The notes under the pieces: generated by a model | Told to the model about the DNA's origin: nothing | Databases searched by the model: none | Seen by the model: the letters and a program-made list of their open reading frames with translations, nothing else | Translations under genes and position numbers: made by a program | Shown here: piece by piece, positions 1 to 64,000 of the stretch | Numbering within the stretch: position 1 is the first letter of the stretch | Layout of the letters: every line of letters starts with the position of its first letter | Source: Craspedostauros australis | Lineage: Eukaryota; Bacillariophyta; Bacillariophyceae; Mastogloiales; Achnanthaceae | NCBI GenBank assembly: GCA_026770025.1 | Contig: JAMXDE010000007.1 | Location: forward strand, 2,852,001 to 2,916,000 | Direction of reading: 5' to 3' | DNA length: 64,000 bases

Positions 1-2300
1 AACGACACTGACAATAACAACAACATCACACATGCATAATCATTCGTGCACAGACAGGCATGATCCTCCCGCTCTTCATCTCTCTGTCTCTGTGTTTGCT
101 GGTCATGTTTAGTTCATCGCGAATCAGCCTGTCTGTTTTGTTGGTGTTGTGCGGTCAACAAAATGCTATGACCAGACCCGCTGTGTTCAATGACTCCATA
201 CCCGGTTTGTTGCGACAGTCCTGCACAGACATGACAGACACGGCACGCACAAAATGGATCGAGGACAATCCGACCCAGCCTGTCCAATCCTCCTCTGTCT
301 CTGTGTATGCTGGTCATGTTTGGTTCGTGATGATTTTGCCTGTCTGTTTTGCTGGTGTCGTGCAGTCGACAAAATACTATGACCAGATCCGCTGTGTTCA
401 ATGACTCTGAGACTGGTTGGTTGCAATAGCCCTGCACAGAGAGACAGGGCTAAATAACAACACTGACAATAACAACAACATCACACATGCATAATTATTC
501 GTGCATAGACAGGCATGGTCCTCCTGCTCTTCATCTCTCTGTCTCTGTGTTTGCTGGTCATGTTTGGTTCGTGATGATGTTGCCTGTCTGTTTTGTTGAT
601 GTTGTGCAGTCGACAAAATGCTATGACCAGACCCGCTGTGTTCGATTGCTCTGAGACTGGTTTGTTGCAATAGCCCTGCACAGAGAGACAGGGCTAAATA
701 ACAACACTGACAATAACAACAACATCACACATGCATAATTATTCGCGCACAGACAGGCATGGTCCTCCTGCTCTTCGTCTCTCTGTCTCTGTGTTTGCTG
801 GTCATGTTTGGTTTGTGATGATGTTGCCTGTCTGTTTTGTTGATGTTGTGCAGTCGACAAAATGCTATGACCAGACCCGCTGTGTTCGATTGCTCTGAGA
901 CTGGTTTGTTGCAATAGCCCTGCACAGAGAGACAGGGCTAAATAACAACACTGACAATAACAACAACATCACACATGCACAATTATTCGTGCACTGACAG
1001 GCACAGTCCTCCCGCTCTTCATCTCTCTGTCTCTGTGTTCACTGGTCATGTTCTGTTCGTCACGAATTCGCCTGTCTGTTTTGTTGGTGTTGTGCGGTCA
1101 ACAAAATACTATGACCAGACCCTGTGTGTTCGATTACTCTGTGGTACTGGTTTGTTGCAATAGCCCTGCACAGAGAGACAGGGCTAAATAACGACACTGA
1201 CAATAACAACAACATCACACATGCATAATTATTCGTGCACAGACAGGCATGGTCCTCCTGCTCTTCGTCTCTCTGTCTCTGCGTATACGATGGTCATGTT
1301 TGGTTTGCCCTGATTTAGTCTGTCTGTTTTGTTGGTGCTGTGCGGTCAACAAAATACTATGACCAGACCCGCTGTGTTCAATGGCTCCATACCCGGTTTG
1401 TTGCAACAGTCCTGCACAGACATGACAGACACGGCACGCACGATAACAACAACATTGCATGTGCAAAGTGTTCGCGAACAATCAGACCCAACACATCCAA
1501 TCCTCCCCTGTGTCTGGGTGTGGGTCATGTTTGGTTCATCCTGATTTAGTCTGTCTTTTTTGCTGGTGTTGCACGTTGGATGATTGGGTACGATGAGCCC
1601 TGTTTGTCATGACTCCGTACTCGGTTTGTTGCGACAGTCCTGCACAGACATGACAGACACGACACGCACGATAACAACAACATTGCATGTGCAAATTGCT
1701 CGTGAGCAATCAGACCCAACACATCCAATCCTCCCCTGTATCTGGGTGCGGGTCATGTTTGGTTCATCCTGATTTAGTCTGTCTGTTTTGCTGGTGTTGC
1801 ACGTTGGATGATTGGGTACGATGGACCCTGTGTTCAATGACTCCATACCCGGTTTGTTGCGACGGTCCTGCACAGACATGACAGACACGACATGCACGAC
1901 ATGCACGATAACAACAACATTGCATGTGCAAAGTGTTCACGAACAATCAGACCCAACACATCCAATCCTCCCCTGTGTCTGGGTGCAGGTCATGTTTGGT
2001 TTGCCCTGATTTAGTCTGTCTGTTTTGCTGGTGTTGTGCAGTCAACAAAATACTACGACCAGACCCGCTGTGTTCAATGACTCCATACCCGGTTTGTTGC
2101 GACGGTCCTGCACAGACATGACAGACACAACATGCACGATAACAACAACATTGCATGTGCAAATTGCTCGTGAGCAATCAGACCCAACACATCCAATCCT
2201 CTTCTGTGTCTGTGTACGCCGGTCGTGTTCGGATCATCGTTGTTGTGCCAGTCCAAACCGACACAGACAGCCAAGGTCAACGAGCCAAACAACACACTGA
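1..2300. repeat. Tandem satellite-like array, two interleaved monomer types
   Basis: Type A monomers recur about every 244 bp; their AACACTGACAATAACAACAA start is near 455, 699 and 943, with a variant near 1190 and a partial copy at the left edge. Type B monomers recur about every 228-237 bp, with their AACAACATTGCATGTGCAAA start near 1444, 1676, 1913 and 2144. The types share blocks such as CTGTCTGTTTTG and a stretch with CCGGTTTGTTGC then CCTGCACAGA, so B looks like a rearranged relative of A. Both strands show only short frames that repeat with the monomer, so these are not genes. The array runs off the left edge and ends about 100-150 bp before the transposase gene. Confidence 0.9.
427..452. 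repeat. Hairpin closing each type A monomer
   Basis: TAGCCCTG and CAGGGCTA form a perfect 8-bp inverted repeat around a 10-nt loop. The same element ends the following monomers near 671, 915 and 1160. Confidence 0.75.
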
Positions 2301-2340
2301 ATTGTCCAGGCTATTGTATGTTCAGCACAAATCGACAATA

Positions 2341-2356
2341 ACAGGGCTTGCCCTGT
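2341..2356. repeat. Short palindrome between array and transposase
   Basis: ACAGGGC and GCCCTGT are perfect 7-bp arms around TT. The GCCCTG/CAGGGC core matches the hairpin that closes the type A monomers. It could be part of a transposon end or a binding site, but no function is shown. Confidence 0.4.
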
Positions 2357-2449
2357 CTGCATTCCTCTTTCTGTTGCTGAATTAGATATTGCACTAGTGA
2401 ATGCCACATTTTCGTCCTCCGTCCTGTTGGCATACCAAGATACATCAGA

Positions 2450-3498
2450 ATGGCACTGGAGACCACGCAGACAACCAAGACAACCATTGCATGCAAGGGC
2501 ATGGAGCTTCTGGGACAAGCCTTTGATCCTAGACTCCAGACTCCACCATCGTATGGCGTGCAAACATGTTTCCGAAGCAACTTTGGAACCCACACCAAAG
2601 TGGCTGCCATGGCATGGGACGGACTGAATGAGGAAGACTTACTGCCATGGAATGCAACAATGGAGCACCTGCTATGTGCTCTCATGTTTCTCAAACAATA
2701 TCCAACATGGGGTGTGCTGGCAGGACGAATGGGAAAGGATGTGAAAACTGTACAGAAGTGGGCCTGGATTATTCTTCATGCATTGGCTCTCCTCAGCCAA
2801 GAACTTGTAAGTGACACAACTTTGGAACATCAACAGAGGAACCACAATCTGTATGCTGCAATTGATGAATTGCGTGCCATATCTCTCACAATCTCTGCCT
2901 TTGCCAATGTTCACATGTGTTGATCTTATCCCAGATATGTTTTGAAGATCGGAAAATTGGCTGTCCACCAGGAACAACAACAATGACATCCGTAGACGGT
3001 ACTGACTTCCCCATCATGGAGCCTTCTTTGTATGATCCAGGCTGGTATTCCCACAAATTCCAAGCTGCAGGGCTCCGATATGAAACTTGCATCTCCATTG
3101 TGACAGGGCACCTTGTGTGGGTGGACGGACCATATCCTTGCGGGGAGTGGCCAGACATCAAGATCTATTGTGAGAAGCTCTTACATGCATTGGATCCTAA
3201 TGAACAGGTCATTGCAGACCGCGGGTACAGAGGTGAGCAAAGCTGCTGCTTGGATTGCACACGACGCAATGGCGTGATTCGTGCACGGCATGAAACTGTG
3301 CATAAAAGGTTCAAGAACTGGAAGTGCCTGAAGCAAAAATGGCGGCACTTACTGGAGAAGCACCAGTACACAATGTACTCGGTAGCCGCAATCACACAAT
3401 TGGAACTCAAACATACAAATCCGCTGTTTAACCTCAACCGAACAATGGGAATCATCAGGGAGATGGATGATTGGTTGGATTCCCTGGTGGAACCGTAA
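2450..3498 (+). CDS. PIF/Harbinger-like (IS5-type, DDE_Tnp_4) transposase
   Basis: Transposase with an RNase H-like DDE fold. Two exons fit, 2450-2806 and 2935-3498, joined across a 128-bp GT-AG intron in phase 0. The junction reads SQEL then ICFEDRK, as expected before the catalytic core, giving about 306 aa. The first Asp is in SVDGTDFPI, the second in VIADRGYRG, and the Glu is probably in ARHETVHKRFKNW. Upstream is a helical region with a WAWIILHAL segment. The start ATG is the first in frame; an earlier exon is possible. The catalytic residues are intact and there is no in-frame stop after splicing, so the copy may be young or retained. Terminal inverted repeats were not identified. A tandem array lies directly upstream. 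Confidence 0.8.
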
Positions 3499-3645
3499 GA
3501 ATAAGCAATACTCACATGCAATAAACCAACAAACTTAGAAATAGCAACAACAATGAACACTCTTCAACCTATTCGTCATGAGGGCTGCTGAAACGAAACT
3601 GCAATTGGATGTGCCAACCGAGGAAGTATCCCAGGCCAAACCAAA

Positions 3646-4101
3646 GTGGACTGGATGAGCCGAAATCACAAGCTCCAGGAAGAAGCCAAGCATGGCATAA
3701 TGTCCCAGCTCATGGACTCGTCTTGTGAAGCCCCCGTAGAGCTGCCTCAAATGCCCATACCTCCTCACCTCCGCCAGCTTAGCCAGAACCTACTGGGAAC
3801 CGAGCCAAGCAGAGCAGTGCGGCTGCTAGCCATGGCACACATCATGCCACATGTCAAGGCCACGGTTCCTCTAGAGCAGCTAGTATGGCTGTGCTGTGCA
3901 CCATCTGCATCCAACATCCTGCAGCGCAACCACACGCCCGGCACGCTTCACCTGATCCACTATGAGGGCAGCTGGCGCCATCACGCGTTACGCCTGTGCA
4001 TACATTATACATCTGCTGGCATACATGAGTGTATGCAACCACACGGCAAGGCAACACCTGCCAACAATATCCGTTCCTGCTGCATGTCTCCTGTGGAATA
4101 A
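3646..4101 (+). CDS. Hypothetical ORF downstream of the transposase
   Basis: A 151-codon frame opening at GTG, with its first ATG at 3655. The product begins with NHKLQEEAKHG and includes PIPPHLRQLSQNLL. No family is recognised. Harbinger elements usually carry a second gene for a Myb/SANT-like protein near the transposase, and this frame together with the basic frames at 4029-4292 and 4283-4714 could be remnants of one. No Trp-rich Myb pattern is visible and exon joins cannot be fixed, so this is positional inference only. Confidence 0.2.
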   Translation: MDWMSRNHKLQEEAKHGIMSQLMDSSCEAPVELPQMPIPPHLRQLSQNLLGTEPSRAVRLLAMAHIMPHVKATVPLEQLVWLCCAPSASNILQRNHTPGTLHLIHYEGSWRHHALRLCIHYTSAGIHECMQPHGKATPANNIRSCCMSPVE

Positions 4102-6180
4102 ACGAGGCGGTACAAAAGCGCCTTTGGCACATAGTTAAAGACTATCGTCTATATGGTAAAACAACAACAACAGAACAAGAACTGTACATTGCATGCATGG
4201 AGAGGAAGAGAAAATCAGGTTGCAATGTCAGCGTAGTAGGTTGGTCTGCCATTAGTCGGTACAGGGAGGGTCGTGGTAAAGTGTGCAGGTGAGTCACAGA
4301 CGAAGCCGCAATGACCAATGCACTCGTTGTCCCAAACCCAAAGCAAGTCACAAATACACAAGGAAAGCAACAGCGAAACCTGTGAAAAGGCTGATTCCAA
4401 CGAACAGCAGGAAAATCTGGAAAATAGCAACAATGGACCCACTTTCTATTCTTTCTGAGTCGCATTTACAAAAAAAACGCCGTTTTCCCTTCCCCTCCCA
4501 GGCATCAAAGACGCTGCCAAACCGAAGAAGGCCAGTGACGTTGACTCTCCGACCCGCCCAACAAGAAATGACATCAATTCCGCTTCGGCATTTCTCGCTT
4601 TCAGGTCATTCGCAATTCTGGTCGTGTTGTTGGTTTTGGGTGTCGAAGAACGCCACCGAGCGAGACAATCACTCCAATCGTGCGTTTGGCGGATTGCATC
4701 TTTGGCTTTTGTGATGGTCACAGCAATCATTTATGACTATTCTTCTGTGCAAGGTCGTCACAACAACAGTGGACTAGAGGCAAGAGTACGAATGGACGTG
4801 ATCATGACGCAATTGCCTCGTGACGCGTTGCAGGTTCGTCATTCTATTTGTGGAGAACGGGTGCCGCGGATTCCGCTACTGTCCATTCGCGCGTGAAGGC
4901 GCCTGGCTCCAAGGGGACGATCTGCGCAACCACGCAACGCAGTGCGGACAGACCATGAAGCATGACGCCAAGACTCCCCAAAGCGCCATGAAGCTTACAC
5001 CGCACCAACGAGAAGCATCACCCATCGCCGCGACGAGCACATTGAGCACGTCTTTGGTGCAGTTCGGCCACGCGGACAGGTCCCGCATGCGTCGACGAAC
5101 TATGTAGGCCTTGGATGTTGCTAGGGGAGCAGTAGGATAGCGCGTACGGCACCCTGTGCGCAATTCTCAGAAAGTATCAGATCATTCCGAGAGAATGGCT
5201 CCTGCACTCCCACGCTCAAGAGCGTCGATCCAGATATTCTTTTGTTTGGGACCGGCGGTGCGACAAGTCGGCGTATTGCATGCCTACCAGTCGACGCAGG
5301 TCTAAAGATCAAACGAATGTGAAATGGTGGCAACTTGCTGAGGAGTTTGACACGGCGCCTATGCAGCAGCGTTAGGAGGCTGGAACTTGAAGTCCAGTAT
5401 ATAACGCAAAGTAGTATTGCCATACATGCTCCTCGCCGGCGAAACAAAGTCGTAAAGGGCTTACTGTCAACACCTCTCAGCGTGCTCCTAGATACAACGA
5501 GAGACGGAAGGGATGAAAATGAATCGAGATTGAGAGAGACGTTGTCTGTGGCGCCGTGGAGTTTGGTGCCTATCGAACACTGACGCGTACGACGAGACGT
5601 TGCCAAGGCACGCTTTGTGACCTACACTTGTATGCATGTAGTCGTATCAGACTCTCATCGTCGGTACGGGCATGATCCGAGTAGTTTCCGATCACCAAGT
5701 ACCCCTGCCCTGACTGGTGAACTCTTGTTTCTGAGATCGCCGTCACAGGGCAGAAGGCGCATTGAGCAAGACAGCTGGGTTGGAGAAGTCAGGCGAGCCA
5801 ACAATCATCGGGGTGAGATGCCTTCATGAATGTACACCGCACGAAAAAGTGGAGTATGGCATAATAGAAAAGATTACACTGCAGTGGACTACTGAAGAGG
5901 CAAAATTCATTTCTTCAGTGTTACACAATGAGAATGTTGATTGACCAGTCGTCGTCCGTTACTTGACTCTGGAGCCCCGCACCTCACGATGATCCAAGAT
6001 CCATCTTCTGCTATCTTTGCGTAGCTTGTACCGTCGACGATCAGTGATTGACTGCTAGCTGTTACATACTCAACACTTATCTGCTATACACACGAGTGCT
6101 CCACGAAAGATCACATGTCTCCATCGTGACAAAGATGACACCATGACATCAGATGCTGTGTGTCATCAAAAACCGCGTCC
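4102..6180. other. Gene-poor stretch, possible transposon debris
   Basis: No complete gene is supportable. Short frames on both strands lack recognisable domains. Around 5035-5120 a plus-strand frame reads DEHIEHVFGAVRPRGQ and then a YVGLG-like motif, which resembles the C-terminal region of IS5-type transposases, but stops surround it. This may be a decayed element. Confidence 0.35.
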
Positions 6181-6927
6181 TTACGCTCGGCCACCGTCTG
6201 CTTCTGCTGAAAGTGCGCGCCTTTGCTTCCTTGATGGCCACGCTGCATCATTTACCATCGCTCTAGGAGAAAGATATGTCGTTTGCTTCGTTCTTCCGTA
6301 GTGTGATTTTTGCGTGCGTTTCGTTGTTTTGGCGGTCCTCCTCAAGTGCGGACGAGGACGTGGGTCGTGCTGCCCGCAAGCTCTGGCATCGAACATGGCC
6401 TCCAGGATTGCCTGGACAGTCGTGAATTGAGTCTCTTGTCTGTACACCTTGGCCAGGCTCTCTGGAAATTCAACGCCAGCGGCTTGTTGGTAGCTCTGCT
6501 CCCTCAGCACCTTTTGACTTGCCTGTTGACGGCGGCGTTGCCTTCGTGCCGCGGTAGCACCGATGTGTTGCTCCAATCCACGCTGCATGCGCCTCTTCCC
6601 TGCATTGATGTCTTTGACGACTTCTCGGATCTCATGCTTGAGCATCCGTCTTTCGCACCGCGTGTACCATGAGGATTGAATCTCATCATGCGTGAAGTTG
6701 CGGTGGTGTCGAATGAATTGGACACGGACGTTGGGATGGAATCGAACCTGTTTCTTCGATGCTGTCTTCGCATCGGTGTCGGTGATGCTGGTGATGAAGG
6801 CTCTGCCGTTGATGTAGGCTGCTCTGGTGCTTCGGTCTGTAGCGCCGTTCCTTGGTAGACAAGGCTTCCTCGCCATGGTCAGCGCGACTTTGCAAGTCGT
6901 CGGTATGTGAGTTGTCGGCTGCACCAT
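6181..6927 (-). CDS. Conserved diatom-type protein with WY...RGLE motif, function unknown
   Basis: Single-exon 248-aa, strongly basic protein. After a variable N-terminus (about 60 aa) comes a block with VRFHPNVRVQFIRHHRNFT, then SSWYTRCERRMLKHEIREV, and then MQRGLEQHI. This order, a V-R-F strand, a Trp-Tyr pair with a following Glu, and an Arg-Gly-Leu-Glu motif, matches a family I recall as recurrent in diatom genomes; that recall was not checked. The tail is Arg/Lys/Gln-rich and ends in low-complexity basic sequence. No membrane segment or signal peptide is seen. A TTGA/TCAA microsatellite sits immediately upstream of the ATG. No biochemical role is known to me. Confidence 0.65.
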   Translation of the reverse strand: MVQPTTHIPTTCKVALTMARKPCLPRNGATDRSTRAAYINGRAFITSITDTDAKTASKKQVRFHPNVRVQFIRHHRNFTHDEIQSSWYTRCERRMLKHEIREVVKDINAGKRRMQRGLEQHIGATAARRQRRRQQASQKVLREQSYQQAAGVEFPESLAKVYRQETQFTTVQAILEAMFDARACGQHDPRPRPHLRRTAKTTKRTQKSHYGRTKQTTYLSPRAMVNDAAWPSRKQRRALSAEADGGRA

Positions 6928-6931
6928 CGTT

Positions 6932-6954
6932 TTGATTGATTGATTGATTGATTG
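6932..6954. repeat. TTGA microsatellite
   Basis: Five to six copies of TTGA lie directly before the start codon of the 248-aa minus-strand gene, so they would be in its 5' leader if that start is right. Confidence 0.8.
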
Positions 6955-9758
6955 CTGGGGTATGTGGATTTATGTGGTCGCCAGAGACTTTACTCTTACC
7001 CTTACCCGTATGAATAGTTGCTTGGACGGAACTTATGAGATGGTCGGATTTGCCTCAGCACATCCTTTGTCATGCTGTTTTGTTCATGTTGTTTTGTTCA
7101 TGTGCGATTCAGTTCGTACCAGCCCGCCACAGAAACACTTTCACGCTTTTGGTTGGAATTTGTGAACAGTGCTGACTCCGGCAGATTCGGGTGAAGTCCA
7201 CCATCACGCACAGCCTCTCATGATGCGCTTCTTGGTCATTTTGCTCTCGATGTCACTGGAAACTCGCACACTCAGAGAGAGAGAGAGAGAGAACGGCATG
7301 AGCGCCAGGAAGACATTTTCGTACCGCAGCCACCACGTACCCCTACTACTCATGGACAAGCTCGCACGGGTGGACTTACCCTTGGGCCGAAGTCGCTGCA
7401 ACGTCCATGCTTTCTCCGGGGAGATATCGATAAGTTTGGTCTGTCCCGTTCTCCCATAGTTGCACGGAGATGTTCCCTACGACTACGCCTTGAGCAGAGT
7501 AGCTGTACGGTACGACCTACCCAACTCTCCGCTTTGGACTTTCGTGGCTTGTTTGGTCCGCCACGACACACAACAATGGCACTTCGTGAGGACGTTTATG
7601 GCAAGACACGGTGAGGCGCCGATCGGTAAAGTCCCTGTGGGCATGCACGAGCTGTGGTGTGCCATGCCAACGACATTGCGTCCTTGATAAGTGTGGCACT
7701 ATCATGACTGCACAAGTAAGAAAGCACCTTGATTTTTACTCTTACCCCATGCTATGCACACATGCCTCGCAGGTCTTGAAGTTTCGAATCGCGCCCTCGT
7801 GTGTGCAACAAGTCGCGCCTTGGGACATCAACGCGCTCGGTAGACGAGAGGGAAGAGGAATTCGCCAAGAGAGCATGTGAATCACATTTCTGAGGATTTT
7901 GGTTAAATCATGCACTTTGTTGATGGACAAAGAACGCCATCGGTGTCGCAAGCACTCCAGTAATGGATTCCACCAGGGAGAGGGAAACAGTTACATCCAA
8001 GTCATGGTAAGGGAAGGCCGTCAGGAACATGGCATGTCAGATCGTGCATCTGAGGCATTGGCATTTGTATTGGTGGCAGGGCAGCTCGCGGCGGTGGTGG
8101 CGCCGCCTCGGACCACAGCAATGGGAAATGCCACGGCGCACCAGAAACTTTGGACCTTGCTACCTGGTCCCATCTTGTTATTATGTGCACGATCTTTCGC
8201 AATAGCTCGTGCTCTTAACTTGTGTTCGTGCAAATGCGGTATTGTTTTTGTACGCATCGTGAAGATATGATGTGCCACCCCACCCGCGAACAAGATCCGC
8301 AAACCCTACTACTATACCTGTGCAACCTGGGTCATCTTGCGTCGTCGCGATGGGACGGAGAGAGAACTTGGCGCGACCATTGGACACTCCAAGAACTAGA
8401 GGACTTTCATGTCATTTGTGCAACATATCTGGCATCTGCACTAATGTCAGGCACACATTTATTACGAGCGACACTTCATGAAGTGAGCATTCATGATGGA
8501 ACTTTCCCTGGTCGTCACAGCGATCGTGGAATCCAGGAAGCCAACAAGAGGAGGCAAATGATCTGCAGCTTTCATGACTTCGACAGATCCCCGAAGAGAT
8601 GCAGTTCAAACGCGAGTTCGTGATTATTGCCTGGCACAAGACCAACGAATCTTGCTTGATTGACCAATGCATATGTATTGAATGTTTTACTGGTGGAGAC
8701 TTGATGTTCGGCTGAAGTACAGATTCCATGAGCATGGAGGACGGAGGTGAGTAGGGCAGTGACGAAGATATCTTTGCACCGTGCTGAACTTCCTGCCAGG
8801 TGCAGGAGTGAGGAAGACCATGCGAAGGTGTTGGGATGGGATGCATTTAGATCAGATCAGATGGGATCAACAAATTCCAACCTTTGCAAAGTATTATGTA
8901 TGTAAGGCACGGTACTAACAGAAGGAAGATCGTCATATGCCGTGTAGAATGCTTCACGAGTACTCATAGCTCGCATCATACGAAATACTCCAGGTACTTG
9001 GTCCTCCTCACACACCCCAAACGAGCCTGTGTCGATACATTCTTCCGTCCCTCCATCATCCGCTCATTCCGGGGGGAGGGGGTTGAGTGCCGCCATGAGT
9101 CATTTTGGTGTGCTGGCGCATCCGTCTCTCCTCCTTGTCGGATGGAGCAGTTGCGCTGATGAGATGGGCTGCGAGAGAATGGCCCGTAGATTATCCAAGA
9201 GCAGATTTCTTACGCTTTGTTCCACATCACCTTGAACATGTTGCTGGTTGAATGGTTGAATCGTATTATATGTGGCCTCTTTGGGAGGTCCAGACGTTGC
9301 GAAATATGATGTGCCACGGTGACGTTCAGAGGTGCACATCCTTGTGCATTCTTCTTCTCCATCAGTAGAACATTGCAGCTGAAGGATGCAAGCATTGATG
9401 TCGAGGGTGACAGTGGGTGCGGGTACGATGCCTGTCGTGATGACCGTGCCGTACCTGTAGGTCATGGACAACACGAAGTCATCTCCGTGAACAGCCGCCG
9501 CGGAAGTTCCTCGTCCCTGGTATGGATGAGTTCGTTGCAGCACCCCCGACTCGATCAATGACGGGTGGATATGACCAGCCAACGAGGCACTTGATCGATG
9601 GAGCGATTGCCCAGTCGTCGGTGACGAGCCTCTGTGGTCCTCGTCGATTCAGCGGGGGTCTTGTGCCGCGAGTAGAAAGTCTCCCAACGATTCAGCACCT
9701 ACTCCCGCGGATCCAGGACTTCCAAAACCGGCTTCGTACTCGCACAGCCCCCTGCTGA
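6955..9758. other. Long stretch without a convincing gene
   Basis: This holds a GA microsatellite (about 7269-7291) and several short frames on both strands. The longest are a 160-codon minus frame at 9100-9582 and a 144-codon minus frame at 8412-8846. Neither shows a recognisable domain or codon pattern. One frame near 7180 contains ADSGEVHHHA, slightly like a retropepsin DSG motif, but nothing around it supports a protease. Unannotated exons or old transposon debris remain possible. Confidence 0.4.
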
Positions 9759-11729
9759 TCATGTGAAGTAGATCTGCATCACACGGTCCGCCTCCTGGCG
9801 GCACACGGGGCAAGTCGTCGTTCGATTCATGCACTGCACACCGCAGTCTTCGCAGACGCAGAAGTGGCCGCACGGAACGAATGCGTGCGTTGTGGTGTTC
9901 GTCATGCACACTAAGCACACCTTCCTGGCGTCGGGATTATTGTCGTCGTTCTCGTCCACCTTCACGGGTGCGTCGCCCTCTTGCCAGGACTCTTGATCCA
10001 GATGCTCCAAGGTGGTCCGGCTGACATCTCTGCTACTCACGATGGAGATCAAGTCATCCACCAACGACGCCATGACGTGGTTTCCGTTGGCGTTACCGTC
10101 AGGATTTCTGTTGCCGCTACTATTGCGGTGGCTGTTGCGGGCGCCGACGCTGCCGTCCATCGAACGGCCATGCATGGCATCATCACCACGCTCATTCGAC
10201 ACTCTTGCGGATGGTGAAGTTTCGCTGTTGCTGCCGTTGCTGCTGGAGGACGCATTTGCGTGACTCCGGACGCTTCGGAGGCCACCGCAGAGACGCTGCT
10301 TGTTGATCATGCCCTCGAGCATCTTGACGAAGAGCATCTTGGACAAGCTTCCGTTGTCGCGATTGAGGTGGAAGTTGGTCGCCTCGTCAACATCGCCCTG
10401 CCACCCGGGATAAGCGAGCGGCGTCAGCGCATCCAGCGCCCTGAGGCGCCAATGGGTGCGATCGCCCTCGTGCACACGTTGCTTCTCCCTCATTTTATCC
10501 ACGAACTTGCCAAAGACTTCGCCGGCCACCAGCCCATCCAGGGCCGCTTGGTAGTCAATCTCCCAGTCAGGATACGAGAGCTGCAACGTGTCCAGCGTGA
10601 CAATACTCGGATGTGTTCTGTCGTTGCAGAAGAGCTGCTGCTTGATTCGGACACCATCCAGCATTCGGAGGTACACCAGCTTCGTGACAGCAGTGTCCTT
10701 GTTGGCGAAGTGATACTTCTCCAGCTCTTCAATATCTTCCTCCCATCGCGGGTACGACAACCGCGGTGAGCCGCAGTCGACCTCATGACGATCGCTGGAC
10801 GAGGCGAGCGATGCGGCTTGTTGCTCCAAATGGCCGCTGGCGCTACTCCCGAATACGACGCAGTCAAGAGCCTGCAGCCTCCAGTGGGATCGATCTCCAG
10901 CGTGGGCGCACTGCTTCCTCAGGATGGTCTGGTATCGCAGATCGAAGCCGGTGCCTTTTCCGTGCGCCGTCTTGGCCGCCTCCACGTCCATTTCCCAACC
11001 AGGATACGTCAGCTCCAGCATCGACAACTCGCGCATGTGAGGATGAGATTCATCTCCCATGTGCAGCAGCTGCTTGTTGCGAAAGCCCCGCAGCATCTTT
11101 GGATACTGCAGCGACAGCGAGACCGAGCGGCACATCAAGGTCGATCCGGCGGACGTCGATGCTCGGCGATTTCGGGATCGCCGGCGATGCGTTCCATCGC
11201 TGCTGCGCCGCGCGGATGAATCCAAGGTGATGGGAGGCGCAACGTTGCCGTACGCATCTTGGGCATCGTCCAGGTTGTGATGGTGATGGCCGTGCGACAG
11301 ATGCCACGCCTCCGCCTGGAGGATATCGTCGTCGCATCCCGGGTAGGTGAGATGCAGCGCATCCAGCGCGCGCAGACGGCTGTGGGAGCGATCACCGCGG
11401 AACATCCTCTCGGATTCCTCCAGTCGGAAGAGATGCTGCTGGATGGCCTGCCCCTGCATGTGGGCCATCTCGGCCGCTCGAAAGTCCGACTCCCAACCGG
11501 GATACGACAGACCGTCGTCTCTTCGCAGAGCATCCAGACGTATCAAGTCCGGATGAGAACGGTCGCCATGGTCCATCCAATCCAGACCATCGGCAGGGAT
11601 GGATGCGTACTCCTCGTTTGCCGATTCCGTGGAGGATTGCGGTATGGCTGCGGAACCGATCAAGGCAGAGCTGTGATGGTGCTCATTCATGATGTGTGGC
11701 ATCGTGTGGTGCAATGCAGGAGAAGCCAT
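9759..11729 (-). CDS. RING-HC finger protein with six YPGW repeats (likely E3 ubiquitin ligase)
   Basis: Single-exon 656-aa protein. The C-terminus (about residues 603-656) is a RING-HC finger: CLVCM, then CGHFCVCEDC, then CPVCR. This type usually recruits an E2 and transfers ubiquitin. The N-terminal 480 residues contain six imperfect repeats of about 55 aa. Each has a GD(R/E)(S/T)H opening (near 56, 113, 225, 279, 370, 423), then RLxALDAL, then a Y-P-G-W-E type core (near 76, 129, 242, 326, 386, 440; variants YPGC, YPRW, YPDW), and usually a helix ending in KQ. The repeats probably bind the target or self-associate, which is inference. A Ser/Asn-rich linker (485-590) precedes the RING. No signal peptide or membrane segment is seen. 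Confidence 0.85.
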   Translation of the reverse strand: MASPALHHTMPHIMNEHHHSSALIGSAAIPQSSTESANEEYASIPADGLDWMDHGDRSHPDLIRLDALRRDDGLSYPGWESDFRAAEMAHMQGQAIQQHLFRLEESERMFRGDRSHSRLRALDALHLTYPGCDDDILQAEAWHLSHGHHHHNLDDAQDAYGNVAPPITLDSSARRSSDGTHRRRSRNRRASTSAGSTLMCRSVSLSLQYPKMLRGFRNKQLLHMGDESHPHMRELSMLELTYPGWEMDVEAAKTAHGKGTGFDLRYQTILRKQCAHAGDRSHWRLQALDCVVFGSSASGHLEQQAASLASSSDRHEVDCGSPRLSYPRWEEDIEELEKYHFANKDTAVTKLVYLRMLDGVRIKQQLFCNDRTHPSIVTLDTLQLSYPDWEIDYQAALDGLVAGEVFGKFVDKMREKQRVHEGDRTHWRLRALDALTPLAYPGWQGDVDEATNFHLNRDNGSLSKMLFVKMLEGMINKQRLCGGLRSVRSHANASSSSNGSNSETSPSARVSNERGDDAMHGRSMDGSVGARNSHRNSSGNRNPDGNANGNHVMASLVDDLISIVSSRDVSRTTLEHLDQESWQEGDAPVKVDENDDNNPDARKVCLVCMTNTTTHAFVPCGHFCVCEDCGVQCMNRTTTCPVCRQEADRVMQIYFT

Positions 11730-12744
11730 TGTTGCGAACGTTTGGATGCGATGAATGCTTGGATGCGAGAAATGTTTGGATGAATGATGGGGTTCCGATC
11801 AGCAAGAGAATCTTCAGAACTGACCTCTTCTGTTTCTCTTCCTCTTCCTGACTTGCTGCCGTTTTGTGCAGAGAGTGTGGAGTGCGATCCTTTGCGTCTC
11901 GCCGTTCTGCTTTGTCTCTCTCTTTCTCGACTCTTTCAGTGTGCCAACGTCGTCGCTGCTGCGTTGCCGTTTCTCCTTGCTGATGTTTATCGGTAGCGTG
12001 TTGGCGAGGCTGCTGAAAGGATTGTGTGCGGCAATGGTGAGAAAAGATGCAGTTGCCTCCATGCGTGGATGTTCACCGTGGGTGTCGGCATCCATGTCGC
12101 GAAAACTCCAACGAGGAGATCGTTCCTGTTGTGCATTCTGCAGATTTTTCGAATTGTTGACATGCATGACATCGGGTATTGTTGGTGGAGGTGGTTGACT
12201 TTTGTGGACAGAGGATTCACGATTGCCTGCGTTGTTGACATTCCTGTAGTTAACGATGATTCTCGGAAGGCGGATCACGAATAGGTGTCAGGGACTCGAT
12301 GCCCACATTCTTGTGATTGTTCCGCTCACGAATGCAGAGTACGTTTGCCGAGTTGGCCACGCGTCGTTTCTGACAACGCCACGTCACTCTGATGAGCCCG
12401 CCATGCTTCCGCGAATCCAAACAGGTTCCGTTGGGTCTCTTCAAGTACCTTTGGATACGATTGAGAAAAGGGCCTTCTTCTGTCCGTGTTTTCGGCCTTC
12501 TCTGACGTCACAAACAACGCAGAACGGAAACAACAACAACATCCTGCCGCATGCCGATCGACCATGGTGGTGTGGAATCGAAGCGCCGAACGGTGCAACG
12601 CAACACCACGCAGCGCGATGGGACGCAATGGGAAGCAATGGGACGTAAGCGATGTCACCACAAACTCAACAAGAGCAAGAGCAAAAGCAAGAGCAAGAGC
12701 ATTCCTAAAGACCACACAGAAACGTAACAGCACAGTATCCCACC
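11730..12744. other. Divergent intergenic region
   Basis: About 1 kb between the RING-finger gene (-) and the MsrB-like gene (+), so it should hold both promoters. Frames of up to 154 codons show no domain. A short AAGAGC-type repeat (about 12672-12700) lies 45-70 bp before the plus-strand ATG and is probably 5' leader. No core promoter element was identified with confidence. Confidence 0.5.
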
Positions 12745-14114
12745 ATGAAGTTCACCATCGCCTCCGTCGCGCTCGGCTTGGCCGCATCATGCGCATCGGC
12801 TTACCAGCCGCAGCAACCACAGCAGCAGGTGGACCGACGCGGATTCTTCGCGAAGGGCGCAGCTGGTGCCGCTTTCGCTGTGGGATCTGGCATGATGCAG
12901 CCTTCGGCGGCGCAGGCCTTCGACTTCGGCGGTTCCATCAAGTTCGGCGACGAATCCATCATGGTTCAGAAGGCGCACGGCACGTCGGAGCAACCAGTGC
13001 AGTCCGATCTCCTCTACGGCGTCTCCAACAAGCTGGCTGACCGCATCTGCAACTACAACCGTCACTTCGCGGAGATGGGAGGCTACTTCCGATCGACCGC
13101 CTTCGAGGACATCGTGCTCGAAGCCAAGGGACCAATTACCTTCTACGATTCCGTGACCGGCAAGGCCCTCTTCGTCGCCCCGATCAACCGATCGCCGGAG
13201 GAGTTTGTGAAGGAATCGCAGGTGCATGGGTGGTAGGTGCATTGCAGCTTCGCACGGCGCTTTTCATGCACCATGTGTGGAATGCACACACAGGGCAACG
13301 ATCACAGAATCCATCTTCTCACCGCCTTGCCCTTGAACCTCTCATTGTCATGTTCCTACCCTGCATGGTGCTGCCTGCATGATGCTGCCTGCATGATGCT
13401 ACCTGCATGATGCTACCTGCATGATGCTGCCTGCGCTCTTATTTTATTCTCCTCCCTTTTGTGGCGGCCATCGCCGTATTACAGGCCAAGTTTCAGAGAC
13501 TCTGAGGTAAGAGAAGATGGCTGAAACGTTGCCCGAAGATGTCAGCAAAATCGCGGACGCGCCTTGCGTTCGTTTCCACTGCCACGCCGTCGCTCTACAT
13601 CGGAGGCAATCAAGATATTATCATGAGCTGTCAATCATGAGGAGTGCAGACACGCGTCACCATTCGGCCAGCGGAACGATCATGGATCGAAGCAAATCCA
13701 AGAAATTTGGAGTCCATCCCAATCTCACTTTGTCTCTTCTTGCTCCCTTTCTCCGCGGCACTTTCGCCATGCATCATATCAATTGACCTTGTTTCGCAAC
13801 ACTCTTTCTAATCGACGACAATCGAGCGCAGGTTGTTTGGGAGAACGTCCGGGTGCTGAAGTCATCTGGCGAGACCGTTTCCGTTGATGGAACACACTTG
13901 GTAAGTTGCACTTGAAACAGGCGACGTTTGGAAGGATATTTGCTTGATGTTGGTTAAATGTCGCTGCTGGGCACGTTTGCACTTAGTGCTTCTCACCGAT
14001 TGCATCTCTCACTCTACCTCTCGCCACGAATAGGGCCACAACCTCCCAGATCGACGAGGGAACAGATACTGCATCAATCTCGTGAGCATCGCGGGACAGC
14101 CAAACATCGCCTAA
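12745..14114 (+). CDS. Thylakoid-lumen MsrB-like (SelR-type) protein
   Basis: Four exons fit: 12745-13232, 13485-13506 (a 22-nt microexon), 13832-13900 and 14034-14114. All use GT-AG, giving 219 aa. Targeting is tripartite: a signal peptide ending ASA before Tyr20, a twin Arg (31-32, DRRGFFAKGAAGAAFAVG), and a lumenal cleavage site near AQA58. The domain runs from about residue 133 with FYDSVTGKALF, HGWPSF and THLGHNLPD to RYCINLVS. This order matches the methionine-R-sulfoxide reductase B fold, and Cys206 sits at the position of the MsrB catalytic Cys in RYCxN. The paired CxxC zinc ligands of typical MsrB are absent; the mature protein has only Cys102 and Cys206. It may repair or sense oxidised lumenal proteins, but activity is not proven. 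Confidence 0.75.
13361..13430. repeat. 14-bp minisatellite in intron 1 of the MsrB-like gene
   Basis: Five contiguous copies of a CTGCATGATGCTGC-type unit with single-base variants, wholly inside the first intron. Confidence 0.9.
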
Positions 14115-14791
14115 AGCATCACGCCTCAGGTGATCTTCTCCAAACGAGTTCTTGCAGATCACTTGCTGCCGTTGTCGTCGGTGCTGTTCTTGATGTTGGC
14201 ATCAGCGAATCGAGTACTCTGCCATGCTACAATCACGGCGGTGGGCTTCTTTTCGTCTGTGTGCAATCAGAATGACTGGAGGAAATGAGAAGCAGACTGA
14301 GCACGCTGGACTCTCCCAACCTTCTTCCCTTCAGAGCCCTCAATACTCGTAGTTGGAGCGGTACTCACCGTGGCTCGATATACATACCTTCGGGCAGCAC
14401 AGCATCACACGTCACCTACACAGGGATCGGGCACATGCCTGCCGGGGCCTGATCCACGAGGACGCTATAAGAAAGCAACTCCGCAACCGCATGATGAACA
14501 ATGAGGTCGATGGGTCCTTGGCGGGCACTCCCGGACGGACAAAGATGTTTCCACATCCACGATCATGTCCGTACGTACGGTCAGCACCAACAGAAGCGAA
14601 AGAGGATCCAAGTTCGCGGCAAAGACAACGATGGCGAATGTTTCATGCAAAAAGCGGATTCCGAGCGTGAATGAACAGGAGATGAACATTAACCAAAACA
14701 TCATTCGAATCAGAGACGGTTGGCAGGAAGCAGTCTGCTTTCACGCTCAAGCACTAATAGAGGTCATTCCAATATATTACTATACACTTTT
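14115..14791. other. Convergent intergenic region
   Basis: Lies between the ends of the MsrB-like gene (+) and the DUF6824 gene (-). Frames of about 105 codons have no recognisable content. Expected to contain both 3' UTRs. Confidence 0.5.
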
Positions 14792-16885
14792 TTATTTTCC
14801 CTCACTGTTGTTCTGGTGCAGCAAGCAGTCGACTACGGCAAGACATCCCAGCAGCTGCTGCCGAATGGCCAGTCGGGCGGCCGTTGTCTGCTTCGAAGTA
14901 GAGTCTTTCCAAGGTGATTGCTCCAGCAACGAAAAACACGTCGGTCTTTGCACATGGTTGCGCGAGTTGATGATCGCAGCGCGAGGGTTGTCGAGTTGCA
15001 ACGGATTGGTAGGAGTATGATGAACATCTGGCCATCCGCTCATCATGACCTGGTCAAGAGCCATGATCCCTGCGCGTCTCAAAAATGGACCTTCGCCGCC
15101 CAAGGCAGGTCGCAAAGCGCCTGGAAGAATCTTGTCTGCGCTTGCGAACAATTGGGGTGCCGTGGCAGCTTCGCCAGCTGCACGAGCAGCATCGATGGAG
15201 GCCCGCGATGCTGTCAGCTCTGCTGATGTATCGCGTTGAGGGTGCGTGTGGTGCCAACGAGGGTGCGTCGGGATAGAGCTTTGCCGGGTGGGTCCGTTGA
15301 TGGTGTCCATAGTCAATCGCTTGCGGGCCTCGGCGACTCCTTGATCCGTCGTGCTCCAGCGAGTGCGCAAAACGCCACCGTCTTGACACGGCAAGACGCC
15401 GGTCCCGTCCCAAGCATGGGGATGAAGCGTCTGAAGGGACTTCTGAAGACCAGCGGCAGCGAATGATGCCTTCGCGCTTGTGTGAGCGGAGCCAGTCGCG
15501 TTGGTTCCGCGGCTCTCCTTGTTCTCGGGCACCCTGGGGCGTAGATGGGCAATCGGATGGGCCTGTCTTTCATGAGTATCAGTGGCCACCGGTGCTTTTG
15601 TGACTCGAGGGCGGCACGGCTGCATAGAAGAAAGAGAAGCTTGAGATTTGCGGTCGGCTGAGATGACCTGTTTGGCCTTGGCCTCACCGCGCGTGTGATG
15701 CTGACGAACCTTGTGGCGGAATGCCTGCTTCGTCTTTTGCAAAAGCAACTTCTCATCAGTTACGATCTCATAGACCTCACCAGGTGCCGCAGCCGGAGAT
15801 GAAGACGGCAGCGATTGGCCGGCTCGTGTGAGCGCGATGGCTTCTTCAGGATCAAGCCGGCGCAAGAACCGGCCTTTCTTTGCACGGATGGTGGCAATCA
15901 CAGCCCTGGCGAGCTTCATCTTATCTCCACGAACTGGAGCATCCTGATACTCCTTGTACTTTTGGCGGATCAACGACCTGAATGCGATGTTGCCGCCTTG
16001 ATCGTGTGAGATTGTGCCACGGCCCAAAAGCACGTCGTTCGCTCTCACTTCTGCATCCGTGACGAACATACCTTCGCTTTGCTTTGGGTTTGTTACTCCA
16101 TTTGCGTTTGCGTTGATGCTTGGTCCGGTGAAGGCTCGAGGAATCTTCTCGTTAGCGAGGGTAGGGGCAGTGGCTGCAGAGAAGCTGCTGCTGGTGAGGC
16201 TGCCGCTGCTAATGTTGCTGGCGAGGCCGACGCTGGGACTGTTAGTGGAGCCGTTCGTGGTAGCGCGGTGGCTGAATGTTGCCCCATTGTTCTGGCAGCG
16301 TTCCCGATGAAGGGTGCCGGCGTCTCCAGTTGCAAACTCGCGACATGTTGGGGAAGACCCGCAGGCTGTCGCCAATCTCAAAGAGATCAACGCGTCCTCC
16401 AGCTGTTTCCCCGGAACTGAGACAGCAAGCAGAGATTGCTTGCGCAACAGTTCAGAGGACTCCACAAGCTGCTGCTGTGCTGCGGATTGATGGAATGGTT
16501 GGTTCATTTCCTTGGCCAAATCAAGGTATCTGTCCATGGTGGAGCTTGGATCAAGCATCGTCAAATCACTGACTTTTCTCGATTGTTCTGGGTGCAACAT
16601 TTTCAACGATTCTTCGGGGCGTCGGGAGTGTTCTCTCACCGTGGACTGTGTTTCACAACGTGAAATGTTCTGGGGATGGGCTAGTGTTGGTGGAAGGTTT
16701 GAGCGATGGCAAAGCCGATTCAGCGTCTTTTGCAATGGGATGATATGATAGTCTCGATTGCTGGATGTGTGTTGTCTTGGTGTTTGGCTTCTTGGCGAGA
16801 TTGTGAGACCATTTGGTTTTGCTTTGGCGAGCGTCGGCTTTGGCCTGCGGCCATGGCGTCCGACGGGGGAAAGCACTGTTATCAT
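14792..16885 (-). CDS. DUF6824-domain protein (NDVLLGRG family)
   Basis: A 697-aa frame in one exon. The core (about residues 283-394) starts NDVLLGRGTISHDQGG and continues NIAFRSLIRQKYKEYQ, LARAVIATIRAKKGRFLRR, and EVYEIVTDEKLLLQKTKQAFRH. This is the DUF6824 pattern, greatly expanded in diatoms, which is thought to be nuclear and possibly regulatory; no biochemical role is established. The N-terminus contains a possible helix (MDRYLDLAKEMNQPF) and Ser/Asn-rich linkers. The C-terminal 300 residues are low-complexity and basic. The first 95 residues look less protein-like, so the ATG at 16600 (MLHPEQSRKV) is an attractive alternative start. Confidence 0.7.
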   Translation of the reverse strand: MITVLSPVGRHGRRPKPTLAKAKPNGLTISPRSQTPRQHTSSNRDYHIIPLQKTLNRLCHRSNLPPTLAHPQNISRCETQSTVREHSRRPEESLKMLHPEQSRKVSDLTMLDPSSTMDRYLDLAKEMNQPFHQSAAQQQLVESSELLRKQSLLAVSVPGKQLEDALISLRLATACGSSPTCREFATGDAGTLHRERCQNNGATFSHRATTNGSTNSPSVGLASNISSGSLTSSSFSAATAPTLANEKIPRAFTGPSINANANGVTNPKQSEGMFVTDAEVRANDVLLGRGTISHDQGGNIAFRSLIRQKYKEYQDAPVRGDKMKLARAVIATIRAKKGRFLRRLDPEEAIALTRAGQSLPSSSPAAAPGEVYEIVTDEKLLLQKTKQAFRHKVRQHHTRGEAKAKQVISADRKSQASLSSMQPCRPRVTKAPVATDTHERQAHPIAHLRPRVPENKESRGTNATGSAHTSAKASFAAAGLQKSLQTLHPHAWDGTGVLPCQDGGVLRTRWSTTDQGVAEARKRLTMDTINGPTRQSSIPTHPRWHHTHPQRDTSAELTASRASIDAARAAGEAATAPQLFASADKILPGALRPALGGEGPFLRRAGIMALDQVMMSGWPDVHHTPTNPLQLDNPRAAIINSRNHVQRPTCFSLLEQSPWKDSTSKQTTAARLAIRQQLLGCLAVVDCLLHQNNSEGK

Positions 16886-18934
16886 TGCTGCACTCCTTCA
16901 CACACAACGTCTGACGGAGTGCGCAATCCTCGTGCGTGGATCGCGATCCTGTTGCTGTCCCTGTTGGTGGTGGCGTTGGTAGCAGTGGCAGCGCTTGCTA
17001 ATGTTGAGGACGCACTGCTCGTAGGTGAGGTACTAGCGCGAGTGCGAGTGCGAGTGCGAGCATGGAACGCGAATGTGTACCTGGTGTTGGCGTGAATGTC
17101 GACGTCGTCGTTGGTGGCCGATGGTGGCGCCCTCCGCATCAACCATCCATGGAGCACGTGGATACGAGTACAGTAGCTTCATTGCTCAACCTTCTCCCTG
17201 GGGCTGGTGTCCATTGGCTCCTCCGAGGGCTCCTGGCAGTAGTATGGAAGGTATAAGTGTCCGCCATGTCATGTTTTGTGAAGTTGTACTGGCTACCCGC
17301 TTTGTGACTTCGACGTTCGTCTTGACAAGCTGTGTCTTGATGCCATGTCGGTGGATACAAGCTTATTTCGTCGACACAAGACAAGGAGTATCGATGGCTT
17401 CGTGAGGCTGATGGCGTGCTATTTCCATCGACTCTTGCATGCACCTGTAGGCTGCCTTTCTTCAGTCAGCCTGTGTGAGTGTGATAGCTATTACATAATA
17501 TTCTATTATACACGGGCGATGTTTGTGCAACGAGTTGCCTCTCCCTCCAGTTGCATCGTGCGAGTACGAGTACGAGTACAAATACGGGTTTAAGTTCAAG
17601 TACGCGACAGGAAATGATGGTCTGTGTGACCCCAGTTTTGGCGATATATGTTACGCCGCAAAAAGTGGCGTAACGGTGTTGGTTGGTCGTGAGGGGCTGG
17701 CTGATGCGAGAAGCACTTGTGCCGATCCTCTGTGCCAAACCTCTGTGCCAAAATGTCTTGAAAAAAGAAGGGCTGGGAGGAAGAAGGAGCCTTGCTTGCA
17801 TAGAAAGTCACAGGATCAGGGACGGGGCACTTAAAATGTGTCTTTGGTCGTTGCGTCATCGCGCTGTTGGTCCATTCCGATGTCGGGGCCTCGTTCCTTG
17901 CGCGCGCTATTTCCATCTTTCGCTCCTGTCTCTCCACCCTCGCGAGGCGATGTGTGGACAGGCCAAGATGTAATGTCCTGTGAAACCAGTCTTGATGCCC
18001 CCTGGCGGTGATGGTTTTGCTTTTTAAGAGTATCATCCGACTTCCCAGCCTTCACACGATGTCGGTCTGTGAGATCTGTAGCCACAGGTACGTGAGTGGT
18101 GCCGGTTTCCGCCCGAGCTATTCCATCCGTTCCTGGACAACCGGAGACAATTGTTTGTCCATGTCCGTGTTCTTGTGGGAGGCGAAAATTGGACCAGAAA
18201 ACATCACCAGTTCTGGAAATTTGGACAAGGGAGAACAAAAGGTCCCCACAACACAACTTGGCCTTGTATCGCCTCTTGTTGGAGGGTACGACGGTCATTT
18301 TTTCTGGTCCCAATGTCCAGGTGCGCTCTTCTACCATCTTGGTGAGCAACGTACGAGCAAGGATGACAAGGCAGTAGAAGGCGAGCGCAATGGTGAGCGT
18401 CGTACGAGTCAGCGCATGGCGCGGATGGTGCCACCAAGCAGGCACTTATGATAAGTTGATTTTCTTCTCCCGCTGTAGGAGCTACTAGCAGTGACATGCA
18501 TGGGCATCGGTACGATAAAGCATATTCTCGCACTGGAGTGATGGCACGATCGCCACGAAAACCCAAAGAGACTTGCGTCGCTGGATGCTATTTCTCCGCG
18601 ACACGTTTGCTCTCACCGCAGAGATCGATTCGTTCTACTATCCTCGGGGGTACTCGAGAGTATTCGAATAATATGTCCGAGTGCTTGCATCCCGCATCCT
18701 TGCAAGCGAATAGTCATGGATGGATACGAGGCACACGTGCAAGAGGAACGGAGTTGTGCCCATGCACAGCTCGTCGTCGTACTCCAAAGAGTACAGCGGA
18801 TGGACATCACAACGCGCTTCTTCTGGGTGGCAATGCGCGAGACCATGTGAGACCATGTAACACTGTACAGAAAGGCAGAGCAGCGTGATGACACTGAGGC
18901 GATTTGGTCTGATCGTGATTTCCTTCTTCATAGT
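16886..18934. other. Intergenic, no convincing gene
   Basis: Contains a GAGTGC-type microsatellite (about 17038-17062) and a CGAGTA run (about 17557-17580). A 204-codon minus frame (17831-18445) has a possible N-terminal membrane segment (TLTIALAFYCLVILARTLL) but opens with GTG and has no known domain. It could be a small type II membrane protein or chance. The right side is the 3' flank of the CHD gene. Confidence 0.35.
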
Positions 18935-21900
18935 CTAATCTTCCATTGGAATTGCAGAGGCTACAGTTCGACTCCCACCGGCATGTGATGTGCCTTGCGT
19001 CCCACCCCCAACTGCCGCAACTGCTCCGTTCGACGACGCCGCAGTCGTGACCTCATTGTCGTCGTAGCTGCCGTTGTCTTCGCCATTGCAGCCTCCGACG
19101 TTGATGTCATCGGGAGGAAGAATTTCTACTAGCGATTTCCTCGCTGAAGTCTTGGTGGATGCAAAGAAGGATTCCAACCCAGTCTGGATGCTGGCCGTGC
19201 CGAGCGTTCTTTTGCCTCCCACATTTGCCAATCTGTCGAAGCTCTTCCGTTGCTGCATCTTGATACGACGCTGCTTGATGAGCTGCTTGGATTCTTCAGC
19301 TTCCTCTTCGGCGTGAAGCTCTCGCACCAACTGGTTGGCTCGCATTTGAATGACAAACTTGGTCAACCCAAGCTCCCGCAGCATGAGGGTTGAGGGTGCG
19401 CCCCCCTTGTTGCTTGCGTCCTGTCATTTGGCATGGCACGACAGGGAACGGTGCCATATTGAAACGAAAATGAGCGCCGCAGCGAGATGAGAAAGGACTC
19501 AACCGAAGGGAGTCAAACAGCGCCCAATCGACAGAAGTAGCAGACGTGGGGGATTATGTGGGGCAATCCACGAGGGGCCAGGTGAGATTTGCGAATCGAA
19601 CATCGACTTCGTCATCAACTGAACCTTCGAACCAGTTCAAAGAAATACATCCATGTTGAACACCTCCATCTACCTACCTTCATGAAAGGCCCAAAGCCAT
19701 TCACCTGCATTTGCATATTGAAAAATCCGAATTGAACCAATCGTTGCAGCAACAGGTAATCGTTGGTTTGTCCCGTCACGTCGATCATTCGAGATTCATC
19801 ATTTGTAGCACCCTCAGTTGATTTGTCCCACCACTCCGGCTGCTTGTCCCACACTTCGCCAATCTTCCTTGACCGTTCAGATGCGAGCGCGACCTTCATT
19901 TGCATGTCCCCTTCGCTGTACTTCAAGAACAGCGATCTTGCCCTTGTTGGCATGGCAATTTGTCCAATCACCGTTTTACAGCTCTTCTTGTCCAGAAAAG
20001 AGGCGACGGAAAAGCGTTCGAATTCCGGGTGCGTCTCGACAAGCTCCTTCGTTGTGTAGGCCAGTGGCGACCCTGTGGTGTCGACGATGTTGAGCTGCTT
20101 GGCCAGGCGAGTGAGTTCCTTGCCGAACCAACCGCTAAGTTTTGGACCCAGACCGAACTCTTGCTTATGCACGGTTTTGGGCGATGCCCATGAGGATGTG
20201 GTGCTGGTTCTTCGCAGCTTTTCGAGCAACATGACACTGGAAGATACCATAGAGGTGTGCCATACACATGCAAAGACCGAAGCAGGACGATGTTTGAAGA
20301 AGAAAACAAATGCACATGTTGTTCAGTGGATGATGGAATTGAATAATCCAATTTGATGGACTGGGACACGTGCAGGTGCAGGTGCGAGCACAGATAGAGG
20401 GGCAGAGCGTACGCAGATGGACGAGGGATGGACGCTGCTCAGCAGGACAAGCGCCGCAAGTCGCACGAGCTCTGAACCAACCAAATGAAAAGCAACGGGG
20501 CATTGTGATGTATTCGGAGGGGCCACCGAGATGGCATGCTCGGCGATGCCATGTCGAAATAGCAACGTCAACGGAAGGCAGCGGAAACCGCAACAGCAAC
20601 TTCAATGCAACAGGGCAGCAAATCAGAAAAGGACACGACACGACACGACAATATCACAATAAGATGTTCTCACCTCTTCTTCGCCAGCTTCACCGGTTCC
20701 ATCGCAAAGCTTTTGGCCGAGTCCGCAGCGTCCCTCTTCATTTCCACATCGTGCTGTGCCATTCGCAGCGACGTCTTCAGTTGCTCTGTGACCACGGCTG
20801 AGGTGTTCCTTGCAATGGCTCGCTCGAGGGATGTCTTGACGGTGGAAAGGCGATCAGTGGCGCTTTGGTGGAAGTCGCTGGCACCCATGGAGAGCATGTT
20901 TGCGATGGACTGCCATGACGTCACATCGTATTCGACAAAACGCTTGTGTCGCTTCGTCTCCTCTTGATAATCATCCGTAGCCAGGGGAATGCCTTCGATG
21001 CAAAACGTGTACAGCATGAGAGTCTCGATCATTGTGAGTTGGAGCCCGCCCGAGGGATCTTCGTCGAGGACGAACCGATATGGTTGGTCACGGAACTTCT
21101 CTTGTGCCTTCCGCATGGCCCTGAAGATCGCGCGTTCACCTGCAGCATTCTCGTCGCGCCCTCCGGAAGTCTTTGGTAGTTCTTTGGGAAGTGTCGGTTT
21201 GATCTTGGCCATGGTCTGGCTGTCGACTGCAATGTCTCCGTTGGTCGCAGACATATTGTTGCGACTGTCGCCGCTGTTGCCAGGGCCCTTGCTATTGGAG
21301 TGGAAACTGAGAGCGTCGCCGAGCTTGGCTTTCGCCTTGGCCTTGCCTTTGGACATTGTCTTGCTTATCTTGGCCACGGCAACTGGGAACAAGGCATCGC
21401 CCTCATTCCTTGCCGGAAGAGGCTCGAGCCCAGTGATGACCCGAAGCAGGTTCTTGCATTGTCGGCCATGCAGCTTGAGGGACTTCTTGACCACCAGAAT
21501 TTGATTGGCCACCTTGGTGAGTGACGCCACAACCTTTGGCCTGTCCCCCATGTCTTGGAATGCCTTGCGCAGCGCTAGTGTCTCCTCGTGGACCACCGAG
21601 CACATCATCCGGCACTGATCGACGTTCCTGGTGAAGGAGGCCTTGCTGAGACCGCGGATGGACTCGGTGAGGAACGTGAAGGCTGGGTTGTCGACATCAA
21701 GCGTGGCGTAGCCAAACTTCTCGTGTGGTCCTGCTTCTGTACACCGCGTGGGACTTTGGTTTATTGCGGGCGACGGCTTTCGTCCATCGGATGGCTCGTC
21801 TCCTCTCTGCCATGTATCTCGCTGAATTGCCAGTGCTGTTTTGATGATCACTGCTTTGGCTCGTCTCAACAGATCTTTCCGGGAAGGCAAGTCGATCACT

Positions 21901-24900
21901 TCGGGCACTGAGTTGGTGCCACTGCCGCACCTGGTAACCTGCAACAACAACGAATCATCAACCACCCATCGTGTATTCTGCGCTTCGCTGCCCGGCGTGT
22001 TCTCCTCGACTTCCGTCTCCACAAGCCCATACCCGTTGATGATCACCTTCTTGTTGATCGTCTTGACCTCCGGCAAGAGCTGGATTGTCTCGTTGAGGAA
22101 ACGGCATGCGCGTTGCGCGACAGCGCGAACGCACGTCCTGGTCACTTCAGTCTTCTTCTCCTCAGTCTCCATGTTCTGCTTCATTTGGTCGTAATCGGAC
22201 TTATCGTACGGCATGCCCCACGCAATGTCTTGGTCCATGGCAATCGCCTGGCAAGCCTCCACCTTCTCAATCCAACCGTGCTTCGCAATGGCCTGCAGCA
22301 GCACGGCGTCGTGCTTCCGTGTCCACAATGGATGAGGCACACTGAACCTTCCGTCGATGATGAGATGTTCCTTGAGAATCGCTGTTGTCCCTGCGAAGCT
22401 ATCGGCAGAACATGCTCGCACAGCGGAATGGACACCACCCATCAAGTCACAGTTCGTCAACAGCCGTCTTCCCAACGACAGCTTCGTCGCCTGCAACCGG
22501 TCGTTCATGAGCTGCAGGGGGGCGAACTTCTCCAGAAATTCCTTGAGCGTTGCGAAGGTCACATTCTTCGGTGTCAATGAGAGTAATCGTTCCTTCTGCG
22601 CGGAAGCATCGTCAAGGTCCTTGAGCCTTGCGGCTTCTACGTTTTGGAGCACAAGATTTGCCATGTTGGCGAGCTCTGGGTGAATCGTGCCCACCTGTGT
22701 CAAGACGCTTTTTGGGGAATTGAACTATAGGCAGAGGAGGTTGTTTGTTTGTTTGTTGTTTGATTGTGGCGTAAGCATGCGTACGGGAGGCGCAGGATGT
22801 CGAGCGTAGGATGGGACGGAACGGGAAAAGATGAGATGAAAAGATGTAATGGCGGGCCTGTGAGTTGTTGCGTGATACATCACACACACACACGCGCGCG
22901 CGCACAATCGTCAGGGCATACATTCGCCATTGCGTTCATTCGTCGGCTCTGTCGTTCTTTGGATCACTATTTGTGCCGTCGACTTTCTCAAAGGTGGCAT
23001 GCGGCTTCTCGTATCACTGTACGATGCCATCACTTCCCCTCTGGTCTGTCGTACCTCTTTCTTCCCATGGAAAAACCTTGCTGCGATTCAATTTCATTTC
23101 GGCCATTGGAATGTGTGTGATTGTATTGATATATGTCGTAGGATGCGAATGCGTCCGTCCAACACAGGACGACGAGAGTGACAAGGAAAGAAGGAATGGA
23201 TGAATGGTTGAGTGCGCGTTAGACCTGCACGGAGCGGATTCGAACCTGAATCAATCCTGCGCCAGAGAAAGGGAGCAACAGGAGCACGGTCTGGAGGCAA
23301 GCAAGTCATTCGAAGAAATCATGAGCGTCAACACGAGACGATACGTACCAACCTCGGAGTCCGACACTTCCACCTTCCACCCCCGCGGTTGCAATGCGGA
23401 CCAAAAGTCACGGTAGAAGTGCGTTTCGATGATGTCCTTGTACCTGCTCTGGGGTGTGCTGTTGTCGGTTTGCCGGGGTTCATTCACGCGTGCATATTCA
23501 ACAGAATCGGCAAAGGCTTTCGTGATCCAGGACAGATTACCAGCGATTAGCTGCTGGAGCATCGTCTCGACTTCGTCAGGGTCAACGTCGTCTTTCGCCT
23601 TCGCCTTGTGTGATGTCGTGGGAGCTTTCCCGTGTTCGTCATTTTTCTTCTCCATTTGCCTCCTCAATCTGTTCGAAACCGCTTGAGCCTCTTCTCGTGC
23701 TCCGTCGAGAAGAGACGTCAGCACAAGCGACCACCCCATTCTCCGCACCTATCAAGGCAAAGGTTGAGTTTGCCACCGTTGTCGCGAGTGAGAAAGAGGG
23801 ACGGATGCACACATCAAGAGACAGAGAGCAGGTGTGACGTGATGTGATGCAATGTGAGAGGCGGAAAGAGTCGATGGCACCCCGTCAAAAGCAAACAGGA
23901 AGAGCACCATTTTACGTTCGTGAAAGTTTGCGAGATAAAAGACCGCAACAAGCTCAAAATGGAAATAGCGATCCATGGCGCCTGCGACAGCCACAGTGAT
24001 GGCAACCATCAAGTCGACATCACGTCAACATCTCCTGTTCTTACCTCTTCAATCAAGTGCGTGCTCTCAGGTGTGATCTTGCGTTGGATTTCCTCCCACC
24101 CAATGTTGCCGTATCCGTGCGCCAACAATGCCTTGACCAGGGAATCGGCTTGCGCACGTCTCCAATTGGCTGCCTTGTTACCGCCCCAGCGGGATCTTTC
24201 CAGCTCGGATTCATCTTCCACACTGCTGTCGTCATTGTCGTCGTCATCATTGAACGCCGTGTTGTCCAGCGTACTGCCGTAACCCAGCGCCTCGTCGATG
24301 CGTTGGTGGTACTGCGTTTCGGAGTAGTTCGTTCGTTGGCGTTTCCGCCTGCGCGGCTTCAACACGACCTCCTCTTCTTCCGCAGCAGCTCCGACCATCT
24401 TCTTCCAAAAGTCAGGATCCTCGATATCCACATCCTCATCGGTGCCTTGCTTCCCGTCCGCTGCTTGCGGTGCAACGAAGCTGGCTTTTGAGAATGTTCC
24501 GCCTTTGGCATTGCTTGAGCTTCCTGTGTTCTTGTGGACCACGGTGCGGCTCCGTCTATCCAAGATGGAATCAATATCCTGCTGGACGAACGCGTTGCTT
24601 TCGGCCTCGGCAGTTCCAGCCTTCTCTTCGTTGAAGATGTCGTATGCACCGTGCCGCAGCAACCGCTCAACTTCATCCTTCGTGAGGCTTCCCTGCAAAT
24701 CCCCATCGTGCAGGAATGAAAGGTTGGAATCAAGACGAACAAAATGATTTCAATATTGCATGTGGGAGCATGAAGAGTCAGGGCAGCCAGTGCTGTGAGA
24801 ATTGAAGGACGAGGTCAAGATCCAGCACTGCATGACATAGGACGCTTCAGCCATGTAGCGAGGGCACTCTCAAATGCTCAGTGGCATCGCAGCGCATGTA

Positions 24901-27900
24901 ACACAATGTACTTACGCTTTCAGATGCGCCGCTTTCGAATCCCTTCAGCACGGCCTGATCCAGACCCATCTTCAACGAGCTCATGTGGAACATTTGCATC
25001 TCGTACGTTTTGCGAGAAAGCAGGCGATACACCTTGACGCTCTTGGTCTGTCCAATGCGATGGCATCGTGCTTGGGCTTGCAAATCATTTTGCGGGTTCC
25101 AGTCGCTGTACGATAAAAATAGAAGAGATACACGCCAGATTGTGTCAAGTGAGAACAAGGGAAACGAAACGAAACAGAGGAAAGGACCCAGAAGACGATG
25201 ACGTCAGAAGGCATGAAATCACGAGGAAAGAAGGCACACGAATCTGCCCGTACATGCGAAAAGTTCACGGCCAGCAAATGAAGAGAAGGCGGAATCCATT
25301 GGTATGCGTGGAACAAGCACGTAGTTTGTACCGTACCTGTCGAAGATGATACACGTGTCGGCAGCGGTGAGATTGATTCCAACCCCGCCAGCTCTCGTGG
25401 AGAGCAACATGACGAATGGCGGATCCTTGGCCTGCTGATCTTGGTAACGATCGATGGACTGCTGGCGTTTCTTGCCCTTGATGTTTCCGTCGATGCGTTC
25501 GAACTTCCACCTGCGCGCATTGAGGTAGTCCTCAAGCACGTTCAGCATGATCTTGAATTGAGAAAAGATCAGAACCCGATGCCCATTCTCCTTCAGCCGC
25601 GGCAGTAGCTTGTCAAGCAGCACAAACTTGCCGGATCCCTGGACGAGAAAGTCTGCCTCATTGGAGGCGCTTTTCTGATCTGTCTTGTTGCGCAAGTCTT
25701 CCTCCGCGCCGTTGATGAGAAAGAGGTGGTTGCACACCTTGCGGAGCTGCATGGCGAGGTTGTTCAGACTGGGAGCATCCACCGCCTTGTTGCCGTTCTT
25801 GTGGAGGAACTTGACATTCTTTTCGTACAGCGCTCGGTAATACCGCTTCTGCGCCATGGTCAGCTCAACTTCGATCAAGGTCTCTTCCTTTGGTGGCACG
25901 CTGGTCTCCACATCCTCCTTGAGACGTCTGAGGATGTACGGTCGGATATTTTCGTGCAAACTGTCGATCTTCTCCTTGCTCTTCATGTCGCCGTACTTCT
26001 CTTGGAAGTCATCGAGGCTGCCGGTGCCCTCAGGGTCGATGAAATTGAGCAGACTCCAGAATTCTTCAATATCATTTTGGATGGGCGTTCCTGTGAGAAG
26101 GACTTTGTGCCGGAATGTGTGACCGCTGTTGCGCAAGCATACGGAGAGCTTGGAGTTGTGATTCTTCAATCGATGAGCCTCATCTACGATCAGGCATTCC
26201 CACGGAACAGCGGCGAGTTCATTTCGGTCGTCGGCCACCATGATCTCCGGAGTTGTGATGACGACTTGCACCATCCAACAAGGTGAGGAGCTGCGCTTCG
26301 CCTTGTTGGCGCTCTTCTTCAAATAGGACGAATTGACGCCCAACGAGCTCGGGTCTGGTTGATCCACCGGATACACGAATTCATGCTCCCGCATCATCTT
26401 TCGGTCATCCGCAGTGCCGTGGTAGACGATAGTGTTGAGACCTGACCACGTTTCGAATTCACGGTACCAGTGCATCAAGGTGGAAAGGGGCACGACCACC
26501 AGATAGGGACCCGCACGTCGCATTTGTTTCACCAACAGATCGACGAAGGACACCGTTTGCAAAGTCTGCTCCCGTGTGTCAAGCATATGCGTTGTGCATC
26601 GAGATGAAGTGGGATGAAATGAGGCGACGTGACGTGAGGTGAGGTGGCATGAGATTTGTGAGATTTCGAAAACTGTGGCTCAACTACGATTGACATGGAC
26701 GACACGGAGAAGAACGGTTTTGACTCACCTTTCCCAATCCCATTTCATCGGCAAGGATGAAACTTCGCTTGTTGACGTAGTTGGCCACCATCCACGACAC
26801 TCCTTCGGCTTGGTAATCTCGCAGTTGACCGCCATTGGGGAAGACGCGATCCTCCAAGATTTTCTGGTAGGCCGTGACGGATGATTCTTGCCGTTTGACG
26901 GAGTCTCCAAAGATCTTGTACGCCTTTCGTCTGGTCTCTTCTCCGCTGACGAGTCGCCTTTGCCAGTCGTTCTTGGTGGGCTTGTGGACCCTTCCGTACA
27001 GCCCTTTCAGCGCTGGCCGGTACTCGATTTCGTTGAGGATGAGGTCGCGTTCGAACTCCCAAGTGGCCTCCGAGTAGCTGAGGCCCTTCCATTTGATGAG
27101 GAATTGGCGACCGGTGCGAGAGTCGAAATCATCCGCCTTTGCATCGAAGGAGATTTTGAATTCCTTGATAGGATCGATCGCCTCTTCTTCGTCGGCGTCG
27201 GTCGGAAGTTTGTTGATCCAGACGGTGGACGACGAGTTTGACTTGGACTTGTTGGCGCTCGCTGTGGTGTTTGCTTGCGCATCAGGATCATCGAAGTAGA
27301 CCTCGAGTATGCGCTCAATTTCGACGTAGCCAGGGTCGAAGTAATCGCCATCGCAGCGTTCGTCGGCGGGAATTAGAATTCCGTTGATGGCCTTTTTGAA
27401 GAAGGTGTTGAATCGCAATTTGGCGCTGTCCGTTTCCAGCAGCAAATCCTCCTGCGACTCCCATGAGACATGCAGAAAGGAGAGGTCTCTCCACTTGATG
27501 AGGAACCGTTCCTGCAAGGTCTGGTTGGCGTTGACGTTAGCGTCGGCGTTGGTGTTGGCAGCCTTTTCGTCGGTGTCTGCCGTTGCGGCACCATCGATGG
27601 CGGCGATGTCCTGGAACCACCGCGATCCATCATGGATTTCCGTCGTGTTCATGCGGCTGCAAATCTCCTTCCATCTGGCTGGCGTCTCCGAGCGGCTCGC
27701 CAGGATCTTTTGCACGCCGAGTTCGTCAGCGTCGTCAGCGCCATTCTGGTAGCCTTTGGATTTGCTTTTGGGGGCACCTTTTGTTGTGGCTTTCGGAGGT
27801 GCAAGATCAGAGGCATTAGAGTCCGACATCGAATCTGCGTAGTAGTCGCCGTCCTCTTCAGCGTATTTTGATTTCCGCGTTCTGGTGCTTCTGGTTCTGG

Positions 27901-28768
27901 TGGTGCCTGTTCCTGTGGTTGTACCATCATCCAAAGGTTTCGTACGTGACGTGTTGGTTGTGGAAGCACTCTTCCTTGAGGTCTTTTTGGTTAAGGCAAC
28001 AGCGACGGATGAAGATCGTCCGCCGTCGGTGAAGCTTCCATCAGACTCGTCCCCTTGAAAGGTGGCATCCTCTCCTGTTGCCTGCGCAAGCTGCATGTCC
28101 ACTTCGTCACTTTCTCTGACACTGCCACTGTCACTATCATCGTTGTGGTCTGCATCATCGTCAAACTCATCCACGCTATCATCCTCGTCTTCGTCTTCGT
28201 CTTCGTCATCATCACGAATATGACGACGGGACATGGAGTGCTGACGTGCCTTTGGCTTGTGTGGTGATGGCTTGAGACGCGATTTGGTGGAGGAAGGCTT
28301 GGAAGTTGTGGAACGCAACGCGCGTGATGATCGTGTTGCCACTGTGGCTGTCGCTGCCTTCGTTGTCTTTGGTATTTGCGATGGCGAAGCGACGAGGAGA
28401 TCACGAATGCTCTCCGACGGAGGATCCTTCATGCTAGACGTGAACTTGTTCTTTCTGGAACTAGTCCGGCGGGTTGATGGGTTGGACTTGACTGTCGCCG
28501 TCTCTTTTTGCTGCTGCTGCTGCTGCTGCTGTCTGGTGACCCGCTGTGAACGTGATGGCTGCGACCGCTTTCTGGTTCTGCTGTTTCGGTTGCTGGTATC
28601 AGCGTTGCTGTCAGAGTTGTTGTCATCAACGGAAGGAGAGTTATCAGCGCTATCGATTTCCACCTCCATGTCATGAGACTGCACCGAAGAATCGTTGCCG
28701 GAGTCGGTCATGGCCTGATCGTCACGGTTGTCGTCATCATGAGCGAGTGAATCGGATGCATCGACCAT
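18935..28768 (-). CDS. CHD-family chromatin remodeler (double chromodomain, SNF2 helicase)
   Basis: An ATP-dependent nucleosome remodeler assembled from eight exons (complement): 26729-28768, 25337-26565, 24916-25105, 24045-24692, 23353-23748, 20674-22694, 19678-20236, 18935-19420. This gives about 2,522 aa, with all phases consistent. The acidic, Ser-rich N-terminus holds a polyQ tract. Chromodomains are at about 430 ([16 protein letters not shown]) and 555 ([16 protein letters not shown]). The SNF2 ATPase has Walker A DEMGLGKT at the exon 1/2 junction, VDEAH near 810, and motifs V-VI through [15 protein letters not shown] and [26 protein letters not shown] follows the helicase as in CHDs, and a SANT-like [15 protein letters not shown] lies near 1635. 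The exon 5 donor (GTTGGT) is atypical. The start is uncertain; the frame stays open to 29104 and coding character begins near 28860. Confidence 0.9.
22881..22904. repeat. CA/CG dinucleotide repeat in a CHD intron
   Basis: Alternating purine-pyrimidine run of (CA)n followed by (CG)n, within the intron 22695-23352. Such runs can adopt Z-DNA; here it is only noted. Confidence 0.85.
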
Positions 28769-30381
28769 TGGGAAATCGTCCGATGCTGTTTTCCGTCTTG
28801 ATGTTCGCTGCGAATTCCTCCGCGGGCTGCGTCTGCTTGTTGTGGCTGAAGAACTCTGCCATGCCACAATAATCGTGTGACGAGGTGAGTGTTGATTATC
28901 ATGTAGAGAGTGTTGATTGGAGTGCCCAATGCAAATCAATTGGTCATTCGACCAATGAACAAATGAACAAATGAACAAATGAATGGATGTGGAGGGTGCA
29001 TTTCGCGAAGGATAGAAGGAGCGAAAGGAAGAGGTGAGCGTCAGCGGATTGAAAGGAGCGAAGGGCATGCAGAAAAAGCAAGGAAGGGAGCAGGATCGAA
29101 GCACTCGTTTGCAGTGGGACGAATCGCATGACCGCCAAGTGGAGAGTGAAATCGAAAGCGAGGCGTCACGCCAAGCTCAATGCAGGTGAATGGAGGAACA
29201 TGATGAATGCGATGCGCATGACGACCATGATGAATGTGAACGCACCATCTTGTCTGACAGCATGCGCTGATGCCTCCGTTGGTGCCTCCGTTGGTGAGCG
29301 TGTGCTTGTGCTTGTGATCGATGAACGACACACAGCGGGTCAATTCCAAGTGCTTCTCTGCGTTCCGCAATGAAGTTTGAAAGTCGAGCAAGGGCACTTG
29401 TCACGTAGCGTTGTGTAGCGTACTGGAGTGCTGTGTGTTGTGTGTTGTGTATGTGAGGGAGAGCCCGCGCTCCTCGACCGTCCTCAACTGTCCTCCTTCC
29501 GCAGTGTTTCGCCGCCTGATGGAGGATCGGCCGCTTCGCGCTTCTTGGTGACAAAGTGGTGACCCAAGAGAGTTGATCAGTCCATCAACCGATGGATGGA
29601 TGGATGGATGGACCGGACCACAGAGGGAAGCGCCCACTCAACTTGACGATGCGTTGTCCTGCTGGTGTGGCAGGAGCAATGAAGTGCTCCGCGCCGCTCT
29701 GGGGCTGATCAGAACGCGGTCGTGCTCGCTGAACGAAATTGCCGCCAACGGATACTTTCTTGCCTGTTCTGTCTGCCTTTGTCTGTGCTCCGCGTCAACG
29801 CCTTCTTGTTGCCGTCGCTCCTCTCAGCCTGTGACCTGCTGTCTTGCAAACAAATGGATGCAGAGGATGTGATGCATGCAACCGATGGTGCGAAATATGA
29901 TGATGTGATGAATCGCAGGCGGCTCGACCACACTTGTCAATGGCGGTCACTCGTGTGATGTGCGCTGAGATCATCGACAAAGTGTTTATCGCGGAGGTGT
30001 GCATCTGGTGCTCGCGCCTGTCTGTGCTCGTCGTCGTGCTCGTGTCTCGCACACCACACCATCCCATGGTCGTCGCCAAGAATCGATCACACGACAGCAA
30101 CACTTCTTCCCACACATCCAAAACGGCAACATTCAAAACCGCGCTCGAAAAATTTAGTACCATGTCTACGCTTCTTGACACATACAATTCGGGAACCAAT
30201 CAACATTTACTCCCAGCACGTTCTTTTGAATGAGGGAGGTCTACATTGGAAAATAGTACTGTACACGTACTTTTACAGAAACCGCAAGAACTCTCTCGCT
30301 CTCCATGTTCTATACACAAGTCGTAGAATATGATTTAACTTCGATTATCCTATCCTACAATAGGTTTCATGCGATGTTATT
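28769..30381. other. 5' flank of CHD gene and 3' flank of the 971-aa gene
   Basis: The minus frame of CHD exon 1 stays open to 29104, and its last 30 codons (28768-28860) look coding. A preceding exon with an acceptor near 28861 is possible, but its donor could not be placed. The rest holds AACAAATG repeats (about 28965-28982) and a GATG run (about 29590-29611), with no supportable gene. Confidence 0.4.
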
Positions 30382-33297
30382 CTATATGCTACGATCACTG
30401 ACCAACAGCTGCTCGTTGTTATGGATCATGGAAGCCATCAATCGCACACTGCGTTCGGCCTTGTCGATGGGATTCACGTTGTCCTCGATCACCGTCTCCA
30501 GCAGGCTGTTGGGGAAGCAGTGCGAGACGCCGACGAGGATGTGCAGTTCTGTGTCGTCGATGGACAGGGACCCGCTCTGGCTCAGCGCTGTCAGGAGGTC
30601 GAATGCGGCGTGTCGTTCAGTGCCGATCGTCTCCTTGTCCACGCCCGCGAACGCGCTGCTTGGCAGGATCAGGCTCTCCTGGCGTTTGCGCCTCCAACGA
30701 TTCGCGTCCGTCTGGATGATCGTCGAGCGCAGGTAGCCCTCGGAATCGTTGGCCTCCAATTGGACATCCAGCAGTTTCGGCAGCAGAGTGAAGTCTTCCA
30801 CCGTCTCATCCCCCGTCAGATCAGTGTTTCTGCTTCGTGGACTCGTGCTCGTGCTAGTACTCGTCCTCTCGCCATCCTTCACGCCACGCGTACCATCATC
30901 CGTCGACCCGACATCTTGCATCATCATCGGCGCTGACTCCATGAACGACGACTCCGCTCGCTGCCCCGATCGGCTGCGGGACAGCCGTCGCGGCTGGCTC
31001 TGCACCTTCTCCGATTCTTGAATCGTCGAATCCTTCAGCATCTCATCGCGCTGCTTCTTTTGCTGGAGCTGCTGCGCCTTGGCCTCTTCGATCACCTCCA
31101 GCACGGCGGCCACGTACATCTTCACGGCCGACACGCGATCCGTTCCCTCTTCTCCATCGAACGCAAGAAGGTCGGACGGGATCTGATACTCGATGAACAG
31201 CGACATCAGATCCTGCGTCAGCTTGATCTCCTTCGTCAATGAGCCGGCCGGCAGGTTCAGCAGCTTCTCGAGCTGCGGTTTGATCTGTACGATGCAAAGC
31301 CCGAACACAGACGTCTCCAGCTGCATGGACCGGTACGACTTGGCGAACGATTGCTGTTCCAGCGACAGCGAGCTGATGGCGTCGCGGAATTCCTTGGCGC
31401 TAGGTAGGGGTGTCGTCAGCAATGGGATCAGCACCTCGTCCTTGTTCTTCACGATGATGGCGTCCTTCGGCAGGAACGTCCTGGCGCTGCCCATCACACC
31501 CAGCACGACCATGTAGCTCGAGAATTGGTTGGCCCTGGCGGTGATCTGGTAGTTCGCTTGCTTCCCGTTCCACACGTGCTGAATCCATCCGTGCACCGTC
31601 CTGCCTCCCTTGATCTCCACCTCCGTTGAATCGTTGATGGGAATGTACATGGAGGCATCGGGACCGGCCGCGATACGCCGCGAGATGGTTTCTATAGGAA
31701 CAGGATTGCCACTGCCGTTGCTGCCGGACTCTTCGATGGCTACGACACCGGCGGGAAAGTGTCCCGGCAGCCGTACCGCGTGCGAAAACGTGGTCGCGGC
31801 ATGCGCCGGTCCCAGCAGCTTCTTGTTGTTGAAGCGCATGAACTGATCGAAGTCAACGCTGGTGAGGCGCTTCCCCACGGCCTGGATGAGCTGGCTCTTC
31901 ATGAGGTCCTCGACGAACAGTATGCCCTGCGTGTGCTGAAAGGCCAGCCGTTGGAAGACCTCGGCCATGAAGACGACAGTGGACTCATCGGACGTCATGA
32001 GACATGAACCGTCGCACGCGCTGGGCTTGGGCTGGATCGCCGTCATTCCCAGCACCGTATCCACGAGCGTCGACACGAAGTTCTCATGCAGAGTCTCAAG
32101 ATCCGCACCGGACAGAACTGTGGAATTGCTAAGCACGGGCGCGATGGGAAAGAACACCAACTCCATGTGCTGCTGCAGCACGGCCCCGAAGAGCTTGTCG
32201 TGCATGGACTGGACCTTCTCGCGATGGAGGTGATCATGCTTCGAAGTCGGGGCTGTCGACATGTGCCGGTACTCAGATTCGACACCGTTGAAGAATCGCT
32301 CGATACGAACCCAGAAGGCATGCAGCTCCTCGCTGAATCGGATTGCAGCTTCGGCATCCTTGTTGCGCCGCGGCGTCTTGCAAGTGTCATCATCGCGATC
32401 GATTGTGAAGGTGGGCGTGGCGGGCATGCGGTGCTTGGTCGCATCGCTGCTGGCTCCCAGATCCGTGACGTTACGTCGCTTCGTCGGGGTGGTCGGTGAG
32501 AGCTCGAAGGCATCAAACATCCAGGATATGTCCACCGTCGTGTTGACCACCTTGGTCTTGATGGGTGGACTGGGATCCTTCTCCGATGCCGACGTGGAGA
32601 ATGTGGAGACCGTTGCCGTGCGTGGCAAGGCCGCATCCTGATATTGAGATCCCCTCCCAAACAGTACCATGGGCGTTGAGAGCTTCGATTTGGTGGCTGA
32701 TGCTGATGCTGATGTTGACGCTGATGACGACGACGATGGGACCAACGACAATGAATAGTCCAGCTCGACGTTCCACACGAACTCCCTGAACTTGCGCTTG
32801 ACCTTGATGGTCTCCGTTTCCACTACGGTGCGGCTGCCCGTGAATCCAGTCCCTCCGCGCGACGTCTCCACCTCATGCTCCGCAGCCACGACGCTGCGCT
32901 CCACCTCCTTGTCGAAGGAGCAGCGGATGCTGGCGTCGAAGCGCAGCTCCATCTTAGCCTTCGAGTTGACGACCGACTTCCAATCATCAAAGAGGGAGGA
33001 GAGCGTGGGCATGCCCCTGTCGAGCTGCTCCGCCGAGCCTGAGTGATCGTGTACGGCATCCAAGTCGTAGAGGTCCGCGGCATTGGCATGTTCCTGACGC
33101 ATCGTCTGGAAGAGCAATGCGGATAGGTAGCTGTTGAGCGCCGCATTCGTCATGGTTTCCACCAGTGCATATTTGTCGTCATACGTATGAATGACGTTGG
33201 GATCAGCCAACACAGGATGTCTGTTCTCATCCAAGATGTCCTGCACGGTGCTCAGCGATTGTTGGACTGCGATGTCATGTTGGTTCAGTAACATCAT
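30382..33297 (-). CDS. Large conserved protein of unknown function (971 aa)
   Basis: Single-exon gene. It begins MMLLNQHDIAVQQSL and is rich in regular helices. An N-terminal region (1-330) contains a strand-rich segment (FREFVWNVELDYSLSL) and DISWMFDAFEL. The middle has LHAFWVRIERFFNGVE. The most conserved-looking part (about 640-760) includes EQQSFAKSYRSMQLETSVFG, IKPQLEKLLNLP, KEIKLTQDLMSLFI and EYQIPSDLLAFDG. I have the impression that this last block recurs in stramenopile proteins, but I cannot name a family or activity. A Ser/Thr-rich linker (800-860) precedes a C-terminal helical region. No signal peptide is seen. The start is supported by an in-frame TGA about 100 bp upstream with no AG acceptor between. 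Confidence 0.8.
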   Translation of the reverse strand: MMLLNQHDIAVQQSLSTVQDILDENRHPVLADPNVIHTYDDKYALVETMTNAALNSYLSALLFQTMRQEHANAADLYDLDAVHDHSGSAEQLDRGMPTLSSLFDDWKSVVNSKAKMELRFDASIRCSFDKEVERSVVAAEHEVETSRGGTGFTGSRTVVETETIKVKRKFREFVWNVELDYSLSLVPSSSSSASTSASASATKSKLSTPMVLFGRGSQYQDAALPRTATVSTFSTSASEKDPSPPIKTKVVNTTVDISWMFDAFELSPTTPTKRRNVTDLGASSDATKHRMPATPTFTIDRDDDTCKTPRRNKDAEAAIRFSEELHAFWVRIERFFNGVESEYRHMSTAPTSKHDHLHREKVQSMHDKLFGAVLQQHMELVFFPIAPVLSNSTVLSGADLETLHENFVSTLVDTVLGMTAIQPKPSACDGSCLMTSDESTVVFMAEVFQRLAFQHTQGILFVEDLMKSQLIQAVGKRLTSVDFDQFMRFNNKKLLGPAHAATTFSHAVRLPGHFPAGVVAIEESGSNGSGNPVPIETISRRIAAGPDASMYIPINDSTEVEIKGGRTVHGWIQHVWNGKQANYQITARANQFSSYMVVLGVMGSARTFLPKDAIIVKNKDEVLIPLLTTPLPSAKEFRDAISSLSLEQQSFAKSYRSMQLETSVFGLCIVQIKPQLEKLLNLPAGSLTKEIKLTQDLMSLFIEYQIPSDLLAFDGEEGTDRVSAVKMYVAAVLEVIEEAKAQQLQQKKQRDEMLKDSTIQESEKVQSQPRRLSRSRSGQRAESSFMESAPMMMQDVGSTDDGTRGVKDGERTSTSTSTSPRSRNTDLTGDETVEDFTLLPKLLDVQLEANDSEGYLRSTIIQTDANRWRRKRQESLILPSSAFAGVDKETIGTERHAAFDLLTALSQSGSLSIDDTELHILVGVSHCFPNSLLETVIEDNVNPIDKAERSVRLMASMIHNNEQLLVSDRSI

Positions 33298-33621
33298 AGA
33301 GTCGAGGAGTTCACATGGTGGGTGATTGGACGAATGTGAGCAAAATGGATGTGATGTGATGATGAATGACGGAGCCGGGCAAAGATGGCATCACCAAACT
33401 TGCGTGATGTGCATGCTGGGGCAATTGCAATTCCAGTCGCAAACACGCTCCTACTTGCAACAGACGCCGCCGTGCATCTTCATTCTTCTCGTTCCCATCT
33501 CCGACCGATCAACACAACACCGAGCATCTCTGTAGCATGTCTGCAGCATGACTGGAGGCAAACGAAGTGGATGGCAAGAGAAAATGGAAAGTGAGCGCAT
33601 GCACTTGGTGAGAGGACGTAC

Positions 33622-33724
33622 CCAACTTGCGAAAGCCCCATTCATCGAAGAACTGAGAATGCGCATGAGCGCATACCGATAAGAGGAGGATGCCGATCAG
33701 CAAGCAGCCTCTTGGCATGGCCAT
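33622..33724 (-). CDS. Candidate first exon encoding a signal peptide (orphan)
   Basis: From the ATG at 33724 the frame reads MAMPRGCLLIGILLLS followed by VCAHAHS, a textbook secretory signal, then QFFDEWGFRKLG. It meets a GTACGT donor at 33621 in phase 1. No downstream exon could be matched: the next gene on this strand (start 33297) has an in-frame stop and no acceptor between. It may start a small secreted protein or be chance. Confidence 0.2.
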
Positions 33725-34434
33725 GCGATTGTGCACAACGACGTGAGTGCGTGCTCGTATTCTGGCTGGCCTCATCATGGTGACGGCGTGCTTTAACTGC
33801 GACGCCAACGTGTGATGTGAATAAGTGATGGGTGAATGCTATCTTCTGTTGCTGCAGATAGAGTGCTGCGGATGATTGACACGACAGCATGAATGGGAAT
33901 GATGGCAATGGGAATGATGAGACATGGATTCGCACAAGCAGGGAGAGAGACATTGCCCACACTCTGCACGAGAGACTGCCAGGAACAACACGTGAGGATC
34001 AACCACCGCGGCAGAATGCCTGTCTTCGCCGTTTGAATTTGGAGATCCTCATTTTTCGCCGTTTGTGGACAAAGGAGCAAAAAACGACTGAATCCCACGT
34101 CATGTCACATGCCGGACCAAGTCGTGCGAACCACTTGTTCCATCCGAGTTCGATGCGATTCGTGGGACTATTGTGGTACTCGCATGAGTCAAACGAGCGA
34201 TGATGTTGTCGTGACGACTGAGTCACGCTGTATGCCATTCCCGATTGAACCAATCAACGAAACAAAACGCAAGAACACGCAACCACACGGTTGACACCAC
34301 AAAATGACGCGTCTGCAACCTTGATGCTGACCAATCCATGACGCAAACACAAGAGGCAAGCGGAGATCGGCATCTGCACACAATCCAACCCATTCGTCGA
34401 CAACACCACCCATCGATCAATTGATAGCAAGAAG

Positions 34435-35049
34435 ATGAGGTCGTTCCGTTGTGCCTTGAATGGCGGTGTCACGTCCACGATACTGCTGCTACCGCTGCTG
34501 CTGCTGCTCTGCCTGCAGACCGTGACATCGTTCTCGTCGCAGAACATCGACCGACGCGGCTTCATTGCGGCCACGTTCGTTGTTGGTACCGCAGGTGCAA
34601 CGTCACCAGCTCACGCGGCACCCGCCACGAAGGCCGACCTGGAGAAGTACGCGACGCAGGTGAAGCGTGCCAGCGAGCAGCTGGAAGGCGTGCCCAGGCT
34701 GATCGAATTGGAGAAGTGGGATGCCGTGCGTGCCATCCTGATCGAACCGCCGCTTGCCGATTGCTGGGCCAAGACGAACCGTCCGCTGCTGAGTCGGTAC
34801 GCGGAGACTCTGGGGGATGTCGGCGGCGATGAGTTCGCGGCGTTGGAGGCCAAGGAGGAGCTCGTGGGGCATCTGCGCTACTTGGACATGGCGGTCTACA
34901 ACAACAATTTCAATCCCATCACAGTGGAGGGCAAGTCTGGTGCCACCAAGGAGCTCATCCGGAGCTACTACGAGGATCCCCTCAACGAGTTCAAGGCATG
35001 CAAGAAGTATCTCGATGAACTCCTGGCGCTGCTGAAGGAAGTAAACTGA
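34435..35049 (+). CDS. Thylakoid-lumen PsbQ/Psb31-like helical protein
   Basis: 204-aa single-exon protein with tripartite plastid targeting. A long hydrophobic signal peptide ends at TS before Phe33 (heterokont ASAFAP-like site). Then come a twin-Arg motif (DRRGFIAATFVVGTAG, Arg40-41) and AHA cleavage near residue 61. The mature part (about 143 aa) is helical: a Lys/Glu-rich first helix, then GVPRLIELEKWDAVRAILIE, LADCWAKTNRPLLSRYAETL, EELVGHLRYLDMAVYNNNFN, and a last helix NEFKACKKYLDELLALLKEV. A four-helix lumenal protein with 'IEKWDAVR...L' spacing fits the PsbQ/Psb31 group of extrinsic photosystem II proteins of diatoms. Which member it is cannot be told from sequence alone. Confidence 0.65.
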   Translation: MRSFRCALNGGVTSTILLLPLLLLLCLQTVTSFSSQNIDRRGFIAATFVVGTAGATSPAHAAPATKADLEKYATQVKRASEQLEGVPRLIELEKWDAVRAILIEPPLADCWAKTNRPLLSRYAETLGDVGGDEFAALEAKEELVGHLRYLDMAVYNNNFNPITVEGKSGATKELIRSYYEDPLNEFKACKKYLDELLALLKEVN

Positions 35050-35726
35050 CGAATCAGCTGATGAATAGCAGTGGTATTGGTAGTACGGTATACTCTGTGG
35101 TAGTACTGGAGAGAGCACGCAAGCATTCACATGATCAACGCTGAGCACGGCTAGAGTACTCGTTTCATTAAGTACTTTGCACAATTATCTATCAGTTAGC
35201 TGTGACGAATACTTTTGCTGTCTCTTTCGTCTTTCGTTCCTCATTGGAACGGACATGCTGTAATACCATGCTTCTACCATAACCGTAACCATATTCTCAT
35301 GCCCAGGCCCTCGATTGTCATCACAATCACATTGACGTATGTTCACATTCACTCTTGAGGACGGGCCTGCTGTTGGTTCTCCCGCGCAAATACTGGAATG
35401 ACGTGCATAGGACGTCACATGTCCACTCGTGCTGCAGTATCTCCTGGCACAAGGAGGTCTTGGGCATGGCGGGCAATCACTGTTGCCTCGTTGTGAGCAG
35501 CGGCTCTGGATGAAGACACGATCTGGCCATGGGGATTCCATGGGGTGCAGTCGTGCTAGTTGGATGACCTGCGTTGCTCGCTTCGGTCATCCATTTGTTG
35601 ACAGTGTTGTTCTACCCCTGTTTTTGTCAGTGAGCTGCGGCCACCAGGCTGCTTTTGTGTTCCATTGTTCACTCTCCACGAGCACGGAACTTGCGGCTGC
35701 AACTCATGCAATCCCGGCTCACGCGC
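35050..35726. other. Convergent intergenic region
   Basis: 677 bp between the ends of the PsbQ/Psb31-like gene (+) and the transporter gene (-). No gene or repeat of note; expected to carry both 3' UTRs. Confidence 0.5.
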
Positions 35727-38538
35727 TTATTCGCCCTTGAGCTTGGATGCCACAGCAGAGTTTTCCGGAATCTGCCGGATCGAATCTTCGCTGCTTGGAC
35801 GTGTATCCAACGATGATGAGGAGAATTTGCGGAGCTCGGAGAGGCTCTTGCGTGACAAGGTTGGCTTTTTGGAAGGTTTCTTGCTTGGCGACGACATGGA
35901 GAACGAGCTGAAGGACGAGGACAGGCGCTTATGCGCGCGGTCGACACGTCCGGACAGGGAGTTCCACTCGCGTCGGGACACCAGCGAGATTTGCAATCCT
36001 GCCGAGATGAACATGAGGCAGGAGATTGCTGCGTACGCCACTTGCAGCCTGCGTGAATACATGTGTGTGTGCGTGTGTGTACGTGCATGTTGGTACATGA
36101 GTTAGTATTGGATGGGAAGGATGGACAGAGTGAGATTGGGTTAGTGCGTGGTCGTTTGAAGTGCTTGTGCCATAGTATCACAAAGCAGATGTGCAGCACA
36201 AGTCAGGCACGCATCAGCAGCAGCAGTGGTATTGAGGATAAAGAGTGCGACGGAGTGAACTTACGACACGAAGTTGGTGGAGACGACTCCTACGGAGACC
36301 GCGAGGTTGACGATGATGGTTGGAAGGGTCATCATGGAAGCACGCGAGTCGGATGGGATGTAGAGCGATCGGATGACGCCTTCGAGTGGCATGTACACAC
36401 CCACGATGAGCTCGTAGAGCACGAAGGCGCCTAGCGCAATGGAGAAGGATGATGCACCCGACATGTCCACGACGCTTGGGACCATGAGGAGCCCACCGCA
36501 GAGAAGGTAGCAGAAGGCAGCGAGGAATTCGACGTCCATTGGACGGACCTCGCCTTCGCCATCGATGGTGATGGTCTTGGGTGTTCCTGACAGGTGCTGC
36601 GCGGATGAGTTCTTAGCGAGCGGACTGATGAGCATGGTGACGCCCTTGCGGATGAAGGGACTGACGAGGCCACCAACGACACCGGCGGCCATGAAGGAAC
36701 CGAAGATGAGTCCGAACGCAGGAAGGCCCTGGTTGTCAAGTCCCATGGTGGCACCGACAGTGTATGCGGCCATCTTGCGGAGGATGGGCGACCATAGAAA
36801 GACGAAGATCTGGAGCGATCCCATGGTCAAGCCCTGGATGACACCCACGCGGAGGAGACGGGAGTCAGATTTGTACTCGTTGGCCGCGTCGATGAGGTAT
36901 CTTGAGACGCTCTTCATCTGATCCACCGACTGGTTGGTGCTGCCGTAGTTCTCTGACCAGAGGAAGAAGACCACGATGAGAGCCATGGCCGTGCAAGAGA
37001 CAGCGCCTTCGAACGGACCGACGTTGCCGAAGCGTTCCGCGAGGACGTGTGCGAGGTATCCGGATGCGATGGCCGCCAGGTTGCTGACCACGACAGAATC
37101 CCTCATGATGGTCTCGTACTGATCCTTGTCGAAGCCGCGTCTTCTGTACTCCGTGTCCAGCCATGCCTCGAAGACGGAGTGCAGCATGTTGGTTGTGATT
37201 CCGCCCACCATGCGGCTGACGATGAGTCCGGAGAGGAAGGGGAACTGCTCGAGGAGGTTGATGCCAATCTCCAGCGCGCAGTAGAGGATGGCCGCCTTCT
37301 TGCGACCGAACTTGTCCACCAGCGGACCCGAGATGGGTGCTGTGACAGCTCCTGTGAGGAAGCCCAGGCAGTAGAGCGATGCGACTGAGAAGCCGTATCC
37401 TTCGTAGAGCACGTACAGGTGCGTGCCTGTGTTGCGTTGTGTGTTTGTGCATGCGTTTGTATGGGATGAGGACGTAGGATGTTGGAGGCGTGTTGAGACG
37501 ATACGGTTTTGTGATGTTTTGGGAGCATGGACACCACGGAGAAGGGAGCAGACAGCGAAGCGGAAAGGACATGCCGAGAGAACATGGAACGAGAAACGCG
37601 GGAGAGGAACCGTATTTGCAAAGCAGACAATGAGAACGGTCTGTGTGAGCGAAGTTGTCTGGGATCGATTGACTGTGTGTGAATGAAGAGGTCGCGCAGG
37701 CTGTGCACATTGCGCAGGTTGTGCAGGTTGCGCAAGTCGGCTGGTTGAAGTGTTATCATCGGGCGATCGTGGATGCGGTGTTTCTCAAAGAGGCTCCAAG
37801 AGCGGCCTCTCGAGGCGTCCTTGCCTGCTTGGCTTGTTGCCCCCCTCGCTGATGAAGTCCACCTGCACTTCACTTCACTTGCGCTTCACTTGAACTTGGA
37901 TTTGCTTGGCTTGGGACATCACTCTTTGGCTGGGGCTTGCTTGGATTGCCGCGAAGTGAACTCCGACTTGTGACTTGGCTTCGCAAAGGGTCTGGCGTTC
38001 CCAAGACACCGCACTGACCACCATCGGAATGAAATCGCACAAGAGGGATTCCAAGTTTTCGCGCCCAAGCCAAACATGTGCACGTATCCAAGTCAACAAC
38101 AGACTGACACGTCACGTGATGGCTGTGCAGCTTGATCGCTGGCGCTGATACCGCGCTTGCCTGTGATGCACTTGGATTGGCTTCGTGCCTGTGCTTCGTC
38201 CATCAATCCATGCATAAGCGTTGTGTTGTCGTACCTTGAAGACCGTCCGCCAGCATGATCACCAGAGTGACGAGGAGGTAGTTGACCCGAAAGGCCATGA
38301 AGGCCGCTTTCGATGGCTTTTCCATGAGATCCACATCGCCGTCAGCGTCGCTCTCGGAGATGGAGGAGGAACCGTTCGAAGACATCTCCGTTGGCGTTAT
38401 CCCCGAGTCGGTCTCGTCCATCGTGGGCAGGTCCTCCGACTGTTGCTGCTGCTGCTCTTTCTTGTCCAGAGTCGTCTGCAACGGACGACGCGCAGTGCTG
38501 TCGTCCATGGTGCAGTTGGAATCCAGTGATGCTCCCAT
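35727..38538 (-). CDS. Major facilitator superfamily transporter, MFSD5/MOT2-like
   Basis: Multi-pass membrane transporter from three exons (complement): 38235-38538, 36265-37426, 35727-36048. GT-AG junctions are in phases 1 and 2, giving about 595 aa. The N-terminal 80 aa are acidic and cytosolic with a polyQ run. Membrane segments start with NYLLVTLVIMLADGLQ and continue GTHLYVLYEGYGFSVASLYC. The loop 2-3 signature DKFGRKKA and an FEAWL motif in helix 4 resemble the MFSD5 (eukaryotic molybdate-anion transporter) family. About 12 helices are visible. The C-terminal tail is Ser/Lys-rich (KKPSKKPTLSRKS), likely cytosolic and phosphorylatable. The substrate is inferred from family only. Intron 1 is unusually long (808 bp) and contains short CTTCACTT and GCGCAGGTTG-type repeats. 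Confidence 0.85.
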
Positions 38539-40916
38539 CGCGTCTTGTTATTTGTATTGAGTATGGTACAGCGGAGAGTGCTGAGAGTACTGTTTTTGCA
38601 GAGATGTGGGCTTTCTTGTGAGCCGATTTATTGTGAGACTGTTGTGAGACTGTTGGCTTGATCTGAGCTGATCTGAGCTGAACTGGGTTGGACTGAGCTG
38701 AGTTGAGCCGAGTTGGGGTGAACTGGGTTGCGTTCGGGCGAAGTTGTGGCAATCACGACAGCGAAGGCCTTTCGATGGAATAGACAGGTAGCAGCATTAA
38801 TGTGTGTGCGAAGAGAGCCGATGCGACAATGCTGCACCTGGTATTGTTGTTGTTGTCGTCGGTGTGAATGATGTGAGTGGAATCACTCTCGCCTCTCCGG
38901 AAAGGGTTGTAGTCGTTCAATGATCCGCTCTCTCCCCTCTCTTCGTTGTCCTTCGCTGGTACCTGTCTTCTTGTGTTTCGTCTTGCTTGATCTCCCGCCG
39001 GGACACTCGCGCAAATCATCCACCATCACAAAATAGCACAGGCACCACGATAGTATTCGACACACACGGGCCTCTCTGTGTTTTTTGCCCCTGCTATTTT
39101 TGGTCTTGTTTGCTTATCACGTCGCCTGTCGCATGAAACCACGCAAAGAGTCACAATAGCAATACCAGTACTAACGCCCAACCTCGCGCTCACGCTCAAA
39201 CAACGCGCCACCGTCCAGGCATCACACCAACGATCGCACAAACATTCACGACACACACACACAAGACACACCCAACGAACATCGAACCTACAGTCGTCAA
39301 CGGACAAGACCTAGTGCGCTAGCACGCCACGCGCTGCGCATTCACGCCAGCCGCACCCGACTCTATTGTCGTTGGCCACGAAATTTTGCGTTCGAGCTGG
39401 CCTGTCCTATGTCCACGTGTTCAACAGCTTTTCAAATCATCGACCGTTAAGAAACAATTTAACTCCGCAATTTTGTCGTGCCGCACAAGGCGAAGACACA
39501 CGACGATTTCCACGTTCTCCTTTTCGGTGTCACTTAACGCTGGGTCACGCCGACGACACACGAAGAACGATGCAAGAGTCGGAACGCGAAAACCCCACGT
39601 GCTGTTGCCATCATTACACATAAGTGTTCCAGTGAAGAGCACGCTCAATCCAGCTTACAGACCTCAACCTCTTCTTCCGCCATCATGCACCAGCCAACCA
39701 AAAAAGGGCACAACCACGCACAGCCAAATTACTCCGACAAAAATCGCGCCCGAAAAAAGGTCTTGTGAGGCGCCATCAGTGTCCCCGTTGGCGATCGCCT
39801 GGCGCACCCCAGCCTCTTCAAAAGACTCACTCGCGCGCCGGCAGTCCTATCCCACACGCTTCTCTGTTTTGACTCCCACCAGCGTTGTCGCCTCTTTCCG
39901 CTCGCTTCGGTGCACGCTGTGCGGAGAAAGGCACACAGCGAAAGCAGCGGATTCTGATCGGCGTTTCCACCAGCCATGAGTCCGTGTGATCGAGCAAACA
40001 TCAGTGTGAGCGGAAAGCGGAGTAAGAGAGGGCTACATCAGTACCTGACTTTGTTGGCGCCACAAAATGAGATCATGGAAATGTCCAATCGAATGCCGAT
40101 GATCGGCGATTTCGCGAACCGCATCGGTCGCGTGAGCAGACGCTTCTTTCGGGGTGGGCGTTGTTCGTCTTGCTGTTTGGCACGATCGCCGAGATCGGAA
40201 GAAAGAGAGGTGGCGCATCGTCCTTGCCACGTGATGGAGTACACGCACGAGCGCGAGCGCGAGTGCGAGTGATGTGAGATTTTCTACTTTGTGGAAGTGT
40301 TCGTTGTGCACCGTACTCGTGGCTTGCAGTTGTTCGAGGGGAATTATCAGTCCACTGCTCAGTGCATAACGCGCCGTTGTATTCCATGCCATGCATCGCA
40401 AATGATCCTGTCTCGATGGAGGTTGCTCTTCCTTCGCTGGGATCGGCGAAGTTTCGTTGGCGCAGCAGAGCTCGTAAGTATAATACGATTGTTGGCAGTT
40501 TGGGCCTTGTTCCGTATCCTCCACCGACTTTGCTTCTTGGTTGTTGTTGGTCTTGTGGGGGGTCGATGATGGCGAGTGATACTCGATCTTCTCTTGGCGA
40601 TATGTCACACAAGCTGTGACATGGGTGGATCCATCGTCGACGGTGATGCTGTACTCGCATGCAGCATTGCAGATGTTCTTTCGTTGATACGATGGCACGC
40701 AACTGGTGATCCATGCAGTGTGTGCTCGTTTCTCTTGTTTAGAGACAGTTATCGTGCATCAGGACTGAATCGCTGCGCGAATCTGTGTTCTTTGTTCCTT
40801 GATGCGAGATCAAGTTGGGCAACTGTTCATTCAAGGGCAATGTGAACGATGTGCGGTATGGCACTCCTCGTCAGCGTTCACGTTCATGCTCACGCCAGCT
40901 CCAACACCACGACAAT
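38539..40916. other. Long intergenic region
   Basis: Near the left edge, 38650-38735 is a degenerate tandem of GAGCTGA/GGGTTGGACT units. A GCGCGAGTGCGAGTG run lies at about 40245-40270. Frames of up to about 220 codons occur on both strands (39386-39979 plus; 40033-40698 minus) but show no domain, signal or bias. No gene is called. Confidence 0.4.
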
Positions 40917-41663
40917 CTATTTTGCCCACAACCCTGGCAACTGCTCCCGAAGTCGCTGACGATCCTCCGATACCGATCCCACCAACACGGCATCGAACTT
41001 TTCCAGATCCGCACTCGCAAAGTTATCGCCGTCCGTCGTTGCCGCTGACCGAATGAAGACCGAACGAAAGCCCAACTTCTGACCAGCCACGAGATTCTTG
41101 AAGGAATCTTCGAAGTAGCAGATGCGCGAGACTGGCACCGATGCATGCTCTGCCAGCACCTTCTCGAACGCCGCGATCTCCGGCTTGCACACCTTGTTCT
41201 GCAGGAAGTCCGTGCCGTAGACGCAATCGAAGAGATCGGCGACGCCCAGCAACTGCAGGATCTCGTTGGCCGACGACTCCGGGGCATTCGTGAAGATGAC
41301 CTTGCGCTGTGGCATGGATTGCAGGACTTCGCGCAGCACGGGATCCTTGGCGAAGAAGTTGGAGGCGCCGCGACGGATGAAGGTATCGTAATGGATGGGA
41401 TCAAAGTCGTATCCTTCCGCCATCAGACCGCGCTTCGTGAGGTTGTACTTGGCAAAGATGGGCTCCCAGACCTTCCGAGCCGTCGCGACGCTGTCGATGG
41501 CATCGAACTTGCCACCCTCCGTCTTCGCCATGAAGCGAAAGATGTTGTCGTGCACATGCTGCGTGTATCCATTGTCGCGATCGTACAAGGTGCCATCGAG
41601 GTCGAAGATCAGCAGTTCGATTGGTTCTGTTGCAGATGCTGCCTCTTTGAATTGTGATGTCAT
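40917..41663 (-). CDS. HAD-superfamily hydrolase, pyrimidine 5'-nucleotidase (SDT1/YjjG-like)
   Basis: Single-exon 248-aa enzyme. It carries all four HAD motifs: IFDLDGTLYDRDNG (nucleophile Asp21, acid/base Asp23), KVIFTNAPESS (motif II), NKVCKPEIAAFE (motif III Lys), and CYFEDSFKNL (motif IV Asp pair). The FDLDGTLYD opening, the C1 helical cap and the short TNAPE motif resemble SDT1/PHM8-type pyrimidine 5'-nucleotidases, which dephosphorylate UMP or CMP. Length fits the family. No targeting sequence is seen, so it is probably cytosolic. A broader phosphatase role cannot be excluded. Confidence 0.85.
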   Translation of the reverse strand: MTSQFKEAASATEPIELLIFDLDGTLYDRDNGYTQHVHDNIFRFMAKTEGGKFDAIDSVATARKVWEPIFAKYNLTKRGLMAEGYDFDPIHYDTFIRRGASNFFAKDPVLREVLQSMPQRKVIFTNAPESSANEILQLLGVADLFDCVYGTDFLQNKVCKPEIAAFEKVLAEHASVPVSRICYFEDSFKNLVAGQKLGFRSVFIRSAATTDGDNFASADLEKFDAVLVGSVSEDRQRLREQLPGLWAK

Positions 41664-42745
41664 GGCAGAATGAGATGGAAGGAATGATGATGATGGTGAT
41701 GATGGTGATGATCAGTCTTTGCGTGTGCTACTGCTGTTGTTGCTGCTGTTGTTGCAGCTGCTGTTGCCGACGAAGATGGAGGAGGATGCCAGTGCACTTG
41801 AGCCAAACGCAACAGCGTGAATGTTGGTCCACTCGTACCCGTGTTGGTACGGAGACGATGGCAGATGGAGGCGGTTGGGATCGTGCAAAGGCAGAGTCGT
41901 CAGTTGAGCAGGGGTTCGGATCACCGGATGTGCGCGTTTGTGTGTGATGGTGGAATGGGAGAAGTACGACCGTGGCACTGCTTGGGTGCTGCTTTCGTCA
42001 CACGTCGGTGATGTGTGGATTTTGCATCGACAGAGTGGGAGGATACTGGTGTGGCCCTGGATCTTGGTTTCTTCCTTCATGGTCGTCTCCTGGACGGTTC
42101 CCAATGTCGTTTCCGCGTCCCTTTCCGCGTCCCTTTCCGCATGAACGTGCAGCTCCAACCATGTAACACGTGCTTCCGATGTCCGGGATGGATCTTGGTG
42201 GGAGTTGACCGCACGTTGTCGCGAAACAAGTGAGGCCAACGAATGAGCGTGTCCACGTGTTGCGCGCTTCCGTTCATCGCGATGACGTCAGATGTCCTTT
42301 TCCATGCGCTTCTTTCTTGTTCGCATGGCGTATTGGCTAAATTCGTTTCGAAGTCTATCTTTGGGCAAACATGTTCGCGGATAGATGGACAGACTGCGGA
42401 CTTCAAGATTTGGCGCCATTCCAGGTGGAGGTTGGGGTGCTTCGTTGATGTGGTGATGGGATTTCGTCGTTTGTTCCCCTCATGTCGTTTGGTTCGTCCT
42501 TTCCATGATGATGTGAAGAGAAGAGGATTGGAACCAGATCGGGAGCCCAATCAACACAAACACAAGTGGAGACAACTTCAGCGTGACGCTGACATCAACG
42601 CAAACAGTTGAAACAGTTGAAATAGTTGAAACATCGGAAGAGTCAGAAGCATCGGAGACATCATACAATCAGCACCATTACCACCTGGCAGGCATTTGAG
42701 AGGAGACAGGAAGGAAGCAGGTACCTCATTCTTCAGAGAAGCAGA
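41664..42745. other. Divergent intergenic region
   Basis: Promoter region for the nucleotidase (-) and the Tic22-like gene (+). Contains GATGGT repeats (41684-41711), CTGTTG repeats (about 41729-41768), and three copies of a TTTCCGCGTCCC-type unit (about 42109-42140). No gene is supported. Confidence 0.45.
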
Positions 42746-44140
42746 ATGGACAGAACGAACAGAACGAACAGACAGACGCCCACAATGCCCACTATGATGC
42801 CAACAACCACAGCCACAGCCACAGCCATGTCCGCAACCATGTCCACAACCATGATGAGCGCATTGACGATCATGCTGATGATCGGATGCTCACAATTCGG
42901 AATCGCGGAGGCCGGCGAGCGATCCAACCCCGTGGGAGACTCCTTCGTGGTGCGACAGGGCCGACGCATGCTGAACCTGGGATCCACGTTCGGCTCTGCC
43001 CGCACGCACGCGGAGACCCCGTACGATCGCATCCTGGGCCACCCGGTGTTCCAGGTCACCACGCCCTGGGGCTCCTCCTACATGACCAACGAGCGCATCA
43101 CGGAGAGGTTTTCGGGAGACGAGCGAGCGGCCGAGAGGAACAGCGACAGGAAGGCGCAGACGGCCAAGGGCAAGGGCCAGTCCAGCCGCAGCAAAGAGTT
43201 CCGCACCATCTCGGTCTACTTCATGGATCCCGAAGATGCGCTGGCCCATCACGCTGATCTCAAGCAGCTCGATCAGATGAAGGAGACCGACATCCGCATC
43301 ACCTCCACGTCCCTGGGCAAGGCTGTCCGACAGGCCGCCAACCTCAACAACGGCCTCGTCACGGGCGCCGGCATCGACGGTTCCACGGGCAACGTCCTGC
43401 CCACCGAGGAGGGAGGCACCCTGCGCTACAAGATTCTGCCGCCCAAGAGGCAGCTCTACTACGCCGCACGGTGCATCGGCAAGGAGCGCGTGGGACTCTT
43501 CGGCTCGTCGCCCGCGGAGGATGCCCAGGCCGCCGTCTACGGCAACGCCGCCATTGAGGGAAAGAACCTGGCACGCCGTCAGATCCAGCGCAATCCAGGC
43601 GGCGGCCGTTCGCGCAGCATCAACAAGGAGGACGCCTCGCCCAAGACGCAGATGCAAATCGAGAATGCTCACATGGATGGTCATGTCGGCATCCCCGTCT
43701 TTTACGCGCGCGGCATGCAACGCCAGCATTCCAAGATCAAGCAGCTCGTGCGCGGTGGTTCTCGTTCGGAGATTCCCCTCTTCTTCAACTACGAGGATCT
43801 GCAGAAGGCGTGGGGCGAGATGCAGGCCCGCGACGCCAAACTTCCAGCCGACCCCCAGGTCGAGGTCTTCAATCTATGGGACGTCCTCACCAGCATGGAC
43901 AAGGACGAGTGGAGGCAGCGTGGCACGGTCGTCACCAACACGCCCATCGATCGCGTCAAGGGTAGCATCACCACGTCATTACGGAACAACCTCATCACGC
44001 CCGTCAAGAGACGATTTGGAAAGCCGGAGCCAGCGGGCTTGCAGGATGTCGTCTTCGTCCCGCCCAGCAACTGCATCGACTTCAAGCAAGAGCTCACTCG
44101 TCGCGGCAACGGCAAGGCCAGGCTTCGTCCCATGCGTTAG
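42746..44140 (+). CDS. Tic22-like protein (plastid import or periplastid)
   Basis: The frame is open from 42626; the start is taken at the ATG at 42746, giving about 464 aa. The N-terminus is Thr/Met-rich with a hydrophobic stretch (MMSALTIMLMIGCSQFGIAEA) that fits a signal peptide cleaved after AEA. The body shows the Tic22 two-half pattern: HPVFQVTTPWGSSYMTNE, then ISVYFMDPEDALAHHADLKQ in the first half; VGIPVFYARGMQ, IPLFFNYEDLQKAWGEM, and VEVFNLWDVLTSM in the second. Tic22 proteins act between the envelope membranes in plastid protein import. No aromatic ASAFAP-type residue follows the cleavage site, so the final compartment is uncertain. A basic C-terminal tail (RRGNGKARLRP) extends past the domain. 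Confidence 0.65.
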   Translation: MDRTNRTNRQTPTMPTMMPTTTATATAMSATMSTTMMSALTIMLMIGCSQFGIAEAGERSNPVGDSFVVRQGRRMLNLGSTFGSARTHAETPYDRILGHPVFQVTTPWGSSYMTNERITERFSGDERAAERNSDRKAQTAKGKGQSSRSKEFRTISVYFMDPEDALAHHADLKQLDQMKETDIRITSTSLGKAVRQAANLNNGLVTGAGIDGSTGNVLPTEEGGTLRYKILPPKRQLYYAARCIGKERVGLFGSSPAEDAQAAVYGNAAIEGKNLARRQIQRNPGGGRSRSINKEDASPKTQMQIENAHMDGHVGIPVFYARGMQRQHSKIKQLVRGGSRSEIPLFFNYEDLQKAWGEMQARDAKLPADPQVEVFNLWDVLTSMDKDEWRQRGTVVTNTPIDRVKGSITTSLRNNLITPVKRRFGKPEPAGLQDVVFVPPSNCIDFKQELTRRGNGKARLRPMR

Positions 44141-44386
44141 AGCAGAGCAGAGCAGATTGGAGTGGTGTGATAGGGTGTGGTGCGGCACATTCGATGTCGA
44201 CAGTCGGACAGACAGACGTCACCAAAGGCAGAACCGTACCATCAACAATAGTCTCGCAAAACAACAGTGCTCTCCGAGCTATTCGGCATGGAATAAATAG
44301 TAGCTAGCATGCGCAAATACAAGCGCTTCGAGGGTACTCTGCCGTGTTTGCGAGCCGCAGCCTCGAAGTTTGCATTATTCTCAAGA

Positions 44387-45676
44387 TTATGGATACTCCA
44401 ACCTTATCCTCGTTGGCAGTATCGCTTCATTCAGGGCTTGACGGATACGTTCGTCTCCCATCGTTTGGCTCTCCAACTTGACGTACATGCTGCCGTGAAG
44501 CCGGCGTTTCTTTACTCCCATCAGAGACACCCGGACGATTGCACCATCATTGCCGTCCTCTTCACTCGTGGCGTCGCCATGTCCTGCACTGTCCCTGTCC
44601 GGATCGACGATAGGGGTCTGCTTCCATTCCGAAACATCGTGACAGTGCAGCTCGGTGCATTTGGGGCCATAGTCGTCCTCCCATTCCGCGATCTGTCGTT
44701 GGACCCGCTCATCTTCGCCGTCACCTGTTGACTTGCCAGCAGTTCCATCGTCGCTTCCATCGACAATGCTGATGCCATCTGGCAGAATGCCAGTGATGTA
44801 GTCCTGTGACACACCGCGTGGTCCCTTCTCATCCCACGTATTGAACAGGAGCACCGATCGTTCTTCCCAATCTTCCTCCTCCTCCTCATCGTCATCGTCA
44901 TCGTCATCTTCATCGTCTGATGCCCCAAGCGCTAAGACGCTGTTGGCTTCATTGCGTTCCGTGCGTCTCAACAACTTCTCGGCAGCCGCACCCATCAACC
45001 AACGATCGTTCGGCTTGGGAACTGCATGCATGGCGCTGCCTGGGAACCGCAGCACGCGTCCTTGCACCGCTGGCACTGTCACCAACGTCACCGTCGTCTC
45101 CTCGTCGCCATTGTCATCATCAGCATTGGTATTCTCTGCCGATGACCATCCACCGTACCGATCGAATACGCACGTCGGTCCCCGCACATCATCCTCTACA
45201 TCCATGTACAGCACGTGTCCCCATTCCGGATACCGCAACGTCTCATCTTCCTCCAGCTCCTGCTCGTCGATATCTGCGTGCGCATCCATGTTGAGGTACT
45301 CGTTGCGGGACCAGTACTCCACGATGGGGTACGGATCGCCCACCGACGTCAGGTACGAGTCCATCGCATGCTCCATGGGCGTCCACTGCTTCCGGTTGGC
45401 GGTGCGGTCGAAGATGGAGGATCCGTCTTGCCCGCGCTGCGCGTGGTCGAATGCCAGCTCGTCCAAATCGACGCAGGCATCCTGGGAGAATACGTTGTCT
45501 GTGACAGTTATGTCAAATGCTCGTTTGGATGCTGCGAGTGGCGTTTCACAGGTTCGGACTCCGTGCGTTGCGATAGGAACGGTCCAGCAGAAGGTCCTTG
45601 GGATGCTCAAGAAGCAAAGCAGCAGCGGGAAGAGCACCATGCCGCCAGGTGTCCCAGCAGGGTTGATGGATGCCAT
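44387..45676 (-). CDS. 2OG-Fe(II) dioxygenase-like protein, secretory or plastid-targeted
   Basis: Single-exon 429-aa protein. After MASINPAGTPGG there is a hydrophobic MVLFPLLLCFLSIP segment, a likely signal peptide. The central part resembles the double-stranded beta helix of 2-oxoglutarate/iron oxygenases. MDAHADIDE supplies the HxD pair, HVLYMDVEDDVRGPTCVF forms core strands, and RVLRFPGSAMHAVPKPNDRWL supplies the distal His and an Arg for 2OG. A very acidic insert (D/E tract, about 255-275) follows, then LLFNTWDEKGPRGV, a typical closing strand. Substrate unknown; a prolyl-hydroxylase-type or other protein hydroxylase is possible. It ends 246 bp from the convergent Tic22-like gene and shares a divergent promoter region with the macro-domain gene. 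Confidence 0.65.
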   Translation of the reverse strand: MASINPAGTPGGMVLFPLLLCFLSIPRTFCWTVPIATHGVRTCETPLAASKRAFDITVTDNVFSQDACVDLDELAFDHAQRGQDGSSIFDRTANRKQWTPMEHAMDSYLTSVGDPYPIVEYWSRNEYLNMDAHADIDEQELEEDETLRYPEWGHVLYMDVEDDVRGPTCVFDRYGGWSSAENTNADDDNGDEETTVTLVTVPAVQGRVLRFPGSAMHAVPKPNDRWLMGAAAEKLLRRTERNEANSVLALGASDDEDDDDDDDEEEEEDWEERSVLLFNTWDEKGPRGVSQDYITGILPDGISIVDGSDDGTAGKSTGDGEDERVQRQIAEWEDDYGPKCTELHCHDVSEWKQTPIVDPDRDSAGHGDATSEEDGNDGAIVRVSLMGVKKRRLHGSMYVKLESQTMGDERIRQALNEAILPTRIRLEYP

Positions 45677-46280
45677 TCCTTTGTTGGTATGAGCACTGTT
45701 GTCGAATCCAGTGGAGCAGGGTGGAGTCGAGCAGGGGGAGAGGAGGGTTGTATGGCACTAGTAGAGGTATATTGGAGAGTATGAGAGTGTCGGTCGAGTT
45801 GGAGTGCGCCTCTCTCGATGGTGCCTCTCTTGGGTGATGTGGAACAACTGTGTTGGCTTTGTTCGCTTTGTTCGATTTGTGGTCGGTGGATTTTGTGTTG
45901 GCGATTTCGTTTGATTGGCGCCAAGGCAAATCGTGACTCGAAAGTGGATGATGTCTCGGGATTGAAGTGGAGGAAGATGACGTCATCGTCTCCAACCAAA
46001 GAGAACGATGACAAGTGATGACGAAGGTCTGCAGACGTTGTTGTTGGTCTTGTTCAACTTGGCCACATTTCTTCACGCTTGGCTTTGCAGGTTCAAAACC
46101 AACACGATCCTGCGATTCGTTACTTTCCAAGAGTGGGGAATGCCAATTGAGAGGACGTCTGGACCACACGTTTCCACGGTCGGTTTGCGGATGTTCGGAG
46201 TCGACACGATTCTCCATCTCATTACTTTCCAATAGTCTGCGCGTACTCTTTGTGAACTGAATCGAATTTGAAGTCCAACG
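45677..46280. promoter_or_regulatory. Divergent promoter region with duplicated 34-bp element
   Basis: About 600 bp between the starts of the oxygenase-like (-) and macro-domain (+) genes. Two direct copies of a 34-bp element (46101-46134 and 46203-46236) match at 27 of 34 positions, with the core TACTTTCCAA identical. They lie 150-180 bp and 45-80 bp before the macro-domain ATG, so the second may be in its leader. Confidence 0.4.
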
Positions 46281-47240
46281 ATGACTTCGAAGGCCTTCTT
46301 CAAGAAGCACGTCGAATTGCTCCGCCGATTCTCGCATGGCAATCGGCATGTGGAGGTTTGGGAGACGTCGTGCATCGTCACCAACTTCCACACACGCGCG
46401 AGGCAACGACTCCTCATCAACCCCGCCAATCCAGAGCTGTCCGGAGTGCGCAACTTCCCCTACTTCCCCAAGGGCGGACCGGTGCCCGAACGCAACGTCG
46501 AAACAATGCACAAGGATTGGCAGCCGCTGGGCCACGTCAGCAGCTGGGGCAGCATGGATACATCGCGCGGCATCCTCTTTCCCATCAGCGTCGTGGATGG
46601 ACTCGTGCATCAGCTGGGAGGTTGGAGGTTGCGCGTGGAATGCGATTGGGTGTCCTGGAAGTTGCCCGCGTGCCCAGTGGGCACCTCGGTCCTCACATCG
46701 CCGGGCGGAGCCGACTTGCGCCAGTACTACGATGGTATCATTCATACTGCCACGCCATTCGCAGATCGTGATCACAACGCCACGTCGGAAGATCCGGAGG
46801 CCCTGCTTCGAAGTTGCTATCGGGATTCGTTGCGCCTTGCTCAGAATCATGTGAATGCCAATGTGCCTTCGTCAGCTGGTCTTCCTAACAAACGAAGAGA
46901 GCGAATGATAGATGCTGAATCGGCAGCGGCAGCGCGACAGGCTGGGGTTGTCATCGCCTGCCCGTTGCTGGGAGCAGGGGCCAAGGGCTTCACTGAAACG
47001 ACTGCCATGCAAGTTGCCGTTGAGGAATCCATGGACTGGATGCTGGCTTCTTCGGACCGCAATGCAAACAGTGGCCTCTCAAGTCACCCATCAAGTGAAA
47101 TGCCAGGAGATGTGACAGTGGCTTTCGGATTGCTTGATGGAGGTTGGGCGCAAGAAATGGTCACCTGCATGGATGAACGGATTGGACAATCGACTGAAAG
47201 CAGCATGGACCTTGATGGCGATGTTGCATTCAGCTGTTGA
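46281..47240 (+). CDS. Macro-domain (ADP-ribose binding) protein
   Basis: Single-exon 319-aa protein. The macro fold is recognised from LLINPANPELSGVRNFPYFP (the NPAN loop that holds the adenosine/ribose), DGIIHTATPF, CYRDSLRLAQ, and VVIACPLLGAGAKGFTE (the phosphate-binding Gly-rich loop). Such domains bind or hydrolyse ADP-ribose derivatives. About 60 aa are inserted between the first strand and the HTATP strand compared with a minimal macro domain, with GWRLRVECDWVSW inside. The C-terminus (last 60 aa) is low-complexity. No signal peptide is seen. The catalytic type (MacroD-like hydrolase or reader) cannot be assigned. An ATTC microsatellite begins right after the stop. Confidence 0.8.
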   Translation: MTSKAFFKKHVELLRRFSHGNRHVEVWETSCIVTNFHTRARQRLLINPANPELSGVRNFPYFPKGGPVPERNVETMHKDWQPLGHVSSWGSMDTSRGILFPISVVDGLVHQLGGWRLRVECDWVSWKLPACPVGTSVLTSPGGADLRQYYDGIIHTATPFADRDHNATSEDPEALLRSCYRDSLRLAQNHVNANVPSSAGLPNKRRERMIDAESAAAARQAGVVIACPLLGAGAKGFTETTAMQVAVEESMDWMLASSDRNANSGLSSHPSSEMPGDVTVAFGLLDGGWAQEMVTCMDERIGQSTESSMDLDGDVAFSC

Positions 47241-47643
47241 TCATTCATTCATTCATTCATTCAATGCTTACTGTGTACGCAGCGGCAACGGATGCTCTGC
47301 TGGAATGCACTCGGTTGTCCTCTTTCTTCTATTCGTTCATGATGGAATGTAATACGATGTCATCCAATGCAATGGAATGCAATGCCATGTAACGTGGCGT
47401 TGGTTGCATGGTTCGGCGTTATGGTTGATACGAGGATGGTACGGCTGTGTCTGTGCCTGCAACTGTGACCGCTCATTAACAAACATACACAGCATGCATA
47501 CACAGCATACGTGTGATACGCGTCCACATGTCCGCAAGGATTCGAAGTGGAACTATTGCACTATTCAGCTAGGACCAACCAATGCGGTGCTCTGCGATAC
47601 TCTCTAGAGCAGAGATCTCTACCTACGGCAACATGATGCTGTT
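47241..47643. other. Convergent intergenic region with ATTC repeat
   Basis: An ATTC repeat (about 47242-47263) follows the macro-domain stop. The remainder, up to the stop of the Sec7 gene, contains no supportable gene. Confidence 0.6.
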
Positions 47644-50600
47644 CTATGCAACAGCCCGCGGTTCGATACCCATGAGCGGACCGAACTTGTTGAGAAGAAC
47701 CTTCTGGACGAGACCTCGAATATCCTGGCTCTGGACTCGAATAAGGCTACAGATCAACGGGAAGAAGTCCGATTTCAGACGCTCCATCTGGCCCTGCTCG
47801 AGTCCTTGCATCGCCTTCAGGATGCCCACGACAACGCCCGCGAACGAAGTGCAATAGATCGCCACCTTCCCGGTGCCTTCAATGGCGTGCCTCCATTCGT
47901 TGGGATCGACGGAATGACCTTCCTTCGATTCCGAGTCCACGAACTTCGTAAGGATGTCATGAATGATGTCCAGCAGGTTGTGTGCTGCGAACTTCTCTCT
48001 CTCCCATTCCACAACTGGGGACTGATCGGTCGTTTCGGCTGTGCACCTGTACAGATCTGTGAGGACATTGATGATCGAATTCGCAGCACCTGCAGACTGT
48101 GTCAGGAAGAACATGGCGCTGCCCTGCGTCGTTGATCGCTGGGCCAAATTCACCAGGTCCTCCTCTCCGACTTCTTCCATTCCAACACCCCACGCGCTCA
48201 GCATGTCCTCCTTGAAGGCATGGTTCAGATCTCCGTCTTCGACTGCGCTCTCTGCCATCGCCCTTGATTTGTCCAGCAGTTCGACGACCTTCGATATCTG
48301 CGCCTCTTGCATCAGTTTGAGCAACGGGACATCCAATGACGACAACGACTGCTGAAGGCAGTGGGCGGAAATACTCCTCAGCTTGAGCAACGGCACCAGA
48401 TCGAGCCAATCCACATCGTCTTCTGATTTTTGCTCTGCGCGTGGAGCATATCACATAGGTGCAGAGTAAAGCAAGACAAATAACGGGGGCAAGTTGAGAT
48501 TGCGGTGATGTTGACAAGACCAATGCAGGTGCATGAGTAATAGCGTGATGCATCACTGGTAGTAACATACTCCAAGTAGCGTGACGCATCACAGAATAGT
48601 GGTGGATTGCGCAAACGTTTCACTCCGTTTTGCACTGAAATCGGCACGGCTCTTTTCATCCGAGACACGATGAACAGGAGAGCGAAGACAATGGCCAAAA
48701 ACCCAACCCAACCCAACCCAACCTATCTGCACGTACCTTGCAGCGGACTTTCAGAAGAATCACCATTCGCCTCGCCTCCGTTGTTTTCATTCATGTACGG
48801 TTTGAGCTTCAGCCGAAGCAACTTCGATTGGATCTCTTCCTGCTCTCGGAGTGTGGACTCCAGGCAAGACAGGAATAGCACGAAAATATCATTGGCCCAT
48901 TCAATGCAAATGTCGTCATCATCCATAGCACCGACCCTTGATTGCAGTCGGTTGAACAACCTGCGAAGTTCCATGCAGGATGTTCGAACCAGCGCCTCGC
49001 ACGTGGACCACACCATAATATCAGCATCACCGTTGCCACCATTTTGAGCGGCACCCGTGGATTGCTTCTTTCCGTTGCACCATGACGAGATCATGGCCGA
49101 TATCATCGGCCAGAATAGCTGCTTCCCCTCCTTGCCATGCTGAAATGCAACCTCTGTGATGACATCAGTGAGCAGACCAAGCGCTATCGGAGCCGTTGTC
49201 GCAATCCAGCTGCTGGGGAAGGGCTGATCTATGATCTTGGCTTCGACTGATTTGTTCAAAAATTTGTACGCCTTGCTGACATCGCCGTCACCGCCGTGCC
49301 TCATGTCCGTGAAGCTCGCCTCAACGATAAGTTCCACGGGCCCGAATTTCCGCCTCGGCGATCTCTCGGACTGCCGTGCCACCATTTCGAATTCGTGCAA
49401 TCCTTCATCGTTGATGGACGGTGGCAGCGGCGGTGCTTCCACCAAGAAATCGAGGCTGGAGACAGCCGGCGATTCGGAGATGATGGTCACGACACGAGAG
49501 GAATCAGCTTCCACAGCTGCCTGGATTGCTGGCACGATCGTCTGATCGAAGATGGCATGAACTTGTTGGATGGAGAATAGGTGCTTGTACCGCAGCACGA
49601 TGCTTCGAACCAACAGCACGCTGCCTCGATGCAGGAGGCAGCCAACACCGCCCTCCACGCTCTTTTCTGTAGATTGGATGCCGCTCGCGAGACTCTCGAA
49701 GAGCGGCCTCCACAGCACCAGTTCCAATGCCTCCTTCTCCGAAAGTCCTTCGTAGGTGTATCCGAATGCTGCGGGGTCAGTGGTTTGGGCGCCTGAAACT
49801 GGATACTCCACTCGTCGTTCTGCCAGAAGGTCGGCGAAGATGGCGACATGACACAGTGCTCTCATTGAGAGGCTTGCTGGGCTGGGCACGCCGCTACTTT
49901 GCTTGATGAACGCAAGCGACGTGCTGTACATGAAGATGAAGTCCTCTGCGTTGGCATTGCGGTTTCTTTGTTCGAATGCGGACAGTTCTTCCGTGGCGGG
50001 GCTTGTGTCATCATCATCCTTCTTCGTGCCCTCCGCTTTCTGTGATGATGTTTCAGATTCCGTGTCTGCAGCATCATGAAGCCGAAACAGCAGCTCCAGA
50101 TGCTCGTCCAGCAACCGCTGCATGATGTTCAGACCCATCATGTTTATTCTGTCGCTTGGGTCGTTGGCTGCGGAGGTGATGATGCTGAACACGATCTTCC
50201 ACCCGCTCTTGAGGTTGTGAGATCTGGTCTGCACGATGTTGTCGATGCACTGCAGCACCAGCTCACGGATATCAGCGCGCGTGCCTGGATTCTCAATCAC
50301 CTGCAGGAAGGGCATCAGGAACATCCGCTGGAAGTTGAAGTCGGACAGCTCCGGTTTCTCCAGGAACTTGAAACTCAGCTGCTTCAGCGAGTCCATCGCG
50401 AAGACACTGACCATCCCGTTCTTGTGACAGCCGATCGTGGCGAAGAAGTCGGACACCATCTGCCAGATCTGCTTCCACACCAACCGAGGTCGCGTGTGCA
50501 TGTTGTAATCGGCGACTTCTACGAGGCGTTGCAGCGAGAAAATGCTGCTGCCTTGATCGCCATGAGCGGAGCCTGTTGTCTGGCTGATGCTGCCGCTACC

Positions 50601-53600
50601 ATTGGCGGCGCCGGTGGTACCGCCGCCATTCGCGTTTGCCGCAGCGGAGGCATTGGTGTTTCCGGAGCCTTCAATCTCGGACATGGAAACTGCAACCAGC
50701 TGCCGAATAAAGCTGGCCAAACTCCTCGAACTCAGCTTGACGGTGGAGGAGAAGACCTTGTCGATCAGGACCTCGTTGACAGACTCCAAGATGGCCCGGC
50801 CGTTGTTCTCTTCTGTTTCCTTCGACAGCTCCGCCTTTGTCTGTTGTCGGAAAAGGGTGCCGTCAGCAAGCCGTTCAACGGGACGCGACTTCGTCTTTCT
50901 CGGCGTCGCATTCACGGTAGCACCATCGTCCTGCAGGAACGAGTCATCGGCGTCCAACCCAGATGCAGACATGCGCATCCTCGCGAGCTTGGAGATGCAT
51001 TCCAGCACCGATCCCCAGCTTTCCTCCAAGTACTCACCATCCTGAACAGCGATGCTGAGCAATGTCTTGATTGCCGCGATATTCTTGTGCTTCATCTCCT
51101 TGATGGATCCAAGGAATGTGAGCTTTGCCAATGAATTCACAAACGTGTCACGTGCCAGAGACATGCCGCTGTGCGCGGCGATTCGGATGGCATACACGAA
51201 CCCGTTCAAGCACACGGCCGTGCCTCGCTCGTCGTTGGAGAATTCGAGAACCTGAGACAGAATGCCGATCATGGGTCCCCATGTCACATCGAACATGGGC
51301 TTGACGACGTCGGCCGGCGACACGTTGTCCGTGATGGCACCGTTGCTGCCTCCAGCCGTCGTGGCCGTTGCGGTAGCTGCGGCGTTTCCACCGTTGCCGC
51401 TGGATCCCGCCCTGCCTCTGGCTGGTCGCCGCCGGATGAGCTGCTCCGTCGCTGCGAGCATTTCGTCTCTCTCCTTCTGGAACTTTCCTTTCTTCTTTTC
51501 TTCCGTGCTGGCGCCGAACAGAACATCCGGGCTGAAGAAGATGCCATCCAGCTGCGACTTGGCCACCTTCTCTCGCGCCATGTCATCCTCCTTGAGACTG
51601 AACGGACGATCGCGGATACGCTCGAAGATCCCGATGAGAAAGTCCCTGTCGAGGTCGGCACCATTCTCACCGATGCCTCTGTTGTTGGCGATGAAGGAGT
51701 CGATGGTCATGCGGCGTTCCGGCTTGATGGAAGGGTTGTGCAGATCGGTATTCAGCATGATGACCGAAAAGGCCAGGATGAATGCGGTGTCGGCGGAAGC
51801 AAAGACGTCCGGATTTTGTCGCGTGTACCGTTCCGCGAACTTTTCCATGATACGGTCGATCTTCTGCGCTTCGCCTGGCAAGCGGAAGCCTGAGAGGAAG
51901 AGGCGGATGGCCTCATCGAATTCCAACCCTGCCAGGTCCATCGCGTCGGTGTAGTAGTACAGTACGCGCACGTAGAATCCGCGGCCGCCCTTCTCAGCAT
52001 CGATGGGTTCCTTTGGCACGCCGTCATCGATCTTTGGCTTGATGAATGCGGCATCCGGCTCCTTCCCGAGCACCTCTCCAGTCTGGGTCTTGTCGATCTT
52101 GTCCTTGTTGACCAGAAGAAATCTGGCCAGGCTCCTCGCATCCAGCTCCACGAATCCGTTGTCGATGAAGAAGTTGAGGCCACCCTTGATGGACAGCGTG
52201 AACTTGACAGCGCCCAGCTCAAAGTTCTGCTCCTGGTTGCGCTTGCGATCGAAGGCGTCGACTATGCGTCCCGCCAGATCGGACGATGATGCATCCGCGT
52301 TCGACAGGGCGGTGTGCCGCGCGAGATCATCGGTGGTGAGACCACCGCTGGTGCCCGTCGCTGACGCTTCAGTGGTGGCAGGTTGTTGCATGTCACCGTT
52401 GGCGTTGTCACCATCGAACGGATGGATCGAATTCTTGGACATATCCAGCGTGCCGCCGACGGACTCCAACTTGAGCAACGAACGAATCTTGGATCCTGCG
52501 ATGTCAATTTCCGAATGCGTGGCATCGACGTTGGTGAATTCATCATGCAACAACGACACGGGTTGCGTGGACAGTCCCAACGCTTTGAGGAATGCTTTGA
52601 GGATGGTGACGAGGACCTCGACGCTGGAAAGGCTGACGTCAAAATCGGAGAGGGCGTCCTTGGTGGCGGTGGCAGCGGCGGCCTCCACTGGCATCGCCGA
52701 CTTGCCACCGAGCTTGGTGAGGCGGAAGACGATGTCCTTGTACAGGTTCATGGCCTCGAAGTCGCAGTCGTAGTTGAGGAAGATCTGCGTGAGCATGACT
52801 GGGTCGTTGCAGAGCGATCGCAACGATTCGAGGACGAGGGCCTTCTGCTGGAGGGAGGAGTTTGGCGAATCGAGGACCCGCAGGAAGATGTTGCTCATGA
52901 AGACTTCGATCTCCTTCTTGAGATGCGATTTGAATTTGTAGACCATGACTAGGAATATCCGTTGCGACATGAATGCGACCTGGGTGTGGTTGGACATGCA
53001 GTTTTTGAGCATGGTGACGCAGAGCTGCGTTTGCACGAGATGGATGAAGCGTTCTCCCTGGCAGATGGCATTGCCGGCGCACTCCATGACCTGCTGCAGG
53101 AGCTCCAAGCTGAGGACCTTGTTGCGCAGAGCGACGGGATCCGTGGTGGTTGACATGGTGAAGAAGTTGACAGCGGGGAAGTTTGCTGCAAAGTTGGCCA
53201 AGGTGCTGGGCGTCTCATCTTCATCCCCGAGCCTCTTGGATGCCAACCTGCAGAGGCTGCGGAAGAGGACGAAGGCGTCCGTGTGATACTGCGACTTTTG
53301 ATCCGGATGCGCCTTCTCCATGGCCTCCATCTTTCCAAACACGGTGCGCAGGATGGTCATGAGCGCTGACTTTGCGGCATGCTGACAATCCTTCGTCTTT
53401 CCGACTAGGTAGACGTGGAAGGTCCCCCTCAAGGCAAATAGCATGCTGGCCTCGTGCACGCCGCAGTTTGGCGATGTGACGATGGCCTTGTTGCAGTTGA
53501 CGACCTTCTCCAGGACGGAATCGTTGATGGACTCGCTGCACTTGCAGATCCCTTCTAGGGTGCGATGCAGGAGCGATTGTGGTGGCGGGACGACCTGCGC

Positions 53601-54891
53601 TTCCTGCTGCTGCGCTTGTGTCTGTCGCATGTACGCCGCTCCCGAACCAGAGGTGTCATGAATACCTCCTGCTCTGCCGGAGACGTAGTGCTTATTGACC
53701 AGGTCCGTGGTCGTGTCCAGCACCCATTGGCACGCCTTGGTAGTTTTGGAGTCATGGTTCATGACCAAGCAGAATGCCTCCAGCAAGGCTCGAATGGCTG
53801 CGTGCATCGGTTGTCTCGTTTTGGGATCATCTTCCACGATCGCGGATGCATCTATGTTGGGCGTGTTTGCGTTTGCGTTTGTGTTTGCCTTTGTGTTTGT
53901 TGTTGTGGATGGCCCCACTGTGGATGGCCCCACTGTGGATGGCCCCACTGTGGATGGCCCCACTGTGGATGCTGCCGCTGCTGTTGCTGCCGCTGCTGTT
54001 GCTGACGATTCTGTTTGATCATTAGGCGTGGCACCTGTCGGCGAGTTTGGTTGAATATCTGTGGTTGCCAGCGTTGCCTGCGAGACGTTGATGACATCAT
54101 CCAAGTCATCGGAAGTGGAGTCTGGGTTGGTTGTGAAATCCCCCGCGGTCGATTCGAGATCGTCATCCACTGTGGCAGTTGTGACCGTCATTGAATCTGT
54201 TTCGTTGCCGTTCTCGGTGGAGTGATCATTGTGCATATTGTTGGCGTTGGTAGCGTCGCCATTGTGTTTTGCGGCCTCCGCCGCCGCTGCTTTCTCCACC
54301 TTCATCCATTCTGGTTCTTCGATGGTGCCGACGGGCGGCCATCGCTCCCTCTCGAAGTTCTTGAGGAGCAGAATTGCTTCCTGCAGCTTGGCTTGGACGG
54401 CCTGTCATGCGGTTGGAGTTGATGAGGATGTGAGTGTTATGAAGGCAGTGTTATGAATGCCAGTGTTATGAATGCCAGTGTTATGAAAGCAATGTGATGA
54501 ATGGACAGATGGGATTGAGCATGAATATGAGCATGAATATGAATATGAGCATGAATGTGTTGTGTGAGTTAAGGTAGTTCAGGTTGCAATCTTAGTGCGC
54601 TTGATAGTCCAATGCTCAGCCATTCACTTCTATTGTCTGCTGTTGTATTGAACGTTGGTGTGATAGTAGGCGCGATAGTTGATGCCATAGCAACACCCAA
54701 ACAGCCTCGTGACTCACCCGAAACCTCCTCCCTCTGAGCTCGCGCTGGATCTTGCTGGCCATCGGCAGCAGCTGCTCATGAACATACTGATAATGCGGGC
54801 TTGCCGCGGTCTCATCATCCACTCCCTGCGTTCGATCGTTGGACAAGGCGGCTGAGAACCCAGCCAGCGCTCCGGACACCAGCGACGACAT
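47644..54891 (-). CDS. BIG-type ARF guanine-nucleotide exchange factor (Sec7 domain)
   Basis: Large Golgi/trans-Golgi ARF-GEF from three exons (complement): 54718-54891, 48737-54401 and 47644-48434, giving about 2,209 aa. Introns of 316 and 302 bp join in phases 0 and 1. Domain order is as in BIG1/BIG2/Sec7p: a DCB-like N-terminus, a HUS-like region with LFRSLCRLASK and a stretch near FLNYDCDFEAMNLY, then Sec7 (about 790-995). The Sec7 domain has [20 protein letters not shown] with the catalytic Glu near 898, and AFILAFSVIMLNTDLHNP. Helical HDS repeats follow. It activates ARF GTPases by GDP release. The N-terminus carries four STVGP repeats and Ala/Asn tracts. Intron 1 holds two minisatellites. 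The start is the ATG at 54891 (MSSLVSGALAGF). Confidence 0.92.
53911..53970. repeat. 15-bp coding minisatellite (VGPST repeats)
   Basis: Four exact copies of GGCCCCACTGTGGAT within the Sec7 gene. On the minus strand they encode a repeated S-T-V-G-P unit in the N-terminal linker. The multiple of three keeps the frame. Confidence 0.95.
54432..54557. repeat. Minisatellites in intron 1 of the Sec7 gene
   Basis: About four AGTGTTATGAATGCC-like units (54432-54492) are followed by a GAGCATGAATAT-type array (54515-54557). Both are intronic. Confidence 0.85.
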
Positions 54892-55918
54892 CCTCAACGG
54901 AGAGGAGTGTGAGAGTCGAGTTGTGCTCTTTCAGTTTCTCTTTTGTATGGCCTTTGCTTGGTACCTTCCGATGTAACGTGTCTTTGGTTGCGCCAATCGC
55001 AACACAAGCAGAGTGTGCCTCTGCGGTATGACTCTGCAGGCAAGGGTACAGCGTTGCTCTGTCTCTGTCTCTGGAGAGAGGGAATGTGACAGGTAATCCG
55101 ATGAACCTCGGAAGTTCGTGCCGCAAATCCAAGCCCAGTGGCAACGGCAACAGCAACAGCAACGCCGCACAACGCCACACAACGTCCGCCTCCAGTCCTT
55201 CGGAGATAGAGATCAAGGCAACCCAATAGAGATTCGTCTGCTCGAGTCGTGCTCTTGTTGGGAGCTTGAGTGGATAGTGGAGTATAATAGAATACGATCA
55301 ACTCAATCCGCTGCGGTTGCGACTGGTATAGCTCCGTACAATAGGTCGTGCAATGGAATGGAGTACGTGTAGTATTATGGAATAGTATTATGATGGATGC
55401 TCCAGGAAGCTGATCCAATGTCTCTCTTGTCCTGTCTTGCTTGGTCTCCAACGTGATCCACCAAGAAAAGATGTCCTTTTCTCGTCATTGCCAGTCGTTT
55501 CGTTTTGGTGGGATCCGTTGCCAACCGTTGACCTTTTTCTCTTGTGGATGTGTGTGGGGTCATGCGCGAGCTCTTCTGTGGTTGTTCGCCTGCTTGTTTC
55601 TACATTCGTTCGCAGGCTACACTATCCTTCCCTCCGATCCACAGTACTCTCCTCTCCTCTCCTCTGCACATGGACAAACAATACTATTATTATCAACCTA
55701 CCAATACTCGAATTCATCCTTCAGTGGAAAACTGCTATCATGGCAAGAATACTCACAATTGCTATTCTGAACGTATTTCTACAACGGTCGAATGGATCTG
55801 CTCTAATACTTCATTCTACCACATCTACGAGTGTCGTAGCTTTCAATTCAGTTGCACTCTCTCCAGAGAAAGAGAGAGAGTATCGCAGAGGAATCGTACT
55901 CGTGCGTCCATACAAGCA
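54892..55918. other. Upstream region of the Sec7 gene and 3' flank of the zinc-finger gene
   Basis: The Sec7 gene reads leftward from 54891 and the zinc-finger gene ends at 55919, so this holds the promoter of one and the 3' end of the other (tandem, minus strand). No gene is supported; the long plus frame that begins here is antisense to the zinc-finger gene. Confidence 0.5.
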
Positions 55919-58899
55919 TCATATGTCCGCAGATGGCTGGCCAACCTCGTATCCTTCCTGCTGCCCAGCAGGCCTCGCCGTGTCGCCGTCTGCTGTCGCC
56001 GTTCCTGTTGCGGACGCAGCCACGCTGTGCTGGGTCAGGAGGTCCTGGGCAGTCTGGTACAGGATGGCGTTTGGCGTTTCCACGGGAGGCGGGCCCAGGA
56101 TCGCGACCGTGGCTCCGTGGTGCGCGGCTGGGCCCATCACGTGGATCAGCTGGGCTGGGGCAGCTTGGACGTTCGTTCCGATGGCGGTCGCTGTTGCGAT
56201 GGGAGCTGCGGCCACCAGCGTCGTCGCCAGTGCATACGTGCCGTGGGCCATGGCAGCGGCAGCAGCACTTGCGGGGGATGCCATCATGCCATCCGTCGGT
56301 GCATTGCCATGTGCGTTGGCGTTCAGACCCGTGTTCATGTTCATGTTCGTATTCGTATTCGTGGTGTTGTTGCCAACGTCAGCGTGGTTTTGTATCGTCT
56401 GTAGCTGTGACTGTGATGTTGGTGCGGCAGCTGTTGCTACTGTTGATGTTGATGATGATTCGCCAGCACTCTTGGATCCTTTCGCTTCCCCCTTGCCAGC
56501 ATCCGAGCGTTTCTTGCGCTCCAGATCGCCACGTCGTTCGCACACGTTGTGGGCGAGAGTGTTGTGGAATCCAATCTCACGACCCCAAGCGAATGCGAGG
56601 TCGCTGAAGTTTGCGTACGGGGTGCCGCCGCTCAGGAGCAGGATCTCCACCATCGCCTGTTGCATTGTGATTCGTTCCGTTGCGATACATTGCGTTTATT
56701 GGTTGTAGCATCGCACGAGGGAAGATGCGGCATCGGGGACAATGTGAGAATTGAGGAGGCATACGACTACTTGTCGGAACATCCGGGACAACACTTGAAG
56801 TGCGTTGGCATGACACATCGCACAATCATCAAAACATGCACGAACAAGGTGCAACAATAGATTAAAGACCATAGAGTGCTCCTCATGTGGACAACGTACC
56901 AACTGCCTTTCCCATGACTCCAGCTGCGTTCCCAAATTCTCGACGGGGTACAACCCGCGCGCACGGCGTTCGCTGTTGCGATGCCATCCCGGCTCCCGAT
57001 CGATGCCATCGCGCAGGAATGCCACCAACGGCATGATAGGCACGTCGTCGGGTGCGCGTGGCGGGTCAAGCGGGTTGTCCTTTGCGGAAATGAGCACGGG
57101 CTTGCTGGATTGCAAGCTGGACGGCTTGTAAGCGATCGAAGATGGCAAGATGCTGTCGTACACGGAATCACCCTCCGGAGATGGTGGCATGGCTGTGCCG
57201 CGCCGTCCCTTGATCTTTCCCGGTGCCATGGATGGGTAGTTCGCGTCTCGCCAATGCCGCTTGCACATGCCCTGATGGGTGCCTTGCGCTTGCTTCTCGC
57301 AGCCTGCGACCTGTGAGGAGATGGTGCGTGCATTGGAATTAGTGGGATGGAAGAGCAGGCAACCGCTCAACGCGAAATATGTGAGTTTGCTTTCTTGTTT
57401 GCTTACTTGTTTCGACATGAGCAAGATGGCATCATGTACGTATTCATTCGTTGCGACAACACCACAGTCATGGTCGTGCGCATGGCTGCATCAGAGCATA
57501 GCAGCAGACATGTGTTTGTCCATCGACTTTGCTTGGAAGGGCTTTGACAACAGGAGGTCGGGCGTTATTCCGCGGCATCCAGTGGCATTCCAAGCAACTG
57601 GAATGATCTCGCAAACAGTGATGATGATGATGATGATGATGGTGGTGGTGGCGGCGATCGAGCATAGCGCAACACGATAGCACGATGGCATGATAGCACA
57701 ATAGGACAAAGCATGCAGCAAAACGCACAGTGTTCGAATGAAAACACCATTGCATGGCAACGTACCTTGCAACGCTTGGCCTTGGCCCCGTGCCGTTGGC
57801 ACATGCCTTGCGATTTGATGACTTTCGTGCATCCAGGATGACGGCACAGGCGTCTCCTCTTGGACGGCGGCTCCTGCTGCGAAGCCATGGCCGGATCGAA
57901 GCGAACTTCATGATCCATTCCAGCGTTGGGAATGGCTTCGGCGTCCACGTTGTTCTGAACCATCTGCATGGCAAATCCTTTCGCTGCTGCGTCGATGTCT
58001 TCATCGCGCTCTGCTCTCTTTCCTCCAGTCTGTATCTCCGCGGGTTCGTTCTCCTGCAACGTGCCGGTACCTACTGGAGCGCACATGAGCACCCCTGTGC
58101 CGTCTTCTGCCTGTACTGGCGGTGGCGCAACGGGATGTGCAGTCATGATATGTGCATCATGAAGTTGCTGCTGTTGGTGTTGCTCCTGCTGCTGGTGTTG
58201 CTCCTGCTGTTGTTGCTGTTGGTGTTGCTGTTGTTGTTGTTGTAGGTCTTGGTGATGCGGCATCGACTCCTGTTGTTGATGATGCTGTTGCTGTTGCTCG
58301 TGTTGTGGATGATGTTGCACCTGCTGTTGGTGATGCTGTTGCACTTCCATGCCCATCGTTTGCACCTGAGGCTGCCCCTGAGGTTGCATCTGCATGTGGA
58401 TATGCTGTTGCTGATGTTCCTGTGCGTGCAGCTGCAGGGGTGTCTGATGATGCACCGGCATCTGCTGATCCTGGTGAACGTGGCGGCCATCATGCTGTTC
58501 TTGTTGAAAGTGAGGCTGAGCAAGGGATGGGTCCTGTGCGTGCACCTGTACTTGTGCATGTTGCTGAAGTTGTGCATGTTGCTGAAGTTGTGCTTGCGGC
58601 TGCATATGTGTTTGTGCGTGTGCTTGTGCCTGAGCTTGAATCGCTGCTTCTTCGGGGGTCTCACCTGGCACGTGAGGTACTCCGGCTGGTGCATGAACTG
58701 TTGAATGCATGGTGTTCTCTCCCATTCCCACGGAATCAACAGCCACAGCCATAGCTATGGCTGGAGAGACATCGCTGTTGCCATCGCCGTTGGTGACATG
58801 ATTGCCATTGTGTGTGTTGCCATCGTGCACAGCCACCGCTGCATGCGGCACTGCTGGCTCCACCTGATCCATTTGACCCACGTGCTCTTCTGTTGACAT
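55919..58899 (-). CDS. Polyglutamine protein with two C-x4-C / C-x2-H zinc units (WRKY19-like)
   Basis: Three exons (complement): 57766-58899, 56900-57310 and 55919-56656, GT-AG, all phase 0, giving about 760 aa. Exon 1 encodes a Gln/His-rich region (runs of Q and QH, about 90-250), an acidic/basic patch with a nuclear-localisation-like PSKRRRL, then the first unit CRHPGCTKVIKSQGMCQRHG. Exon 2 opens with the second unit, CEKQAQGTHQGMCKRHW, so the intron lies exactly between them. Exon 2 then has VPIMPLVAFLRDGIDREPGW; exon 3 begins AMVEILLLSGGTPYANFSDL and ends in Ala/Thr/Asn-rich sequence. Such zinc units are common in stramenopile nuclear proteins and probably bind DNA or partners. A transcriptional role is inference. 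Confidence 0.75.
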
Positions 58900-60094
58900 G
58901 CTTGAACAATGAAGGCTGATGTGCTGATGGGCAGCTGGAAGATTGTTCGAAGAAAGTTGGTAAGGGCTGGAAGACAGTCGATGACAATTGGAGCAACTGA
59001 CAATGAAGTTGAAAACGAGGCTTTCAACTGGGTCTGATGATCTCCACGCCGACCTCCTCTCTTTGCGTTTCCTCAGTTGACTCTTGTGTCGATTTGCTGA
59101 GAGGTCTCGATTGCTGGAGCTGCTGCTTCAGGTACGTTCCAGGCAGTGGTGCGGACGGCCGGACACTGCTGTCGCTGTACTCGCGATGCCGAAGAATACT
59201 TGATGTGGATACTTGTTGAGTCCACTTGTGTCAGTGCGAGTAGATCGTACCTTGTTGGTAGAGAGTACTTCTATTGGTATGGCAGGGTGCTCGTCAGTGC
59301 TGTGTGTGCTGAAAGCACGAGTAGTTGCAGAGTAGCTGCTCTGTGCTCGCGCAAAGTGGAAAGAGTGGGAGAAAGAAGGAACGAAGATTGAGCAGAGATG
59401 TGTGGAAGCGAAGTTGTGGAGACGATCCGAGGATGGTATCTTTGGTGTCTCATCAAATAGCTCAAACTGCGAGTTCGAGCTCCTCTCTTGCCTTCGCAGG
59501 GCCTTCTTGGTTTGTCTTGTTGTTGTTGTTGCTGTTGTGGGAGCCCACTCGCTCTTCGCGAACTTCTTGTGTGCTGATCGTGTTTGGCGCTGTCGTCCTC
59601 GTTGTTGTTGTTTCTTGTGCTTGTTGTGAATCGTGAAGAATTCTGCCACGATCTACGACTACAAGTTCTCGTGTTTGTTGTGGCGTGTGGTTTGTCAATT
59701 CTCGATACATCAACAGAAGTATTGTAAGAAACCAAAGTGTACATCGACGATGGTACTAATTTCAATCAAGTCTAGAAACTCTGATCTCCTCTCCAGAGCT
59801 CTCGCTTGTCTGGATGACGCGGCAATGTGGTTACTGCAGGATGGAAGCAGACGCATGGACCAATGGTGCTTGCAAACTTGCATGCAGCGTCGAATGTTGG
59901 CAGTGTGTGTAGCATTCGATGCGATTGTATCAGAGGAGGGAAGAGAGCATATTGATTCCAGTCCCGCACGTGACCCGACTGACCGGCGTACGCAAAGTGC
60001 GCACCTCGCGCCCACTTTCCTCCTAGAGCAGATCAAGACACTAGCAGGAGCCAAGACCGCAACTCCTCAGCTCAGCAATGTAATATCTCATAAT
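58900..60094. other. Zinc-finger gene promoter and probable 5' LTR region
   Basis: The left part is the upstream region of the zinc-finger gene. The right part should contain the 5' LTR of the copia element, but only one LTR could lie in this window, so its ends cannot be set by comparison. TTGTTG runs occur near 59517-59537 and 59602-59612. No gene is supported. Confidence 0.4.
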
Positions 60095-60151
60095 ATTAGC
60101 GAACAACATTGATTCACACACTACTCGTCTTATTGACAGTTGTTCGCTAAT
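60095..60151. repeat. 13-bp perfect inverted repeat before gag
   Basis: ATTAGCGAACAAC (60095-60107) and its exact reverse complement (60139-60151) are separated by 31 nt, 56-112 nt before the Gag ATG. This could be an RNA stem in the element's leader or an LTR-edge feature. Confidence 0.6.
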
Positions 60152-60206
60152 AGGCAACGTTTGAAAATCTCGGTCACCAAGACCAGCATCACCAAAAATC
60201 ATCACC

Positions 60207-61370
60207 ATGGCCAACAGCCACAAGAAGATCCTCGCCACCTTTCCACAGGCAATCGTCGAACCCATCGTCGGGGTACCCACATACGAGTCCATCGCAGAAC
60301 TCAATGTAGTCCTCAACGCCAATGCGGCCTCAGTACACTGCCCACTCGGAAACGGCCAGCTTGGATACCTGGTCCTCACCGTCTCCCGAGAGGTGTACCA
60401 AGAACACTCGGCGACAGCATTCGTCGTGCCGGTCAATCCAGGACCGCACCCGAACATCCCGAACGCAGCCACTGCAGCCCAGATCAGCGCCGCCACCAGC
60501 ATCCACAAGGAACAAGAGCGCCTATGGAGAGAGTACCGCGCGGTCGACAACGCCCTCAAGCAGCAGCTTCTTGGCGCCATTGAAGACCAGTACGTGCGAA
60601 CTCTCCGCCACAACATCGTCGGATACGCCAACGTCACGACACTCGAGCTGCTGACCCACCTGTACTCCACGTATGGCAAAATCACACCGCAAGACCTCGA
60701 CGAAAACGACAAGGCCATGAAGACCCCGTACGATCCGACGGCGCCGTTCGAAGTGCTCGTCGCCCAAATCGAGTCTGCGCGCGATCTTGCGGCTGCCGCC
60801 AAAGCACCGTACGCAGATCACCAGCTCGTCACCACGGCATACAACCTGGTGTTCCGAACACAAGCGTTCCCCGAAGCATGCCGTTCTTTCCGTGCTCTCA
60901 GTGCCGCCGACAAGACATGGGCTCGCTTCAAGAAGGATTTCGCTGCAGCTCACCAAGACCTCCGCGAATCGCAAGCCACGGCGACGGGAGCCAACTTCCA
61001 AGGAGCCAATGCGGCGATCACCGCCACGGAAACCGCAGACGCGCTCGCCAACCTCGCATCCGCCACGGCCGCGGGTCGCAGCACCGTAGCACAGCTCACC
61101 GAGAGCAACGCCAACCTCGTCAAGCAATTGTCGGAGATCACGGCAATGGTGTCCCAGCTGCAAGCCAATGCGGCCACGAGCAGCGGCACAGGAAGCAAGA
61201 AGGGAGGGCGCAAGCACAAGCACAACTCCTACTGCTGGACACACGGGTACAAGGTGGGCATCACGCACACCAGCGCGACGTGCATGAACCCAGCACCAGG
61301 ACACAAGAAGGAGGCCACTCGCAACAACACGATGGGAGGATCCACCGAAGGCGCCCCGACGAACGCGTGA
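60207..61370 (+). CDS. Copia Gag (nucleocapsid) polyprotein
   Basis: 387-aa Gag that forms the virus-like particle and packages element RNA. The N-terminal half is helical (capsid-like), with HKEQERLWREYRAVDNALKQ and TTLELLTHLYSTYGKITP, the latter a typical copia Gag (UBN2-like) block. An Ala/Thr-rich coiled region follows. A basic GSKKGGRKHKHN stretch leads to a compact Cys/His motif, YCWTHGYKVGITHTSATC, that stands in for the CCHC knuckle. It ends at a TGA (61368-61370). The next codons continue in the same frame into protease, so Gag and Pol are divided by one stop only. Confidence 0.9.
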   Translation: MANSHKKILATFPQAIVEPIVGVPTYESIAELNVVLNANAASVHCPLGNGQLGYLVLTVSREVYQEHSATAFVVPVNPGPHPNIPNAATAAQISAATSIHKEQERLWREYRAVDNALKQQLLGAIEDQYVRTLRHNIVGYANVTTLELLTHLYSTYGKITPQDLDENDKAMKTPYDPTAPFEVLVAQIESARDLAAAAKAPYADHQLVTTAYNLVFRTQAFPEACRSFRALSAADKTWARFKKDFAAAHQDLRESQATATGANFQGANAAITATETADALANLASATAAGRSTVAQLTESNANLVKQLSEITAMVSQLQANAATSSGTGSKKGGRKHKHNSYCWTHGYKVGITHTSATCMNPAPGHKKEATRNNTMGGSTEGAPTNA

Positions 61371-64000
61371 CAAACGCGGCAGGATCACAGTAAGCAAGTA
61401 GCACTCTCTGTTACTACTTCATCATCCTGTGCTCCTGCCCTCGCCATAGTTGACTCTGGTTGCACTAGTCATTTCCTGCGACCTGAAGATCCATGCATTG
61501 GCCAAACACCCGACGATAACCCATTATCGGTGTCGTTGCCCGACGGATCCAACATCCAATCTTCCCACCGAGCCACGGTCAGCATTGCCAATGTACCGCA
61601 GCATGCGTGCACCGCGCGAGTTTTTCCACAACTTTCCAGCGCGGCGCTTGTGTCGGTGGGACAGCTGTGTGACCACGGCATGACGGTTGACTTCGACCAA
61701 GAATCCGTGAGAATTCGAAAAAACGGAAACACGATTCACACCGGTTGTCGGCATCAAGTTGACGGCATGTATCGCATCGACATCCAACCGCCGAAGCCTA
61801 CATCGCCAAAACTGGCCAATCACGTCCATCACACGTCAACCAAGATGGAACTGGCCAAATATTACCACCAGTGCTGCTTCAGCCCCGCGGTATCCACGTT
61901 CACGGCGGCCATCAAGAAAGGATTCTTTTCGTCTTGGCCCGGACTGACCGAACAATTGGTGCGAAAATTCCTTCCACCCTCAACGGCAACTGCGGCTGGG
62001 CACCTACGCCAGCAGTACCAGAACACGCAGTCCACACGCAATCACTGTAACCACGTCACCCAGCCCACCAAGAATCCCACGGAACAACGCGAAATCTTCA
62101 TGGATGTTTATCGGCCAACAGGCAAAATCTTCACCGATCAAACAGGCCGATTCCCAGTGACGTCAAGCCGTGGATACCAGTACATCATGGTGTTGTACGA
62201 CCATGACTCCAACGCGATTCTTTCACGCCCACTACGCAGTCGGCACGCAACGGAACTCACGCGAGCGTGTGACGAACTTTTGACGGTTCTCCTTCGGAGC
62301 GGAATGACACCGCGATTCCACCGGCTCGACAACGAGGCGCCGAAAGAACTCAAGCACCTCATCGAATCCAAAGGTATCCAATACCAGCTTGTACCACCAG
62401 GCATTCATCGGCGCAACGCTGCAGAGAGAGCCATCTCAACTTGGAAAGACCACTTCATCGCAGGACTGGCCACAGCCGACGAAGCATTTCCGCTTCATCT
62501 GTGGTGTCAACTCCTCCCCCAATGCGACATCACACTCAACCTGATGCGACCGTCGCGAGTCAACCCGCACATCTCGGCACATCATGCCCTCCACGGCAAC
62601 TTCGACTTCAACGCAACACCAATGGCACCGCCAGGCACCAAGGCCGTCATCCATGACAAACCCAGCAAGCGAGCCACGTGGGCACCGCACGGATCCGCCG
62701 GATGGTACATAGCACCAGCACTCGAACACTACCGATGCTACAAGGTGTATTGCAACAAAACGAGGAAGATCCGGATCACCGACACCATCGAACTCATGCC
62801 AAGCAAGTGCGCCATGCCCACACCAACCAACGCAGAGATGGCCATCAAGGCGGCAGGCGACCTCGCCACCGCACTCACCAAGCCGTGCGCACCACTACAG
62901 TCCATTGGCGACGAGCAACTCGGAGCACTCCAGCAGCTCAGCGACATCTTCCAGCAGGCGCTCCCCGCGACGCCCACAGCGCCACTTCCGAGGGTGCACA
63001 CCGAGCCACCTCCGAGGGTGCTCACCACGGCCAGCAGTGGCACCAACAACAAACGCGTCACCTTCGCGACGCCGGCGCGCACACCTCCGAGGGTGCCCCA
63101 AACCACACCGCAAGTCACAGACGACGAAGCCGACTCCGAACCAGAATCGGACGACGACGACGACGACGACGACAGCGCCAACACGGGAGCACCTCCCACA
63201 GGCCATTCCGCAACAACGCCACGCACACGACTGCGCACCGGCACCATCCAGCGCAAGCAATGGGCACGCGGAGCCACCACCGCAAACGCAGTCATCGACG
63301 AACGCACGGGAACGGCATACGAATACCGGCACCTCATCGCTGGCAAGGTTCATGGCCACACCCCGCAACAATGGTACACATCCTTCGCAAACGAGATCGG
63401 GCGTCTCGCACAAGGCGTCGGAACCCGCATCCCAGCATCGGCGGCAACCAACACCATCTTCTTCGTCCCAAGATCGGCAGTACCACGAGATCGCACCGTC
63501 ACATACGGCCGCATCGTCTGCGCCGTACGACCACAAAAAGCGGAAACACATCGCACGCGCCTCACCGTAGGAGGAAATCTCATCGATTACCCCTTCGACG
63601 TGCACACACCCACCGCCGAACTCACCACCGCGAAGTGTTTGTTCAACAGCGTCGTCTCCACACCGAATGCGAGATTCATGACCATCGACATCAAGGATTT
63701 TTATCTGAACACCGAAATGGACAGATACGAATACATGCGAATGCCAATGACAATGCTGCCACCAGAGATCATCGAACAATACCAGCTCCGGAACTTGGAA
63801 CACAACGGCAACGTCTACGTCGAAGTGCGAAAGGGCATGTACGGGCTACCACAGGCGGGCAAAATCGCAAATGTGAAGCTCCAAAAACACCTCGCGAAAT
63901 TCGGGTACAGGCCAGTCCCACACACTCCAGGATTGTGGAAGCACGACTGCAGACCCATCACATTCACTCTCGTGGTAGACGACTTCGGAGTCAAATACGT
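61371..64000 (+). CDS. Copia Pol (protease-integrase-reverse transcriptase), runs off the window
   Basis: Hand translation from the codon after the Gag stop shows no stop through base 64000 (876 codons). Retropepsin: AIVDSGCTSHF (Asp codon at 61452). Integrase zinc region: near 61860-62010 with FFSSWPGLTEQLVRKFLPPS. Integrase core: Asp at 62136 (FTDQTGRFP), Asp at 62328 (HRLDNEAPKE), Glu at 62424 (NAAERAIST). A Pro/Thr-rich linker repeats PPRV and ends in an Asp run (63151-63174). Reverse transcriptase starts near 63600 (TPTAELTTAKCLFN, FMTIDIKDFYLN) and reaches VVDDFGVKY at 63975. The first in-frame ATG (61680) lies after the protease active site. Expression therefore needs readthrough of the TGA at 61368, or this copy is a stop mutant. 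Confidence 0.9.

Follow-up and report, generated by a model that had tools for sequence, protein, structure and literature searches.

In-frame UGA kept between gag and pol in copia-type retrotransposons of the diatom Craspedostauros australis: a probable case of programmed readthrough

The stretch of DNA considered here (the window) comprises 64,000 nucleotides of contig JAMXDE010000007.1 of Craspedostauros australis (positions 2,852,001 to 2,916,000). Towards its 3' edge, on the forward strand like all features below, lies an element that, from its sequence, is best explained as an LTR retrotransposon of the Ty1/copia type. The 5' LTR spans 59950..60138, with approximate ends set by the start of homology to the 17 sibling copies described below and by the LTRs of copy L011. 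Homology begins at 59949–59953 in 15 of the 17, the exceptions being L006 (60023) and L018 (no match there), and L011 is flanked by two 188-bp LTRs that are 100% identical and carry the same terminal motif as the window LTR. A 3' LTR of the window copy was not found in the 1,000 bases past the window. How would reverse transcription of such an element be primed? The LTR segment at 60094..60107 is a candidate self-primer, as its reverse complement lies immediately 3' of the LTR (60139..60152), where it forms a candidate primer-binding site. This inverted repeat is present in 17 of the 18 copies, with a single mismatch in the 18th; in L018, 5 of its 15 positions differ, yet the two arms match each other perfectly. 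This complementarity between primer site and LTR segment may reflect self-priming of the Tf1 type, in which the primer-binding site pairs with the 5' end of the element's own RNA.

The gag gene (60207..61370) consists of 387 codons (60207–61367), translated as MANSHKK...APTNA, and a TGA, and its 3' end reads AAC GCG TGA. It contains a Cys/His motif (C-W-T-H ... H ... C) at 61233..61283, recognised by invariant or nearly invariant columns among 27 aligned Gags. Directly after the TGA (61368..61370) the same frame continues as pol (61371..64000), opening with CAA and staying open for 876 codons up to the window edge, as the preliminary description of this DNA had stated and as the reading frames bear out. 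That description was also right that the window copy has no ATG upstream of the protease: the first Met of its Pol frame is codon 104, downstream of an Asp-Ser-Gly read by eye at codons 28–30 (61452..61460), which we take to be the protease motif. A reverse transcriptase match (RVT_2, Pfam PF07727) lies at 63549..63986; its E-value is 1.2e-6, and its score of 28.7 bits falls short of the curated Pfam threshold (31.6). In copy L028 the order along Pol is protease motif (codon 28), Pol_BBD (26–103), SH3_retrovirus (418–475) and RVT_2 (714–865), the three profiles having significant E-values and scores below the curated Pfam cut-offs. The Pfam matches of Pol include none to an integrase catalytic-core profile, and a PDB sequence search with the window Pol gave no match. 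Past the window edge, the frame meets a TAG at codon 979. Since the Pol frames of 15 of the 17 other copies run for 1263–1332 codons, the Pol of the window copy itself is damaged.

The identity of the host agrees with what had been assumed. A search of the genome with the silicon transporter profile PF03842, a family linked to diatoms, gave 88 matches, 32 of them covering at least 480 of the 513 profile positions, and these many silicon-transporter genes support a diatom origin. Is the TGA at the junction a peculiarity of one copy? A DNA search of the same genome (74.8 Mb in 90 contigs) gave 18 places matching the junction, the window copy included, which define family A. All 18 have TGA followed by C at the junction and Pol in the same frame as Gag, and they are far from uniform: the lowest DNA identity to the window is 75%, and L018, the most diverged copy, retains 60% protein identity in Pol and 48% in Gag. 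Among copy pairs, dS ranges from 0.10 to 1.68, and dN/dS (Nei–Gojobori) is 0.11–0.30 for gag (six pairs) and 0.07–0.19 for the first 600 codons of pol (five pairs, divergence precluding a value for the sixth). Judged by these ratios, Gag and Pol of family A are under purifying selection. In 14 of the 18 copies the Gag frame, measured from stop to stop, spans 398 codons or more and the Pol frame 1263 or more, so that the junction TGA is the sole internal stop of those 14. The remaining four are the window copy, L022 (Pol of 883 codons), L023 (a stop within gag) and a copy at C2:3810603 (a Pol stop after 130 codons). The two identical LTRs of L011/L034, one of the 14, are a sign of recent insertion, which would have happened with the TGA already present. 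Taken together, the sequence comparison indicates that the TGA between gag and pol is kept by selection and is no chance nonsense mutation. Comparison of sibling copies had been proposed as the check on the junction, with a sense codon in most siblings, or Gag and Pol in different frames, counting against readthrough; no copy of family A has a sense codon there, and the TGA persists in a single frame over the whole range of dS. Two other readings were tried and rejected: frameshifting, as the Gag frame continues into Pol in all 18 copies, and a pseudogene family, as 14 of the 18 are open in both genes, though the window Pol itself is damaged.

The RNA downstream of the stop is predicted to fold. 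In the minimum-energy folds of all 10 distinct junction sequences of family A (controlled with 40 shuffles), a main stem begins 7 nt 3' of the TGA. In the window this places a spacer at 61371..61377, constant in length in the 10 junctions, a 5' arm at 61378..61390 and a 3' arm at 61427..61439; several copies have a few additional outer pairs predicted inside the spacer. The span 61359..61470 highlighted in the preliminary description thus includes both arms (61378–61439), a feature that it did not mention. In the alignment of the 10 junctions, standard pairs fill 95.0% of 120 cells, vs 33–46% when the partner is slid by 1–3 columns. Covariation is weak: double changes occur in two pairs, the score is reached by 16 of 500 shuffles, and a slide of +3 scores equally. 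The codons of the arms have 3 synonymous changes vs 23.6 expected (rank 5 of 979 two-block placements), a test based on 10 overlapping and hence non-independent pairs of 8 copies; gag and pol have other spots poor in synonymous change, some of which fall below the arms. Fold z-scores (200 shuffles per junction, 25 per control window) were −4.37 for L001 (1 of 144 control windows as low or lower), −4.31 for L012 (1 of 220), −2.87 for L010 (2 of 166), −2.76 for L008 (6 of 144) and a weak −1.97 for L018 (18 of 200). The putative readthrough context of family A consists of UGA-C, found in all 18 copies, and a stem predicted 7 nt downstream in each of the 10 distinct junctions.

Do other copia elements of this genome share the arrangement? 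The best 150 of 1493 candidates from an RVT_2 profile search were scored, so the families seen are a subset and, as only the best candidates of the genome searches were scored, copy numbers are lower bounds. Junction regions were read at nine places from this search and then at two more. In family B (L058–L061) the in-frame TGA that closes Gag precedes a C; 24 of 26 matches span the junction and were read, 22 with TGA and two, the short fragments L083 and L084, with a sense codon. In family C (L063, L065) the TGA is followed by A; 8 of 17 matches were read, all with TGA, and the other 9 have the score that the query gives with itself. All 5 matches of family D (L064), which is related to C, were read and have TGA then A. 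Over families A–D, 53 of the 55 junctions read have TGA, the two fragments of B being the others. The Gags of B, C and D are distantly similar (about 28% for B vs C and 50% for C vs D), and BLASTP connects none of them with the Gag of the window family (best E 0.84). The predicted stem of C and D begins 6 nt 3' of the TGA: 98.6% of 70 cells pair, vs 31–57% when slid (7 sequences), 4 of 10 pairs are changed on both sides and the covariation score is reached by none of 500 shuffles, the compensatory changes all separating the same two groups of copies and thus reflecting few events. For B, a stem at 6 nt is the predicted fold with 100 nt and not with 70 or 85 nt, and its covariation does not exceed that of shuffled alignments (76 of 500 reach the score). 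Fold z-scores were −2.88 (2 of 71 control windows as low) and −2.06 (6 of 71) for B, −2.86 (1 of 64) and −2.38 (3 of 65) for C, and −2.48 (3 of 64) for D. Two further families lack a stop where one would be expected, as far as they were read: L062, whose frame of 1499 codons was read for 296 codons that include Gag domains, and L098, whose frame of 2083 codons was read for 329. Separation by UGA is thus common in this genome and not universal. The family of L066 (Pol frame of 1361 codons; sibling type L097) was excluded from the 55 junctions, as the TGA that L066 has between two frames may or may not mark the end of Gag.

Relatives of the window proteins are also found in metagenomes. A search for related DNA among viral contigs and genome contigs gave no relative. 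The Gag search, limited to proteins of at most 1.75 times the query length, gave 179 homologues; full Gag-Pol fusions could not appear among them because of this filter. Of the best 120 of the 179, 107 reach a C-terminal MGGS motif, and 102 of these end 7–15 residues from where the motif begins (the five exceptions have tails of 0, 19, 22, 22 and 29). The Gag terminus is thus at a kept place across a wide clade, as seen in proteins, where stop codon and frame are invisible. The Pol search gave 908 homologues, and among the best 120 one, P0231, is fused to Gag. A search from the Gag part of P0231 gave five fused frames, P0231 included, all with Trp at the usual Gag end; fused frames were sought only near P0231, and the proteins do not reveal whether this Trp is encoded by TGG or by a recoded TGA. 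In the form given by gene prediction, several Pol frames from metagenomes carry a Met upstream of the protease motif.

How, then, would the enzymes be made from an RNA in which a stop separates them from Gag? On the sequences and predicted folds, programmed UGA readthrough is very probably the best explanation of the junction. The majority of ribosomes would halt at the UGA and release Gag, and a minority would decode it with a near-cognate tRNA to give a Gag-Pol fusion whose Pol part starts with the protease; the fraction reading through would then set the amount of enzyme made. From its position we infer that the stem, 7 nt downstream here and 6 nt in the sister families, may stimulate this decoding. 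Readthrough had been suggested from the window alone, and the kept TGA, the single frame, coding on both sides and the predicted stem now argue for it, as do a stem distance near the 8 nt of Tca2 and the lack of a Met ahead of the protease in the window copy. Against it stand the weak covariation in A and the want of covariation above shuffles in B, the dependence of the B stem on the length folded, the few events behind the compensatory pairs of C and D, the weak fold of L018, the A, and not C, that follows the UGA in families C and D, the sense codon in two fragments of B, and the failure of the Tca2 junction by itself to direct readthrough in yeast.

Could Pol instead be initiated separately downstream of the Gag stop, whether through reinitiation, through an internal promoter or through internal ribosome entry? 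There is precedent in the weak promoter of the Tca2 junction described in PMC2194720. In the present genome an in-frame ATG stands immediately after the TGA in 6 of the 13 C and D junctions read, and the metagenomic Pol frames with a Met before the protease motif point the same way. The other 7 of the 13 have no such ATG, however, and the window copy has its first Met at codon 104, past the protease motif, so that the protease would be lost. Separate initiation also gives no account of why every one of the 18 copies of family A has Pol in the Gag frame and open from the stop onwards, and we regard it as improbable.

Slightly less probable still is splicing, in which an in-frame intron of 129 nt (61254–61382) would take the UGA out of part of the RNA to yield Gag-Pol. 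All 18 copies of family A have both the GT at 61254 and the AG at 61381, their distance is a multiple of three, and splicing sets the ratio of Gag to Pol in Drosophila copia (PMC2194720). However, the GT begins a Val codon, and this Val is missing in 60 of the 109 homologues with a residue there (an approximate MAFFT column), and the cut would divide the Gag Cys/His motif; splicing is thought unlikely for these two reasons. Moreover, the AG sits within a stem arm, and by eye no pyrimidine tract precedes it.

That UGA is a sense codon, through selenocysteine or a changed genetic code, is very improbable. The Trp exactly at the usual Gag end in the five fused metagenomic frames (TGG or TGA not visible) would fit such decoding, but the 15 Pol frames of 1263–1332 codons contain no TGA elsewhere and 5 of the 15 terminate in one, and an Rfam search of L001, L011 and L018, in which not every 3' end was covered, gave nothing above cut-off. 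Finally, a recent C-to-T nonsense mutation in a fused element, that is, a dead copy, which the preliminary description had offered as the alternative and which the damaged window Pol, the two sense-codon fragments of B and the five fused metagenomic frames might recall, is refuted for family A by a TGA common to all 18 copies at dS of up to 1.68, with 14 of them otherwise open in both genes.

The type of mechanism is already known from Tca2, Tj1 and murine leukaemia virus. Tca2, a Ty1/copia element of Candida albicans, has a UGA between its same-frame gag and pol genes, followed by a purine-rich spacer of 8 nt and structured RNA for which a pseudoknot was proposed (PMC2194720). The window family shares with it the copia type, the single frame, the UGA and the short spacer before predicted RNA structure; it differs from this element of a fungal host in having a plain predicted stem, at 6–7 nt over the families, with comparative support. 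The Tca2 junction sequence alone gave no readthrough in Saccharomyces cerevisiae (PMC2194720), hence how copia elements of this kind pass the Gag stop is an open question. Among Ty3/gypsy elements, Tj1 and Tosmo/Tcry1 of fission yeasts have an in-frame TGA then C between gag and pol, and a Pol without AUG; in Tj1 the stop is required for activity and a putative self-priming sequence is present (PMC4600332, PMC10085805). The TGA-C junction, the lack of a Pol AUG and the candidate self-primer of the window family recall Tj1. Unlike the diatom elements, Tj1 and Tosmo/Tcry1 have the gypsy domain order, a fungal host and a strictly conserved 8-bp sequence around the TGA, whereas here the sequence around the TGA varies between families and the spacing is kept. 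In murine leukaemia virus, gag and pol share one frame and are separated by a UAG, a spacer and a pseudoknot, with 5% readthrough (PMC2194720). Same-frame genes, a single stop, a spacer and downstream structure are common to both systems; the animal retrovirus differs in its UAG, its pseudoknot and its measured rate, readthrough of the diatom UGA being inferred. The CoDi elements, as described in PMC2806351, are Ty1/copia-like and have diatom hosts; in the available text of that description stop identity and conservation are not stated and readthrough is not proposed. A literature search on diatoms and readthrough, covering titles and the starts of abstracts, gave no report of such use with this kind of comparative evidence, the 2003 survey of LTR-retrotransposon recoding by Gao and colleagues falling outside its scope.

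How widely does this extend? We lean, with some reserve, towards UGA readthrough being an old switch between gag and pol that is general among the copia elements of marine protists, as it would be present in at least two Gag lineages unconnected by BLASTP and in many of the metagenomic relatives that share the motif at the end of Gag. Such a switch would be a minimal cassette of UGA, 6–7 nt and a stem, whose sequence turns over and whose geometry is kept, joined in the window family to self-priming like that of Tf1 and Tj1. With dozens of diverged copies in several families sharing one geometry, the genome of this diatom offers a natural series for reading the signal by comparison, and, if the interpretation is true, the junction would provide a candidate for a readthrough signal conserved in a stramenopile.

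Is the window's Ty1/copia-type element (family A) able to prime itself? In the window copy, the first 14 nt 3' of the 5' LTR (60139-60152, forward strand) match, base for base, the reverse complement of a stretch of the LTR lying 31 nt upstream (60094-60107, same strand), and we regard this inverted-repeat pair as a candidate self-primer. A pair of 13-15 bp is found in 17 of the 18 family A copies of the genome, and the remaining copy carries one mismatch. L018, the most diverged copy, has changes at five of the 15 arm positions, yet its two arms still match perfectly. From sequence, this complementarity between the LTR and the region just past it looks like Tf1-type self-priming, here within a copia element. 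Self-priming copia elements have already been reported from plants, namely TAR, Houba and Osr-1 (PMC6317226).

Upstream of the element, an open frame of 520 codons, rich in Gln and His, occupies 57565-59127 on the reverse strand. Elsewhere in the genome, a profile search gave 88 matches to the silicon transporter family PF03842 (e.g. G000:C11:710408-712021), of which 32 span at least 480 of the 513 profile positions; 28 of the 32 have no internal stop. This abundance may mean that the family has expanded greatly, or that some of the matches are haplotypes left uncollapsed.

At the gag-pol junction of family B, two short fragments (L083 and L084) carry a sense codon where TGA would otherwise stand; they also share other changes with each other. 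By eye, family C Pol has a hydrophobic stretch directly 3' of its TGA (L063, 842-1000; L065, 829-990), in contrast to the start of family A Pol, which lacks one. Five related metagenomic proteins with fused Gag-Pol frames (P0231 and P0241-P0244) carry Trp exactly at the Gag end, and the codon that encodes this Trp, TGG or TGA, would be informative.
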